This document shows, in pieces, positions 1 through 55,910 of a stretch of 55,910 nt of DNA; the stretch's first letter is position 1, and each line of letters starts with the position of its first letter. The notes beneath the pieces were generated by a model. It was not told where the DNA came from and did no database searches. It saw only the letters and a program-made list of their open reading frames with translations. This DNA is from a virus, in IMG/VR virus record IMGVR_UViG_3300043446_005140, positions 1 to 55,910 of that record. One strand, written 5' to 3'. Both the position numbers and the translations under genes were made by a program.

Positions 1-67
1 ACCGTCCGATAATCGGGGGGCGATGGTTGGCATTGGTTGTGCAACACACCTAGGCACGGAGGCAACG

Positions 68-373
68 ATGCTAACAGCATGGGAGTGTACGACCGAGACG
101 TTCCTCACTAAGTCGACTGATCTGGGATGGAGCGATGTGCGACTGTCGATTTTCCGAAGGGGGGAGGAATACCAAGTAATTGCAACGGCTCGCGCTGAAT
201 GGCGGCCGGCCGGGGAAGACGTCACCGTGACGCGCAGGTGTTACCGAGAGAATGTATGCGATGCCGTCCGCTGCGTGGCAAACGATCTGTCAGAAGTTGA
301 TCGGGACGCGGCGGGGTTGGCTGCTAAAGCCGCCCAAGCGATAATCGCAGGGCTGGATCCAGTTGGTTGGTGA
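68..373 (+). CDS. Small protein A (left copy), function unknown
   Basis: This 101-aa protein is not recognised. An ATG lies 45 bases upstream in frame, but I chose position 68 because a good ribosome site (GGAGG, 6-7 bases upstream) precedes it and the paralogue at 53574 starts at the equivalent place. The two proteins share WECTTETFLTK, LSIFRRGEEYQ and CYRENVCDAV, and both end in GLDPVGW. There is no signal peptide or membrane segment. Gene B follows in the same order in both copies, so A and B form a small cassette duplicated with the non-coding block behind it. Conservation of the reading frame despite about 20 per cent nucleotide divergence supports a real gene. Confidence 0.8.
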   Translation: MLTAWECTTETFLTKSTDLGWSDVRLSIFRRGEEYQVIATARAEWRPAGEDVTVTRRCYRENVCDAVRCVANDLSEVDRDAAGLAAKAAQAIIAGLDPVGW

Positions 374-378
374 ATTAT

Positions 379-403
379 CCCCCGTCTCAGGTCGGGACGG
401 GGG
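379..403 (+). terminator. Hairpin between genes A and B (left)
   Basis: An 8-bp perfect stem (CCCCCGTC / GACGGGGG) with a 9-base loop starts just after the stop of gene A. No long T run follows, so it may be an attenuator or mRNA-stabilising hairpin rather than a full terminator. The same hairpin is kept at 53892-53916. Confidence 0.5.
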
Positions 404-434
404 TCAACTGTTTACAAAGGAAACGGAGGCAATC

Positions 435-767
435 ATGGGGAAAAAAGTCAAGATCAATATGTCCGATTCGGGTCCTGTTTTGATTGACACAGACCAGTGG
501 CCACTGGTCGCCAAAGCAGTGGATTTCGATGGGCAATTCCAGTCACAAGCCAATAGAGTGTGGGAAATTAGAGTTCGGCAGAAGGGAGAGGAGGTGCTGG
601 TATACGGATGGAAGAAATCGCAATGGCAAGGCGAGAGAGATACGTACGCCGGAGTCCGTGCCGATTTAAGCGGCGTAGTAAACGCCATTAGGGTTGTCGG
701 GGACGAAATCGGAAATGACGACGTGGCGAAGGCGGCGATGCGTGAGTTACCGGCCCTGGAAATCTAG
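435..767 (+). CDS. Small protein B (left copy), function unknown
   Basis: This is a 110-aa protein of unknown function. The start at 435 is set by the ribosome site AACGGAGG and by alignment with the paralogue at 53947, which also has 110 residues. Shared blocks include VYGW.KSQWQGERD, DEIGN and the C-terminal RELPA.EI. The protein is soluble, mixed charge, with no motif I can name. It lies downstream of gene A beyond a GC-rich hairpin. It may be a host-take-over or lysogenic small protein by analogy of position only. Confidence 0.8.
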   Translation: MGKKVKINMSDSGPVLIDTDQWPLVAKAVDFDGQFQSQANRVWEIRVRQKGEEVLVYGWKKSQWQGERDTYAGVRADLSGVVNAIRVVGDEIGNDDVAKAAMRELPALEI

Positions 768-790
768 GCCCTAGTGGACGACGCGATTGA

Positions 791-815
791 CCCCCGCTCC
801 TGACGGAGACGGGGG
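791..815 (+). terminator. Terminator-like hairpin after gene B (left)
   Basis: The stem pairs CCCCCG with CGGGGG, with an inner CTCC/GGAG pairing, and is followed by TTTCGTCGTTT. An equivalent hairpin follows the right-hand cassette at 54619-54642, including the same TTTCGTCGTTTAATGG tail. Confidence 0.6.
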
Positions 816-902
816 TTTCGTCGTTTAATGGGCCCGTTGCGCGGGATGCACGGTCTGTTGGATCGCGGGCCAGGGGGGCATGCCTCGATTTGGCGCATGG
901 TC

Positions 903-983
903 GGACGCAGTGGACGCACGGGACGCACGGGACGCACGGGACGCACGGGACGCACGGGACGCACGGGACGCACGGGACGCACG
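903..983 (+). repeat. Tandem 9-bp array, GGACGCACG x8 plus a degenerate unit
   Basis: Eight perfect copies of GGACGCACG run from 912 to 983, preceded by the degenerate GGACGCAGT at 903. Because the unit is 9 bp, all frames stay open on both strands and give artefactual peptides (DAR, RAS, VPC and RPV repeats). The right-hand copy of the region keeps only about five units (54781-54825), so copy number varies. Confidence 0.9.
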
Positions 984-1166
984 GCCGGTTAGATCGCGAG
1001 CCAGCGGCACACACACCAATGGGTGCCAGCGTCGGCGTCGGCGTCGGCGTGGACGCATAGCGAACGATTAGGGGATACGGGGCGTCCATGCGAATATGCG
1101 AATATATGAATACATGAAAATGTAAGAGCATAACGAAACCGCCTTAAAGCCCGCCCAAGTCGGCAC

Positions 1167-1199
1167 GCTTATTGCAATTGAAAATCATTTTCAATAAGC
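1167..1199. promoter_or_regulatory. Conserved palindrome, Fur-box-like
   Basis: TTGAAAAT-C-ATTTTCAA (1178-1194) is a perfect dyad and is flanked by a second pairing, GCTTATTG (1167-1174) with CAATAAGC (1192-1199). It is unchanged in the right copy at 54978-55010. The inner 7-1-7 form TGAAAAT-C-ATTTTCA resembles ferric-uptake-regulator boxes of proteobacteria. It could equally be a phage repressor site or a folded RNA. No clear gene starts directly after it. Confidence 0.45.
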
Positions 1200-2042
1200 A
1201 TTCGCTTTGGTCCGGTTCTTGCATGCGGTGACTTGGATCGCATTTTGCAGGCGAAAAACCGGGCTACTACAGTTCGTTGACAACCGTCGGCAGATCGCGA
1301 TTTCCGCAGTAGTGTCGCCAAGTTGCGTCGCTCGGACGGTGCCGATGTGGTGCCGATGTGGTGCCGATGGCCGGCGGGCCAGCCCGGGCGACGCGCCGGC
1401 GCGCTGTACGTGTGGGACGACCGTGGGAAAACTACCCCGATCCAAGTGACCTACGTCTACCAGGGGGTGCGACCCGGCATGCAAGAATGATGCCACCTAC
1501 ATCGTGCGTGGCAGTAGTCTGAACAGGTAGGCGGAAGTAGTCTGTTCAGGTAAGTGGGGGTGGTTCCCTACGTGTGGGTAAAGTGAAGCGCCTACAGGTG
1601 GGGGGAAGTCGCTCGAAAAAATATTTTTGTTTAGAGTGGGGTACCTATTGGGCCCAACTTTCACCAAACATTTCGGCCAATTCAAAATACACGTGTTCAT
1701 TGATCGCGTCTCGGGCTGGCTCGGATTCCGGGATCTTACATTCCCGCCGCCGCCTGTTGGGGGGCGCGGCGTGTTTCCAACCACCATCGCCCGATACCCA
1801 TTGCTGGCTGGCTCGCGATCCGTATTCGGTATCTCGAGTACCGGTCTTCGGACTCACGCCTCATTGGCCCATGGCCGGCTGGCTCGCAATCCAACAACCG
1901 ACGCACCGGCGACTTGCTTAGCTGGCTAGCACTCTTGGCAGGCGCTGAGCCAACCAGCAATCCCCACCCCCAAGCAGCTCGCCTGCCGTCTCGCCCCCCT
2001 CCCCAAATGCACACGTTCCGTTGGCCAAAATTCGTCAAAAAA

Positions 2043-2092
2043 CGTCATTATGACGAAAATGTCACAAAGATGTCACAAACGCGTCAAATTGA
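2043..2092. promoter_or_regulatory. CGTCA/TGTCAC cluster with a dyad (left copy)
   Basis: The dyad CGTCAT-T-ATGACG (2043-2055) is followed by two TGTCACAAA direct repeats and by GCGTCAA. The whole segment is conserved at 55866-55910. The arrangement resembles a protein-binding cluster, such as a promoter-operator or iteron-like set, upstream of the 2312 and 2572 genes. Confidence 0.4.
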
Positions 2093-2311
2093 TTCACTGC
2101 GTCGGACAAATAACGTAATGATTTCAAGCACTTACGAATTACAGTGACACGGCAAAGAGCCAAGCCGTTTGGCCACATCGAACCCATATTACGTTTGGAC
2201 AAACAAAAATGACTGACAATATGTTCAGTGATCGTCACCTTCCCGGTTGTCGGTACGTAACGTCGTCTGGGGTACGGTTGCGCGCCAGCCGGCATCGGTC
2301 ATGGTCTACGG

Positions 2312-2563
2312 ATGACAATCATCTGGACACAATCATCAACCATCGGACGTTGTCTTACAAGGTATTACGGCAAGGTTGTATGTACGCAACGCCCGACTCA
2401 TCGCCAGGTCGTAGAAAAAATCTCGGCCGGACAATACGGCCAAATCAGCATGGTGACCAAGTGGCACCCCGACGATGCGCCACCGGTCGTACTCGAGGGG
2501 CACCCAGAGCTGGGGCCGGTGTTCGTGTACGACTTTTACGCCGACAACGACTCGTCCGATTAG
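2312..2563 (+). CDS. Hypothetical 83-aa protein upstream of the methyltransferase
   Basis: This is an unrecognised small protein ending in an acidic tail (DFYADNDSSD). It stops 8 bases before the methyltransferase start, which suggests translational coupling. The C-terminal half, with TKWHPDDAPPVVLEGHPELG, reads like a folded domain, while the first 35 residues are less convincing, so the true start may be internal. No motif can be named. An overlapping longer frame from 2209 is the spurious N-terminal extension of the methyltransferase frame. Confidence 0.5.
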   Translation: MTIIWTQSSTIGRCLTRYYGKVVCTQRPTHRQVVEKISAGQYGQISMVTKWHPDDAPPVVLEGHPELGPVFVYDFYADNDSSD

Positions 2564-2571
2564 GGGCAACC

Positions 2572-3384
2572 ATGGTACGCATCATTCATGGCGACAATTT
2601 GCCCATTTTGCGTTCGCTTGAAGACGGGTCGTTTGACCTGATTTACATTGACCCGCCCTTTAATACGGGGCGAAGCCAAACGAGAACGCGCATCAAGACC
2701 GAGCGGGACGACGAAGGGGACCGGGTCGGCTTCCAAGGCCGGCGCTATAAGACCACCATTGTAGGTTCCAGCGCATACGCCGATACCTTTGACGACTACA
2801 TGGGGTTCTTGTTGCCTCGTTTGCAGCAAGCACATCGCCTACTTGCTGACAACGGCAGTCTATTTGTGCACTTGGACTACCGGGAAGTGCATTATGCAAA
2901 GGTGGCGTTGGACGGCATATTTGGTCGTCCCAGCTTCATCAACGAAATCATCTGGGCCTATGATTATGGGGCCAGAGCTACCCGACGATGGTCGCCGAAG
3001 CACGATACAATTCTTTGGTATGCGAAAGACCCAAAGAATTACTGCTTCAATTACGACGAGATTGATCGCATCCCGTACATGGCCCCGTCCCTGGTTGGTG
3101 CCGAAAAAGCGGCACGCGGCAAGACCCCGACGGATACCTGGTGGCACACCATCGTAAGTCCCAACGGCAAGGAAAAGACGGGGTACCCCACCCAAAAGCC
3201 ACTCGGAGTCATGACCAGGATCGTCCGCGTTCATTCCAACCCGGGTGGTCGTCTACTGGATTTTTTTGCCGGTAGCGGTTCCTTTGGCGAAGCGGCTGCG
3301 ATCAATGGTCGTGACGTGACGTTGATTGACGAATCTCCCGAAGCTATCCAGGTTATGAATCGTCGACTGGTGTCGTATCTGTAG
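2572..3384 (+). CDS. DNA methyltransferase, beta class (N6-adenine or N4-cytosine)
   Basis: This 270-aa enzyme transfers a methyl group from S-adenosylmethionine to a DNA amino group. The catalytic DPPF motif is at residues 27-30, followed by NTG, and the cofactor-binding LDFFAGSGS lies near residue 230. That order (catalytic motif first) is typical of the beta class. The GYPTQKP segment before the cofactor motif is also family-typical. The frame is open upstream, but the GTRGAPRAGAG-rich extension is unlike protein, so the ATG at 2572 is preferred. No restriction enzyme is nearby, so it probably protects phage DNA or regulates genes. Its 3' end overlaps the convergent gene at 3353 by 32 bases. 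Confidence 0.9.
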   Translation: MVRIIHGDNLPILRSLEDGSFDLIYIDPPFNTGRSQTRTRIKTERDDEGDRVGFQGRRYKTTIVGSSAYADTFDDYMGFLLPRLQQAHRLLADNGSLFVHLDYREVHYAKVALDGIFGRPSFINEIIWAYDYGARATRRWSPKHDTILWYAKDPKNYCFNYDEIDRIPYMAPSLVGAEKAARGKTPTDTWWHTIVSPNGKEKTGYPTQKPLGVMTRIVRVHSNPGGRLLDFFAGSGSFGEAAAINGRDVTLIDESPEAIQVMNRRLVSYL

Positions 3385-4204
3385 CCGTCGTTACCAGCAC
3401 CTGGTCGGGGGTTGCCTTGGGGCGACCTCTATTTCGAGGCGTCATCGTCGGGTCCGAGAACTTGGTCTCGAGTATCCGTTGTTCGGCGACCATTACGGCC
3501 TCTGACGCGGCATCCTTGGCGCCCCCGTTGGCTCGTATTGCAGCCGCCGCCGCACGGACAATTGCTTCCTCCAGCTCGTCGTTACTTAGCTTGGCCAAGT
3601 CTTGAATGGCAATGGGGCCACCGTTTGGTCCACTGAGTTCGGTTTTCGATGTAATCAAACCCGCGATATCGGCCACCGTACGTACCGCTGCAACGGCGGA
3701 TCGTCGGTCGCCGTTATCCAATGCGTCGTGGGCGATCACTTCCAGCAACGCCAAACACTTGGTGCGGACCTCTTCCCGGTCGCCGATTGCCCCCTGGACC
3801 CATCTCGAGGCTTCCGCCGACATGTGCTGGACGACGACGTAGCTGATCCCCCATGCGGCCGTCAAAGGCATCTGTAGGGCTGTTCTATATAGACCGTCGG
3901 TCATCAACTCGGCGATGAACGACACTCGTTCCTGGCGTGATACCTTGGTCAACGCCGTCTCGATAATCCACCACCGTTGACCGCCCGGCTTCAGCGATTC
4001 CACGTACGATCGTTTGGCCGGCATATCCATGTCACACCGCTTGTCCATCTTGCGCGTGTAATCGCGTTTGCGGTCATCGTATTCCTGATAACCGGCTACG
4101 CGATCTGCCAGGCCCTTTTTCAACTTTTCGATCTTTTTCGAGTCCACGCAGAATGGCCAACAAATTTTGTCTGGCGGACCGAATGAAACGGCCACGTATC
4201 CCAC
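3353..4204 (-). CDS. TerS-like protein (putative small terminase subunit)
   Basis: This is a 283-aa protein with a GTG start. The N-terminal third is Lys/Asp-rich, with a CWPFC pair. The middle is helical. The C-terminal part contains ELSGPNGGPI followed by LAKLSNDELEEAI, a combination I associate with the tails of phage small terminase subunits, which recognise packaging sites and load the large subunit. The end (RNRGRPKATPDQ) is basic and disordered. It is transcribed away from the late operon, which is unusual for terS, and it sits about 1.1 kb before the large terminase. Assignment rests on the C-terminal pattern and location only. Confidence 0.5.
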   Translation of the reverse strand: MGYVAVSFGPPDKICWPFCVDSKKIEKLKKGLADRVAGYQEYDDRKRDYTRKMDKRCDMDMPAKRSYVESLKPGGQRWWIIETALTKVSRQERVSFIAELMTDGLYRTALQMPLTAAWGISYVVVQHMSAEASRWVQGAIGDREEVRTKCLALLEVIAHDALDNGDRRSAVAAVRTVADIAGLITSKTELSGPNGGPIAIQDLAKLSNDELEEAIVRAAAAAIRANGGAKDAASEAVMVAEQRILETKFSDPTMTPRNRGRPKATPDQVLVTTATDTTPVDDS

Positions 4205-4256
4205 CTAAAGTTCGGCAATCGGTGGACGGCGATGATTGTATGAGCAAACTAGTGGA

Positions 4257-4574
4257 ATGTCAGATCATACCCGTTCAACGACCCACTACAGAAACTCGGC
4301 TAATGATGCTCGTGCGAATCGTGCACACAGGGCTGAACGTATCGGCTCCCAAGCTACCGGCCATCTGCTAGGTGGCAGCGATCCTGCGTGCGGGTACTGC
4401 GGATTGCGTGACCACGCACACCATTGTGAGACTTGTTGGGGTGGTGTGGCGCTGGCTGGCAAGTGCGAACGTTGCGACCCGGACACCATTCCGACCATGG
4501 CTGCTGCGGATCATTACACCGAATGGTCCGACTATACGGACCAGTGGGACCATAAACAAATGAGCGATCAATGA
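4257..4574 (+). CDS. Cys-rich zinc-binding small protein
   Basis: This is about 105 aa. The central part has three CxxC pairs (CGYC, CETC, CERC) with histidines between them, which should bind one or two zinc ions. An in-frame TTG lies 21 bases upstream. The ATG is preferred, with a weak AGTGG in front. Its stop overlaps the next start in an ATGA arrangement at 4571, so it belongs to the late operon. A role in DNA or RNA binding is possible but unproven. Confidence 0.65.
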   Translation: MSDHTRSTTHYRNSANDARANRAHRAERIGSQATGHLLGGSDPACGYCGLRDHAHHCETCWGGVALAGKCERCDPDTIPTMAAADHYTEWSDYTDQWDHKQMSDQ

Positions 4575-5005
4575 GTAACTTGATGGCGGTTCGCCCTGCT
4601 GTGGCGGACGACTTGGACTTGATCATTCACTCGTTTTTAATGGGGTTCTGGAACACCCCCGCCGTACGAGGGATGGACCGAGACCGTTATTTCGAGGTGG
4701 TGCGTCCCAGGTTCAAAGTCGCGTTGGGATCTGCCGATATGCGCGTGGTCGTGGCGTGTGCGGCTGACGATCCGTCGACGCTATTGGGATGGGCAGCGAC
4801 GCACAAAAACACGTTACTGTGGGCATACGTGCGTAAGCCAATGCGAGGTACGGGGGTATTACGTAGTATGTTGGCGGATCAACCCTGGCCAATTACCGGA
4901 TACGCGCTGACTGGGTTAGGATCGTCGCCACCCAAGCACATGGAATTTCGTCCTTGGGTTGCATGGTCCTTGTTTGCAATCGGTCCCATGGTGCCGGACC
5001 GCTGA
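4571..5005 (+). CDS. GNAT-like acetyltransferase-fold protein near the terminase
   Basis: This 144-aa protein has the layout of small GNAT-fold proteins often found beside phage terminases: an N-terminal RPAVADDLDLIIHSFLMG, then VVVACAADDPSTLLGWAA and a strand-loop YVRKPMRGTGVLRSML, which resembles the acetyl-CoA pyrophosphate loop. The usual Q/RxxGxG/A pattern is only partly kept (MRGTGV), so catalytic activity is uncertain. An ATG four codons downstream is an alternative start. Translationally coupled to the Cys-rich protein upstream. Confidence 0.6.
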   Translation: MSNLMAVRPAVADDLDLIIHSFLMGFWNTPAVRGMDRDRYFEVVRPRFKVALGSADMRVVVACAADDPSTLLGWAATHKNTLLWAYVRKPMRGTGVLRSMLADQPWPITGYALTGLGSSPPKHMEFRPWVAWSLFAIGPMVPDR

Positions 5006-5094
5006 TAAAACGGCCAATTCCGCAGGGCGCAACCTGCGTGGCCAACATTAACTTCGTTGTTTTCGCTTATCCCGTTTTGCACCCGTCAGGCGGT

Positions 5095-5298
5095 ATGTCC
5101 TCCAGTATCCGAGCCGATGGCGGCGTCACGATTGACCGTCGTGGCGATACCGTGGTCGTTAAAGCTCCGGTTCCTGACAACACCATGCGTGGTCTACCGA
5201 CACACGTATGCCGTCATTACAACTGGAATGCCGTGACTTGGATCGAGTACGACTCCGATCCGGACGCCGTGGTTTCGGCGGATAAACGTGGGCGTTAA
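5095..5298 (+). CDS. Hypothetical 67-aa protein overlapping terL
   Basis: An unrecognised small protein, rich in Val and Asp at the N-terminus (GVTIDRRGDTVVVKAPVP) and ending DKRGR. The start chosen at 5095 has AGGCGG upstream; an in-frame ATG at 4954 would give 114 aa but runs through less protein-like sequence. The stop lies inside the start of the large terminase (11-base overlap), which suggests coupling of the two genes. Confidence 0.6.
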   Translation: MSSSIRADGGVTIDRRGDTVVVKAPVPDNTMRGLPTHVCRHYNWNAVTWIEYDSDPDAVVSADKRGR

Positions 5299-6907
5299 TC
5301 CGACTCCCGAAGAGTTCCAAGAACATTTACGTGCGCTGCTGGCTGAAAAGACACGGCGCAAAAAGACGTTTGATTCGCTCGAGGCGTTGTTGACGGACCC
5401 CAAGCTATTTGGGTTGACCACTGCGACGCCCGTCCAGCGTGCCATCTGCCGGATCGCCGATGGGGTTCCGCTTGGAGAGCTGCAAGATGATCCCGTGATC
5501 ATGGACGCCGTCGGCGATTGCACGCCCATCTCCGGAATACGACCACGTGAGCTGGCCATCTTGAGTGGGATCCGTGTCGGCAAATCGCTGATCGCCAGCC
5601 TGTTGGCAATCTATTGGACCCAAGTGTGCGATGTCTCCAAGCTGGGACCAGGTGAGATCCCGCGCATCTCGATTGTGTCGATCACACGCGACTTGGCCGA
5701 GGTTGTATTTGGGCACGTGCTGGGCCGCATTGCCGCATCCAAGGCACTTACGTCATTGGTCATTGGTAACCCAGCGGGGGAAACGATTACGTTGCGCCAT
5801 CCGACGGGCACGCCCGTTGAAATCTGCGTTGTGTCGGGCTCCAGGGCCGGTAGCTCGCTTGTGGCCCGTTGGAGCGCTGGATGCATCTTCGACGAGTTTC
5901 CGCGTATGCTGGGGGCAGATGAATCGGTCATCAATTGGGAAGATTCTCGTCGAGCCGTTCTTGAGCGAATCTTGCCGAATGCACAAATGGTGTCTATTGG
6001 TTCCCCTTGGGCACCGTATGGACCTGCGTTCGACGTGTACTCGAACCACTGGAGACATCCGTCTGCCGAAATGGTGGTTGTAAAGACGCCAGCGTGGAAT
6101 TTTAATCCTCATTTCTGGACGCCAGAACGGGTGGAAAAAGCCAAGGCAAACCCGGACATCTACCAGACCGACGTACTGGCGGAATTTGCCAACCCCGAGG
6201 AATCGTTGTTTGCGACGCACGAAGTCGATTCGTGTACGCGCCAGACAACAACGTCGCTGAAACCCAACCCAAACTTGGCGTATCGCGCTGCAATGGACCC
6301 TGCCACCCGAGGCAACGGCTGGACGCTGGTGATTGTCACTCGGCAAGGTGCACGCAAGATTGTGGCACACGTCGAAGAATGGCGTGGCTCCAAAGTCGAC
6401 CCCCTTAGCCCAAAGTGGGTTATGGGCGAGATATCCGCAATCTGCAAAGAGTACGGCATCACATCCATTGACACTGACATTTACATGGCCGATGCCATCA
6501 AGGACCTGGCCCGCGATGTGGGGATCCACTTGCGTCAGGTGTCACTCACGGACAGAGAACGGTCTCGACGATACATGTCCATCAAGGCCAAGATGGCCAT
6601 TGGTGAAATCGAGCTAAGTCCGGACCGTAAGTTTCGAAACGATCTATTGCAACTCAAGAAAAAGACCACCAGCAACGGGATCAAAGTGTATTTGCCGGCC
6701 ACGCCCGACGGCCGACATTGCGACTATGCGCCCAGCTTGATGTTGGCCATGGCTGGGTACTTGGAAGATGCCAAGACGGACGAGTTGGATCCCATGTCCG
6801 AGCAATCCCTTCAGGCGCAAGCTAACGAAATGCGCAACCAGCGCTACGAGCTGGTCAAGTCCCGATTCGAACGGCCAAACATTCATAACCGATGGAAACT
6901 AAAGTGA
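5288..6907 (+). CDS. Large terminase subunit (ATPase-nuclease)
   Basis: This 539-aa protein cuts concatemeric DNA and pumps it into the prohead. It has a GTG start overlapping the upstream gene. The Walker A variant SGIRVGKS has its lysine at residue 99. The Walker B segment CIFDEF has D202-E203. The C-terminal RNase-H-like nuclease begins around AAMDPATRG (D337), with a second acidic site in SIDTDIYMAD. Length is normal for the family. The downstream order (small gene, portal, scaffold, capsid) confirms the call. Confidence 0.9.
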   Translation: MGVNPTPEEFQEHLRALLAEKTRRKKTFDSLEALLTDPKLFGLTTATPVQRAICRIADGVPLGELQDDPVIMDAVGDCTPISGIRPRELAILSGIRVGKSLIASLLAIYWTQVCDVSKLGPGEIPRISIVSITRDLAEVVFGHVLGRIAASKALTSLVIGNPAGETITLRHPTGTPVEICVVSGSRAGSSLVARWSAGCIFDEFPRMLGADESVINWEDSRRAVLERILPNAQMVSIGSPWAPYGPAFDVYSNHWRHPSAEMVVVKTPAWNFNPHFWTPERVEKAKANPDIYQTDVLAEFANPEESLFATHEVDSCTRQTTTSLKPNPNLAYRAAMDPATRGNGWTLVIVTRQGARKIVAHVEEWRGSKVDPLSPKWVMGEISAICKEYGITSIDTDIYMADAIKDLARDVGIHLRQVSLTDRERSRRYMSIKAKMAIGEIELSPDRKFRNDLLQLKKKTTSNGIKVYLPATPDGRHCDYAPSLMLAMAGYLEDAKTDELDPMSEQSLQAQANEMRNQRYELVKSRFERPNIHNRWKLK

Positions 6908-7131
6908 AATTTGATTACGACGCCCATAGTGCTATTGTGCAATGGATGCGTTCGAACGGTGTTCTTACGCTGGAAATCGACGGTCTAAAGATACATCTGG
7001 GGCCGGCTCCGTCGGTACCCGTACAACCGACCGAAGAGCAACGCCAATCCGAGGACATGCATCGTCGCCGCCGTGAGCTGGATATCTTGTTTTCGGCCAC
7101 CAGCATGAGACCAAAACCAGGCGCGCCGTAA
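6892..7131 (+). CDS. Hypothetical 79-aa protein between terL and portal
   Basis: Unrecognised. It starts inside the last codons of terL (16-base overlap), so it is probably coupled. The N-terminal half looks like a small beta domain (GVLTLEIDGLKIHLGP); the C-terminal half is charged and Pro-rich. A small protein in this slot is common in podovirus-like head operons, but no function can be given. Confidence 0.65.
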   Translation: METKVKFDYDAHSAIVQWMRSNGVLTLEIDGLKIHLGPAPSVPVQPTEEQRQSEDMHRRRRELDILFSATSMRPKPGAP

Positions 7132-7203
7132 ATGCATGAAATCACTGGTGTAATCCGGGACAAATGCCGTAGCAACCGGCCATTCTGGTCTGGCCGATAA
7201 TGC

Positions 7204-9246
7204 GTGACCAAAGGACCCGTGAAGGATGTGCGGTGGTGGCGGTCGGAAACGCCCCACTCGGACGTGTTCGACATCGTTCGCGCCGTCTCCAATAAGACGC
7301 GAATCCGACGCGAGATGGACCTGTACCATGCGTGTCTGTACGACGATTCCGAGCTGACAGGCTTGGGACCATCGTCTTGGCAGGATCTGGAATACCAGCC
7401 GTCCAAGTTGGCGTTTAATGTTGTTCGTCAAACGGTCGACACATTATCCGCCAAAATTGCCAAAAACCAGCCGTTACCCATGCCGATCACATCGGGTGGT
7501 AACTACGGGCAACGCCGTCGGGCCGAAAAGATGGGCAAGGCCATCAAAGGCCAGTTTGAACTAAGTGGGGTGTGGCGCGCTAGTCCGACAATCGCTCGAG
7601 ATTGCGCGTTGTTCGGAACCGGGATTGCTCACAACTACAGGGTTGGCAAGACAATCTATCACGAACGTGTATTGCCGTGGGAGATCGTGGTTGACCCGCG
7701 TGATGCCATGTACGGCAAGCCACGCACGATGTATCTAAGGCGATGGGTAGACCGGTTCGTATTGGCGGAACGCTTTCCCGAGTTTCACGAATACATCATG
7801 ACGGCCGATGCCAAGGATATACACTCGTATGATCTTGGCTATGATGACACCAGCGATCTGGTGCTGGTGATCGAAGCGTGGCACTTGCCGTCCAAGTCAT
7901 TGGAAGATTCCGATCCGGATTACGAAAAGGACGCCCAGCCCGACGAGCACACGTACCACGACCAGCCTGCCCCGCGTATGGATCCCGATAACCCGGCCGA
8001 ATCGGACGGACCACAACGTCCTGCGCACGATGGTTGCCATTCGATCATGATCTCGAATGCAACGCTGATCAAAGAGCCGTGGCGAAGGCAATACTTTCCG
8101 TTTTCGGTTCTGCGTATGTCAGAGCCGTTGGTCGGATGGCACGGCACCGGTCTGGCGAAACAGCTAACGGGGTTGCAGTACACGATCAATGATACTGCCG
8201 CCGTCGTCCAGGAGGCGCATGCTCTTAGCGGTGGATACATCCTGGTTGAGTCCGGTTCCAATGTAGATACCGGAAAGCTGGATAATGGGCGCGGCACCAT
8301 CCTGAAGTACAACGGCACCCGTCCGGACTGGATCAACCCGCAACCGGTGCATCCTGACACGTGGAATTTCGTCTTGGGCTTGATTCCCAAGGCTTTCGAA
8401 ATGACGGGTGTCTCACAACTCAGTGCGCAATCCCAAAAACCGGCCGGGATCGAGTCGGCAATTGCTCTGAATACGTTCAACGACATTGAGACGGAACGTT
8501 TTGCATTGTTCGCCAAGCAATACGAAGAGTATCACATCGACGTTGCCTGGCAGTTTTTCGATCTGTGGGAAGAGATCGTCGAGGAATTTGGCAACGCTAC
8601 GATTCGTGTAAACTCCAAAGATCGTGGTCTGCGTTTCTTGTCCGACATTGACTACAGCGAGATCCGTATGGATCGACATGAATTTGTGCTGGACGTGTTC
8701 CCCACCAGCTTGCTGTCCAAGAAACCGGCCGCACGTATCCAAGAGCTTGAGAGCTTCATCAACGCGGGGTGGATCACGCGCGAAGATGCAATGATGTTGC
8801 TGGATATGCCGGATCTGGAACGTGCCGGCAATCTTGTCCTGAGTGCAACCAGGATCATCGAACAGATCGTTGATCGCATCCTGGATGCGCCGGATCCGTA
8901 TGCTGACGGCGTTTACACGTACCCAGAACCCGCGTTCAACCTGAAGTTGTGCATCGCCAAGGGGCTGCAAATGTACCTGGATGCCAAGCTGGACGGCGCT
9001 CCTGAGGAAAACTTGTTGCTGGTGATGCAGTTTATTGCAGACGCCAAAGAGCAACTCGAGATGTCTATGCAACCGCCCCCCGGTGAACAACCACCACCCG
9101 AGATGGGTATGCCGGCTGGCCCGCAAATGGGTGCCATGCCTATGGCGGATATCCCGCCCCCTCCTGGTGCGCCACCTGGCCCGCCTGGTTCGGACAACTT
9201 CGTTCCACCTTCACCGATGGACGAGTCACCACCACCTAGCTTGTAA
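7204..9246 (+). CDS. Portal protein
   Basis: This 680-aa protein forms the dodecameric DNA channel at the capsid vertex. It has a GTG start. The N-terminal and central parts show portal features: a region of conserved tryptophans and tyrosines, LPWEIVVDPRDAMYG (the residue-binding wing typical of P22/T7-like portals), and SAQSQKPAGIESAIALN in the crown-side region. The last 60 or so residues are strongly Pro/Gly/Met-rich (repeats of PPPG and MG), as in tails that contact scaffold or DNA. Position between terminase and scaffold and the length support the call. Confidence 0.85.
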   Translation: MTKGPVKDVRWWRSETPHSDVFDIVRAVSNKTRIRREMDLYHACLYDDSELTGLGPSSWQDLEYQPSKLAFNVVRQTVDTLSAKIAKNQPLPMPITSGGNYGQRRRAEKMGKAIKGQFELSGVWRASPTIARDCALFGTGIAHNYRVGKTIYHERVLPWEIVVDPRDAMYGKPRTMYLRRWVDRFVLAERFPEFHEYIMTADAKDIHSYDLGYDDTSDLVLVIEAWHLPSKSLEDSDPDYEKDAQPDEHTYHDQPAPRMDPDNPAESDGPQRPAHDGCHSIMISNATLIKEPWRRQYFPFSVLRMSEPLVGWHGTGLAKQLTGLQYTINDTAAVVQEAHALSGGYILVESGSNVDTGKLDNGRGTILKYNGTRPDWINPQPVHPDTWNFVLGLIPKAFEMTGVSQLSAQSQKPAGIESAIALNTFNDIETERFALFAKQYEEYHIDVAWQFFDLWEEIVEEFGNATIRVNSKDRGLRFLSDIDYSEIRMDRHEFVLDVFPTSLLSKKPAARIQELESFINAGWITREDAMMLLDMPDLERAGNLVLSATRIIEQIVDRILDAPDPYADGVYTYPEPAFNLKLCIAKGLQMYLDAKLDGAPEENLLLVMQFIADAKEQLEMSMQPPPGEQPPPEMGMPAGPQMGAMPMADIPPPPGAPPGPPGSDNFVPPSPMDESPPPSL

Positions 9247-9252
9247 TCGAAT

Positions 9253-10260
9253 ATGCCAAACCTAGAAGCTGCTGCTGCATTGATTGCCGACGAACCTGAA
9301 CAGTCTGCCACTGAGTCGGTTGCAGACACAATCACCCAGGCCCTGGAGGGCAGCCTGAGTCCAGAGACGGATGCCCAACCAGAGACGCCAGTCACGCCCC
9401 CTGCATCCGAACCCACTCCATCGGAATTGCGCGCCGAAGAGATGCGCCATCGCATTGAACGCCTAAAGGCACAGAATGCGGAGCGTGCGGAATCCAAGCG
9501 TCTAGAGGCGTTGCGTACAGAAATTGCAAATGCACGCGCCGAAGCGGAACGAGTTGCGGCCGAAGCGAGCCAACGCCGCGACCTTGAGTCCAAGCGGTGG
9601 GCCGAAGCGCTAAAGAATCCGGTTGCCGGCTTCAAGGAGCTGGGCCTTAGTCCCGAGGACGCATACCGGCAAATTACCGAAGCCGTTCTCGAGAACGAAA
9701 AGCCAGAAAAGGTACAAGCCAAGCTGGTTGAAAAGCTGGTGGCTGAACGTCTACAAGAAATCGAGCCAAAGCTATCCAAGGTGGCCGAACTGGAAGAGCA
9801 ACTCGCCAGATTCAAGGCCATGGAAGAACAGCGCACACAAGCTGAGATGCGCTCCCAAAATAATGTCGCCGAGCAACAATTTCTTCAAATCGTGAAATCA
9901 AACGGCTACGAGACGTTGGCCGATTACTACGATGACGAAGAGTTGACTCAACTCGGTCATGCGATGGCAAACGAGTTTATTGCCGCCAAGCAACCAGTGA
10001 CGTTTGATGCCGTTGCATCGGAACTGCAAAGACGCCTGGAAGCCCAGTTACGACGCGCGGAAGAGCGACGCGCGCAACGGACCGGGGCAGTAAAATCGGA
10101 ACCACCGAAAGCGAAACCAGCCAGCCAGCCAGCGTCCCAGGCAAAAACATTGACAAATCAGCTCGCAAGCTCGCCCGGTAGCTCCACCAACAAGGTGATG
10201 TCTCGCGCCGAACGGCTTGCCAGAGCTGAACAACTCATGAACGCACTGTACAAGGACTAG
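9253..10260 (+). CDS. Capsid scaffolding protein
   Basis: A 335-aa, Glu/Lys/Ala-rich, mostly coiled-coil protein (for example RLKAQNAERAESKRLEALR). Low-complexity Pro/Thr/Glu-rich residues lie at the start, and a basic tail KSEPPKAKPASQPAS sits before the final helix. Scaffolds have this composition and sit between portal and capsid genes. They guide assembly of the major capsid protein and then leave or are cleaved. No protease domain is visible in it. Confidence 0.8.
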   Translation: MPNLEAAAALIADEPEQSATESVADTITQALEGSLSPETDAQPETPVTPPASEPTPSELRAEEMRHRIERLKAQNAERAESKRLEALRTEIANARAEAERVAAEASQRRDLESKRWAEALKNPVAGFKELGLSPEDAYRQITEAVLENEKPEKVQAKLVEKLVAERLQEIEPKLSKVAELEEQLARFKAMEEQRTQAEMRSQNNVAEQQFLQIVKSNGYETLADYYDDEELTQLGHAMANEFIAAKQPVTFDAVASELQRRLEAQLRRAEERRAQRTGAVKSEPPKAKPASQPASQAKTLTNQLASSPGSSTNKVMSRAERLARAEQLMNALYKD

Positions 10261-10275
10261 GTTGCATAGTGCAAC
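10261..10275 (+). promoter_or_regulatory. Hairpin before the major capsid gene
   Basis: GTTGCA-TAG-TGCAAC, a 6-bp stem with a 3-base loop, starts directly after the scaffold stop. It may protect or process the transcript ahead of the highly expressed capsid gene; this is inference. Confidence 0.3.
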
Positions 10276-10309
10276 ATTGGTCGGTGCATAACTCGATTGG
10301 ATCAAGACA

Positions 10310-11536
10310 ATGGCTGCTGCAAGTACGACAAATCTCGCATCTATTCTAAAGACTATTTGGCCGCAGTCCGATATCACGGACCTGTTTTATGACGACTCGC
10401 CTCTGTTTGCCATGCTCCCCAAGGACACCACCTGGGCTGGGCAAAACCGAGTTGTCGCCGTCCAATACGGACAGGTAAACGGTCGGTCTGCTTCGTATGA
10501 CAAGGCGCGAACCAACGCGGATCGCTCCAAGGTCGCCAGTATGACGGTCTCTACGTCTGACAATTATGCTGTGTGGCAAGTTGAGCACAAGTTGATGGTC
10601 CTGAGCCGCAACGACAAAGGCGCAATCGTTCGAGCCGTGGAACGTGAGACCAAGTCCGCAATGAAGAAATTTAAGCGGTCGTTGGCCTTCATGGTTTACG
10701 GAAACGGTGGCGGTGCGCTTGGGCAAATCGCGTCCAGCGCCACCAGCGGTTCCAATACCATTTACACCGTCAAAGACCCCCGCACCCTTCGGTACATCGA
10801 AGAGGGGGACGTGCTTGCCCTGAGTACGGCCGATGGCACGTCCGGTTCCTTGCGCTCCGGTACCATGACGGTCACCGGCGTTGACGTTGACGCGGGTACG
10901 TTCACGATTCTGACGGCCGGCGCAATCTCCGGTGCCGCCGCGAATGACTATATTTTTGTGGATGGTGACTTTGGCAAGGTTATGTACGGCCTAAATGCGT
11001 ACATCCCGACCAGCACGCCATCTACGTCGATCTGGGGCATGGCGCGTACGGCAAACCCCCAGCGTCTTGGCGGTATCCGGGTTGGTGGCAAAGGTCTGTT
11101 GATCCAGGAAGCTGTCAAAAAAGCCTTGGTGAAAGCTAAGGATGCGGGCGCCAGCGTGTCCCACATCTTTATGTCATCGAATGACTTTTTGAACCTGGAG
11201 TTGGCGCTTGGGACGACCGTCCGACGCACCGATGAAAAGGTTTCGGCCAATGTCGGCTTCACCGGCATCGAGTTCTCGTACGGCAGCTCCAAGCCCGTCA
11301 AGGTGTTCTTGGATCCGGACTGCCCTAGCGGGTTGGTCTATGGTCTACAAATGGATACGTGGACGCTGGCCAGCGCTGGCGAATACCCCGATTTCTTGAC
11401 CATGGATGGCAACAAATTCGACTTGCTGCAAAGCTCGTCCCTGACCTCGCCCACCTTCGAGGGACGCATCGGCGGCTATGCCCAGCTTTATACCGACGCG
11501 CCCGGCTTCAACTTCGTCCTGAATTTGAACGCTTGA
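10310..11536 (+). CDS. Major capsid protein
   Basis: This 408-aa protein is expected to adopt the HK97 fold and build the icosahedral shell. It lacks charge clusters and has the usual patterns: LFAMLPKDTTWAGQN near the start, an ERETKSAMKKFKRSLAFMVYG long spine-helix region, GDVLALST and VDVDAGTFTILTAG in the beta domain, and ENP-like end sequences VYGLQMDTWTLAS. It follows the scaffold and precedes small head genes, as expected. The ribosome site is weak (GGAT), which is odd for so abundant a product. Confidence 0.88.
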   Translation: MAAASTTNLASILKTIWPQSDITDLFYDDSPLFAMLPKDTTWAGQNRVVAVQYGQVNGRSASYDKARTNADRSKVASMTVSTSDNYAVWQVEHKLMVLSRNDKGAIVRAVERETKSAMKKFKRSLAFMVYGNGGGALGQIASSATSGSNTIYTVKDPRTLRYIEEGDVLALSTADGTSGSLRSGTMTVTGVDVDAGTFTILTAGAISGAAANDYIFVDGDFGKVMYGLNAYIPTSTPSTSIWGMARTANPQRLGGIRVGGKGLLIQEAVKKALVKAKDAGASVSHIFMSSNDFLNLELALGTTVRRTDEKVSANVGFTGIEFSYGSSKPVKVFLDPDCPSGLVYGLQMDTWTLASAGEYPDFLTMDGNKFDLLQSSSLTSPTFEGRIGGYAQLYTDAPGFNFVLNLNA

Positions 11537-11564
11537 TCGTGGCAATCATAACCAGGAGATTGTC

Positions 11565-11954
11565 ATGGCTAGTTTAGTACCAATTCGAGGATCAAACGTA
11601 CTTGGTTGTACGCTGGTGGCCTTTAGCTTCGTGGCTAATGGGACCGGTGCCGTCGACCAAACCACGATACGCGGGCCAGGTGTGGTCAGCGTCACTAGAG
11701 GTGCAACCGGACGATTCGATGTCGTCCTGGATAGCGCTTTTTATCGGGTCATCTCGGCCAAAGCGCACGTTATCCATCCATCGGATGGTTCTGCTCCGAC
11801 CGCCGCTCCAAGTGCAATTGTTTCGTTTGCAGACGAAACGGCGTCACCACTTGCCCTTAAGGTGTGGACGCTGAACGCATCTGGTGCCGCGGCGGATCAA
11901 ACCGCAACGCGGGTATGCGTCGTTATGGTCGTTCAAGCCTCCGCGGGGGCGTGA
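11565..11954 (+). CDS. Small head protein, possible capsid decoration
   Basis: A 129-aa, beta-rich, weakly charged protein with high Ala/Val/Thr content and a good ribosome site (AGGAGA). It directly follows the capsid gene. The pattern VVSVTRGATGRFDVVLDSAF and the long run of short strands resemble capsid-surface or spike domains. I do not recognise the family. Confidence 0.6.
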   Translation: MASLVPIRGSNVLGCTLVAFSFVANGTGAVDQTTIRGPGVVSVTRGATGRFDVVLDSAFYRVISAKAHVIHPSDGSAPTAAPSAIVSFADETASPLALKVWTLNASGAAADQTATRVCVVMVVQASAGA

Positions 11955-11955
11955 A

Positions 11956-12180
11956 ATGGCTAAGCCCGGTCTGATGCTGGCAATCGGCCTAAAGCCGAAA
12001 GCCGAAAAAACGGATTCGTCTGCAAACATGAAGGCTGCGAAGCCTGTGGAAGCTGACGAGGACTTTGACTCAAGTGCGGAAGCGGCCTTCCAGGCCCTGA
12101 AGGATGACGATCTCGAGACGTTCAAGCTGGCCCTGAAGGCAGCGGTAATGGCTTGTGGATCTGAGTACGACGACGAGTGA
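11956..12180 (+). CDS. Hypothetical 74-aa head-operon protein
   Basis: An acidic, helical protein. The start is right behind the preceding stop (one base apart). The C-terminal half, AEAAFQALKDDDLETFKLALKAAVM, resembles an amphipathic helix pair seen in small phage proteins made next to capsid genes. Function unknown. Confidence 0.6.
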   Translation: MAKPGLMLAIGLKPKAEKTDSSANMKAAKPVEADEDFDSSAEAAFQALKDDDLETFKLALKAAVMACGSEYDDE

Positions 12181-12206
12181 TCAACAACTATTAGCGAGAA
12201 TCTGGT

Positions 12207-12905
12207 ATGGCACGCACGGCAACATTGTTACAACTAAGGACCAGTGCGTACCGGCGTGCCGACCAGGAAAACCTGACACTGCGGTTTCCCACGACCGAGG
12301 TGACCGATTACATCAACGAGGGAATCGGCGAACTGTGGGACATGTTGGTATCGGCTAATGGTTATGCCTATTATGGCACCAAAAGCACGATTTCGCTTGT
12401 GAACAATACTACCCAGTATTCTTTGCCGGCTGACTTCTACAAGCTACACAAGGTCATCTATGTCGGCTCAACCGCTGGCGGGCGACTGGAATTGGACCGG
12501 TTATCCGAGGCAGACGAGGTTGCACTACAGGTGGCCCGTAGCCGCGTCCCTCTGTATTACCGCGTACGAGCGGCCTATTTGGACGTGTACCCCGCGCCCT
12601 TTGGCTCCGGTACGCTGGAACTAAGTTATGTGCCGTGCGCTACCAAGTTGGCGAACGACGGCGACACGTTTGACGGTATCAACGGCTTCGAAGAATACGT
12701 TGTGTGTTATGCAGCCAGGCGAATGGCAGTCAAGGACGCCGATTTCGAACTGGCAAACATGATCTACCAAGACATGAACCGCCAAATTCAACGTATCGAA
12801 CGCATGGCGGCGGACCGTGACAAGGGACATCCCGAACGGGTCCAGGACGTGCGAGGGGCCATCCAATGGCGTCGTCCAAAACGGCTATGGTTGACTCGCC
12901 AATAA
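12207..12905 (+). CDS. Head-tail adaptor (P22 gp4-like)
   Basis: A 232-aa protein that probably binds the portal and extends the tail channel. Typical features are the start RTSAYRRADQENLTLRFPTTEVTDYINEG-type helix (here cut short), TQYSLPADFYKLHKVIYV, a Tyr/Arg-rich LYYRVR, and a C-terminal helix with ADRDKGHPERVQDVRG. This profile is common for adaptor proteins of podovirus-like phages. It sits between head and tail genes as required. Confidence 0.7.
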   Translation: MARTATLLQLRTSAYRRADQENLTLRFPTTEVTDYINEGIGELWDMLVSANGYAYYGTKSTISLVNNTTQYSLPADFYKLHKVIYVGSTAGGRLELDRLSEADEVALQVARSRVPLYYRVRAAYLDVYPAPFGSGTLELSYVPCATKLANDGDTFDGINGFEEYVVCYAARRMAVKDADFELANMIYQDMNRQIQRIERMAADRDKGHPERVQDVRGAIQWRRPKRLWLTRQ

Positions 12906-12909
12906 GGTC

Positions 12910-13719
12910 ATGGCCATCTCCAGCAAAATACGCCAGCTTGTGACCGGTGACCCTGGTATGGATACGTTTATCCGCGAGGTGCGTATCGCGGTTGGTTCGC
13001 TGGAGGAGACGGCGAACACGTCGACCGCTGGCCTGCAATGGGACAATAACCACGCACTGGCCTATTCGCTAAACCAGTTAAACACGACCACATTCCGAAA
13101 CGAGGGATCTGCTGGGCAATCTTATGAGATGCGTCTGGGGGGAACGGTGTTACCGCGTCTTGGGTTCCCCAGCCCGGTTGGAAACGCCGTCGAGATCGCT
13201 TCAGAAACCACCAATCCATCGTATATCTATGGCGCAGGAACATTCCCCGTCAAAAGCAATGACTACAGTGTCGAGTTCATGTTTTTGACGCACTTTGCTC
13301 CGTACACTCGAGGAACATGGGACGGATATGCCGCAGTATGGAAAACCCAGTACCTGTATAGCTCGGTGCCGGCACCTGGCCCGCCATCTACGATTGACGT
13401 TGTTACTTATTACACGCCCCCGGCGTCAGCTTATTCAACACTTCCGACACGTGAACTGACGATACCTACGGGTCAGTGGAATCATGTATTGTTTACTGCC
13501 AGCTCTACGAGTGGCAAGCGCCTGTATTTCAACGGCGCCATGGTTTCCAGCAATACGGATACGTCTGTGGCCGTACCGAACACAAATGACTGGTTTCTAG
13601 GTTCTGCCAGCGGAGGCACCTACAAATTCTACGGTGCAATTGCACGATTCGCCTATAGCACGGTCGTTCGTCCGCAGTCTTACGCCATTGCCGTCACCAC
13701 AGCCATGCGTGGCTGGTAG
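12910..13719 (+). CDS. LamG/concanavalin-like virion protein
   Basis: A 269-aa protein with an N-terminal helical region and a jelly-roll domain at about residues 100-260. The tell-tale parts are DYSVEFMF, GQWNHVLFTASSTSGKRLYFNG and DWFLGSASGGTYKFYGAIARF, the usual LamG sequence pattern for sugar or surface binding. A fibre or tail-spike role is likely. Four bases separate it from the adaptor gene. Confidence 0.65.
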   Translation: MAISSKIRQLVTGDPGMDTFIREVRIAVGSLEETANTSTAGLQWDNNHALAYSLNQLNTTTFRNEGSAGQSYEMRLGGTVLPRLGFPSPVGNAVEIASETTNPSYIYGAGTFPVKSNDYSVEFMFLTHFAPYTRGTWDGYAAVWKTQYLYSSVPAPGPPSTIDVVTYYTPPASAYSTLPTRELTIPTGQWNHVLFTASSTSGKRLYFNGAMVSSNTDTSVAVPNTNDWFLGSASGGTYKFYGAIARFAYSTVVRPQSYAIAVTTAMRGW

Positions 13720-13762
13720 CCCACAATGGCCGTTTTTTTCGTGCCAAATACCCAGGTGACCA

Positions 13763-16700
13763 ATGACTGCGAACCAACTCTATAAATTGGATTTTACGCA
13801 AGGTCTGGACTTGGGCCAGGAGACGGGAGCTGGTCCGTCGGTCACTTATCTCGAGAATTTCATGTTTGATCGTCGCGGCGGTGTGCGTCCGCGTTGGGGC
13901 TATGAGCCGGTCTACAATTATCTGGGGACCACTGCCGCCGTCGTCGAGGGAACCTCCGACCCGACGGCAAGTACGACCGTCGAGCAGACATCGTTGATGG
14001 TCAGTTATAAAAATTCCGTAGTTCGAATGGGAAAGCAAAAGTTGTATTCCAACGGGTACAACTTTCGCGGCATGCTTCCCGATATGACAGCCGACTACGA
14101 CATGCTGGCTACCAGCACCAACTCGCTGGTTGAGCCCCAAAGCATATCGGTCACCAACGCAGCCGGGCAGGTTGTTCGCGTTGTAATCTTCAAAACCGAA
14201 GTTGGTTTTGTCAATAACAACAATCTCGGCAATGTTGATGAAAAGTACACGGACCAATACCGTGACAACGAATTGACATTTCAGAACACGTCCGGAACCT
14301 GGAAAATAAAGAACAATCTTGGGAATCTTCGCTATAGCGTGTATGTCGACGATTCGCTGATTATTGATCGCGCCGATATTAACGCCTTGCAATCGGGAAT
14401 GTCTAATGTCCTGACGACGGATGTCATAGGCGCTCAAATTACACGAACCAAAAATTGGATCGTCGTTGTCTATGCAAGAACCCCTACCGAGGATCTAATT
14501 GGTAGCGGCATGATTCAGGCCAGCTCCAAAGAACGAACAAGGGCGTACGCAAACGATCTTAGCCTTGTGACTCTCAACATAAACAACCCGGCCGGTGGGT
14601 TTATCAATCCAACGAATGTACCGTTTACATTTGGACCAACCCCCGCCGAGGGAGAACTTACAGATTCAAAACTGGATCTAAGAGTACAGAACGTTACAAA
14701 ACGCATACCTACCTTATGTATTGATAGTTCACGTACGGTTGTAATATCTGCTGGGCAGTATGTAATACCATACAAAGTTGTAGGGACCGAGGATTACGCC
14801 AATCAAATACAGGTCGGAGATAAGCTGGTTCTAAAGACATCAAGCAGCTTAACTGGCAATCGAGTGCCTCTTGGGTACATGAAAGTCTATGCGGTGGACA
14901 GAACCGCAAAAACGTTCACAACGGATTTTTTGTCTGGTGGAAGTACGACAACGTCCGCTTATATTGCTAGCTCTCAATTTAACGTGGATTGGGAAATACA
15001 TCGGATCGAGTTTCAGCACTATTATCCGATGTTTGTAGTTGCGCAGTGTGAGGACAATTCATCTACCGCAAGTCTCGACGGAAACCGCTTTCTTATAAGC
15101 TATGTCTGCAAAGATCCTACAAATTCATTTGTGGACAACGGCTATTGGCTAGAAACAAAGACGATCTACATAAACCCGACTACAGGTGCATATTCTTCAT
15201 ACGAGACACTCGGTGCAAGTCTACCTAGACCAAAGGCTACAGCGGCGACTACAGCCGATGCCTCTACAAAAACATACGTATCCAGCTTGTCCCTAAGCTG
15301 CAATATATCGACGCAAACAATCTTTTCTACCTGGACGGCGGTGGCCATTACGCTGTCAGCAAGCTACGGCTTTAGTCAGCAATCTTTTGTAATGGGCATG
15401 CCTCTAAAAACGGAGAACGCAAGTTTACCGAGCCAGCCATCGCCACGAAATATAGCAGTGTGGCCATCTGCAAACGTTCTTGTTAGGTCTATGTCCTCGG
15501 TTGGATTCGTGGACAATGCATATGACCGCGTTGGCATAGTTTCCACGTCTTTACGTACTGGTATCACTACAGTTGTCAACGGAGAACCAATTTTTGACGA
15601 TAACGTATACGCATCTCCAAACGGCAATGACCTGGAGGTGCATATCCAAACCGCAGTCGTAAGTTCTAATCAATATATACTGTCAACCGAAAGTCGCAGC
15701 ATACACAAGGATATGAATGCACGCCTGGCCAGCAAGCCATGGATGTACAATGGGTCACTGTATTGCGCGCTGTACGTCGGCAAATCGTCGTTTTATCCAT
15801 CAAGTGATGCGGCGTCGTTGGTTGTTTACGATTTGATGCAAGGTCCCAGTCGTCTAGTCAACGATGGGCAGCGACCGCGTGTTGTTTGCAATGTATTGCC
15901 TCGTCAGGTGTTTTACCAAAATGCCGTTGGTAACGGTTATCCTAGATACCACACGCCGTTGCCGGAAGTTGAGACACGTTCGAACGGATACCGTTTGGTC
16001 AGTACGGTTTCCGCGCAGGCGACAACCACTGGAATTTCAAGCGTTGTCGATGTCACGTTGGATACGTCGTCACCGCGTAGTTGTGCAGAACTGAACGGTA
16101 GCTTGTTTATATCCGGCGGTGTCCCTACGGCATTCGACGGAACTCACATATATGAACTGGGATCCATCCAAGCGCCGGTAATATGGCACAATATCGTAAA
16201 CCCGAACTACGTGGGGCAAGCCGTTGGAACTGCGGATTGGTACTACAAGGCGGTCTTCGAGTGGGTGGACGGGAATGGCAACATCTATAGGTCGGCACCC
16301 AGTGATGCGATCCGCCTTAGGATGTTTGAGAACGGTTCCACTTCGACCACCGCCGCAAGAACCAGTATCACAAACAATCCATTTAAGGCGCAGTACCGCG
16401 ACGTCAAGATCAGTGCACAATTCGACCACTCGACATTGCGCTCAGTGTTCGCAAACAAGACATTCGCAAAGAACCCTGTAAAAGTTGTTCTTTACAGAAC
16501 TCTGAAAAACTCGGACACGAACTTTTACCGCGTAAACTCTATGCCGGTGGTCGTCAACCTGAGTAACGACACGAATTATGCGTCCGGTTACGATGTAGAT
16601 TCAACCCAAACCGGTACAACAGATCCGCCGTTGGCGTTGACGTTTACAGACATCTATAGCGACGCCGAGATTGCATCAAACGAATTGCTGTATGATCTGG

Positions 16701-17878
16701 ACGGAGCCGTTCTGGAGAACCAGTCACCTCCCAGCGCACGATTTGTTTGCACGCACAAGTCCAGAATATGGCTGGGCGGTACTCCGGATGATACGATCTG
16801 GTATTCGAAAAAGTCGGAGCCATTTAGCGAGCCAGGGTTCAATGAACTATTGACCATTCCCAGTTTCGAAGGCGGGCCAGTGGTCGCCATGGCCTCGTTG
16901 GATGACTATTTGGTCGTCTTTAAAGAGTCCAGTGTTTGGATCATCAATGGGGACGGTGCCGACGCGACGGGTAATAACTCAACGCTACAGGAACCAACCC
17001 GCGTATATGACGGAAACGGCTGCATATCTGCCCCTAGCGTGACAGTTGTCGGCGATGCGGTGTACTGGCAGTCCAACGACGGCATCTATCGAATGCGGCG
17101 CGGCTCGAATCAACCTGAGCTAATCAGCGACAAGATTCGCGAGGTCGCCGTTGATTACCTGCGGCGGTTCAACTTGAAGGTGGTATCCGCGACATATACC
17201 GCACCAGATAATTGTATAAGATTCTGTTTCTACGGCAAGGTTGGTGCATCGGCCTACCGGTATTTGGTTGTTTACAGCCTGACCTACAACACATTCGTAT
17301 TTTATCGGTACACGTCTCCTTCAACAATACGAATCGTGGCGTCGTGCGAATACAACGGAATATGGTATGGCGTATCCGATAGCAACCTGCTTATACGTGA
17401 AAATCGAACTGTAAAGTATGACGCAGGTAGCACGAACAAATATGCGGCAAATGCAGTCTGCACAATGCGAGTAATGCGACTGTCCGAGATGGGCGGATTC
17501 TTTAGAGTTAACCGAGTGATGGTTTTAACGGATCGTGGTTTGGATTTTTCTTCAAGTAGGTCCGTAATCAGTTTGTCACTGTATCCGTTTCCATCTGTCT
17601 ACGACTCGTATGGTAACATAATAAGCAACGGGCAATCGAGAAAAACACCGGTAATAAGTGGGCCAACATCGGGATCACCTGACAATTTGGAATTTGATGT
17701 TGCGGTGCAAAAGATGTCGGGATTTGAAAGTCAGATTGTTATCTATCCGACCACGGATAACGTCGGCAAAGTTGAAGGGACTGGTGACGCCGTATATCTG
17801 ACCGGAATTGTCGTTTACGGCGCTCCGATGCGAGGCAAAGCACGAACATTTAAGGACTATAGTCGTAATAACACTTGA
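13763..17878 (+). CDS. Large tail protein, P22 gp10-like / tail-nozzle beta-propeller
   Basis: A 1371-aa protein. The start, KLDFTQGLDLGQETGAGPSVTYLENFMFDRRGGVRPRWGY-type sequence, and the C-terminal third (VVAMASLDDYLVVFKESSV, YWQSNDGIYRMRRG, GIWYGVSDSNLLI) are typical of packaged-DNA-stabilisation or tubular tail proteins with a propeller of repeated blades. It would close the tail below the adaptor. It is about two to three times longer than P22 gp10. The middle (about 14480-15700) is visibly richer in A/T-ending codons than its flanks, which may mark an acquired receptor-binding insert. Confidence 0.65.
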   Translation: MTANQLYKLDFTQGLDLGQETGAGPSVTYLENFMFDRRGGVRPRWGYEPVYNYLGTTAAVVEGTSDPTASTTVEQTSLMVSYKNSVVRMGKQKLYSNGYNFRGMLPDMTADYDMLATSTNSLVEPQSISVTNAAGQVVRVVIFKTEVGFVNNNNLGNVDEKYTDQYRDNELTFQNTSGTWKIKNNLGNLRYSVYVDDSLIIDRADINALQSGMSNVLTTDVIGAQITRTKNWIVVVYARTPTEDLIGSGMIQASSKERTRAYANDLSLVTLNINNPAGGFINPTNVPFTFGPTPAEGELTDSKLDLRVQNVTKRIPTLCIDSSRTVVISAGQYVIPYKVVGTEDYANQIQVGDKLVLKTSSSLTGNRVPLGYMKVYAVDRTAKTFTTDFLSGGSTTTSAYIASSQFNVDWEIHRIEFQHYYPMFVVAQCEDNSSTASLDGNRFLISYVCKDPTNSFVDNGYWLETKTIYINPTTGAYSSYETLGASLPRPKATAATTADASTKTYVSSLSLSCNISTQTIFSTWTAVAITLSASYGFSQQSFVMGMPLKTENASLPSQPSPRNIAVWPSANVLVRSMSSVGFVDNAYDRVGIVSTSLRTGITTVVNGEPIFDDNVYASPNGNDLEVHIQTAVVSSNQYILSTESRSIHKDMNARLASKPWMYNGSLYCALYVGKSSFYPSSDAASLVVYDLMQGPSRLVNDGQRPRVVCNVLPRQVFYQNAVGNGYPRYHTPLPEVETRSNGYRLVSTVSAQATTTGISSVVDVTLDTSSPRSCAELNGSLFISGGVPTAFDGTHIYELGSIQAPVIWHNIVNPNYVGQAVGTADWYYKAVFEWVDGNGNIYRSAPSDAIRLRMFENGSTSTTAARTSITNNPFKAQYRDVKISAQFDHSTLRSVFANKTFAKNPVKVVLYRTLKNSDTNFYRVNSMPVVVNLSNDTNYASGYDVDSTQTGTTDPPLALTFTDIYSDAEIASNELLYDLDGAVLENQSPPSARFVCTHKSRIWLGGTPDDTIWYSKKSEPFSEPGFNELLTIPSFEGGPVVAMASLDDYLVVFKESSVWIINGDGADATGNNSTLQEPTRVYDGNGCISAPSVTVVGDAVYWQSNDGIYRMRRGSNQPELISDKIREVAVDYLRRFNLKVVSATYTAPDNCIRFCFYGKVGASAYRYLVVYSLTYNTFVFYRYTSPSTIRIVASCEYNGIWYGVSDSNLLIRENRTVKYDAGSTNKYAANAVCTMRVMRLSEMGGFFRVNRVMVLTDRGLDFSSSRSVISLSLYPFPSVYDSYGNIISNGQSRKTPVISGPTSGSPDNLEFDVAVQKMSGFESQIVIYPTTDNVGKVEGTGDAVYLTGIVVYGAPMRGKARTFKDYSRNNT

Positions 17879-17912
17879 GCAAAGTACGTGTTCGGTCGCG
17901 GAGTAATGACAA

Positions 17913-18914
17913 ATGGGTGACGTCGATCCAAATCTAAAGAAACAGTTGAATCAAGCGGCGTCGTCGCCAACGTTTGACGGAAGTCCAACAGTGGACCCTG
18001 TGACAACCCCACCGCCGCCGGATCCTCGAACGACGCCTATGTCTTCGGACGCTTATTGGGACCCAAATTCCCAGCGCTACGAATACCTGGGGAATCCCGA
18101 CCCTGGTTCGGACGCCGGGCGGTATGCGTTGCACAACGCATTGAATGATGCATCCAGCGGTGCATCGAATATGTACTATTATGGTGGTTCGGCGGATTTC
18201 ACAAAGAACCAAGTAAATTACTTCAACGATCAGGCGCAAAAACTTGCTGGGCGAGCTGGCCCGCAAGCTGATTTTAATGCCGGAACTGGTTCCTATAACC
18301 AGATGATGGACGCGCAACGTCAACTTGGAGATTACTTGTCCAAGGTGGCAAACAACCAAGTGACCACTCCCGCCGAAGCTCAGCTACTCAAGGCGAACGC
18401 TGCAAACCAAGCGGGCATCTCGGCTCAATTGGCCTCGGCTCGTGGAGGGCTGGCTGGCTTAGCGGCTGCAAACTCAGCGTCCAGAACGGCATCCGAAACC
18501 GCAGGGCGGAAGATGAACACGGACTTGGCCGTGTTGCGCACAAATCAATCATTGGCGGCCCAGGACCAACTGGCGGGCCTGACAAATGCTATGCGTACCC
18601 AAGAGGTAAACCGTGCCCAAGATGTTGCACGGCTGGGGAATCTGAACACGATCCGCAACCAAACGGCTGCATCGGACGCGAAAGCCATGTCCATGGGAGC
18701 GCTGACCCGTGGTCTCGAGGGAACCATGGCGAGGCAACAAGCTCGGATGGATACGTACAACACGGCGGTTGGAAACGCCGATAAGTACGCCAAGTTCAAC
18801 ACCGAAATTTCGGAGCGAAATCTTGCGGGCAATCTGGGGGCCGTTCGAGATGGGGCCGTTGCCGCTGGCCAGCTATACAGCGAACTGAATCGTCCTGAAT
18901 CCAAGAAACCATAA
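17913..18914 (+). CDS. Ejection-type virion protein 1 (Ala/Gln/Asn-rich)
   Basis: A 333-aa protein. Residues 1-60 are Pro-rich. From about residue 95 it is a continuous Ala/Gln/Asn-rich helix-forming sequence (KANAANQAGISAQLASARGG and RTNQSLAAQDQLAGLTNAM). Such proteins are carried in the capsid of podovirus-like phages and injected with DNA. It shares composition and a common layout (ANQ...I..LA.G.....A..A) with the next gene at 18931, so the two look paralogous. Confidence 0.55.
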   Translation: MGDVDPNLKKQLNQAASSPTFDGSPTVDPVTTPPPPDPRTTPMSSDAYWDPNSQRYEYLGNPDPGSDAGRYALHNALNDASSGASNMYYYGGSADFTKNQVNYFNDQAQKLAGRAGPQADFNAGTGSYNQMMDAQRQLGDYLSKVANNQVTTPAEAQLLKANAANQAGISAQLASARGGLAGLAAANSASRTASETAGRKMNTDLAVLRTNQSLAAQDQLAGLTNAMRTQEVNRAQDVARLGNLNTIRNQTAASDAKAMSMGALTRGLEGTMARQQARMDTYNTAVGNADKYAKFNTEISERNLAGNLGAVRDGAVAAGQLYSELNRPESKKP

Positions 18915-18930
18915 CAAATACGGATAAACG

Positions 18931-19896
18931 ATGTTACCACTTCTAGGATTAATGGCCGCCGGTATCATTGCAAAAGGCGTACAAGGCGCAATGCAAAAGG
19001 ACGCCAGCGACTACCAGAACGAGACCACCAGACACGATATGAACGCGACCGATGAAGTGGTTGTACCTGGTCGCACAGATGTATACACGCGGTATTCTCC
19101 CGAACGTGATATGCGGTATCGGTTGGTTGATCGCGGTAGTAATGCCGATACATTTAGCGCGCTGAACGACCCCAACTCGCAGGCGTCTCGTTCGTTTTCG
19201 TTGGGCGGTTCGCCCGAGGCCGCGGCCGCGTGGGCCAACAGCTACCAAAACCAAGCCGAAGCCGCACGAAACATCCGTGGAAGTCGGATTGACTATGGAG
19301 CGGACGACGCCGTCGCGGCCCAGCAACTCGGCCTAGGGGGGATGTATCGTGCGCAGATGATGGGTTCCGGTCCTAGTGTTGCCGATCTGCAAGCCAGTGC
19401 TGCAAATCAGGTGAATATCCGGAATGCCTTGGCGGCTGGTATCGGTAACCCACGTAATCAGCGGGCGGCGATGTTGGGCGCAGCCATGACCGGATCTGAT
19501 TTGGCGGCACGCGCAGGCGCAATGCGCTCCCAAGAGACCCTACAGGCTGGACAAAAGCTGGGGTCACTCCAAGGGCAAATGTCCCAAATGGGAATGGATC
19601 GAGCCATGGCCCAGGCCAAACTTGACAGTCAAATGGCTGATTTCAACGATAGCTTGGCAAACAAGTATTACGGACTCCAGCAAACGGCGTTGGATGCGCA
19701 AACTCGTGGGCAACGGGCACGCGGATTGGCGATGCAATTGGCGGATCGTGGTCGCAAAGACGAGAACTTCGGCGAAGCTCAGGGTGCGGCGGATCGTCAT
19801 AATCGAGACGTAAACACCGTATTAGGCGGAATCTCGTCCGCTGCCGGTGGACTGGCGTCAGTTGCGTCCGCTGGATCGGGCGGTTCGAAAAAGTAA
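18931..19896 (+). CDS. Ejection-type virion protein 2, paralogue of the previous gene
   Basis: A 321-aa protein. The first 25 residues (LLGLMAAGIIAKGVQGAMQK) form a membrane-active hydrophobic helix. The body is helical, with ANQVNIRNALAAGIGNPRNQ corresponding to the ANQAGISAQLAS segment of the gene upstream. The tail ends in a Gly/Ser-rich segment. Gene pairs of this type supply ejection proteins that form a channel through the envelope; the exact role is inferred. Confidence 0.55.
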   Translation: MLPLLGLMAAGIIAKGVQGAMQKDASDYQNETTRHDMNATDEVVVPGRTDVYTRYSPERDMRYRLVDRGSNADTFSALNDPNSQASRSFSLGGSPEAAAAWANSYQNQAEAARNIRGSRIDYGADDAVAAQQLGLGGMYRAQMMGSGPSVADLQASAANQVNIRNALAAGIGNPRNQRAAMLGAAMTGSDLAARAGAMRSQETLQAGQKLGSLQGQMSQMGMDRAMAQAKLDSQMADFNDSLANKYYGLQQTALDAQTRGQRARGLAMQLADRGRKDENFGEAQGAADRHNRDVNTVLGGISSAAGGLASVASAGSGGSKK

Positions 19897-19946
19897 ATAC
19901 CTGTTTGGTCACTTGGGCCAGTCTACGATGGCCAGTTGAGTGGAAC

Positions 19947-21932
19947 ATGCCTATAGATTTGGATCAAAACCGACGCGCCCAGGCACTGTTGGCTTCTTTT
20001 GCCGAACCGGCAACGGTTCCGATGGAACCTGCGGTAATGATGACATCGGCCCAGCCGGCGATGATTCCTACCGCTGGACAACCCACGGTCCCAGGTGCAC
20101 CCGAAATCCCCGGCGCCATAGCTATTCCGGAAATCGGCCCAGCTAACGTCGGAGATCGCAATAGTTTGCGATTCGTTGGACCAGGTATGAAACCAGGCGT
20201 GTTTAACGACCCGTTTGCAGGTAAGCCGCTTGCCGAAAGTGGTCCAGTTGCCGGACCCCCTGTATTGCCAACGACGGGCCTGGTAGTTACGGATCCGTTT
20301 TCTGGAAAACCGATATCCCAGCCACTGGTGGGACCAAACGCCAGCCAGGCTAGTAATGCACCCAGTCCACCCGGCCCAGCCAGTGTTGCAAACGTTCCTG
20401 GTAAGCCGGCGACCAAGTTGGCTCCAGTCGCCGTCTCAGTTGCCAGCCAGGCGCCCAGTGCCCTTCCGCTAAACAGTGGTTTGCCCACCGAAGAGGGTGG
20501 TGAATTGTTCCGGAAAACAGCCAGCCCTGCGTTGGACAAGTCCGTTGTGGCCGCCATAGACACCGGGAAGGCCACGCCGGAATGGTCTTCGGATCCAGCC
20601 ACGCGCCAAAAACAAATTGGCGAGGCAATGGTGGCCCAGGTCAAAGACGAGGCTGCTTTGCAAGCTGCAAATATCAACGCCGCCGCAGCTCGTGAAGATG
20701 AAGTTCTGGCGAAAGAAGATCAATACAACTCCGAAGCAAGACTTCGAGAGGACGAACGCCAAAAGCGGGAAAACGAACGTCTGAAGATATTGACGAACGC
20801 CCAAGAAAAAATTTCCGCCGCCGAACAAGACGCGAAGAACTTTGACATCCAGGACGGTGGATTTGTCAAACGAAACCCAGGGGCCATCCTGGCCATGATC
20901 GGGGCGGTGTTCGGTGGGGCGCTGGCCGGCAGAACGGGACAACCAAATACTGCCCTGCAATCGCTGGATGCGATGATCAATCGAGACATCCAGGCTCAAA
21001 AAGATAAGTACAATCAAAAGCGTACCAGTGTTGCCGACGCTGCAACGTCTTATGGACGTTTACGGGAGCACTTTGGCGACGAACGTACGGCAGATTTGAT
21101 GGCAGAGACGAACATTCGTCGGAATCTAAATGACGAACTAGCGAACATGATCGCCAAGTCGAAAAATGATCAGTTTCGCGAAACGGCTGCGATTATGCTG
21201 CAAGATGGTCGCAAAAAAGAGCTGAGTTTGTTGGATCAATTGACAGGTCGCGAAGTTGCAAAAGCCCAAGCGCAAGCCTCGGCAGTTCGCGCTGCAAGTG
21301 CCGAAGAGTCTAAGAGAGCGTTTGAGCTTATGAAGATGGGCATAAGCCACAAGTATAATATGGAGGAAAAGGGTATCGAGGCAGGCGATAAGCAACAAGC
21401 ATCTTTGCAGCAACGATGGGTGCCCGCCGTCCAGGGGTTCGCCGCTAGCCCGGAAGAGGCAAAAGGTCTGAAAGATGCAACCGAGGTTCGCCAGCTAATT
21501 AATACCGAAGTACCGTCGATCATCGAACGGTTTAGAAAACTCGGTGCGCCGGGACGTGCTCTAGACTGGAATGGTGAGCGGTCAAAACTTGTCCAGGATC
21601 TTGGGCAGTTGGTGTCTGCCGTCAAAAACAAGATCACACAAGCTGGTAGTTCGTTGACGCAAACGGAAAAGGATTTGATCGGTATCAGCGAACAAGATGT
21701 GAATGCGATCTTCGACGTTCGTGACCAAGTACCTGCAAAGCTACAGAACTTTATGCGCGGCGTCTCCCAGGTTGTCGACACCCGTATCAACAATGCTGGG
21801 ATTCAAAAGGGTACGCAATCCTATCGAGAGAACGCGGTTACCGGTCGCCTGGAGCCATATTACGAACTCAGCGGTTCAACGGTCAACGCAGTGCGTCCTG
21901 ACTCATTTCCAAAAGCACCGGATAGCAAATAA
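19947..21932 (+). CDS. Ejection-type virion protein 3 (Pro-rich head, coiled coil)
   Basis: A 661-aa protein. The start at 19947 has GAGTGG upstream, preferred over an in-frame ATG at 19905. Residues 1-200 are Pro/Ala/Gly-rich and contain two copies of a DPF.GKP motif (NDPFAGKPLAES and TDPFSGKPISQP). A long acidic coiled coil follows at about 220-310, then a glycine-zipper membrane segment, AILAMIGAVFGGALAG, then another helical region. This is typical for DNA-ejection proteins. Overlaps the next gene's start (TAATGG). Confidence 0.55.
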   Translation: MPIDLDQNRRAQALLASFAEPATVPMEPAVMMTSAQPAMIPTAGQPTVPGAPEIPGAIAIPEIGPANVGDRNSLRFVGPGMKPGVFNDPFAGKPLAESGPVAGPPVLPTTGLVVTDPFSGKPISQPLVGPNASQASNAPSPPGPASVANVPGKPATKLAPVAVSVASQAPSALPLNSGLPTEEGGELFRKTASPALDKSVVAAIDTGKATPEWSSDPATRQKQIGEAMVAQVKDEAALQAANINAAAAREDEVLAKEDQYNSEARLREDERQKRENERLKILTNAQEKISAAEQDAKNFDIQDGGFVKRNPGAILAMIGAVFGGALAGRTGQPNTALQSLDAMINRDIQAQKDKYNQKRTSVADAATSYGRLREHFGDERTADLMAETNIRRNLNDELANMIAKSKNDQFRETAAIMLQDGRKKELSLLDQLTGREVAKAQAQASAVRAASAEESKRAFELMKMGISHKYNMEEKGIEAGDKQQASLQQRWVPAVQGFAASPEEAKGLKDATEVRQLINTEVPSIIERFRKLGAPGRALDWNGERSKLVQDLGQLVSAVKNKITQAGSSLTQTEKDLIGISEQDVNAIFDVRDQVPAKLQNFMRGVSQVVDTRINNAGIQKGTQSYRENAVTGRLEPYYELSGSTVNAVRPDSFPKAPDSK

Positions 21933-24715
21933 TGGCGGACCCGAATCAACCGCAGCAACCCGTTACAGGAACTGGAACACCGACCGCGCCGGTCGATCAG
22001 TTATTGCCACCCGTTGACAACGCCGTCAAAGTCATCAATCCGCAGGGAAATATCCATCTTGTGCCAGTCGACCAAGTGGACGCGGCACTAAAGAATGATC
22101 CATCGTTCCGTCCAATGACGGTTGCCGACCAGCGACGAGTTGATCTGGGCAAACAGTATGGTGGGTTTGTCGGGCAAGGATTGGCGGCTGGTTTGGGTCT
22201 CGCTAGGGGAGTCGGCGGACCACTGGTTGACGTGGCAGGAACCGCCATTGGCGGCGACAAATATCGGGAAATTGCAAGTGCCGTCGCCGAAGAAAATCCC
22301 GGTACGTTGATGGCCGGCGAACTTGCTGGATTTGTTGGACCTGCACTATTGACGGGTGGCGCATCGGTGGCCGCAAAAGCGGGTGCAACTGGTGCTGCAA
22401 CGGCTGCAAAAGCAACCGGTGCCGGACTGGCAAAAGCCGGCATCTTCCCGAAGGCAGTTGAATTGGCGGGTAATATCGCCGAGCGCGGAGCCGAGAAACT
22501 GGTCGGAAACGCTGCGACGGGCGTGGTTGCGCGAGGGGCACAACGTGCGGCAGCAATGGGCTCCAGGTTTGCCGCTGAAACCGCTGCATTCGAGCTGTCA
22601 AATCAGGTTACGGATGATCTCGTAAAGAACCACGAGATGCACGCGGAAAACTATTTTTCAGCCGCTACACGTGGGGCGTTAACCGGGGCGGCAATCGGTG
22701 CACCGCTCGGGTTTGTCGGTGGGGTCATTGGGCGAGTCGCTGGCAAAGGTGCGGAATGGGTTGCTAAACCGTCGACACAAGCCAAGCTGGAAAACATTGC
22801 GTATGACAGCGCTGTCAAGGCCACGGGAGCCAAGACGCCAGAGCTGAAAAAGATCGTAGGCGTTCGGAACGTATATGACGCCGAAGGTAACTTGATTGCG
22901 GAAGCCGGCAGCAAAGCTGCTTACGATGCCTCGATTGAAAAGCTAGGTAAGACGCTACTGGAAAAGGATCCACTCGCCGGTGTGGCGCCGGTCAACATCA
23001 CAACCAAGCCCGGCGAAGTTGCTGATTTCGCAAACTTGAAGATTCGTCAATTTCTCGGTAACGATCTTGGAAAGATTCATACAAAGGTGGCGGACGCCTC
23101 GTTTGATGTTGAAAAAGTGTTTCAGCGTCTGAATGACGAAGTGTTGGAAGATGCCGCGAGGAACGCATTTACATCGGAGCACACCTCTGCGGTTCGGCGC
23201 GTGTTGGATCTGTTTAACAACGCCGAAAACAGGTTGCTTGCCAAAGACTACGAGATTGTATTTGGTGGCAAATCCGAAATTCCTGGCAAGATCGGGTTTC
23301 ACGATACCGACGCAAAGATTACTTGGTACAAGGACGACGGGGGGTATTTCCGACTAGAAAGCCAAGCGGGCCAGCCGGCACCGGTCAAGGTGTATGACCC
23401 GAAAGTCCAGCCATTTGCTCCCGATAAGAACAAATTGTCTTTGCTACAAGACATCTACCAGGATGTTGATCGTTCTACTGACTACAAGGTCCTGGCAGTC
23501 GAAAGCCCCATCAAAAACCAGTATTATCTGAAGACGCGCGGCATCCTTAGCGACGAATACCAACAGGCGGTTCGTTCCCAATATGGCGACGAATTAGCGG
23601 ATCGACTGCGGGAATTGAATGACCAGTATTCAACCTGGAAGAACATCGAAGCTCTTAGTATGCCCCAGCTAAAGCGCAGCCAAAGCAACAATTTCTTTGG
23701 TTTGAATGACATTATCAAAGGTGGGGTGCTGGCAAGCATCGGTACGCACACTGGCGGTGCAATCGGCGCAATGGTCGGTGGTCCAGTGGGTGGCGCATTG
23801 GGTGGCGCATTACTGGGAACGGCTGGCGGTGTGGCCGGTGCACTAGGGAACAGATTTGTTCGCGGTCGCGCCTCTGCCGTGGTTGCTGATCGAGCGATGG
23901 CAGTCCTGGAGGCCAGTCGGTTAACGACCTTCGCAGGTGACGTAGAGAACAAGATCACCAAGGCAGCCGAGTCATTCGTACGCGGTACCGGACGCACCGG
24001 ATCCCGTCTAATTGGCACCAGCGGAGTGTTGACCCCCAAGCAATACCAAACATCCGTCGAGACTGTGACCCGCCTGGCCCGCGATCCGATGGCGTTGAAT
24101 AATCATGTAAGCCAAATGGTTACTCCCGCTATGGCAAGCTCATTGCCCAGTGTGGTTGCCAGCGTGGCTGGCACTGCCCAGCGACAAGTCCAGTTTCTGG
24201 CCAGCAAGCTACCCCCCGACCCCCAGCCCATAAACGCCCTACAGCCGACGATCCCTGGCAGCAAATACCCACGGATGCCATCCATGACGGACCGGGCTAA
24301 ATGGTCCAGGTATATCGCCGCCGTCGAGAATCCAGAGTTGATGTTACGTCAAGCGGCGGCTGGTCAATTGGACCGTGAAACCGTCGAGGCCGTCCGAGCG
24401 GTATATCCGAACATGTTTAACCGCATGCGATCCGCCATTCTGACCGAGATCCCCAAGCTGAAAAAGCCACTGAACTCCCAGCAAACAGCCGCGTTGTCCC
24501 TGATTTTGGACACCCCCATTAGCCCGACCCAACAACCCAGTATGATCGCCATGTTCCAACAAGCCTTCGAGCCGAATTTCGCCGAGGAAACGGACAGTGG
24601 GGTTGGCCAGTCGAATGGTGCCGTAGGGGTGACCAATAGCAAGCCAGCTCGTCCCATTGACGTTGATGGCAAGTTCAAAACTACGGTTCAAGGCATGGAA
24701 GGGCGCATCCGGTGA
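21932..24715 (+). CDS. Ejection-type virion protein 4 (large, glycine-zipper)
   Basis: A 927-aa protein. The N-terminus is Pro-rich. Several Gly/Ala-rich membrane-active helices occur at about 70-190, 235-270 and 595-640, the last with GAIGAMVGGPVGGALGG and LLGTAGGVAGALG. The rest is soluble helical sequence. Its size, content and position after three similar genes suggest an internal virion protein that makes a trans-envelope channel for the genome. I see no transglycosylase motif that would help infection. Confidence 0.55.
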   Translation: MADPNQPQQPVTGTGTPTAPVDQLLPPVDNAVKVINPQGNIHLVPVDQVDAALKNDPSFRPMTVADQRRVDLGKQYGGFVGQGLAAGLGLARGVGGPLVDVAGTAIGGDKYREIASAVAEENPGTLMAGELAGFVGPALLTGGASVAAKAGATGAATAAKATGAGLAKAGIFPKAVELAGNIAERGAEKLVGNAATGVVARGAQRAAAMGSRFAAETAAFELSNQVTDDLVKNHEMHAENYFSAATRGALTGAAIGAPLGFVGGVIGRVAGKGAEWVAKPSTQAKLENIAYDSAVKATGAKTPELKKIVGVRNVYDAEGNLIAEAGSKAAYDASIEKLGKTLLEKDPLAGVAPVNITTKPGEVADFANLKIRQFLGNDLGKIHTKVADASFDVEKVFQRLNDEVLEDAARNAFTSEHTSAVRRVLDLFNNAENRLLAKDYEIVFGGKSEIPGKIGFHDTDAKITWYKDDGGYFRLESQAGQPAPVKVYDPKVQPFAPDKNKLSLLQDIYQDVDRSTDYKVLAVESPIKNQYYLKTRGILSDEYQQAVRSQYGDELADRLRELNDQYSTWKNIEALSMPQLKRSQSNNFFGLNDIIKGGVLASIGTHTGGAIGAMVGGPVGGALGGALLGTAGGVAGALGNRFVRGRASAVVADRAMAVLEASRLTTFAGDVENKITKAAESFVRGTGRTGSRLIGTSGVLTPKQYQTSVETVTRLARDPMALNNHVSQMVTPAMASSLPSVVASVAGTAQRQVQFLASKLPPDPQPINALQPTIPGSKYPRMPSMTDRAKWSRYIAAVENPELMLRQAAAGQLDRETVEAVRAVYPNMFNRMRSAILTEIPKLKKPLNSQQTAALSLILDTPISPTQQPSMIAMFQQAFEPNFAEETDSGVGQSNGAVGVTNSKPARPIDVDGKFKTTVQGMEGRIR

Positions 24716-25128
24716 GCGAATCCGAATCTACCAGACAGGCGTGGAATGTTATTCCTCCAGTTGCCAGCGCTACGCCGGGCGAAGGTGTCACCTCCCTGAG
24801 TACGTCCACGACTGCATCGGTTGTGGACTTGTTCGATGCGTCGGGAAACCCCTATAAGGGGTATTTTTTCCGGTACCTGACGATTGTCGCGGACGGGGCA
24901 GACGTGTACTTCGCCTTTAGTTCGGCAAACGCGCCGTCCATTAGCAACACCGTTTCGGGTGTCTCGGTAACGGCAGGAACAACTGCGGCTGTACCGGCAA
25001 TTCTAAAAGATGGAGTGGCCATATCGGTACGGTTGGATTCAAATTCCCATCGGTACCTGCATCTAAAGGCGGCGTCCGGTACGCCATCGGTGCGGATCTA
25101 TCCGTCCAGCCAGCCGCGAGCCTTGTAA
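24712..25128 (+). CDS. Small beta-rich virion protein
   Basis: 138 aa, GTG start overlapping the previous stop (GTGA). Ser/Thr/Val/Ala-rich with YFFRYLTIVADGADVYFAFS and ISVRLDSNSHRYLHLKA, which reads as a beta-sandwich. Similar small proteins lie in head or tail sections of many phages and may be decoration or fibre-tip proteins. Family not recognised. Confidence 0.55.
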   Translation: MSESESTRQAWNVIPPVASATPGEGVTSLSTSTTASVVDLFDASGNPYKGYFFRYLTIVADGADVYFAFSSANAPSISNTVSGVSVTAGTTAAVPAILKDGVAISVRLDSNSHRYLHLKAASGTPSVRIYPSSQPRAL

Positions 25129-25138
25129 GGTGGGCGAT

Positions 25139-25417
25139 ATGGAGCAATTGCGAGCCAGCGTGCCTGAGTCCACCAAGACATACTTGGACTATGCGATTGA
25201 TGCGCTGGTGGTCATTGCCGCCAGCGTTCTGCTGTACTGCAAGGTCATCTCCGATACCCAGTGGACAGCCACGGTTGTTGCCGTATCGGCGGGACGTGTT
25301 GCGCTAAGGGTGCCCGGAAATAATGGCGGATCCCCTCCCAGTGGCGGCGCGGTAACTGCACTTGCAATCGGTGTGATGTCGTTTCTCAAAACACACGCAC
25401 ACAAACCCACACTTTAG
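25139..25417 (+). CDS. Putative holin
   Basis: 92 aa. The ATG at 25139 has AAGGTGG at a good distance and is preferred to a GTG nine bases earlier. Two hydrophobic segments are seen: IDALVVIAASVLLYCKVI (about residues 20-38) and a shorter GGAVTALAIGVMSFL near the C-terminus, with a basic His/Lys tail. A small membrane protein at the start of a lysis-like gene group is consistent with a holin that opens the inner membrane. Evidence is topology and context. Confidence 0.5.
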   Translation: MEQLRASVPESTKTYLDYAIDALVVIAASVLLYCKVISDTQWTATVVAVSAGRVALRVPGNNGGSPPSGGAVTALAIGVMSFLKTHAHKPTL

Positions 25418-25472
25418 AAAATCGCATAAAAATCCGCCTGGCGCGATACGGAATGACAATCATACTAGGGAG

Positions 25473-25751
25473 ATGATTGCAATCCGCAAGTTTATCGCCA
25501 TCGGTTTGTTCGCCGTAATAATCGGCTGTCAATTGTTGACGCCACGGGTGATTCGCAGCGTGTTGGACGCAACGGAGCTGGCGTGCGTACTGCTGGCCGA
25601 GTCAACGTCGGCGGACGAGTTGATGACAATGTGCCGGATTGCTCCTGACTTGCGGGACGCCGTTGAGAACGCAATCGGTGCACGTATTGCCGCGCAAAAG
25701 GCAGGAGCGTTGAAGTCACGTGCCGACGCATCTCCGGACGCCTCTAACTAG
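25473..25751 (+). CDS. Lipoprotein, possible outer-membrane spanin
   Basis: 92 aa with a lipobox-like FAVIIGC (Cys at about residue 19) after a hydrophobic signal segment, so the mature protein would be lipid-anchored. The remainder is short and helical, with ATELACVLLAES and two further cysteines. Position right after the holin candidate fits an outer-membrane lipoprotein of the lysis system, though it lacks the usual Pro-rich stretch. Overlaps the protease start by 32 bases. Confidence 0.5.
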   Translation: MIAIRKFIAIGLFAVIIGCQLLTPRVIRSVLDATELACVLLAESTSADELMTMCRIAPDLRDAVENAIGARIAAQKAGALKSRADASPDASN

Positions 25752-26595
25752 GCGAACGCTTCTGACGGGAGCGATTGCCGTGGCCACAACCGGAATGTTG
25801 GAGACTAGCATGTTGACATCGAATGGACGCGGCATGGGCGCGTTGCTACAGCCCGAGGACTACAGAGATTACGACGCGGGGGTGTTGTTTGACGAATCGG
25901 ATCTGCCGGAGTCGGTGGATTTGACAGACCATCTCCCCGGAATCTTTGACCAGGGGTCGACTAATTCGTGCGTGGGGTGGGCCGTATGTACTGCCAGCTA
26001 TGTGCGAGCGAAGGCGGCTGGCCTGCAAAACGTCTACTACCCCAGCCCAATGGCGTTGTATGCGCTGGGGCGTGCCCGGCTAACGGGATCTCCCAAAGTG
26101 CCATTGGTCGACCGTGGCTCGCAACCGCGTAGCGTACTGGCAGCGGCAGCAACCTGGGGGTTGATCCCGGAGACTGCCTACGGGTTTGACCCTGCGAAAA
26201 TAAACCAGCGCCCTACGTGGCGAGCAATTGATGCGGGTGTCGGGTTCCGGCTCAAAGAATACTACTGGGTTTTGACCCACGGTCATGCGCGTGTCCTGGA
26301 TGCCAAACGCGCACTGGCGAACGGTTATCCCGTCATCATGTCGGTCGCAGTTGATCCGAGCTTCGAAGATCACATGACCATTGCCATTGGAAAACCCACT
26401 ACCCAGATACGTGGGTATCACATGATCACCCTGGTCGGATATCGCCCAGGCACCTCGGGGACCGTGTTCCAAGTGGCTAATTCGTGGGGCACCGGCTGGG
26501 GGTCCAATGGATTGGGGTGGCTGTCCGAGGAACGGTTGACGGATCTAACGACCAATTCGATTGCCGTGATTCAAACGGTTCCGGGTGAAAAGTGA
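25720..26595 (+). CDS. Papain-family (C1-like) cysteine protease with Tat-type signal
   Basis: A 291-aa protein that should hydrolyse peptide bonds outside the cytoplasm. The papain triad is visible: Gln78 (oxyanion), Cys84 in DQGSTNSCVGWA, His234 in GYHMITLVGY and Asn254 in VANSWGTGWG. The N-terminus has twin arginines in LTRRTLLTGAIAVATTG, which resembles a Tat signal. A GTG start overlaps the preceding lipoprotein. The following gene overlaps by 4 bases. In the lysis zone, it could cut cross-links, envelope proteins or surface proteins of the host, or be a virion enzyme. Confidence 0.8.
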   Translation: MPTHLRTPLTRRTLLTGAIAVATTGMLETSMLTSNGRGMGALLQPEDYRDYDAGVLFDESDLPESVDLTDHLPGIFDQGSTNSCVGWAVCTASYVRAKAAGLQNVYYPSPMALYALGRARLTGSPKVPLVDRGSQPRSVLAAAATWGLIPETAYGFDPAKINQRPTWRAIDAGVGFRLKEYYWVLTHGHARVLDAKRALANGYPVIMSVAVDPSFEDHMTIAIGKPTTQIRGYHMITLVGYRPGTSGTVFQVANSWGTGWGSNGLGWLSEERLTDLTTNSIAVIQTVPGEK

Positions 26596-26864
26596 ATAAA
26601 ATCATAAACTTAGCTGCGTTGTGTATGTTGGTCAGTGGATGCACCAAGGGATGTGCGTCCGATCCCGAACCGCCCAAGACGGTCGGATGTCCGGACGCTT
26701 GTGCCAAGTTGCGGGCGTTTGGATGTCCCGAAGGGCTGTCCGAGCATTGCGTTGCAGTATGCACAGAAATCCAAGAGTCCGGGTATCTCGAGGTTGATGT
26801 GCAATGCGTCGTCAATTCCAAAGATGCCATCCAAATCAAGGAGTGTGGTGTATGCGGGTCATGA
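26592..26864 (+). CDS. Cys-rich lipoprotein
   Basis: 90 aa, GTG start in a GTGA overlap with the protease gene. The signal segment NLAALCMLVSGC ends in a lipobox (LVSGC). The mature part has ten or so cysteines (CPDACAKL, FGCPEG, HCVAVC, QCVV, CGVCGS) and will be disulphide-rich in the periplasm. The style resembles small secreted lipoproteins of Myxococcota-type bacteria. Possible roles are a spanin partner or a surface-exclusion protein. Not recognised as a family. Confidence 0.6.
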   Translation: MNKIINLAALCMLVSGCTKGCASDPEPPKTVGCPDACAKLRAFGCPEGLSEHCVAVCTEIQESGYLEVDVQCVVNSKDAIQIKECGVCGS

Positions 26865-27439
26865 CCAACGATCACGATAACGGGCTGGCTCGGATCAATG
26901 TCGTGAACTTCGACGAGGCAACGGTCGACGAAATGCGACGTTCGGTAAACCACTGTTTGGAGCACGAACAGCCGGCGATGATGATCGATATCTGCACCGA
27001 AGGCGGATACGTCTATGAGTTGTTGGCCATGATTGACCTGGTGGAAGCGGCCAAGGCCAAGGGGGTCACAATTGTCACCTACGCCAGCGGCAAGGCGCTT
27101 AGTTCGGGGGCCGTATTGCTGGCCAGCGGCACACCGGGTCATCGGTATGCGGGTCACCATGCAACGGTGATGGTGCACGAGGTGCACGGCGGGGCATCTG
27201 GGGAGCCGACTCGCGCAACCGGAGGTGTTCGCGAGCTAACTCGGTTAAACAAGCGTCTGATCGGATTGTTGGGCGAGTACTCAGGCAAGGGCTACCAACA
27301 TTTCGTCGAGTTAATCCAGTCCAAGGACGGACCGGACGTATACCTGGATGCTCCCAAGGCCAAACGCAACGGGTTGGTGGATCACATCGGGACGCCGTTT
27401 CACTTGGCTCGTACCGACATCTCGCACGTGGTGGTATAA
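26852..27439 (+). CDS. ClpP-like serine protease (S14/S49 fold)
   Basis: 195 aa. The start at 26852 follows AAGGAG; an upstream in-frame ATG at 26804 overlaps the lipoprotein and is less likely. The family signs are SGKALSSGAVLLASG (nucleophile Ser84), VMVHEV (His109), and DAPKAKRNGLVDHIG, corresponding to the ClpP AEEAKEYGLID region with an Asp just before it. The fold is that of ClpP or SppA. In many phages such enzymes are prohead proteases, but they lie beside the portal; this one lies in the late-gene end, so its substrate is unclear. Confidence 0.75.
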   Translation: MRVMTNDHDNGLARINVVNFDEATVDEMRRSVNHCLEHEQPAMMIDICTEGGYVYELLAMIDLVEAAKAKGVTIVTYASGKALSSGAVLLASGTPGHRYAGHHATVMVHEVHGGASGEPTRATGGVRELTRLNKRLIGLLGEYSGKGYQHFVELIQSKDGPDVYLDAPKAKRNGLVDHIGTPFHLARTDISHVVV

Positions 27440-28413
27440 TGGCAGTTACATGGTCAAGTGAACTCGAGGGCGCACTGATCCGTATTCTGGGCGGGTGTGA
27501 CTCGGTTGCGGACGCAATCGCAGTTGCCAACGATACACTGGGAATCCAGTTGACTCGCAAGGGGTTGAATCACCGATTTGCGGCAATGGGCTATGGCCCA
27601 CCCAGCGTATTTCTCCGGACGGCAATCGCCGAACCGGAGCTGCGTCGGGTACTGTTTGTCCCCGATTGCCATCATCCATTCGTCGACCGTACGGCTTGGG
27701 ATTTGTTACTGGAGACTGCCAGACGGTGGCAACCGCATGCGCTTGTGATCTTGGGGGATTTTGCCGACTTTTACGCGGTATCATTCTTCGCCAAGAATCC
27801 TGGGCGCAAGAATTTGCTGGCAGACGAAATAGCTGCAACCCGAACGGCGTTGGGCGAATTGGCAGGAGCGGCTGGCTCGCAATGTCGAACCCGTGTGTTC
27901 CTAGAGGGCAACCACGAAGAACGTTTAAAAAGGTACGTCACCCAAAATGCCCCCGCTTTGCATGGTCTATTGGACATCCAGGGCGCGCTGGGTATCCGAG
28001 AACACGGCTTTCAGTGGGTCCCGTACAAGCAATCCTACCAGATGGGTAAATTGCGGATCTCGCATGATTTCGGCAAGCATGGCGCAGGAGCGATCTTGGA
28101 CGCTCGGAATACCGTCGAGGGGAATGCGGTCATTGGACACGTCCACTCGCTTGGGACCGTCTACAGGGCCAATATCCACGGGGATATTCACGTTGGAGCG
28201 GCGTTTGGCTGGCTGGGGGATTTCGGGGCCGTCGACTACAGGCACGCCGATAAAGCACGTCGGGACTGGGCGCACGGGTTTGGGATCGGCTACTTGGAGC
28301 AAAACGGGAACATCCATCTCCAGGCAATTCCGATAGTTGGCCGAAAAGTCGTCATTGACGGCAAAATAATCGAAAATGCACATGGTCAACAGGCGTGTGC
28401 CATTGCGGTGTGA
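27439..28413 (+). CDS. Calcineurin-like metallophosphoesterase
   Basis: 324 aa. Metal-binding motifs appear in the correct order: PDCHHPF (variant of DxH), GDFADF (GDxxD), GNHEERL (GNHE) and GHVHSLG (GHxH). These bind two metal ions that cleave phosphomono- or diesters. The first 70 residues form an extra, apparently helical, DNA-binding-like domain with LTRKGLNHRFAAMGYG. It is joined to the ClpP-like gene by a TAATG overlap. Possible substrates include cyclic nucleotides, nucleic acids or signalling compounds; not determinable here. Confidence 0.85.
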   Translation: MAVTWSSELEGALIRILGGCDSVADAIAVANDTLGIQLTRKGLNHRFAAMGYGPPSVFLRTAIAEPELRRVLFVPDCHHPFVDRTAWDLLLETARRWQPHALVILGDFADFYAVSFFAKNPGRKNLLADEIAATRTALGELAGAAGSQCRTRVFLEGNHEERLKRYVTQNAPALHGLLDIQGALGIREHGFQWVPYKQSYQMGKLRISHDFGKHGAGAILDARNTVEGNAVIGHVHSLGTVYRANIHGDIHVGAAFGWLGDFGAVDYRHADKARRDWAHGFGIGYLEQNGNIHLQAIPIVGRKVVIDGKIIENAHGQQACAIAV

Positions 28414-29453
28414 ACCGCCGTCCTGGACTAAGTACACGTAGGGCTGCCCGAAAACCGGCGAGTGGTGCACCTGCACCTGTGATCTCGTCTTTGAGTGCGT
28501 CATCGGGAGAACGATGGTTTGCGTCCACATCAATGACACTCAGTGGATCAAATTTTGACGCCGGAGCGGTTGTTAATTTCGGTGCGTCGTCGAACATTTC
28601 TGCCACTTATAGCGCTGGCGTATTGTCGTTTACGGTTCCAGAGTCCGAGTTTTATGAAACCGGCACCAAGAATGTAACGGTCACGTACAACGGCCAGACA
28701 TCGAACGCACTGACGTTCACGGTTTCACAACCATCTATATTGATCCAGGATCTAAGGGCGGATCGTGGCATTACGCTAAACGGGTCTAAGGTGTCCGCGT
28801 GGTCAAGTAGTGACACATCCGGCGATTCAAACCGAACCGTCTCCCAGGCAACCGCCAGTTTGCAGCCTACGTTTCAATCGTCAGACTCGAACTTTAATAA
28901 TAAGCCGTCTGTCAAGTTTACCAAGGCAAACGCTACGAGACTGGTGTCGGGCGCGTTTTCAACTGGAAATTGGGCGCAGACAACCTATGCAGGTGTGATC
29001 AAATCCGATCAATCCGGTAATGGCGCATGGTGGCTTGCGGACGGCTTAACTAGCGGAACCAGATCATTCGTCGGGTCGTACAACAACTTCTCTGCTTCTA
29101 CCGGTTTCTTCATGTACCGAGGTGGAAGTACGGAAACCTTCGCTCTGAGTACAGTCACCACGGCGTCCGCGATATTCACACAATTCGAGGGTTCTGTAGG
29201 AGGCGCGACAACCGAGCGCATTTATGTACGTAGCGCATCTTCGGGTACAAGTGCGACCAAGGGAACAAATAACGGACAAACTGGTCTGACGCTTGGAGAT
29301 CGATTCGCGGCATACACTACAGACGGTGCAGGTTCGTGGGAAGGTGCAGTTGCGGAATGGTTAATGTTCAATGCGCCATTGACGGAAGCCCAACGCACCC
29401 GACTAGGCAATTACTTTGGCAACCGATACGGCTCGGGCGTAATGACACCGTGA
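28410..29453 (+). CDS. TIG-domain / lectin-like adhesin (tail-fibre candidate)
   Basis: 347 aa using the GTG at 28410, which overlaps the preceding stop (GTGA). An in-frame GTG 15 bases earlier is an alternative. Residues about 20-105 form an IPT/TIG-like Ig fold (PVISSLSASSGE, MTLSGSNFDAGAVVNFG, NVTVTYNGQTSNALTFTV). The rest is a jelly-roll domain ending WEGAVAEWLMFNAPLTEAQR, the usual LamG-like close seen in phage and myxobacterial surface proteins. It probably binds the host surface. Position outside the tail block is unusual. Confidence 0.65.
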   Translation: MNRRPGLSTRRAARKPASGAPAPVISSLSASSGERWFASTSMTLSGSNFDAGAVVNFGASSNISATYSAGVLSFTVPESEFYETGTKNVTVTYNGQTSNALTFTVSQPSILIQDLRADRGITLNGSKVSAWSSSDTSGDSNRTVSQATASLQPTFQSSDSNFNNKPSVKFTKANATRLVSGAFSTGNWAQTTYAGVIKSDQSGNGAWWLADGLTSGTRSFVGSYNNFSASTGFFMYRGGSTETFALSTVTTASAIFTQFEGSVGGATTERIYVRSASSGTSATKGTNNGQTGLTLGDRFAAYTTDGAGSWEGAVAEWLMFNAPLTEAQRTRLGNYFGNRYGSGVMTP

Positions 29454-29463
29454 GTAATTCGAA

Positions 29464-29769
29464 ATGCAATACGTAATATCCGACACGCAGACCATTCAAC
29501 AGTTGTCCGATTTGGTGGACGCAGCCCTTGGGTTTCCTATTTGGGGCACGGATGCGGATACAGGTGAATTGATCTTGCCGACTCCTGGACAAGACCCTGC
29601 GACGGTCAGAGGGGTGTCGCTGCATTGGGCGCAACCGATCCCCAAGCATGATGACCCGACCCAATCTGCTTATCCGTACGATGCCACGACCGCCCCATTC
29701 TGCGATGCAGTCGGATTACAACCTGTTGAATTGCCGACCGACTGGTTCCCGCCGTTTCAACTTCCATGA
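29464..29769 (+). CDS. Hypothetical 101-aa protein
   Basis: No family recognised. The sequence is Asp/Pro/Thr-rich with WAQPIPKHDDPTQSAYPYD and ends DWFPPFQLP. The pattern resembles small phage tail-chaperone-type or fibre-associated proteins. Starts 10 bases after the adhesin stop and ends in an ATGA overlap with the lysozyme-like gene, so it shares their transcript. Confidence 0.6.
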   Translation: MQYVISDTQTIQQLSDLVDAALGFPIWGTDADTGELILPTPGQDPATVRGVSLHWAQPIPKHDDPTQSAYPYDATTAPFCDAVGLQPVELPTDWFPPFQLP

Positions 29770-30410
29770 GCATTCTGGACGCCGCGTATAACGATGCGTT
29801 TTTCGATGCGCTATTGAACCAGTGTCCGGCAGTTGGGATCGTACCCGAGGACTTTTTGTTGCTGATCGCAGGGGAGTGTGACTTCGTTTGGCGCGCAAAA
29901 AATAAATACGGCTTCCAGGGCATGACCCAAATGGGTGGTCCCGCGTTACTCGCAGCGGGATGGGACGCGACCAAGATGGGCGAGTTTTGCGCCGCATTGC
30001 CCGTTGTGCAGTTGCCGTACTCCCTGAGTTATTTTCGGCACTGGCGGAAATCGACGCCCAACAACCGATTTGAAAGCGCTGGAATGCTTTGGCTGGCCAA
30101 TCTGGCGCCGGCGCACCTGAAACGGACCGATGGGGTGGTCTACTCGAAAGCCCAGCACCCGTTGCAATACAACGCCAACTCGGGGCTGGATTTGGACCGG
30201 GATGGGGTCATCTCGGTAAACGACCTGACGGCCAAGATGCAGCGACTCGTGGACGGCACGGCTCCCGGCAGAGCGCGTACCGCCAAACTGTACGCCGAAG
30301 CGGTTGCACGCCTGGAGGATCGCAGGCCACGCCCCGCACATGTCTCGGTGTATCCGGTCGTCGGAGACGGGGGCATCGTGTCCGTCGATGCCACCCCGGA
30401 GTCAAACTAG
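29766..30410 (+). CDS. Lysozyme/lytic-transglycosylase-like endolysin with EF-hand loop
   Basis: 214 aa. LLLIAGECDFVWRAKNKYGF resembles the catalytic-Glu segment of lysozyme-like transglycosylases (candidate Glu37), with the GFQGMTQMGGPALL strand that commonly follows. It would break peptidoglycan during lysis. Residues 142-153, DLDRDGVISVND, match the EF-hand calcium loop (Asp at positions 1, 3, 5 and 12, Gly at 6). The remainder is basic with a C-terminal tail of low complexity. It ends the late operon. Family assignment is by pattern and place, so moderate. Confidence 0.6.
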   Translation: MSILDAAYNDAFFDALLNQCPAVGIVPEDFLLLIAGECDFVWRAKNKYGFQGMTQMGGPALLAAGWDATKMGEFCAALPVVQLPYSLSYFRHWRKSTPNNRFESAGMLWLANLAPAHLKRTDGVVYSKAQHPLQYNANSGLDLDRDGVISVNDLTAKMQRLVDGTAPGRARTAKLYAEAVARLEDRRPRPAHVSVYPVVGDGGIVSVDATPESN

Positions 30411-30448
30411 TAAACGACCCGCGTCATGTATCGGCGGATCGTTGTTGG

Positions 30449-30487
30449 AATCGGTTTCGGCACGCCCGTAAGTGCACCAAACCGATT
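30449..30487. terminator. Inverted repeat between convergent late and lysogeny operons
   Basis: AATCGGTTT (30449-30457) pairs with AAACCGATT (30479-30487), 9 bp perfect with a 21-base loop. It sits in the 184-bp gap between the last late gene and the integrase stop. It may terminate both transcripts, or be an integrase or excisionase arm-binding site, because phage attachment sites usually adjoin the integrase. No gene is seen in this gap. Confidence 0.4.
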
Positions 30488-30594
30488 GAAATAACGGTTG
30501 CAAAGTGCGTATCGAAGCAAATTGCAGCGTTTTCGAGCTTACAATTACCGTTACGAAGTAACTGTTTGAGTACCAATTTATCCAACGATATCAA

Positions 30595-31842
30595 TCACTT
30601 ACCAGTGACCGATTGCACGTGTGCCGATTCGCGTGCCGATTTGTTTTTTCTTGGTCCACTGTAAAAATTCTTGTCAAAAACGGTGCGCGGTTCGATGACG
30701 CATGCTGGCAATTCTGGAAACACGTTGCCGAACGTGGCCCGCAGATTCTCGGCTTCCCGGATGTACTCCATTGTGGTGTTGATGTTGGTGTGGTGAGCCC
30801 GGTGTGCAACCACCGCAGGGTTATCCCCACGCACAATGGCCCATGTGATGCCCGTGGCCCGCAGATCATGCCAACGCACCGGGCAAGTTGTTCCTCCCGC
30901 ACCAAACAGCTCGGCTCGAGATACTCCGGCCAAACGCAAGTATCTTTTCAGCCTGGATGACCATTCTTTCGGCGAATCCAAATTGCCGACCACCGGACCC
31001 ACGCCACCCGACTCCTGGTGCATGGCCCGCAGCAACGGCATCAACGCCGGCTCGATTGGGATGCGCCTGGACAATGTGGCTCCCTTGTTAGCTCCCTTGG
31101 TCATCCCCACCGTACGGGTTGCCGCGTTCATCGCCTGGTGGACGTGGATGTACCCATCGTCCAAGTGCACGTCGGCCCAATCTAGGGCGATCAACTCACC
31201 CAATCGTGTATAGGTGTACGTGCACAACGCAACCTTGCGTTTGAAATCATGCGGGACACGTCGAGACTGCATTAATTGCAAAAACTCGGACGGCCAAAGA
31301 TATTGCTTGATGCGTTCGGCTCCCTTGTCGGGGCGTTGGACATCTCGAGTCGGATCCGCAGTGATGACTCGCAGCGATGGGACTTTGCTGGTGCGCGCCT
31401 CACGAAATAGCGACCGCAACATAAACCAAACGGCATTGGCTGTACGCCACGCCAATTGTTTGGTGCGGATCGCATCGTCCAAATACCGGACGACGGCTTC
31501 CATGTGCGCCGGTTGGACGGCGCCAATCTCGAGCGCACCGATAATCGGTGCCACATGCTTGTTGTATTTATACGTTAAGTCCACCCGATTGTTTTTCCGT
31601 GCGGCCCATTGCACGAAGTATTCCGACACGCTTAGGCCGGATTTCGCGGGAACCAGCATGGTCCCGATTTCCGCTCGTACACGCGCTGATATCTCGGCCC
31701 CAAGTATTTTAGCGGTTTCGACGTCACCTTCGCCCAGCGCCGCGTCAATCTTCATCAAACGCCGGCTGCCGTCCAGCATCGTGACCCGAACTGCCCAGTT
31801 TTTACCCGTCCAACGAACCGTCCCAGTTGCTGTTTTGCTCAT
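30595..31842 (-). CDS. int: Tyrosine recombinase / integrase
   Basis: 415 aa from the ATG at 31842, with MSKTATGTVRWTGKNW as the natural N-terminus; the frame stays open 300 bases further upstream but reads as nonsense. The catalytic residues are visible: first Arg in YTRLGELIALDW, Lys in the TKGANKG hairpin, HDLR with ATGITWAIVRG, second His in AHRAHHTN, and Tyr in TTMEYIRE. An N-terminal arm-binding domain and a SAM-like core (LTYKYNKHVAPIIGALEIG) precede them. It integrates the phage at an att site. The 3' end faces a 184-bp gap that is the likely attP region. Confidence 0.92.
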   Translation of the reverse strand: MSKTATGTVRWTGKNWAVRVTMLDGSRRLMKIDAALGEGDVETAKILGAEISARVRAEIGTMLVPAKSGLSVSEYFVQWAARKNNRVDLTYKYNKHVAPIIGALEIGAVQPAHMEAVVRYLDDAIRTKQLAWRTANAVWFMLRSLFREARTSKVPSLRVITADPTRDVQRPDKGAERIKQYLWPSEFLQLMQSRRVPHDFKRKVALCTYTYTRLGELIALDWADVHLDDGYIHVHQAMNAATRTVGMTKGANKGATLSRRIPIEPALMPLLRAMHQESGGVGPVVGNLDSPKEWSSRLKRYLRLAGVSRAELFGAGGTTCPVRWHDLRATGITWAIVRGDNPAVVAHRAHHTNINTTMEYIREAENLRATFGNVFPELPACVIEPRTVFDKNFYSGPRKNKSARESAHVQSVTGK

Positions 31843-31873
31843 AGTGCCGATTGTAATGATCGGCAGATTGTGA

Positions 31874-32209
31874 TCAAGCGATCCGCCGTAAAGATTTGGC
31901 AATCGACCGCTGAACGATTGTTTCCATGTCGTCGCAAACTGGTTGATTCTGTTTCGGTTTCGCCCGTCGGGCGTTGGCTCGAAATAATTTCCAAGACGTG
32001 TCCGAGACGAACCACACCCTGCCGGTTTTCGTCGCATCCGGAATCTGGCGGGCCAGCTCGTTGAATCTCTTTCGGCTGGGGCAATCGGGTGGCAAATGCA
32101 CGCTGGACCACACGGAGTTACCCGTGCGGCCCAGCTTTTCGGCCACTTGGTCGGCAATCATGCCAGCCAGCCGGCCAAGTAACTCGTCCAGATCAGAGGG
32201 AATCGCCAT
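31874..32209 (-). CDS. Excisionase-like helix-turn-helix protein
   Basis: About 111 aa; the ATG at 32209 is preferred to a TTG nine bases earlier. The segment LPPDCPSRKRFNELARQIP with TGRVWFVSDTSWKLFR is the winged-helix layout seen in excisionase/MerR-like proteins that bend DNA to favour excision. An N-terminal coiled helix may mediate oligomers. Located directly upstream of int on the same strand and overlapping the next gene, which supports an integration-control role. Confidence 0.6.
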   Translation of the reverse strand: MAIPSDLDELLGRLAGMIADQVAEKLGRTGNSVWSSVHLPPDCPSRKRFNELARQIPDATKTGRVWFVSDTSWKLFRANARRAKPKQNQPVCDDMETIVQRSIAKSLRRIA

Positions 32210-32387
32210 AGCGCGCAATCTGGCTATACAGGTCTGCCGCTTGATCGATCATCAAGTACAGATTTGTCCTGATTTGATCATCGGTCCATCCGTCCGACTT
32301 GAGTTCAGACATTCGCATATCGACCGCGTGCACAACTCGTTCCAATGCATCCATGGCACGCCGCAATTCAACGTCATTTCGAATCAT
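32193..32387 (-). CDS. Hypothetical 64-aa helical protein
   Basis: Unrecognised; an all-helical charged sequence (RRAMDALERVVHAVDMRMSEL, then DQIRTNLYLMIDQAADLYSQ). It overlaps the excisionase-like gene by 17 bases. Possibly a small regulator of the lysogeny module; no direct evidence. Confidence 0.55.
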   Translation of the reverse strand: MIRNDVELRRAMDALERVVHAVDMRMSELKSDGWTDDQIRTNLYLMIDQAADLYSQIARYGDSL

Positions 32388-32435
32388 TTTGAATCCTCCA
32401 ACAATCGGGCAGCTATGATTACTAGGGGTACACGT

Positions 32436-32825
32436 TTACCAAGCCGGGTCGGCTTCGGATTGCTTGAACTTGGCCCACGTTCGAGCCAACTTGGCGTCGA
32501 ACAAGGTATATTCCCAGTATGGCTTGCCGTTGGCATTGCACTTGGGGGTTGGTGACATCCGATCCCTGGAACCCATATACTGGAGGTAACTAGCCAGCTC
32601 CTGCAAAAAGTCCGATGGGCACTCGGACATCTTTTTCCCAACCATAGATTCCCCTTTCCAGCTACGAGGTTGGATTTTGATTTGCTTGTCTGCCCATTCC
32701 TCGTCCAGTTTCACAAACGGAAAAACTTCGTCGACAGCCGCCTTGATCGAAGCAGCCATTGCTGCCTTTTCCAGCTTGGAGATGCGCGCCTCTAGTTCGT
32801 TGATCTTGTCCATATGCTCGGTCAT
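32436..32825 (-). CDS. Hypothetical 129-aa coiled-coil protein
   Basis: Start chosen at 32825, where MTEHMDKINELEARISKLEKA begins a coiled coil; an upstream in-frame start overlaps the nuclease gene. The C-terminal domain has KKMSECPSDFLQELASYLQY and KPYWEYTLFDAKLARTW, a pattern I have seen in phage recombination regions without a named function. It is just downstream of the Cas4-like nuclease gene, so likely cotranscribed with it and ERF. Confidence 0.6.
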   Translation of the reverse strand: MTEHMDKINELEARISKLEKAAMAASIKAAVDEVFPFVKLDEEWADKQIKIQPRSWKGESMVGKKMSECPSDFLQELASYLQYMGSRDRMSPTPKCNANGKPYWEYTLFDAKLARTWAKFKQSEADPAW

Positions 32826-32827
32826 GA

Positions 32828-33847
32828 CTACGCCTTTCGTTTCACTTGTCGTGGATACGTCGTTGTATTGTCGTAATAGCATTCAGATATATCGTCATCG
32901 GATGCGCCGCGCGCCCTGGCCAGCTTGACCAGCTTGCCGACGTTGGCCGCACGCTTGGTTGTGGAATACATGCGAACAACTGTACCGTCTGGCATATCAA
33001 TGCCATGCTGATCCACATAGTCGTTGACCAGCGGCTTGACGCGATCAATCGCGATGCGCGCTTGTTCGTATGCGGCCCACACTTGGGACATTTCTCCACT
33101 ATCGTTGATGGATCCGGCCTTTAGTAATGCGGCTCCCTGAGCCGGACAGGACCAATACGCAGGGCAGAATCGACATTGCGGGCCAGTGGCAACCGATACG
33201 TTTGGCATCTTGGATGCCGCTTCCAGGATATCCGCCCGTAGCTTGCCCAGAACTTCGATGGTCTCGACGAAATCCCACGTCGAGAATTTCGTGCTGGAGA
33301 CGCTATGGGTGCCGTCCTCGTGGATGTACACATATTCTGCAACCACGACCGATGCATCCGTCAGCATGTGCACTGCCGTTGCGGCGAACCGCAACTGCAT
33401 CTTGTGGTACGGATCCCCTAGATTGGAGCCGGTCTTGTAGTCACGAACCACATACGTCCCAGATCGAAGACATACAACATCCACTGTGCCAACAAATTCG
33501 CGGTCTGTACGATCTGCGTACTCACGTTGTCCACCGCGCATCTGGCGACATGTTTCGCTACAAATATCAATCGCATACGGTACCTCGGCTGTAATTTCAG
33601 TTAGACCAGCAAACAGTGCATCCACGTCAATCATCGAACACCAGTCGACGTACTGGGTCGGAACCAACGCCAATGCAGCTTGGCGATCCACTCCCTTGGC
33701 GATAGCTTCAAGGTAATTGTGCGCGGCATTGCCGCGAACGGCTGGTTCGCCGGATGGGCGGATCTCGTGCGGCAAAACGACACTTGCGGGGCACGCGATT
33801 GCATCGTCCAGCCGACTGGCGGTTGGCATCAACGCTAGTTTGGCCAT
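32828..33847 (-). CDS. Cas4/RecB-like PD-(D/E)XK exonuclease with iron-sulphur cysteines
   Basis: 339 aa. The nuclease core is seen in FVGTVDVVCLRSGTYVVRDYKTG (split here as GTVDVV and YVVRDYKTG), with Asp, Asp and Lys in the required order, plus QLRFAATAV, the QxxxY-like helix. Cysteines in IACPAS near the start and CRFCPAYWSCPA late form the four-Cys set that holds a 4Fe-4S cluster in AddB/Cas4 relatives. The enzyme probably resects double-strand ends to feed ERF. Next to ERF on the same strand. Confidence 0.82.
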   Translation of the reverse strand: MAKLALMPTASRLDDAIACPASVVLPHEIRPSGEPAVRGNAAHNYLEAIAKGVDRQAALALVPTQYVDWCSMIDVDALFAGLTEITAEVPYAIDICSETCRQMRGGQREYADRTDREFVGTVDVVCLRSGTYVVRDYKTGSNLGDPYHKMQLRFAATAVHMLTDASVVVAEYVYIHEDGTHSVSSTKFSTWDFVETIEVLGKLRADILEAASKMPNVSVATGPQCRFCPAYWSCPAQGAALLKAGSINDSGEMSQVWAAYEQARIAIDRVKPLVNDYVDQHGIDMPDGTVVRMYSTTKRAANVGKLVKLARARGASDDDISECYYDNTTTYPRQVKRKA

Positions 33848-34014
33848 ACGACCTCGTGCAACCTCGGGGACTCCACCATGGATTGTTCGTATTCTTGTAC
33901 GGCTGACTCCAGAGCTAAAAACTCAGGACCGCAATCTCCGCGATCCCACATCTCGTCCAGCGTGGCGATAGCGTCTTGATATTGGGCCTCGTCGGTTATT
34001 TTGGGGGCACTCAT
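33835..34014 (-). CDS. Hypothetical 59-aa protein between nuclease and ERF
   Basis: A short acidic gene missed by length cut-offs. The start ATG at 34012-34014 overlaps the ERF stop by 4 bases, and the stop lies 13 bases inside the nuclease gene. The protein has ITDEAQYQDAIATLDEMWD and a C-terminal helix with QEYEQSMVE. The layout resembles the N-terminal part of HigA/SocA-like antitoxin proteins (helix-turn-acidic), but no HTH is present. The tight overlaps on both sides support translation. Confidence 0.6.
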   Translation of the reverse strand: MSAPKITDEAQYQDAIATLDEMWDRGDCGPEFLALESAVQEYEQSMVESPRLHEVVWPN

Positions 34015-34730
34015 TTGCCACCCGCTTTTAGAAACGTGTGCTTCTCGCGATATGCGCCGATCACGGCGTCATCCGGCACGTCTAGCGACTTGATCTTGGT
34101 TCTGGCCGTATTCAGCTCTCCCAGCGTAGTTGCCTGTTTAATCAGCTCCAACGCAGTCGCGATACGTTCCTCGACGGATGGCGGCGGGGTGGCCGGCTTG
34201 GGGGTCGGTTGCGCCGGTGGTGGATTGGGCGCCTGGCTCGCAATCTGACTCGCATGTTTGGACGCAGGCTTGGGGGTCGGTTGAAATTGTCGATCATCCC
34301 TCGTATCGACCGATTCCTCTTCGCGAGGCAGTAGCAGCAATCCCCTGAGGTAGTACCCCAGGTTGTAGGTCAACGCGGTCGCCTCGGCTTTATCTTGGGG
34401 GCGTCCCTTTTCGGGGAGCACACTGGTTTCGGTCGTTGCCGTTACACTGGCGCCACTTTCGTGAACCAGCATATACGTAACCTGAACCTTGGACTTTACG
34501 CCTTCAAGATCGGTAACGGGGACAACTACCCAATTGACCGGCATCACGGCCAACCCGGCTTCCCCTAGGGCAGCGCGGCTTTCCTCAATCAACGCCTCTG
34601 CGGAAGCGTACTTATAGCCATGGAATGAGTTTTTAGATGCCTTTGCTACGGCCTGGGCATGTCGTTGCGCGGCAACCAGCGCCGCCGCCATTGTCGGATA
34701 TTTCGAAACGTGTTCGGGCATGGGACGCAT
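34011..34730 (-). CDS. ERF-family single-strand annealing recombinase
   Basis: 239 aa. The first 135 residues carry the ERF signature: NSFHGYKYASAEALIEES, GEAGLAVMPVN, and DKAEATALTYNLGYYLRGLL. The C-terminal half is a Pro/Ala-rich linker with PTPKPA repeats followed by a small helical domain (TLGELNTARTKIKSLDVPDD), as in other ERF proteins. It anneals complementary strands in phage recombination and repair. Overlaps the next small gene, and is led by a start ATG with little ribosome site. Confidence 0.85.
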   Translation of the reverse strand: MRPMPEHVSKYPTMAAALVAAQRHAQAVAKASKNSFHGYKYASAEALIEESRAALGEAGLAVMPVNWVVVPVTDLEGVKSKVQVTYMLVHESGASVTATTETSVLPEKGRPQDKAEATALTYNLGYYLRGLLLLPREEESVDTRDDRQFQPTPKPASKHASQIASQAPNPPPAQPTPKPATPPPSVEERIATALELIKQATTLGELNTARTKIKSLDVPDDAVIGAYREKHTFLKAGGK

Positions 34731-34805
34731 AATGATTCGCGTCCGATGAAATGCAAGCCACCGATGCCATTTGGTGCGTATCGGTGCGTATTCACACGCC
34801 TATTT

Positions 34806-35240
34806 CTAATCGCCTTGAAGCACTTGCAGGTTCACGACGTTAAACATCCCGCCGATCTGCTTGATTTGTGCCTGGCCCATGGCTTGGTTCGATGCGCGAA
34901 ACAGTAATTCAATCTGGGAGATGGTCACCGGATGCCATTTCATTTTTGCGCCGATAGCTCGCACAACTGGAATTTGTTCGACGGCGGGAGCCGTCGCCAA
35001 CGAATACTTGTCCAACAGTGTTTCGATGTCCGTTTTCAGCCACGACAATACCTTATTTGCAAACAATGTCCCGCACTTACCGTACTCGACGGCAGTATAT
35101 GCAGTGGACTGCGAAACACCCAGTTGAGCCGCCAACTGGTATGTGCTCCAGTCGCGCTTTTCGCACTCTTCTCGCAGGACCAATTGGATGGCTTTTTTGA
35201 CGTTTTCCGGCAATTGGCTGGTTGTTCCGTACTGTAGCAT
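34806..35240 (-). CDS. Helix-turn-helix transcription regulator, repressor candidate
   Basis: 144 aa. An XRE-type HTH lies at about residues 30-65 (STYQLAAQLGVSQSTAYTAVEYGKCG). The C-terminal half is novel to me (MKWHPVTISQIELLFRASNQAMG) and may bind a partner or form dimers. It is divergent from the early operon across 150 bp and has the inverted repeat at 35252-35275 just upstream of its own start. That fits a lysogeny repressor controlling both directions. Confidence 0.7.
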   Translation of the reverse strand: MLQYGTTSQLPENVKKAIQLVLREECEKRDWSTYQLAAQLGVSQSTAYTAVEYGKCGTLFANKVLSWLKTDIETLLDKYSLATAPAVEQIPVVRAIGAKMKWHPVTISQIELLFRASNQAMGQAQIKQIGGMFNVVNLQVLQGD

Positions 35241-35251
35241 TGTGACCTCCG

Positions 35252-35275
35252 ATGTATGATAACGTAGGGATACAT
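35252..35275. promoter_or_regulatory. Operator-like inverted repeat upstream of the repressor
   Basis: ATGTAT and ATACAT are separated by 12 bases, 12 to 35 bases upstream of the repressor start. In the same divergent region a possible -10 box, TATGAT (35379-35384), lies seven bases before the methyltransferase start. Both are weak single-site observations. Confidence 0.4.
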
Positions 35276-35390
35276 AATCGTTGAGCGAAAATCAAGTGCT
35301 TGTAGCCGATGCAGTAATCGGGCCAAATACTAGAAGAAATATTGCAGAAACCCACATAGCGCGTGGTAATCGGTCCGCTATGATTGGTTT

Positions 35391-35930
35391 ATGAGCGCAA
35401 CCAATCGCGGATCGATTCGACAGGAAACGGATTTTTACGCCACGCCCGAATGGTGTGTGCAAAAACTGATGAACAATTTACCACCACTGGACCGTGTGTT
35501 GGATCCGGCCGCAGGCAACGGAGCCATCCTGGAGGCAATCCGCACCAGGTACCCGGATGTCAACCAGCGAGGATTTGAAATCGTCGCGGAGATGGCGCGC
35601 AAAGACACCGAGTTTATCGCAACTCGCGACGCCCTAGGGCCGGGTGATTGGAACGCTCCGGCATACATCATCATGAATCCCCCTTTTCGTGATGCGCAAA
35701 AGTTTGTCGAACGATCTCTTCTGGAGGTAGGCCACAACGGTACAGTGTGTGCCTTGTTGCGGTTGAACTGGTTAGCGGGCCAGTCGCGACGAGAGTTTCA
35801 CCGGCAAAACCCTGCGGACGTGTACGTTTTGGCGCGTCGCCCGTCGTTTACGGGTGGAGGTACTGACGCGACAGAATACGCCTGGTTTGTCTGGGGTGCA
35901 AATCGTGGCAACAGGTGGTTCATGCTATGA
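35391..35930 (+). CDS. DNA methyltransferase 2 (DPAAGNG/NPPF type)
   Basis: 179 aa. The cofactor motif LDPAAGNG (residues 37-44) precedes the catalytic NPPF (96-99), the order of gamma/alpha-type N6-adenine enzymes. The TRD is very short. The GFEIVAEMAR segment after motif I supplies the acidic cofactor-binding residue. It opens the early operon. Small methyltransferases of this type are common in phages and methylate DNA or nucleotides; target unknown. Coupled to the next gene by an ATGA overlap. Confidence 0.75.
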   Translation: MSATNRGSIRQETDFYATPEWCVQKLMNNLPPLDRVLDPAAGNGAILEAIRTRYPDVNQRGFEIVAEMARKDTEFIATRDALGPGDWNAPAYIIMNPPFRDAQKFVERSLLEVGHNGTVCALLRLNWLAGQSRREFHRQNPADVYVLARRPSFTGGGTDATEYAWFVWGANRGNRWFML

Positions 35931-36343
35931 AAGATAACCATCTACAGGCGATGATTTACGCGCCGGAACGTATAAATAAATTGGTGTCTGAACTATCGAA
36001 ATTGGTCCAGTCAGCACATCCGGTGGTCGCAGCATCAGCCACCGAGACTTCCAAGTTGTGGTCTACCGTTTCATCGTCAGAATCAACGGTCGAATTGTTG
36101 GGCGACGGTCCATCCGAGGGGTTCGAGGAAAACTACAAGAAAACAGTTGCGGCAAACGAGATACACGCACTGTTGGGCCAACTTACGTGGCGAGATCGGA
36201 TCTCCGAAAAGATCATGTGGGTATATGCAGCGGCAGATCCTGGATTGTTGCGACTGCGGTTGGTCGCGCTGGCGGCATTGCTGATCCAATGGGCCGCCGA
36301 AATCGAGTTTCGCGAAATGTCCAAACGAAAGGGAGAATCGTGA
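35927..36343 (+). CDS. Hypothetical 138-aa protein in the early operon
   Basis: The ATG at 35927 overlaps the stop of the methyltransferase gene. The C-terminal part, GLLRLRLVALAALLIQWAAEIE, is an amphipathic helix pair; the N-terminus is helical and Ser/Thr-rich in the middle. This pattern recurs in phage nucleotide-metabolism regions, but I cannot name the family. It joins the next gene at a TGATGG overlap. Confidence 0.6.
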   Translation: MKDNHLQAMIYAPERINKLVSELSKLVQSAHPVVAASATETSKLWSTVSSSESTVELLGDGPSEGFEENYKKTVAANEIHALLGQLTWRDRISEKIMWVYAAADPGLLRLRLVALAALLIQWAAEIEFREMSKRKGES

Positions 36344-36768
36344 TGGTCGTTGGTCAGATCCTGTATCAGCTAAGCAACGGTCGCAAAGGTGTTGTTGACT
36401 CAGTGGACGAAGGAAAATTTTCGGTGTTGTGGGAGGGCGGATTCCGGGTGACTGGATACGACTCCAGCCACATGTTTTTGTTCAAGTTGGGGACAATTGA
36501 TTTCGCGTCACTTGGCGAATCGGTCGGACAATTGGTATCCGAAAAACAATCAGCGTACGGCGATTCATTTAGTCGCGCACACGAGATCCTCAGGGTGCTG
36601 TATCCCGATGGGATCTCGGTTGCTCAATACAAGGACATGCTGGCGTTGACGCGAATCATCGACAAGATGTTCCGGATCGCAAACGCCAAGGATGCATTCG
36701 GCGAGTCCCCTTACCGGGATATTGCTGGATATGGCCTATTGGGTATGTCGGGTGACCCTAAGCCATGA
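36343..36768 (+). CDS. DUF1599-like nucleotide-metabolism protein
   Basis: 141 aa. The C-terminal domain EKQSAYGDSF, GISVAQYKDMLALTRIIDKM and ESPYRDIAGYGLL matches the family of phage proteins with a conserved YGDSF...D...RI.DK..R pattern (DUF1599, 'nucleotide modification associated domain'). The fold is probably an all-helical nucleotide pyrophosphatase relative. An SH3-like strand-rich N-terminus (LSNGRKGVVDSVDEGKFSVLWEGG) precedes it. Fits with ThyX and the reductase in this operon. Confidence 0.6.
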   Translation: MVVGQILYQLSNGRKGVVDSVDEGKFSVLWEGGFRVTGYDSSHMFLFKLGTIDFASLGESVGQLVSEKQSAYGDSFSRAHEILRVLYPDGISVAQYKDMLALTRIIDKMFRIANAKDAFGESPYRDIAGYGLLGMSGDPKP

Positions 36769-37022
36769 CACTGCAATTTGTGTTTGCGGCGTTAACGATT
36801 GTCGCCATCGGTCACATTGTGTGGCTGATGGTTGGCACCCGGCATGTTCACAAATTGGCAACCGGAATGATTGCTACCGGCGCAGTGATGTACATCGCTC
36901 CGTCGCTTGGAATGCAGCCGCTGGTCGCCATCCTGGCCGGCAACATATGCGTACCTTTGCTGTATTTACTCGAGGTGAAACGTGAAAATTGTTCGCGCGT
37001 GGCAAACAAAAAACACGATTAG
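36765..37022 (+). CDS. Small membrane protein
   Basis: 85 aa with three hydrophobic segments (about 3-22, 34-52 and 55-69), predicted to be an inner-membrane protein with a basic tail (VKRENCSRVANKKHD). It overlaps the polymerase start by 41 bases, so the polymerase is probably translated from inside this frame. Function unknown. Confidence 0.6.
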   Translation: MTLQFVFAALTIVAIGHIVWLMVGTRHVHKLATGMIATGAVMYIAPSLGMQPLVAILAGNICVPLLYLLEVKRENCSRVANKKHD

Positions 37023-39261
37023 CGCACTGTATTTCGACGACAAGGGTACATTACGACTGAAGATGGCCACTGGGAAACCGGTGGCCTTTTTTGATGACGT
37101 TGTCCCCAAGGATCGTTTCCTGGATCAAAGGGTCGTTGGGCTGGAAAAGACAGGCCGTTATTGGCGAGCTACGTTTTCCAGCGGGCACTGGGACAAGGGA
37201 CGACGAGAGTTCGTTGATCACCGCGAGCAATTCTGCCGGGAGATGGTCTCCCAGGGGTTTGCGACATACGAGGGAGACGTGTCGGTTCTGAAACGATGGA
37301 TGATTGACAACAACATCCAGATCCAGCGTCCCCGTCGAGTGTACTTGGACATCGAAACCGATAGCAGGGTGCCATTCGTCGACGCCATTGCGGGCCACGC
37401 GCGCGTGTTGTGTTGGGCGCTGGTGGGACCGTCCGGTGAGCACGTTTCTGGCGTCTTGAAAGAGGATTCGGACGAAGCCGAATACCAGTTGCTGGAAAGC
37501 CTGGTGCATCACTTGGAAGAGTACGATCAGATCGTCGGCTGGAACTCGGACATGTTCGATAAGCCCGTTATCCTAGCGAGGATCGACCACTTGAAGGTAC
37601 CGGTCAAAGACATTCGTCGATGGCTTTGGCTGGATCAGCTTCAGGTATACAAGCGGTACAACATCTCGAGCGCGGAATCTGGCGAGGACAAGGTTTCGTT
37701 CAAGTTGGATCACGTCGCAACGATGTTGCTGGGCGAAGGCAAGCACGATGTGGATGCATCGCAATCCTATAGGTACTGGCAAGATCCAACTCTAAGGAGC
37801 ACACTTGTCAAATACTGCGTACAAGATACCGACTTGCTACGCCGTATCGAGGAAAAAACAGGTTACCTGGAGCTGCATCAAACTGTGTGCGAAGCGTGCG
37901 GAGTGCAACCCGATTCAGCCAGCCTGAAGCCGACCGTATTCGTCGATATGTTTATGTTGCGGCTTGGCCAAGCGAACGGCATCCGGTTCCCGACCAAGTT
38001 CTATGCGGACGAGCTTGAGAGTACCAAGTACACCGGGGCGTTCGTCATGCAGCCCACCGAAACTGGCATTATCGAGAACGTACACGTGTGCGATTTTGCA
38101 TCGCTGTACCCATCGGTGATGATCGCGTGGAATCTCAGTCCAGATGCGAAGTCACCTACGGGAACATGCACCAGCCCAGGCACGGGGTTGCGTACGGACG
38201 CAACCAAACCGGGCGTTATCTGTACTGCACTACAGGCGCTATTGGATTTGCGTGCCCATTGGAATCAGGTGCGTGCGTCTATGGCGCCCGGAACCCCCGA
38301 ATCCAAGGACGCTGAAAGGCGAACCAACGCATACAAGATGGTTGCCAACTCGTTCTACGGGGTCGTTGGAACCCCATATAGTCGGTACTATGATCGAGAC
38401 ATCGTAGAGTCAACCACGTTGAACGGGCAGTGGCTGCTGAAACAGACCGTGATGTTTGCTCGCCAGGTGATGCCTGCGTCCAAGACGATCTACGGAGACA
38501 CGGACTCGTTGTTTGTCACTGGCGCGTCTGTCCAAGAGTTCGATGCGTTCGTCAAACGCTGCAACGACGAGCTGTATCCGCGCCTGACGGCAGAATCAGG
38601 ATGTGCGGTCAACAAGGTCAAGCTGGCATACGAAAAGGCGTTTTCAAGATTGGTGTTTACCGCCGCAAAAAGGTATGTCGGAAAATACTTGCACTACAAG
38701 GGGAAGCCCGCCCGCCCGGACTCGAAACCAGAAGTCAAGGGGCTGGAAATCAAGCGAGGGGACACATCGCGCCTGGCCCGCGATTTACAAGGAACCATCA
38801 TCCAGATGTTTGCGACAGGTGAAACCACCGTTGACCCATATTTCATGGCCGTTGCAGAGTTTCGCCAGCACGTTTTGACTGACGACCTGCCGCTGGAAGT
38901 CATCCAGATTACCAAGGGCATTTCCAGGCCACTGGAAGAATACAAGTCATCCGGCAATGCACCCGTACACGTGCAGATCGCACGTTCGCAATTGGCCAAA
39001 GGCTTGCAGATAACGGCAGGCACCAAGATCAACTACGTCGTGCTCGACGGATCCTGTAGTCCGTTGGTGGCCATAGATGCCTCGGAATTTACTGGCGAGT
39101 TTGATCGGCATTACTTGTGGGAGACCATGGTTTGGCCACCGAATTTACGTCTATTGACGGCGATGTTTCCGCGATTCGATTGGAACTATTTCGACCGCTC
39201 GCGACCCTCGAAAAAGTACAACCCGTGTCAGGGGGATCTGTTCGGAGCGATTGCAAAATGA
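36982..39261 (+). CDS. Family B DNA polymerase
   Basis: 759 aa, GTG start. Exonuclease motifs are YLDIETDSR (D123, E125), VGWNSDMFD and YCVQDTDLL. Polymerase motif A is CDFASLYPS (D371), motif B is KMVANSFYG (K452), motif C is YGDTDS (D506, D508), followed by AAKRYVG. All catalytic residues are present, so it should be a proof-reading replicative polymerase. Length is near the phage family average. It heads a replication group with prim-pol behind it (4-base overlap). Confidence 0.95.
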   Translation: MKIVRAWQTKNTISALYFDDKGTLRLKMATGKPVAFFDDVVPKDRFLDQRVVGLEKTGRYWRATFSSGHWDKGRREFVDHREQFCREMVSQGFATYEGDVSVLKRWMIDNNIQIQRPRRVYLDIETDSRVPFVDAIAGHARVLCWALVGPSGEHVSGVLKEDSDEAEYQLLESLVHHLEEYDQIVGWNSDMFDKPVILARIDHLKVPVKDIRRWLWLDQLQVYKRYNISSAESGEDKVSFKLDHVATMLLGEGKHDVDASQSYRYWQDPTLRSTLVKYCVQDTDLLRRIEEKTGYLELHQTVCEACGVQPDSASLKPTVFVDMFMLRLGQANGIRFPTKFYADELESTKYTGAFVMQPTETGIIENVHVCDFASLYPSVMIAWNLSPDAKSPTGTCTSPGTGLRTDATKPGVICTALQALLDLRAHWNQVRASMAPGTPESKDAERRTNAYKMVANSFYGVVGTPYSRYYDRDIVESTTLNGQWLLKQTVMFARQVMPASKTIYGDTDSLFVTGASVQEFDAFVKRCNDELYPRLTAESGCAVNKVKLAYEKAFSRLVFTAAKRYVGKYLHYKGKPARPDSKPEVKGLEIKRGDTSRLARDLQGTIIQMFATGETTVDPYFMAVAEFRQHVLTDDLPLEVIQITKGISRPLEEYKSSGNAPVHVQIARSQLAKGLQITAGTKINYVVLDGSCSPLVAIDASEFTGEFDRHYLWETMVWPPNLRLLTAMFPRFDWNYFDRSRPSKKYNPCQGDLFGAIAK

Positions 39262-40055
39262 GCACACTGCAATCGGCATTGGAATATGCAGCGGCTGGTC
39301 TGGCGGTAATCCCGTTATGGCCCCATAGCAAACGGCCTATGACTAGGCGCGGTGTGCACGACGCCACGCACGACCCGGCCACGATCAAGGCGTGGTTTGC
39401 CGAATGCGCAACAGCAAATCTAGGGATTGCAACCGGCCCCATTAGTGGAATCTGGGTACTAGACGTAGACCCGAGAAACGGAGGCTGGTCCACATTGGCG
39501 GATCTGGAATTTACGCACGGCCCGCTAGAGGCGGCATGCGTGCAATCTACGGCCCAAGGCGGAGAGCACTATGTGTTCAAGCTGAGCGACAATCAAAAGT
39601 TGCGCAGCAAATTGGGCGATGGGATCGATCTACTAGGCGATAGCAGATATTTTGTCGCATTCCCCAGTGTGACACCCACCGGCACCTACAGATGGTTGAT
39701 GGGTCATCCGAGCGACACCGGTCCGGCACCGGAGTGGCTGAACGGATTGGTCGCACGTCCGGATGAATTGCCAGCCACGCCCGCAATGCCCCCTCGTCAA
39801 CCGTCCGCAATGGATATGACACGCATCCAACGTTACCTCGAGGCGATCCCGGGCGCAATCGCAGGCCAGGGGGGGCATGCACACACGTTTCTGGTGGCGT
39901 GCAAACTGGTGCACGGGTGGGGTTTGGACGACGACCTGGCAATGCAGGTGATGTCGGAATGGAACGCCAAATGTCAGCCGCCGTGGTCGCGGTGGGAGCT
40001 GGCCCGCAAAATCAAGTCCGCAAGGTCCACAGGCAAGTACAGGCGCTCACTATGA
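39258..40055 (+). CDS. Bifunctional primase-polymerase (prim-pol/AEP)
   Basis: 265 aa from the ATG at 39258, which overlaps the polymerase stop. The prim-pol core shows the catalytic DxD (VLDVDPRNGG), GGEHYVFKLS and GIDLLGDSRYFVAFPSVTPTG, the standard order of D4-type archaeo-eukaryotic primases. The C-terminal 80 residues resemble a PriCT-like helical cap (HTFLVACKLVHGWGLDDDLA). It makes primers for the family B polymerase; no helicase domain is fused, DnaB being separate. Confidence 0.88.
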   Translation: MSTLQSALEYAAAGLAVIPLWPHSKRPMTRRGVHDATHDPATIKAWFAECATANLGIATGPISGIWVLDVDPRNGGWSTLADLEFTHGPLEAACVQSTAQGGEHYVFKLSDNQKLRSKLGDGIDLLGDSRYFVAFPSVTPTGTYRWLMGHPSDTGPAPEWLNGLVARPDELPATPAMPPRQPSAMDMTRIQRYLEAIPGAIAGQGGHAHTFLVACKLVHGWGLDDDLAMQVMSEWNAKCQPPWSRWELARKIKSARSTGKYRRSL

Positions 40056-40063
40056 GGGAGAAT

Positions 40064-40861
40064 ATGGAACAACCTACGATATACGCAAAAATTATCGCCG
40101 ACTCGATAAACCTGACTGGGCAACGTCTAACGACCATAGAGGTACGTTACCCCCGATTCATTCATTCGGAGTTTATGACGCATCGAGCATTCTCGAGGAA
40201 TGCCGCATCAAGTCGGGCGATCCCGAACAACAAGCTGGTCTCCCAGGTACGAAACAATCCGGCAGAACCGATTGCGTGGGGGCGTAATCGCAGCGGAATG
40301 TCTGCCGACACGGAGCTGGACGACGAGATGATCGCCACGATTCGGCGTGAATGGCATGAGCTGGCCAGGCACACGGCAGACGTGGCCGAGCGATGGGCTG
40401 GGATGGGTTTGCACAAACAAGTTGTAAACCGCGTTCTTGAGCCTTTTTTGCCGATCACCGTGATCGTCACGGCAACTGAATGGAACAATTTCTTCGTGCA
40501 ACGCATCTCGACGCACGCCCAACCAGAAATAGAAAAGCTGGCGACAGAAATGAAATCGGCACTCGATGGGAATAAACCGGAGACGCTACGAGCCGCAGAA
40601 TGGCATACGCCATATGTGACCCCTGCGGAGATGGACCTACCGATTTTTCAAAGATGCAAAATATCCGTGGCGCGGTGCGCTCGGGTTTCGTACCTTAATC
40701 ATCAAGGTGTTCGTGACCTAGATGCAGATGTGAAACTTTATGAACGCCTATTAAGTGACGGGCATCACAGTCCGTTTGAACACGTAGCGACCCCCGTTCT
40801 CGGCAGGGTCGCCAACTTCGAGGGGTGGGGCAGCCTCCGAGCTTTAGTGTTGGGCCATTAA
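40064..40861 (+). CDS. thyX: FAD-dependent thymidylate synthase
   Basis: 265 aa. It methylates dUMP to dTMP with FAD and methylene-tetrahydrofolate. The signature THRAFSRNAASSRAIP replaces the classic RHRxxSxNExSxR, a variant frequent in phages; GHHSPFEHVATP supplies the C-terminal FAD and substrate site. The start at 40064 has GGGAG upstream. An alternative ATG at 40052 overlaps the preceding stop. It belongs with the reductase in making DNA precursors. Confidence 0.9.
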   Translation: MEQPTIYAKIIADSINLTGQRLTTIEVRYPRFIHSEFMTHRAFSRNAASSRAIPNNKLVSQVRNNPAEPIAWGRNRSGMSADTELDDEMIATIRREWHELARHTADVAERWAGMGLHKQVVNRVLEPFLPITVIVTATEWNNFFVQRISTHAQPEIEKLATEMKSALDGNKPETLRAAEWHTPYVTPAEMDLPIFQRCKISVARCARVSYLNHQGVRDLDADVKLYERLLSDGHHSPFEHVATPVLGRVANFEGWGSLRALVLGH

Positions 40862-40874
40862 CCTAGGGGTAGTT

Positions 40875-41096
40875 ATGAAAAAGCACTACTGGGCGGTAAA
40901 GTCAATCATGGGCTGCTGGTTAGTGGAGTCTACAACGCGTGAGGAAATGGGATTACCTGGGATCGATTGGGTGGATTTCAAACGCGGACGCAAGGTGTTC
41001 CGCGCCACGAGATGTGTAGCACGCAAGTTTTTGCGGTACGTCAATGCCGCAACCGTCGCCGAAGCAACACTAGTTAGGATCAAGAGGAAACGATGA
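40875..41096 (+). CDS. Hypothetical 73-aa basic protein
   Basis: A basic protein (pI clearly high) beginning KKHYWAVKSIMGCWLVEST and ending VRIKRKR. Such short basic proteins bind nucleic acid or partner proteins, but no motif is seen. GTTATG start after ATTAACCTAGGGGT. Overlaps the next gene in ATGA form. Confidence 0.6.
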   Translation: MKKHYWAVKSIMGCWLVESTTREEMGLPGIDWVDFKRGRKVFRATRCVARKFLRYVNAATVAEATLVRIKRKR

Positions 41097-41350
41097 ACGA
41101 ATTAACGGCCATGTGCGACACCATTTGCAGGCTGTACCGAGCGGACACGGGAGGGCAAGTCGAAGTTCGTGCGTCATACCAATTGGAGTCCAAGACATGG
41201 GTATTGAGCGTTGGTCGCTATTCGTCCAAGGGAGATACGGCCACGTCAGCTGCATCCGGTCTCATTGTGCAGTTGACCGAATCGGTCAAATCAAAGCGGC
41301 AATATCACACCCGCGAAATAGCCTCGTTGGACGAGGTGCTTGGACTTTGA
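41093..41350 (+). CDS. Hypothetical 85-aa protein
   Basis: Not recognised. A helix-strand-strand-helix layout is suggested by TAMCDTICRLYRADTGGQ, then SKTWVLSVGRYSSKG and SLDEVLGL. It ends the transcript segment before a strong terminator at 41387. Confidence 0.6.
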   Translation: MNELTAMCDTICRLYRADTGGQVEVRASYQLESKTWVLSVGRYSSKGDTATSAASGLIVQLTESVKSKRQYHTREIASLDEVLGL

Positions 41351-41386
41351 TGGCCTAGTTTTTTCCTGGAACAAGTAATCATTGAG

Positions 41387-41417
41387 ATCCGGTTGTCGTC
41401 AGGCAACCGGATTTTTT
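41387..41417 (+). terminator. Intrinsic terminator before the reductase gene
   Basis: A 9-bp perfect stem (ATCCGGTTG / CAACCGGAT), an 8-base loop, and a run of six T. It is the best classical terminator in the window and splits the early operon. The reductase then needs its own promoter or read-through; its ribosome site CCGGAGAG follows directly. Confidence 0.85.
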
Positions 41418-41445
41418 CGTCTGCATAATCAACACCGGAGAGATA

Positions 41446-43527
41446 ATGGACGTTTTTGCCGACAATCCCTTGGGACTCGAGATTTTCAAATTCAAGTATG
41501 CCGCGTCTGCCACCGAGACATGGGCGGAACGCGCCAAGTGTGTTGCCGACGCAGTGATCATGCCCGTCATCAATACCAACGACATGGGCATTTTGCGTGA
41601 CGCACATAATCATGTTGCCCAGATGATTGCAACGCACCAGTTTCTGCCAGGTGGACGATACTTGTATTACGCAGGTCGTTCCTACAAGGCGTACAACAAT
41701 TGCTATCTGCTGAGAGCCATAGAAGATACGCGCGAGGATTGGGCCGATCTAAGCTGGAAAGCGGAACGGTGCCTTAGCACGGGGGGCGGAATCGGAGTTG
41801 ATTACAGCGTGTACCGCGCACGTGGTGCGCGGCTGAATCGAACGGGCGGAGTTGCATCCGGTCCCATCTCCAAGATGCGTATGATCAACGAGATTGGTCG
41901 CGAAGTGATGCAAGGCGGCTCCAGGCGTTCTGCGATCTATGCGTCGCTGAACTGGCAACACCCCGACGCCGGTGACTTTTTGAAGGCCAAGAATTGGCGT
42001 GACATGCGCGTGCCCGGAACGGAACGCACGGTTGCCGATCTAAAAGAGGCTGATTTCAACTGGCCGGCACCGTTGGACATGACCAACATTAGCCTGAACT
42101 ACGACGACGCCTGGCTGGCGAATCGAATGCATCCAACGTTTGTCGAAAACGTACGCCAAGCGCTGAAGACGGGCGAGCCAGGGTTCTCGTTCAATTTCGG
42201 CGCAAAACAGAACGAAACACTGCGGAATGCACCTGTTTCGGCAGATACGTCGGTATTGACGGACATCGGGTACACTCGGATTGCGGATATCATTGACCAG
42301 CCGGTTACCGTATGGACTGGCAAGCAATGGGCGCAAACGGTGTTCAAGCAAACTTATCCGAGTGCTCCAATTGTTTCTATACACATGTCCAATGGTCGAC
42401 AAATCAAAGCTGACTACGGACATCCATTTCTAGTCAAGGTGGACGGGCAGCCTACGATTCGACTACAAGCGTGGCGACTGGCAAAGGGAGACGAGCTGGA
42501 AGTCAGTTTTCCACACGGAGATAACAATCCTTGTTATGTGACAGATGTCGTCTTCGAACAATTTGAAGAGCCTGTGTACTGCTGCGACGTACGTGTTCCG
42601 GAGCATACGTTCTGTGCAGACGGAGTCATCATCTCGAACTGCACCGAAGTGTCCAGCGAGGACGACAGTGACGTGTGCAACCTGGGTAGCATCAACCTGG
42701 GGAGAATAGACACGTTGCCCCAGTTTGCCGACGCGGTGCGAGCTGCCACGATCTTTTTGTTGTGTGGAACAATGGTTGCGGATTTGCCGTACGCCAAGGT
42801 CGACGAGATCCGACGCAAGAACCGCCGTCTTGGGCTTGGGTTGATGGGGGTGCACGAATGGCTGATACAGCGCGGATACCGTTACGAAATGAACAACGAG
42901 TTGCGGCAATGGCTACAAGTCTATCGAGACGTATCACGACAAACAGCGGACGAAGTGGCGGACGCACTGGGAATCTCCAGGCCGGTTGCGTGTCGTGCGA
43001 TTGCTCCGACGGGGACCATTGGGATCTTGGCCGGTACGACGACGGGTATCGAACCGCTGTATGCAGTCGCCTATAAGCGGCGGTACCTAAAGAACGGCAA
43101 GGACTGGATGTACCAGCTTGTGGTCGACTCAACTGCCAAAAGGGTGATCGAAAAATACGGAGTTGATCCGGAGTCCATCGAAAGTGCAATTGACCTGGCT
43201 CGAGATCCCGCACGTCGAATCGCATTCCAGGCGGACATCCAAGATTACGTCGACATGTCCATATCCAGCACGATCAATCTGCCGGCATGGGGCTCGCCCG
43301 AAAACAATCCCGATACGGTGCAATCCTTCGCCGAGACGTTGGCAACCTATGCGCCCAGGCTAAGGGGGTTTACTGCGTATCCCGACGGAGCGCGAGGTGG
43401 TCAGCCGTTGGTACGGGTCCCCTACGGAGAGGCATTGCAATCATACGGCCAGGAGTTCCAGGAAACGGTTGTCGAGTCGCATGACATTTGCGTCATCGGA
43501 GGCAAAGGAGGAGTGTGCGGCGTCTAG
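41446..43527 (+). CDS. nrdJ: Ribonucleotide reductase, class II-like, interrupted by an intein
   Basis: 693 aa in the precursor, 557 after splicing. It reduces ribonucleotides to deoxynucleotides. Key residues: Cys86 in YNNCYLL and Cys411 in DVCNLGSINL (redox pair), Asn261 and Cys399-Thr-Glu401 (N-x-C-x-E radical site), APTGTIGILAGTTTGIEP, and a C-terminal Cys-x8-Cys tail. No small (beta) subunit gene is in the window, so a cobalamin-dependent class II enzyme is likely. The intein lies between Ala262 and Cys399, directly before the radical cysteine. ATGG start after GGAGAG. Confidence 0.88.
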   Translation: MDVFADNPLGLEIFKFKYAASATETWAERAKCVADAVIMPVINTNDMGILRDAHNHVAQMIATHQFLPGGRYLYYAGRSYKAYNNCYLLRAIEDTREDWADLSWKAERCLSTGGGIGVDYSVYRARGARLNRTGGVASGPISKMRMINEIGREVMQGGSRRSAIYASLNWQHPDAGDFLKAKNWRDMRVPGTERTVADLKEADFNWPAPLDMTNISLNYDDAWLANRMHPTFVENVRQALKTGEPGFSFNFGAKQNETLRNAPVSADTSVLTDIGYTRIADIIDQPVTVWTGKQWAQTVFKQTYPSAPIVSIHMSNGRQIKADYGHPFLVKVDGQPTIRLQAWRLAKGDELEVSFPHGDNNPCYVTDVVFEQFEEPVYCCDVRVPEHTFCADGVIISNCTEVSSEDDSDVCNLGSINLGRIDTLPQFADAVRAATIFLLCGTMVADLPYAKVDEIRRKNRRLGLGLMGVHEWLIQRGYRYEMNNELRQWLQVYRDVSRQTADEVADALGISRPVACRAIAPTGTIGILAGTTTGIEPLYAVAYKRRYLKNGKDWMYQLVVDSTAKRVIEKYGVDPESIESAIDLARDPARRIAFQADIQDYVDMSISSTINLPAWGSPENNPDTVQSFAETLATYAPRLRGFTAYPDGARGGQPLVRVPYGEALQSYGQEFQETVVESHDICVIGGKGGVCGV
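42232..42639 (+). other. Mini-intein with N-terminal Pro and C-terminal Ser-Asn
   Basis: 136 aa (reductase residues 263-398), removing which restores the family sequence RNA-CTEVSSEDDSDVCNLGS. Block A is PVSADTSVLTD (canonical Cys1 replaced by Pro). Block B is GRQIKADYGHPFLV, with the usual Thr-x-x-His altered to Asp-x-x-His. Block F is VYCCDVRVPEHTF. Block G is VIISN before Cys+1, lacking the penultimate His. It is too short for a homing endonuclease. Two adjacent Cys in block F could supply the missing nucleophile. It is plausibly active because the radical site depends on it, but activity is not proven. Confidence 0.85.
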
Positions 43528-43563
43528 GGGTTTGATATCAGAATAGCGAATACGAAATAATCG

Positions 43564-43588
43564 GTGGCGTCGGTAATTCCGGCGCCAC
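43564..43588 (+). terminator. Hairpin after the reductase gene
   Basis: A 10-bp stem (GTGGCGTCGG / CCGGCGCCAC, one G-T pair) with a 5-base loop, without a long T run. Probably a weak terminator or a processing site between the reductase and the gene at 43610. Confidence 0.5.
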
Positions 43589-43609
43589 ATTCGTTTCAAC
43601 AGGTGCAAT

Positions 43610-43981
43610 ATGACCAAATTCAAACTGACAAATCCCGAATCTCCCAAGTCGAAAACCAAGTCAACCAAGTCGAAAAACCCGTTCGACGACAACGCACGGC
43701 AGGTTTTGGATTTGTGGCGAGACATGGCGACGCTGGCGCTGAATGGCAGAAAACCCACCGTTCGCCCGATGTACTACAAGGCAGCGTGCACCTTGGCGGC
43801 TGGATTTCCGCTACCGGAAGCGCTGGACATAGTCCGGAATGCATTCCGGGATGCGTGGTGGGTAAAGACCGGCATGAACCTACAGTATCTCGCATGTAAC
43901 CCAGACCGATTCCGGGCCTCGGGGACCGTCAGCCCGCCCTCCCAGTACCAGTACGGCGACGCACCCACGTTTGAATGGTGA
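43610..43981 (+). CDS. Hypothetical 123-aa protein, Lys/Ser-rich N-terminus
   Basis: The first 28 residues are Lys/Ser/Pro repeats (SPKSKTKSTKSKNPF), disordered and basic, followed by a compact helical domain with ARQVLDLWRDMATLAL and YYKAACTLAAGFPLPEAL. It lies just before the AT-rich island that may be the origin, so a DNA-binding role at the origin is a reasonable guess. Not recognised. Confidence 0.55.
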   Translation: MTKFKLTNPESPKSKTKSTKSKNPFDDNARQVLDLWRDMATLALNGRKPTVRPMYYKAACTLAAGFPLPEALDIVRNAFRDAWWVKTGMNLQYLACNPDRFRASGTVSPPSQYQYGDAPTFEW

Positions 43982-44130
43982 TTGCTGGCGCGGGAATGGC
44001 CCTAGATGGAATCTTTGGCACCCTATGGCGGCACCTCTAGCCAACGGCCCCAAAAACTCCATTACTGGGCCTCTCCTGCGAGGCAAACGGCTACTTGCAA
44101 TAATCTCGGGCAAATTGGGGGGAGACGGGG

Positions 44131-44430
44131 TATATATATTATATATTATATATATCTTGTATGTGATCTGTATTCCAGTAATAATACAAATACTTGAAGT
44201 AAGATACTGGAGATCAGAAACAAGTCTTAGAGATTTCAAGTAAATCTTCTGCTTCAAGTCTTAGAGTATTTAAGCAAGTATTCTGTATTGGATCTAGTAT
44301 TTGCTAGCCAGGCTTGCATGTATATTCTTGCTTTAAGTCAAGACTTAAGAACGAAGATCCAAGTATTACAAATACCAAGTATGAATACATAATATCCAAA
44401 GTATCTAAAGATATTTCGTATATGTATTTG
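44131..44430. other. AT-rich island with CAAGT-type repeats, candidate replication origin
   Basis: An island of about 300 bp, far richer in A/T than the rest. It opens with a TA tract at 44131-44156 and carries eight or so CAAGTMTT-type words in both directions, including two copies of CAAGTCTTAGAG (44221 and 44254, 33 bases apart). No gene fits here; the gap from 43982 to 44640 is otherwise empty. It lies between the reductase block and dnaB, as expected for an origin with iterons and an unwinding element. Confidence 0.5.
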
Positions 44431-44640
44431 CATTAGTGTTTTACGCGCGATTCCATCCTGGGATGCTCCGAAGGTCAGCCGGGTTGGACCGAGTGGTCAC
44501 ACCGGGTGGTCCTCGGCATGGGCGTGTGCGCGCCTGGCCCGCAAATTCCGAACATATCGCCGAATACCCGCATGTTGCGGCGACATATCAACCGGGTCCC
44601 AAGTGTTGCGACGACGACAATCGTCGGCTAGAGATTGTGA

Positions 44641-44916
44641 ATGTCCGTTTCGGTACCTCGAAAAGCCATGAAGAGCCTGATGGTGATTGCCATGCGTGGC
44701 GCTTGGTACTCCCCGGTGGAGGCAGAGGAGGTGCAACGGCTTATACGGCGCTTTGCTTCAAGGATTGGGGACCACTTGCTGGAGGAATTAGCGCATGAAT
44801 TGGCTCAAGAAATTGACCGCAAGACTCGATACCGAAATGACGACGAACGGCACTCAGGATGGATCGAGCTTCAAGAATGGCTCGAATCCAGACTCGACAA
44901 ATTTCGATCAGAGTAA
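44641..44916 (+). CDS. Hypothetical 91-aa helical protein
   Basis: An amphipathic, Glu/Arg-rich sequence (EEVQRLIRRFASRIGDHLLEE and DRKTRYRNDDERHS), typical for a folded helical protein. An ATG at 44668 (MKSLMVIAM) is an alternative start. The last 121 bases overlap the following gene in another frame, and both look coding, which is unusual. Confidence 0.55.
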   Translation: MSVSVPRKAMKSLMVIAMRGAWYSPVEAEEVQRLIRRFASRIGDHLLEELAHELAQEIDRKTRYRNDDERHSGWIELQEWLESRLDKFRSE

Positions 44917-45196
44917 TCATCGACCACAAGTTGTGGCATACGCAACAAGCAGCGGGTCGGTCTACCAGGTGGATTACACGAATAAGCGCGTGAGGCGTCT
45001 ACAAGGGAATGGGCCGGCGACGGATCGCCAGGGGCCAGACGGTCAATGGAAGTCCTTTGAGGACGTTGTGGAAACTTCCGATGGTGCATTGGGGTTTGTC
45101 TGGCGAGTCGACACCGAACCGGGGCGCGTCGTGTTTCGTTCCACAGTCACCAGCCCCGTGGTCGCCCAAGTTAATCTGGACGAGGTGGCGTCATGA
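44795..45196 (+). CDS. Hypothetical protein (up to 133 aa), start uncertain
   Basis: The C-terminal 85 residues (VVAYATSSGSVYQVDYTNKR to the end) look like a genuine beta-rich domain. The first 45 (MNWLKKLTARLDTEMTTNG) overlap the previous gene; a GTG at 44933 would avoid this. It ends in an ATGA overlap with the next gene. No family recognised. Confidence 0.5.
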   Translation: MNWLKKLTARLDTEMTTNGTQDGSSFKNGSNPDSTNFDQSNHRPQVVAYATSSGSVYQVDYTNKRVRRLQGNGPATDRQGPDGQWKSFEDVVETSDGALGFVWRVDTEPGRVVFRSTVTSPVVAQVNLDEVAS

Positions 45197-45390
45197 GGCC
45201 GCGTTCATTTATTCGTAACAAGCTGGTTGGGATCCGACGAATTGCACGCGCAGGCATTCCGATCCCCGAGATTGCCCAGATCGATTTGTGGCGGGTTGTA
45301 ATGGTCCTTGAGGCCAGAACCCGACGACAAGAGTCCGAGATCAAGCGCATGACCAAACGATTGCGCGATCTCGAGGACGATGGCAAGTGA
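45193..45390 (+). CDS. Hypothetical 65-aa basic helical protein
   Basis: A basic protein with an HTH-like segment (IARAGIPIPEIAQIDLWRVV) and a charged C-terminal coil (RRQESEIKRMTKRLRDLE). It sits directly upstream of dnaB (4-base overlap), where helicase loaders or regulators are often found. Function unproven. Confidence 0.6.
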   Translation: MRPRSFIRNKLVGIRRIARAGIPIPEIAQIDLWRVVMVLEARTRRQESEIKRMTKRLRDLEDDGK

Positions 45391-46631
45391 AGCATCTCGA
45401 GGAAAAAATCTTGGCTGCGGCGTTGGGGGACGCCGAGTGTCGAGAGGATCTGATTGCTGGCGCCAAGGTTGATTGGTTCGGCGATCCGACGAACGCAAAA
45501 ATCTACCAGGTGATCGGCGAGATGGTCGGTCACGGTAGAACACCCGACGCCACCAGTGTCGCAGTGTACTGCCCATTGGTGGCAGACAAGTGTGCCGAGC
45601 TGGCCGGCATGTCGTACGGACGACACGCAATGTCCGAGTATCTGGATGGATTGCGCAAGACGTACCTGGTGCGGCGGATCACCCAGATTGCAGGTGACAT
45701 TCCGCACCGGACATTCCTCACCAAGGATGCAGACCAACTGATTTCGGAGATCACCGACGAGATCACCGCATTGGGGAACGACCGCCCAGGATCCAGCTTG
45801 TTGGATTCGCGGCAAGCGGCCCAACTTGGGTGGGTCCGCGCTAGCCAGCGGCCAGACCCCCAGTCCAGGATATCGACCGGCTTTGCGGAGCTGGACAAGA
45901 CGATTGGTGGGTTCCAACCCGGCAGGTTGTATCTGGTTGGAGCCAGACCTGGGCAAGGCAAGTCGGGGCTATTGTTTGGGTGGGGATGCGATATCGCCCG
46001 ATCTGGCAAGACCGTGGCCGGCTATAGCTTGGAAATGCCAACCTCGGAGGTGATGCTGCGGCTGGCCTGTAGGTACTCGGGGATTGGCTTTCACAAGACT
46101 GACGGGGGAGCACTGAATTTGGATGAGATGGGGCGTCTGAAACAGGCGTTTGATCACCTAGGTGGTAACCCCATGTGGCTGGACGACATGCCTGGTGCAC
46201 CGGTGCATTCGATCATCTCTTCCAGTCGTGCTGTGTTTCGGAAATCAGGTTTCCCCAAAGGAGCCATTATCGTCGACTATTTGCAGCTAATGGGCGTGTC
46301 CCAGGCCGACACCAGGGATCAGCAAATTGGGGCCATCACACGTGCGCTCAAGGGGGCGGCCAAGACCTTGGGTGTGCCGGTTATCGTAGCATCCCAGCTC
46401 AATCGGGAAGTCGAGCGGCGAGACGACAAGCGACCTCAACTCAGCGACTTGCGAGAGTCCGGATCCATCGAACAGGACGCAGACTGCGTCATGTTTCTGT
46501 ATCGCGACGAATACTATAAGCCCGGTAATAATCCAGGTGTCGCCGAGATCATCGTTGCTAAAAATCGTAGCGGCCCGTGTGGCACGATCAAAGTAAAATT
46601 CGACCCAAGTACGATCTCTTTTAGGCCATAA
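45387..46631 (+). CDS. dnaB: Replicative DnaB-like helicase
   Basis: 414 aa, GTG start. The N-terminal domain (about 1-110) is shortened, and the RecA core follows. Walker A is GARPGQGKS (Lys192), with H1a-type SLEMPTSEVMLR, Walker B IIVDYLQLM, ASQLNREVERRDDKRPQLSDLRESG (helicase motif H4 and arginine finger region) and DADCVMFLYRDEYY. It unwinds DNA ahead of PolB and cooperates with prim-pol. The name rests on the full set of motifs. Confidence 0.92.
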   Translation: MKHLEEKILAAALGDAECREDLIAGAKVDWFGDPTNAKIYQVIGEMVGHGRTPDATSVAVYCPLVADKCAELAGMSYGRHAMSEYLDGLRKTYLVRRITQIAGDIPHRTFLTKDADQLISEITDEITALGNDRPGSSLLDSRQAAQLGWVRASQRPDPQSRISTGFAELDKTIGGFQPGRLYLVGARPGQGKSGLLFGWGCDIARSGKTVAGYSLEMPTSEVMLRLACRYSGIGFHKTDGGALNLDEMGRLKQAFDHLGGNPMWLDDMPGAPVHSIISSSRAVFRKSGFPKGAIIVDYLQLMGVSQADTRDQQIGAITRALKGAAKTLGVPVIVASQLNREVERRDDKRPQLSDLRESGSIEQDADCVMFLYRDEYYKPGNNPGVAEIIVAKNRSGPCGTIKVKFDPSTISFRP

Positions 46632-46684
46632 GTGTCTGACTTGACTTGCAAATTGCAATCAATGCGGTAAGATTATTGGGTTGG

Positions 46685-47092
46685 ATGCAGTTACCTGGAA
46701 ACCTTAACTTACTTAGCCAATATGCCTCTATAGCTTTGCTTGACTTTACCGTCCCTGGCGTGCCGGTGCCGAAACAACGTCCCCGTCTAGCCAAAAATGG
46801 TCGCGTGTATACCCCTGCCAGAACACGTGAATACGAGTATCTGGTGGGGGACCATGCACGTGCCGCCGTCAAACGAACAGGATGGGCCAACGTTCCTGGC
46901 GAATACGCTCTCCAGGTGACCGTATACCGGGTTCGGCGGGCCGGCGATTTGGACAACTACCTGAAGGCTATATCCGACGGTCTGAATGGGATTGTGTGGC
47001 CGGACGATGCGATGGTTCGCACGCTGATCGCGTTTGCCGATTTGAGTCGGGATAACCCACGAGCGGACATAACGGTGGGCAGATATTTGTGA
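46685..47092 (+). CDS. RusA-like Holliday-junction resolvase
   Basis: About 135 aa from the ATG at 46685; an in-frame start at 46646 is also possible. It has FTVPGVPVPKQRPRLAKNG at the start, TPARTREYE, and GDLDNYLKAISDGLNG with WPDD, which is the RusA acidic catalytic set (Asp in DLDN, Asp in WPDD). It cleaves four-way junctions made by recombination. GTGA overlap with the next gene. Confidence 0.82.
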   Translation: MQLPGNLNLLSQYASIALLDFTVPGVPVPKQRPRLAKNGRVYTPARTREYEYLVGDHARAAVKRTGWANVPGEYALQVTVYRVRRAGDLDNYLKAISDGLNGIVWPDDAMVRTLIAFADLSRDNPRADITVGRYL

Positions 47093-47280
47093 GCGACGAC
47101 GAAATCGAAGAGTTGATTTTGATGGCCTGGGACCTGGGGACGCAATTGAACAATGGACAACCTCCGGACAAGTATGAACACCACCACGCTGCCAGGGTGT
47201 TGTGGCGAGCCAGGGGCATGCGCGAACCCAGATACTGCGACTGGCGGGTGCTTGTCCGAAAGGCCGGCTATGACCAGTGA
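47089..47280 (+). CDS. Hypothetical 63-aa protein
   Basis: An acidic N-terminus (DDEIEELILMAWDLG) and an Arg-rich end (LWRARGMREPRYCDWRVLVRK). GTG start within the RusA stop. Unrecognised; the pattern resembles phage transcription-antitermination-type small proteins but cannot be assigned. Confidence 0.55.
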   Translation: MSDDEIEELILMAWDLGTQLNNGQPPDKYEHHHAARVLWRARGMREPRYCDWRVLVRKAGYDQ

Positions 47281-47764
47281 ACTAGCGCGTCCGGGGATCA
47301 TTCCAAGCGTGACAGCCGCCGAGGTGGTGGCTCACATCCAAGGTGCACCAAATACCGTTGCCGCATGGTGTTTGGCCGACCTTCGCAAGACACCCAACGT
47401 CTGGAGACTGGGCGGGGCTATCGACAACCTACGAAATATAGCCAAGTGGAACCGCCGTCTTGAGGGCGAAGTGATTCACGATCTTGTGTGTGTATTCTAC
47501 AAAACGATCCACGAAGGAGACATCGCTGCGTTGTGCGCCAGCTATGAGATGTTGGCTGACATATCCAAGCATGTACCAGCACTGGATAGACCGGTGTTGC
47601 TCGAGCAATTGGCGGAACCGTTATCTTCTAGCGAAGCGAAGTCGCTGGCTGTGAATTACGTGGCCGACGCCCAAGTGGCGCTGGCCGGCTGGGTGGAACA
47701 ATGGAACAAGCTAAACGAAAAAAAGAACCTGAGGTATCAACGGAAGATGGCGTCTCTTCACTAG
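47270..47764 (+). CDS. Hypothetical 164-aa helical protein
   Basis: Start at 47270, where the ATG overlaps the previous stop; the frame is open earlier but not protein-like. A mostly helical sequence with AAEVVAHIQGAPNTVAAWCLADLRKTPNVWRLG and a coiled C-terminus QWNKLNEKKNLRYQRKM. The arrangement of a HTH-like N-terminus and oligomeric helices suggests a regulator. Not recognised. Confidence 0.6.
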   Translation: MTSELARPGIIPSVTAAEVVAHIQGAPNTVAAWCLADLRKTPNVWRLGGAIDNLRNIAKWNRRLEGEVIHDLVCVFYKTIHEGDIAALCASYEMLADISKHVPALDRPVLLEQLAEPLSSSEAKSLAVNYVADAQVALAGWVEQWNKLNEKKNLRYQRKMASLH

Positions 47765-48027
47765 ATTGGGACTCATTGCCAGGAGTGGACTGGATGCCCA
47801 TTGTCCAGTTTCACAAATACTTGCAAGGGATATCCATGCGGACGCTGCGACGGTGGGCCGAAAATGGCGATATTCCCGCTAGTAAGCGAGGGACTGGGCG
47901 CTGGAGCGTACACTTGCGGGCGTTGCGCGAAATTCGCGTCCAGATGTATCGTCATGAGAAATACAAGGAAGCCGTGCAAACTGGGATTTTGATGTTTGAC
48001 GACGAAAGCGTCGACTTTCGGAAATGA
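47701..48027 (+). CDS. Helix-turn-helix (MerR/excisionase-like) protein
   Basis: 108 aa, starting inside the previous gene (64-base overlap). The segment MRTLRRWAENGDIPASKRGTGRWSV is a winged-helix DNA-binding motif of the excisionase/helix_turn_helix_17 type. The Lys/Glu-rich N-terminus may be disordered. Likely a DNA-binding regulator or recombination directionality factor. Confidence 0.65.
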   Translation: MEQAKRKKEPEVSTEDGVSSLDWDSLPGVDWMPIVQFHKYLQGISMRTLRRWAENGDIPASKRGTGRWSVHLRALREIRVQMYRHEKYKEAVQTGILMFDDESVDFRK

Positions 48028-48224
48028 ACGTCATGAAGCGCATGGATTATCGAGTGCCAATCGTTGGCTATTGGATCACTATCCAAGACAACATTCCTGA
48101 CAACCAGTGGGCCGCGCTGTGGGCGGACTGGTGTTGGAAAACCAGCTCGTCGATCCGTTTAGTGGACATACCTAGCGGCTTGATCGAACGCGAGTTTCAT
48201 CCAGCGGAGTCTCGTCGAAAATGA
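48024..48224 (+). CDS. Hypothetical 66-aa protein
   Basis: Trp/Ile-rich (NQWAALWADWCWKTSSSIRLVDIPSG), overlaps both neighbours by 4 bases. The ATG at 48024 follows CGGAAATG. It may accompany the methyltransferase that follows, but no motif is visible. Confidence 0.55.
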   Translation: MNVMKRMDYRVPIVGYWITIQDNIPDNQWAALWADWCWKTSSSIRLVDIPSGLIEREFHPAESRRK

Positions 48225-48997
48225 AAGTGCATCATTTCCAGGATGGCGTGGCCATTTGCGGCGATTGCATGGACCCGTCCGTAGTGGATACCGTTTGGCA
48301 GATTGCGGGCCAGGGCGTGCCGTTGATGATCGCCGACCCACCGTATGGTGGAATCGTCAACGAGGCGTGGGATAACATCATCACCGACGGTGATCTGGCT
48401 CTGTATTTGCGCGACATGACCCGAACTTATGCCGACTTGGTCTTGAACGGCGGCGCGCTGTATGTGTGGGGAGGAATCGGCAAGCCCGGCAGTCGTGCGT
48501 TCTTGCGCTATTTGGTCGAGACGGAACAAGTTGGTTCACTCGAGTTGGCCAATCTGATCACGTGGTCAAAGAAAAGGGCGTATGGCGTTCAGAACAACTA
48601 CTTGTGGACGCGCGAGGAGTGCGCGTATTGGGTGCACGGCGACGCCAAGAAACCGCGAAGGTTCAACATCCCTTTGCTGGACCAGAAACGTGGTTATGCC
48701 GGGTACAATGCGAAATACCCTGCCAAGTCGGAATACTTGCGCCGGACCAATGTGTGGACCGATGTAACAGAAATATTTCGAGGCAAAGTACATCCAACTC
48801 AAAAGGCACAACGGGTCATCGAGATCCCGATCCAGGTACACACAGACCCAGGCGAATACGTGATTGACCCATTCGCGGGGTCGGGGACAACCGGGATGGC
48901 GTGTCGTGCGTTGGGTCGCAAGTTTATCTTGATTGAACAAGATCCGGTTCATTTTGACGGCATGCTTTCCAGGCTGGCAACCGACAGCGGTCAGTGA
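48221..48997 (+). CDS. DNA methyltransferase 3, beta class
   Basis: 258 aa. The catalytic ADPPYGG (Asp39-Pro-Pro-Tyr42) comes first and the cofactor motif DPFAGSGTTG near residue 216, preceded by KVHPTQKAQRV, the beta order. It methylates adenine N6 or cytosine N4 in DNA. Gene context: the last strong gene of the early operon, without a restriction partner. Different in sequence from the enzymes at 2572 and 35391, so likely a different target. Confidence 0.88.
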   Translation: MKVHHFQDGVAICGDCMDPSVVDTVWQIAGQGVPLMIADPPYGGIVNEAWDNIITDGDLALYLRDMTRTYADLVLNGGALYVWGGIGKPGSRAFLRYLVETEQVGSLELANLITWSKKRAYGVQNNYLWTREECAYWVHGDAKKPRRFNIPLLDQKRGYAGYNAKYPAKSEYLRRTNVWTDVTEIFRGKVHPTQKAQRVIEIPIQVHTDPGEYVIDPFAGSGTTGMACRALGRKFILIEQDPVHFDGMLSRLATDSGQ

Positions 48998-49021
48998 CCT
49001 ACAGTGACAAACGGAGAAATC

Positions 49022-49249
49022 ATGTACACCCTAATTGGCAAATACGTTTATGTGATGGCGGCGTCCTATGCGTACGCGGGTAAGCTCGTTGAGGTTACCG
49101 AGGAAGGCATCAAGATTGAGGACCCCTCAATCGTGTACGATACGGGGCCTTGGGACGCTGCGGACTGGGCCGATGCGCAGCGTCTGCCCACGAAGTGGGT
49201 CTTTGTTGGAGCGGCGCAAATCGAAAGTGCCTTCGCCGTAGAGCGATGA
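49022..49249 (+). CDS. Small hypothetical protein
   Basis: 75 aa. The ATG at 49022 with CGGAGAA upstream is preferred over a GTG 18 bases earlier. The sequence TLIGKYVYVMAASYAYAGKLVEV is a beta-rich, LSm/Hfq-like opening, and the end WVFVGAAQIESAFAV is a short strand-helix pair. The fold guess is inference; no function known. It is followed by the hexamer array. Confidence 0.6.
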   Translation: MYTLIGKYVYVMAASYAYAGKLVEVTEEGIKIEDPSIVYDTGPWDAADWADAQRLPTKWVFVGAAQIESAFAVER

Positions 49250-49270
49250 GGCGGACTCAATATCGTAGGT

Positions 49271-49438
49271 GGGCGCGGTCGGGGTCGCGGTCGCGGTCGT
49301 GGTCGCGGTCGGGGTCGTGGTCGCGGTCGTGGTCGCGGTCGGGGTCGCGGTCGTGGTCGCGGTCGGGGTCGTGGTCGCGGTCGCGGTCGTGGTCGCGGTC
49401 GGGGTCGCGGTCGGGGTCGTGGTCGCGGTTGGGGTCGG
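49271..49438 (+). repeat. Hexamer array GGTCGN x28
   Basis: 28 tandem hexamers of GGTCGN (a few variants, GGGCGC first, GGTTGG near the end). The sixth base changes between C, G and T. It is strongly G-skewed on the plus strand, with GG every six bases, so two-tier G-quadruplexes are possible. All six frames are open and translate to PR, SR/SW and VA/VV runs; these are artefacts. It sits in the 298-bp gap 49250-49547, which holds no other gene. Confidence 0.92.
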
Positions 49439-49547
49439 AGCAATGATTCGCAACCGGAGTTCCAAACGATGGAATCCCTTAGTGGATGACGACGAAGCGT
49501 AATACTTGACGCACGCTGGTAAGTCGCGGGCCAGGCGCGCACGCATG

Positions 49548-50006
49548 TCAATGGCCAGTGGGTGACCACGCAGGGATGGTACGGACGTTCCAACGGCGAT
49601 CCGGTGTCAGCGCCGCTAGACGGACGGCTTGGGCGTGGATCGTCTTGGCAGGCACCGAGTGGATGCACCGCTGCGAGACTTGGTCCACCAGATGGGGCGG
49701 AACCGAGATGATCACCAGCTCGTACGTGTAACCGAATGCGCCGGCGCCCAGCGTGTACGGAGTAATTTCCGCCAGGGTGGTGTTGGTGTTGTCGACGATG
49801 ACGTGCGGCGTGTTATCGCCCAGTAGATTGATGTATCTGCGGTAACAGCGATCATGCGCCGTTTGAAGCTGATTTGGGTCAAACCGATATTTCCCGTCGA
49901 CCGAAAAGTGATCGTCGGCTGACACCATAACCCCTCCCAACGTCCGACCGTACGTTGACTTCCCAGCGCCAGATACCCCCGCCAATATGGTCACATGGTT
50001 TTTCAT
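49548..50006 (-). CDS. P-loop kinase, polynucleotide-kinase-like
   Basis: 152 aa. The Walker A motif GVSGAGKST (Lys16) is followed by SADDHF, FDPNQLQTAHDRCYRRYI and HVIVDNTNTT, the usual order in the N4BP2/PNK-like AAA family. Substrate may be 5'-OH ends of RNA or DNA, or a nucleotide. On the minus strand in the accessory region. It might repair host-nuclease-cleaved RNA, as T4 Pnk does, but no ligase is in view. Confidence 0.8.
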   Translation of the reverse strand: MKNHVTILAGVSGAGKSTYGRTLGGVMVSADDHFSVDGKYRFDPNQLQTAHDRCYRRYINLLGDNTPHVIVDNTNTTLAEITPYTLGAGAFGYTYELVIISVPPHLVDQVSQRCIHSVPAKTIHAQAVRLAALTPDRRWNVRTIPAWSPTGH

Positions 50007-50138
50007 GACGGCATGGTGCCATGTACCTAGAGAGGTGTGCCAGATAATTTGGACTGGGAGTGCTGGGGTGTTCGGCGCGCCGTTATTTTTGCGCCCAGTG
50101 TGCGTGTGCGCGTGGCCCGCGATCCAACAACCAACGCA

Positions 50139-50378
50139 TCAAGTACCGCCGTTTGCCAAGTAGTCTCGGCGATAACGCATCTCCGGAAACACTTGGACGA
50201 TGGCATCCAGTTGGGTTTCCGTCAGAGGAACGTTTTCGCCGTTGATCCAATCGCCAATCAACTGGGCCTGGGAATTGTCCATTGGCCCCAGAATCCCCAT
50301 TAGTTTCTGTAGTTGCTGGCGGGCGTAATCTTGTAGGGTGCCGCACTTGGCGGCAAACAGTGCAACGTCGACATCCAT
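50139..50378 (-). CDS. Small HTH-like regulator candidate
   Basis: 79 aa with LQDYARQQLQKLMGILG, then GDWINGENVPLTETQLDAIVQ, which resembles an XRE-like turn and third helix. Minus strand, with the GATC-linked CTGGCYCGC family word (GTGG variant) near its 3' end. DNA-binding is likely but not shown. Confidence 0.5.
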   Translation of the reverse strand: MDVDVALFAAKCGTLQDYARQQLQKLMGILGPMDNSQAQLIGDWINGENVPLTETQLDAIVQVFPEMRYRRDYLANGGT

Positions 50379-50775
50379 GACAATTTGTAGCCGACAACAA
50401 TTGCCCGTTTAATAGTTCCCCCAAAGGCATGCCAAAACACCAGGTGCCAAAAAACCACCCCCCTGGAAAACGACAAATCGAATCCCAGCTAGGGAACAAC
50501 CCGGCTGGAAAATTGAAAACCCAGGTGTGGGGAAAATCGTTCTGGTGAGGGACCGGCCAAACCATAAACGGTGGCTTGGCGATCAATACAGCCCACGTCA
50601 GACCCCAATTTTCCCCCCAAATTTGGCTCTAAATAGGAGCGATCCGAAATTGCTCGAAAATGTCGGACAAAGTGGTTGGCATAACCCTTGCTAGGGCGGG
50701 CATGTGGGGGCGTGTCGTTATACTGAACGGCACGGAACTTGCAATGTTCATGTATGTCCGTGTGCGATGCATGTT

Positions 50776-50817
50776 GGCACGGATCGTGCTTTCAAAATTT
50801 CTCGGCACGGATCGTGC
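50776..50817. promoter_or_regulatory. Twin operator-like palindromes GGCACGGATCGTGC
   Basis: Exact copies at 50776-50789 and 50804-50817, 28 bases apart; the inner GCACG-GAT-CGTGC is a dyad. A degenerate third form, GGCACGGAACTTGCA, lies at 50729-50743. These sit in the 479-bp gap 50379-50857 between two minus-strand genes, which holds no other gene besides a C-run hairpin (about 50826-50850). They probably bind a repressor. Confidence 0.5.
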
Positions 50818-50857
50818 AAGCTAATTGGGGAGGGGGTTAGCCCCCCCCCCTCTGGGG

Positions 50858-51043
50858 TTACATCTCGTACTTTACGCTAAACCCTTGGGATGCAAGGTAT
50901 TTGACCACTTCCCCCCATCCTGGGTCCTGCGGGTCCTCTAGAACCGTAATGGTTTTTCCTTTGCGCGTGCCACCCATCAATGTCTCTAGCGCCCAGGGAG
51001 CCATAAATCCGACACTCTCTAGTGTATCGTTCCACTTTTTCAT
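50858..51043 (-). CDS. Hypothetical 61-aa protein
   Basis: The start ATG at 51041-51043 follows the leader GCACGGAGGCAACG, nearly the same as that before gene A at 68. The sequence has MKKWNDTLESVGFM, GKTITVLEDPQDPGWGEV and a final SVKYEM. It may be a small inhibitor or regulator; not recognised. Confidence 0.6.
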   Translation of the reverse strand: MKKWNDTLESVGFMAPWALETLMGGTRKGKTITVLEDPQDPGWGEVVKYLASQGFSVKYEM

Positions 51044-51220
51044 CGTTGCCTCCGTGCATAGGTGTATTGCAGCAATCATACCAAGCCGATGATTACTCTA
51101 AGTGCATGAAATCATTGGTGTGTTCTCGTGTAGTTGGCGGGAAATCTGGATCTCGAATTATCCAGTGCCCTGGATCGTTTGATCCATCGTCCAATCTTAC
51201 TAGGAAAACGATGCATACCC

Positions 51221-51236
51221 ATGACGTTCGTGTCAT
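51221..51236. promoter_or_regulatory. Operator-like site ATGACG-TTCG-TGTCAT
   Basis: One of three related sites (others at 53420-53435 and 53477-53492) of the form RTGACR-N4-TGTCAT. GCATACCC lies just before this site and also just before the one at 53420. The region 51044-51387 holds no other feature beyond half-sites such as GTCATGGGGTCAT near 51289. Confidence 0.5.
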
Positions 51237-51387
51237 AGCGGAAATGCCGGACAAATCTGTTCTGGGGTGAGCTGCCCATGCATTGAATGTCATGGGGTCA
51301 TGTATGGCAAGTGTGACGATAATCGGCAAATACCGATGAGTGACGCCAGCCGATTGCTTGGCACTAGCGGTGCAATTGGTATTTGGC

Positions 51388-51591
51388 ATGAACGCAACGA
51401 TCAAAATCAAAACCGTCGCGCCAAACTACGCGGTCGTCACCCCATACACACGTACGGTCTGCGACAGACTGGAAGCGGAGTATCGCTATTGGGTACTACG
51501 AGAAATGGGCGTGCCAGTGACGATGGGATTGTGGATCGCAGGGGCGATCCGGCAAGTCGAGGCAACTGCGAACCATGAGGTGCTGGCGTGA
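51388..51591 (+). CDS. Hypothetical 67-aa protein
   Basis: MNATIKIKTVAPNYAVVTPYT is a plausible beta opening; EYRYWVLREMGVPVTMGLWIAG forms a helix. An overlapping frame at 51267 and an in-frame GTG at 51340 compete, so the exact start is uncertain. Nothing else known. Confidence 0.45.
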   Translation: MNATIKIKTVAPNYAVVTPYTRTVCDRLEAEYRYWVLREMGVPVTMGLWIAGAIRQVEATANHEVLA

Positions 51592-51666
51592 TTATTTGGC
51601 GACGAAGGGGGGTGAATTGGAATTTCAATTAAGTTTATAAATATCTTAATTTGCACACATCACATT

Positions 51667-51695
51667 GAGATCCAAAAAAACCGTAATTGGATCTC
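51667..51695 (+). terminator. Hairpin GAGATCCA / TGGATCTC
   Basis: An 8-bp perfect stem in the 257-bp gap before 51849. The flanks are A/T-rich. A second hairpin (GGGGGC with GCCCCC, about 51755-51787) follows. Likely a terminator for 51388 and the leader of the next operon. Confidence 0.45.
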
Positions 51696-51848
51696 GGTTT
51701 ATCGCACTGGGCACCCCGCTTTAGCGTGGGCTGTAGTCAGGCAATTGCAACGACGGGGGCACACTGTCAGGGTGAACGGCAAGCCCCCATGATTGGAGGA
51801 GTATGCAGAGTGCAAACAATTCGGTGAGATCGAATAGGAGTAAACACC

Positions 51849-52115
51849 ATGCGAGTAGTCGAAATACGGGTATGCGCCGATTGCTATGTTGCAATTGGGG
51901 CGGGAGACTATAGTTCGTTCGATTACCATTATGGAGATGCCGCGGAAGAGCGGATGCGTGAAGTACAGCAGGCGATCGCTAAGCTCCCAGGGGACGCCGT
52001 GGCAAATTGCCAAGATGAAGGGCATTTCTCTTGGATGCCATGTCAATGTTGCGAATGCAATCTAGGGGGAGATCGATTCGAGGTAGCTTTACTTGGAGAC
52101 GACGATGATCGATGA
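51849..52115 (+). CDS. Conserved small protein with CxxCY and PCxCC motifs
   Basis: 88 aa with a good ribosome site (TAGGAG). The sequence RVCADCYVAIGAGD, FDYHYGDAAEERM and SWMPCQCCECNLGGDRF recurs in many mobile elements of actinobacterial and other origin. The cysteines probably bind zinc. Function unknown; starts an operon of small genes running to 53404. Confidence 0.65.
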   Translation: MRVVEIRVCADCYVAIGAGDYSSFDYHYGDAAEERMREVQQAIAKLPGDAVANCQDEGHFSWMPCQCCECNLGGDRFEVALLGDDDDR

Positions 52116-52374
52116 TTTCCATATTCCAGAAGACTCGGTATTGATATTTGGTGATCACCGTGGACTCTACATTCCTCGCGATTTCGCGATTCAATGCGGT
52201 GAGCGGTGGGGATTAGATGCAGGCGATATCGAGATCCTTAGTTGTGGGCCAGATCATGCGCTCTATTGGGAAGTGTGGGACGATACTTTGGAGACATGTG
52301 CACTCGAATATGATGGCAAGCGTTGGAGACTATTCCAGGACGGGGATCTGTGGGCGATCCCCGAAGAATTGTGA
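52105..52374 (+). CDS. Hypothetical 89-aa protein
   Basis: A short protein rich in Asp/Glu and Trp (LYWEVWDDTLETCALEYDG). The start at 52105 overlaps the previous stop by 11 bases, following GGAGAC. Similar to 'hypothetical phage protein' patterns with WEVWD, not assigned. Confidence 0.6.
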   Translation: MIDDFHIPEDSVLIFGDHRGLYIPRDFAIQCGERWGLDAGDIEILSCGPDHALYWEVWDDTLETCALEYDGKRWRLFQDGDLWAIPEEL

Positions 52375-52411
52375 AATTAGCAATCACAAGCAAGCGATGA
52401 TGGGAGGCGAC

Positions 52412-52576
52412 ATGGTTGATTCAGAAGGTAAGCCGATGGTGTTCTTCTCGGACGATGAATTGCACAAAGCTGCACTCGCTATTCTGGAATTGCTAGACAT
52501 TGAATTTGCGAGCTTCAGTATCATAAATGGTGAACTCACGATACACACTGCGATGTATCGGGAGAAAGACCGATGA
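52412..52576 (+). CDS. Hypothetical 54-aa protein
   Basis: ATG at 52412 with GGGAGG upstream. The sequence VFFSDDELHKAALAILELLDIEFASFS looks folded. The in-frame region upstream is not coding-like. ATGA overlap with the next gene. Confidence 0.55.
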   Translation: MVDSEGKPMVFFSDDELHKAALAILELLDIEFASFSIINGELTIHTAMYREKDR

Positions 52577-52755
52577 TCCCAGGAACCCAGCTAATAAGGG
52601 CAAACGAGCTGCCCGAGGTATTTCGCATTCACTCGACATATCATCTCCCGATCATGGGCACGGTGGTCACCAGGGGAGCACGGATCGTGATCCGGATCTG
52701 CAATGACGTGATTAGACTCGAACCGAGTCAGCGCGTCGCGGTGTGTGTCGAGTAA
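52573..52755 (+). CDS. Hypothetical 60-aa protein
   Basis: Starts in an ATGA overlap. Beta-rich, with GTVVTRGARIVIRICNDVI. Unrecognised. One in a run of small genes, each overlapping or close to the next. Confidence 0.5.
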   Translation: MIPGTQLIRANELPEVFRIHSTYHLPIMGTVVTRGARIVIRICNDVIRLEPSQRVAVCVE

Positions 52756-52793
52756 TCATCGTTAGCCGATGAAAACATGAAAGTAGGTGGATA

Positions 52794-53018
52794 ATGGATG
52801 ATATATTTGGGGTGTTGGAATACGGCTCAATCGTAGGATCGGATCACGATCGAGGATTAGTTATTACCTATAACGGGTCATGTACGTTCAACGTGTGGCG
52901 AGTCGATGGGTACGAATTTGACAACATTGACTGCTTCACTCGTGACAACGCAACGGCATCGACCGCACGTGCGATAGCGGCGGAATGGTTGGACGCTTGC
53001 CTAGGGGGTGAGCCATGA
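52794..53018 (+). CDS. Hypothetical 74-aa protein
   Basis: An acidic protein with ILEYGS-like GVLEYGSIVGSDHDRGLVIT and ARAIAAEWLDACLGGEP. GGTGG at 6-10 bases before the ATG. Overlaps the next gene by 4 bases. Confidence 0.55.
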   Translation: MDDIFGVLEYGSIVGSDHDRGLVITYNGSCTFNVWRVDGYEFDNIDCFTRDNATASTARAIAAEWLDACLGGEP

Positions 53019-53404
53019 GACTGGCAATAGTAAATTCCGACGATCGGTCGTTGACGAAACATCGTTATGTTCTGGCGTTTACGGCGGGGGGTTGGAGCGT
53101 TGCACTGTATACGCTGGTATGGGGGAATAATCTACAGGATGCGTTGGACGAGGCGATCGACTGGATCGCGAGCCACGCGCCCGGACTATTGGCCACCGAG
53201 TACGTTTACTCGGAAATTCAGCGACTGGTGGCGACTGGTGTAGATAACGATACGGCCTGGGAAGAGGCAACTCAAGACATGATATGTGGAGGTAACGCTG
53301 GGGATTACATTTCCAGTGTCTGCGTGCATGTCGTCAAACAGAATCCCTCTAGGGCTGAACTCAAATCGCTAATCAAGCAAAGATCACTACAGGCGACGGT
53401 CTGA
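53015..53404 (+). CDS. Hypothetical 129-aa protein
   Basis: A conserved-looking sequence, GGWSVALYTLVWGNNLQDALDEAIDWIASH, of a kind found in phage and plasmid small-gene clusters. It ends SLIKQRSLQATV. It is the last gene before the twin operators at 53420 and 53477. Function unknown. Confidence 0.6.
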   Translation: MRLAIVNSDDRSLTKHRYVLAFTAGGWSVALYTLVWGNNLQDALDEAIDWIASHAPGLLATEYVYSEIQRLVATGVDNDTAWEEATQDMICGGNAGDYISSVCVHVVKQNPSRAELKSLIKQRSLQATV

Positions 53405-53419
53405 AAAGATTGCATACCC

Positions 53420-53492
53420 GTGACATAATTGTCATGGGGAAAATATCGCAAAAATAATGAATGCGGTGTTTCCCCCATGACATGGCTGTCAT
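53420..53492. promoter_or_regulatory. Two operator-like palindromes before cassette A'-B'
   Basis: GTGACA-TAAT-TGTCAT (53420-53435) and ATGACA-TGGC-TGTCAT (53477-53492), 57 bases apart, flanked by CCC on one side and GGGG or AG on the other. They lie 82 to 154 bases upstream of the gene A' start. The left cassette begins too near the window edge to show its own copies. Confidence 0.55.
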
Positions 53493-53573
53493 AGCTAGTC
53501 GTGTGACCGGCCGATAATCGAGGGGCGATTGTTGGCATTGGGCGTGCATTAGCCATGGTCCATGGAGGCAACA

Positions 53574-53882
53574 ATGCAAATCGCAGCATGGGAGTGTACA
53601 ACCGAGACGTTTCTCACCAAGGCGACGGATCTGGGCTGGATCGATGTGCGGCTATCGATCTTTCGCCGGGGGGAGGAGTACCAGATCGTCGGCAGTTCCC
53701 GTGCACAATGGAGACCGGCCGGGGAAGACATTGCTGTTTCGCGTAGGTGTTACCGAGAGAATGTGTGCGACGCTGTGAAGTGCGTCGCTAACGATCTGGG
53801 AGAGGCCGATCGGGAAGCGGAGACGTTGGCCGCCAAGGCGGCCCGTGCGATCATCACTGGGCTGGATCCAGTGGGTTGGTGA
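53574..53882 (+). CDS. Small protein A' (right copy)
   Basis: 102-aa paralogue of the protein at 68, with the same leader (GGAGGCAACA before ATG). Same blocks, WECTTETFLTKATDLGW and LDPVGW; about 80 per cent identical. Two copies on one element may mean dosage or functional divergence. Confidence 0.8.
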   Translation: MQIAAWECTTETFLTKATDLGWIDVRLSIFRRGEEYQIVGSSRAQWRPAGEDIAVSRRCYRENVCDAVKCVANDLGEADREAETLAAKAARAIITGLDPVGW

Positions 53883-53891
53883 TGTTTCGGA

Positions 53892-53916
53892 CCCCCGTCT
53901 CATGTCGGGACGGGGG
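53892..53916 (+). terminator. Hairpin between A' and B'
   Basis: An 8-bp stem, CCCCCGTC / GACGGGGG, matching that at 379-403; only the loop differs slightly. Confidence 0.5.
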
Positions 53917-53946
53917 TTATTGTGCACAATTGAAACGGAGGTAATC

Positions 53947-54279
53947 ATGGGGAACAAAATTAAAATCAATTTGACCGACGATCGTCCAGTAGTGATCGAT
54001 ACCGACAAGTGGGAGTTGCTGGCGGAAGTTGTTGATTACAATGGACAATTCGAGTCACAAGCGACACGTGTGTGGAAAATTAAAATCAGACAACACAACG
54101 ACAAGGTCGTCGTTTATGGGTGGAGCAAATCGCAATGGCAGGGGGAACGAGATATTTATGCTGGTGAGATCACCGATCTAGCAGGGGTGATCGGTGCAAT
54201 CCGTAGCGTAGCCGACGAAATCGGAAATGAGCGCATCGGGAGGACGGCAATACGGGAGTTACCGGCCCAGGAAATCTAG
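53947..54279 (+). CDS. Small protein B' (right copy)
   Basis: 110-aa paralogue of the protein at 435. Shares KINLTDDRPVVIDTDKWELL-type opening, VYGWSKSQWQGERD and DEIGNERIG. The start has AACGGAGG in front. Substitutions spread over the length, with no frame break. Confidence 0.8.
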   Translation: MGNKIKINLTDDRPVVIDTDKWELLAEVVDYNGQFESQATRVWKIKIRQHNDKVVVYGWSKSQWQGERDIYAGEITDLAGVIGAIRSVADEIGNERIGRTAIRELPAQEI

Positions 54280-54329
54280 GCACTGGCGGCTATCGAGGAT
54301 CTGGACGTACTACGAGAACAGGTGGAAAC

Positions 54330-54578
54330 ATGAGTAATTATTACGCAGCGATCGGGAGCGACGGTACGCGCCTGGTGGTGTGGGGCGCTGGTGACGGCGT
54401 TCGCGAGGCGCTCACTGACGCACGTCGGTGGCTGAGCGAACTACCCGTAGAGGACCGTGACGTCGCGTTGACCCTGGAGCCGATCTCGGAATGTCAAATG
54501 GTATTGATCGCTGCTGGCATGATCGGCTGGGCGGAACTAAAGACGAAAAAAGCATGCACACCTAGGGGTGAGTCGTGA
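54330..54578 (+). CDS. Hypothetical 82-aa protein, right cassette only
   Basis: Ribosome site AGGTGG before ATG. SNYYAAIGSDGTRLVVWGAG is a beta opening; a helix with DARRWLSELPVED follows. Not present behind the left cassette, so either lost there or gained here. Confidence 0.6.
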   Translation: MSNYYAAIGSDGTRLVVWGAGDGVREALTDARRWLSELPVEDRDVALTLEPISECQMVLIAAGMIGWAELKTKKACTPRGES

Positions 54579-54618
54579 TTCGCGTTAGCTTGTAACGATC
54601 CAGATAGCGACAAATTGA

Positions 54619-54642
54619 CCCCCGTGGCGACGACCTCGGGGG
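54619..54642 (+). terminator. Terminator-like hairpin after the right cassette
   Basis: CCCCCG / CGGGGG with a 12-base loop and TTTCGTCGTTT tail, the counterpart of 791-815. Confidence 0.55.
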
Positions 54643-54977
54643 TTTCGTCGTTTAATGGCAAATAATGGCAAATAATGGCAAATTGGCGAATTTAGTGAAG
54701 GTGCTTTGATTTGTCGCACGGGATGCACGGTCTGTTGGATCGCGGGCCAGGGGCGCATGGTCCAGTGGTGCATGGTCCAGGGACGCACGGGATGCAGCGG
54801 ACGCACGGGACGCACGGGACGCACGATCGGTGTCCCATAGGGTGTCCCATATAGCCACTAGGTGTCCTATAGATCGGTCGGGGGGCGTATGTGCGAATAT
54901 GTGAATATGCGAATGCACGAATACATGAAAAAGTAAGAGCATAACGAAATCGCGTTAAAGCTCGCCTAAGGCGGCAC

Positions 54978-55010
54978 GCTTATTGCAATTGAAAATCATT
55001 TTCAATAAGC
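54978..55010. promoter_or_regulatory. Conserved palindrome, right copy
   Basis: Identical to 1167-1199, including the outer GCTTATTG/CAATAAGC pairing. Conservation while flanks differ argues for function. Confidence 0.45.
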
Positions 55011-55039
55011 ATTCGCTTTGGTCCGGTTCTTGCATGCGG

Positions 55040-55091
55040 TGACTTGGATCGCATTTTGCAGGCGATGACTTGGATCGCATTTTGCAGGCGA
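55040..55091 (+). repeat. 26-bp perfect tandem duplication
   Basis: Two exact copies of a 26-bp unit beginning TGACTTGGATCGCATTTTGC. The left region has a single copy (about 1230). A recent slippage or recombination event within the repeat block. Confidence 0.85.
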
Positions 55092-55865
55092 AAAACCGGG
55101 CTACTACAGTTTGCTGCCAACTGTCGGCAGATCACGATTTCCGCAGTAGTGTCGCTCACTTGCGTCGCTAGAGCGATGCCGATGTGGTGCCGATAGTCGA
55201 CTGGGCGGTCTCGGCGATGCGCCGGCGCTAGCCTCGACTGGGCCAGTGCGGGAAAACCACCCCATGTCAAACCACCTATATCGCGGGGGGTGTGCGTCCA
55301 GGCATGCAAGGTTCATGCCACCTACATCCACCGTGCCAGTAGTCTGAGCAGGTGGGCAGCAGTAGTTTGAGCAGGTAAGTGGGGGTGGTTCCCTACGTGT
55401 AGGCGAGTTGGAGCGCCCACATGTGGGAGAGGTCGCTCGAAAAAATATTTTTGTTTAGAGTGGGGTACCTATTAGCCCCAACTTTTACCAAACATTTCGG
55501 CCAACTAAATACACGTGTTCATTGATCGCGTCTCGGGCTGGCTTGGATTCCGGGATCTCACATTCCCGCCGCCGCCTTTCGGGGGGCGCGGCGTGTTTCC
55601 AAACACCATCGCCCGATACCCATTGCTGGCTGGCTCGCGATCCGTATTCGGTATCCCGATTACCAGTCTTCGAATCATCGCCTCATTGGCCCATGGCCGG
55701 CTGGCTCGCAATCCAACAACCGACGCACCGGCGACTTGCTTAGCTGGCTAGCACTCTTGGCAGGCGCTGAGCCAACCCAGCAATCCCCACCCCCAAGCAG
55801 CTCGCCTGCCGTCTCGCCCCCCTCCCCAAATGCACACTTTCCGTTGGCCAAAATTCGTCAAAAAA

Positions 55866-55910
55866 CGTCATTATGACGAAAATGTCACAAAGATGTCACA
55901 ATTGCGTCAA
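55866..55910. promoter_or_regulatory. CGTCA/TGTCAC cluster (right copy)
   Basis: The dyad CGTCATTATGACG at 55866-55878 and two TGTCACA direct repeats match 2043-2092. The window ends within this cluster, so what follows is not seen. Confidence 0.4.

Follow-up and report, generated by a model that had tools for sequence, protein, structure and literature searches.

The reductase gene and its insert

The window analyzed here, a stretch of 55,910 nucleotides comprising positions 1 to 55,910 of IMG/VR virus record IMGVR_UViG_3300043446_005140, carries an open reading frame for the large subunit of a ribonucleotide reductase (Table 1). TIGR02504 (NrdJ) was the best NCBIfam model for this protein, though the match fell under the equivalog cut-off. 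Neither the window record nor any of 11 further intein-bearing viral records, all of them possibly incomplete, yielded a gene for the small subunit (NrdB, PF00268); this absence fits a class II reductase. Judging by the genes around the reductase, the record is that of a tailed phage. These genes comprise weak terminase and portal matches, a major head protein, a DNA polymerase, a ThyX-like thymidylate synthase, and a DnaB helicase.

Table 1. Coordinates of the features in the window. Fractions refer to the 28 inteins of the Pro1 family.
Feature	Position	Strand	Basis or family distribution
Phage-marker genes (kinds named in the text)	5288-6904, 7204-9243, 10310-11533, 36982-39258, 40022-40858, 45387-46628
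Gene for the phage ribonucleotide reductase precursor (693 aa; large subunit, class II/NrdJ-like)	41446-43527	+	ORF; PF02867, E 1.7e-46; TIGR02504, E 9.4e-62
N-extein, last residues ETLRNA (Ala-1)	41446-42231	+	Alignment with intein-free L005 and L006 ends at 42231
Pro1 mini-intein, 136 aa, predicted Hint fold, without endonuclease domain	42232-42639	+	Exact insertion relative to L005/L006; AlphaFold2 and Foldseek; 27 further same-site Pro1 homologues
Pro1 (A:1), no side-chain nucleophile	42232-42234	+	28/28
Asp61 (B:7)	42412-42414	+	Asp 22, Glu 4, Ser 2 of 28
His64 (B:10)	42421-42423	+	28/28
Phe66 (B:12), Trp at the class 3 position	42427-42429	+	28/28
Cys117 (F:4), proposed initiating nucleophile	42580-42582	+	28/28
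Cys118 (F:5)	42583-42585	+	Cys 17/28, Ala 11/28
Asp119 (F:6)	42586-42588	+	28/28; not Asp in Cys1 relatives
His125 (F:13)	42604-42606	+	28/28
Ser135-Asn136 (G:6, G:7), Ser in place of the usual penultimate His, Asn for the proposed cyclization	42634-42639	+
C-extein, first residues CTEVSS	42640-43524	+	Alignment with intein-free L005 and L006 restarts at 42640
Cys+1 (Cys399), putative C-extein nucleophile and reductase radical cysteine	42640-42642	+	Alignment to PDB 1xjk Cys322

The precursor reads ...ETLRNA, PVSADTSVL...VYCCDVRVPEHTFCADGVIISN, CTEVSS..., so that residues 263 to 398 lie in frame between Ala262 and Cys399 of the reductase. Two near-identical viral contigs, L005 and L006, contain the same gene minus exactly these 408 bases. 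The alignments of the window to both contigs break between 42231 and 42640, and the subject bases are adjacent at that point. At the DNA level, L006 is 89.5% identical to the window in the left flank and 98.0% in the right. These empty sites fix both junctions and hence Pro1 and Asn136. A different N-terminal boundary, with a nucleophile further up- or downstream, was rejected on the same grounds. The earlier note, made from the sequence alone, had placed a mini-intein beginning with Pro at precisely this interval, and both parts of that reading stand. As a separate observation, the right flank (42640-44000) is closer to L005 than the left (41001-42231), with identities of 98.5% and 95.0%, respectively, a possible trace of recombination at the insertion site.

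Standard intein models matched the window intein under their cut-offs (PF14890, 22.5 versus 35.8 bits; TIGR01445, 22.1 versus 24.5). Structural prediction, which the earlier note had named as a check, was run with AlphaFold2 on a 25-sequence family alignment and gave a confident model (pLDDT 91.1, pTM 0.84) in which the insert is predicted to adopt the Hint (intein) fold. The best PDB matches identified by Foldseek (TM 0.65 to 0.78, E values down to 3.5e-7) were solved class 1, 2, and 3 inteins, such as Ssp DnaB, NrdJ-1, NpuDnaB, Msm DnaBi1, and KlbA. A non-Hint fold for residues 263 to 398 was ruled out on the basis of this model and these matches. Precise in-frame insertion relative to intein-free alleles, together with the predicted Hint fold, supports the assignment of the insert as an intein. 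The model of an endonuclease-bearing relative, L097 (pLDDT 91.4, pTM 0.90), matched complete intein-endonuclease structures, for example, TliVMA and PI-PfuI.

In an alignment to the B12-dependent reductase of PDB 1xjk/1xje, Cys399 falls on Cys322, within the C-x-E motif, which bears out the earlier claim that the insertion lies directly before the radical cysteine. Judging from the sequence, the reductase should be active only after removal of the intein, because the insert splits the N-x-C-x-E motif just before its radical Cys. Comparison of the window with L005 yielded dN/dS values of 0.022 in the C-extein and 0.25 in the N-extein. These low values relative to an intein-free allele indicate that the exteins beside the window intein are still under purifying selection. 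On each intein-bearing record, which may be a fragment, a single gene, uninterrupted by stops, accounted for the reductase domain matches. In another contig, L024 (positions 2394-4886), the reductase frame is interrupted at the radical-Cys region: it ends in ...ETLRNALTFSSALH and a stop, and the C-terminal part begins with EYGVNKNGTEVTS. This break looks as if a further insert were present there, such as an intron or a decayed intein.

A family of Pro1 inteins at the radical cysteine

Profile searches of IMG/VR, in line with the suggestion that other Pro1 members be sought, identified 28 distinct inteins at the same reductase site, including the window copy, with a mean pairwise identity of 0.49. 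All 28 start with Pro, which is encoded by three codons (CCT in 9, CCA in 10, and CCG in 9). That 28 distinct homologous inserts at one site share Pro1 excludes chance, and an assembly error or a one-off mutation of Cys1 was likewise rejected. Seven of them are mini-inteins of 134 to 162 aa, and the other 21 carry an inserted endonuclease region. This region was lost on several branches of the tree (at least three changes), and the mini forms retain every splicing residue. For a close pair, L117 and L120, dN/dS across the whole intein was 0.066. Within its group, the window intein sits on the longest branch (1.18) and, given this, could be weaker than its relatives.

Motif scans of genome contigs detected no Pro1 members in bacterial genomes, and none was found in a scan of plasmids. 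Among 50,697 records of named phages, we obtained distant matches only, and those examined carry Cys1. In the literature we found no report of Pro1 inteins; an unrecognized earlier listing is possible among the 1701 class 3 inteins in the supplementary tables of PMC7891396. The same reductase family also has a second, upstream site (after ...NN|C), occupied in L009, L018, L040, L067, and L133 by Cys1 inteins with endonuclease regions. Some of the upstream-site inteins end in Gln, and L133 holds both such an intein and a Pro1 intein.

For comparison, we used 18 Cys1 inteins, namely, 16 phage inteins from GenBank at the homologous site and two from IMG/VR (L017 and L142). Cys1, TxxH, and Cys F:4 were present in all 18. 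The residues that the earlier note had singled out in the window copy could all be placed. Block B reads D-Y-G-H, with Asp61 where Thr would be expected, and B:7 is acidic in 26 of the 28 Pro1 inteins compared to Thr in 18/18 of the Cys1 relatives. Block F contains the two cysteines C117-C118. The intein ends in Ser135-Asn136, the penultimate His being absent; across the family, G:6 is Ser in 27/28 and Ala in 1/28, G:7 is Asn in 28/28, and the +1 residue is always Cys. Position G:5 is Ile134 in the window (Ile in 21, Val in 6, and Leu in 1 family member), and with Phe at B:12 throughout, the family lacks the WCT triplet, as the note had reported of the class 3 Trp and Thr. Because block F and G motifs were part of the IMG/VR search patterns, conservation at F:4 to F:6 and G:5 to G:7 is partly ascertained; Pro1, B:7, B:10, and B:12 were outside the patterns, and their conservation is free of this effect. 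We know of no counterpart to the invariant Pro1 and Asp F:6 in the described intein classes.

With Pro at residue 1 in 28/28, the family departs from class 1, which has Cys, Ser, or Thr there. It departs from class 2 (KlbA host, Ala1, Thr B:7, Asp F:4) in its reductase host, Pro1, Asp/Glu/Ser at B:7, and Cys at F:4. The working definition of class 3 in PMC7891396, a residue 1 without a nucleophile together with Cys F:4, describes it. Whether the Pro1 family belongs to class 3 hinges on the definition chosen.

Candidate routes of splicing

The residue pattern suggests that the window insert is probably a splicing mini-intein of a phage lineage with invariant Pro1, lodged in a B12-type reductase directly before its radical Cys, in which Cys F:4 initiates class 3-like chemistry without WCT. 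We infer splicing itself, as well as its initiation by Cys117. The evidence best supports a block F Cys as the initiator, with the first of the two (F:4, C117) as the candidate. Since F:5 is Ala in 11/28, the second Cys is not required in the family, and Cys118 was rejected as its nucleophile. As the first step, His64 (B:10), aided by Asp61 (B:7), would distort the tertiary amide between Ala(-1) and Pro1. Cys117 would attack this amide, generating a branched thioester at block F, and the N-extein would be transferred to Cys+1. With His125 and Ser135 assisting, Asn136 would cyclize; N-A-C-T-E would then be restored by an S-to-N acyl shift, and only now would the reductase become active.

Inteins without a nucleophile at residue 1 use one of two known routes, attack by Cys F:4 (class 3) or attack by Cys+1 (class 2) (PMC4031507; PMC5222942). 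In many class 3 inteins, the Asp of DxxH reportedly lies near residue 1 and was proposed to bring the scissile bond into place for the Cys of block F (PMC6195587), and Cys F:4 is located within reach of both junctions (PMC7891396). Class 2 splicing reportedly requires Thr B:7 and Asp F:4 together with His B:10 (PMC4031507). The combination of Cys F:4 with an acidic B:7, in the absence of the class 2 Thr B:7 and Asp F:4, favors the block F route. In the AceL NrdHF intein, Trp is non-essential and the penultimate His is dispensable, while Thr is helpful but not essential, with T144A about tenfold slower (PMC7891396); this tolerance makes class 3 chemistry without WCT plausible. On the other side, Cys F:4 also occurs in all 18 Cys1 relatives, so its conservation alone is no proof of a role as nucleophile. 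Moreover, grafting WCT onto a class 1 intein resulted in no productive splicing (PMC7664689), implying that compensating changes are hard, which counts against initiation from block F alongside the absent Trp B:12 and Thr G:5.

Pro1 and Asp F:6 may contribute to the reaction by straining the prolyl amide and by acid-base action. A stronger version of this idea is a new mode of activation, in which a strained Ala-Pro tertiary amide (such as one whose prolyl bond is twisted or cis) is the key and Asp119 and the acidic B:7 take the roles of WCT, giving the family its own mechanistic class. We consider this possible but unlikely. It agrees with the absolute invariance of Pro1, compared to Ala, Ser, or Gly at residue 1 in the class 3 sample, with an Asp F:6 that is both invariant and family-specific, and with the importance of N-scissile bond distortion in one class 3 intein, where A1G kills splicing (PMC7891396). 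However, Pro1 could be conserved merely for packing or through a single recent origin. If Cys117 remains the nucleophile, this mode overlaps with initiation from block F. A class 3-like first step being compatible with a special role of Pro1, our estimates for the preferred reading and its rivals overlap and do not sum to one. Only tentatively do we raise the full evolutionary form of the idea, in which same-site Cys1 inteins gave rise, a second time and independently, to inteins that do without the N-terminal nucleophile, with the strained Ala-Pro amide catalytic and family-specific Asp residues in place of the WCT network.

Alternatively, the family could be an ordinary WCT class 3 member that drifted at Trp and Thr. 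It fits the working definition given above, carries DxxH in block B, and would not be without precedent, as Thr is replaced in 4.6% of class 3 inteins and Trp in 6.1% (PMC7891396). Yet all 28 members depart from class 3 at Trp, at Thr, and at the penultimate His. We also compared profiles of the splicing domain, using a class 3 sample of six (the Gaia TerL intein and five relatives; L156 was left out, as its alignment lacks Cys F:4 and its starting residue differs). The Pro1 profile matched that of the Cys1 reductase inteins with an E value of 3.1e-30 (score 165), versus 1.1e-11 (score 63) for class 3. By profile score, the Pro1 family thus appears nearer to the same-site Cys1 phage reductase inteins than to class 3. 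In a maximum-likelihood tree with ten active-site columns removed, the 28 Pro1 inteins grouped together (92/93) and the six class 3 inteins formed a separate, well-supported group (100/99). The AU test, with only 6 class 3 sequences, did not reject a joint clade of Pro1 and class 3 inteins (p-AU 0.36). Given this value, descent of the Pro1 lineage from same-site Cys1 phage reductase inteins, independently of WCT class 3, is likely but not proven. We judge the drift from class 3 unlikely, and the link to phage DnaB class 3 inteins implied by the earlier note found no support as kinship.

The main rival to initiation by Cys117 is a class 2-like route, with a direct attack of Cys+1 on the Ala-Pro bond and only an assisting role for Cys117. 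KlbA inteins likewise lack a nucleophile at residue 1 and have Ser G:6 and Cys+1 (PMC4031507), and the Pro1 family shares Ser G:6 (27/28) and Cys+1 (28/28). The route nevertheless seems rather improbable to us, as it needs Thr B:7 and Asp F:4 in addition to His B:10, positions held by Asp, Glu, or Ser and by Cys in the family, and every known class 2 intein is a KlbA orthologue (PMC4031507). Finally, poor splicing (cleavage only, or a dead insert), with the phage depending on the host reductase, is very unlikely: a prophage is known to carry a dead, class 3-like pseudogene intein (PMC3196547) and the window copy has the long branch described above, but all catalytic positions, fold, and open frame are retained across the 28 members, and the extein beside the window intein is under purifying selection.

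Comparison with known inteins

The Pro1 inteins are a conserved phage family and a new variant among inteins lacking an N-terminal nucleophile, probably with an unusual splicing route. The family supplies mini-inteins of 134 to 162 aa that leave a junction cysteine and do without the class 3 Trp and Thr. Since the window member falls under the cut-offs of current intein models, more may be overlooked. Homologous genes carry Pro1 or Cys1 inteins at one and the same residue, and L017 is a Cys1 intein in the same gene family as the Pro1 set; the presence of both kinds in one gene family makes the transition testable by swapping few residues.

Cys1 inteins with the same insertion point occur in Vibrio phage 1.193.O, Proteus phage PM135, Rheinheimera Barba phages, and Escherichia phage SelmaRatti, as well as in L017. 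In common with the Pro1 family, they have the Hint domain, an endonuclease region in most cases, Cys F:4, and no penultimate His. They differ in having Cys1, TxxH, often Thr G:5, and Gly G:6, whereas the Pro1 family has Pro1, D/ExxH, mostly Ile or Val at G:5, Ser G:6, and Asp F:6. Several phage Cys1 radical-site inteins (L085, L088, L142, L144, L150, and others) combine Cys F:4 with Thr G:5 and Trp or Phe at B:12. In these, which have Cys1 plus a WCT-like triplet, either Cys could serve as the first nucleophile.

Class 3 inteins (WCT; DnaB, TerL, Snf2) resemble the Pro1 family in needing no N-terminal nucleophile and in Cys F:4, His B:10, the terminal Asn, and the common DxxH. In the Pro1 family, Trp B:12 is replaced by Phe, Thr G:5 by Ile, Val, or Leu, His G:6 by Ser, and the usual Ser/Thr+1 by Cys. 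The split class 3 intein AceL NrdHF (PMC7891396) likewise has a reductase host and uses class 3 chemistry with a deviating triplet (MCT); unlike the Pro1 family, it is split, has Ala1 and Ser+1, retains Thr G:5, and lacks His F:13. The class 2 KlbA inteins share with the Pro1 family a non-nucleophilic residue 1, Ser G:6, and Cys+1, but they have Ala1, Thr B:7, and Asp F:4 and are confined to KlbA (PMC4031507).
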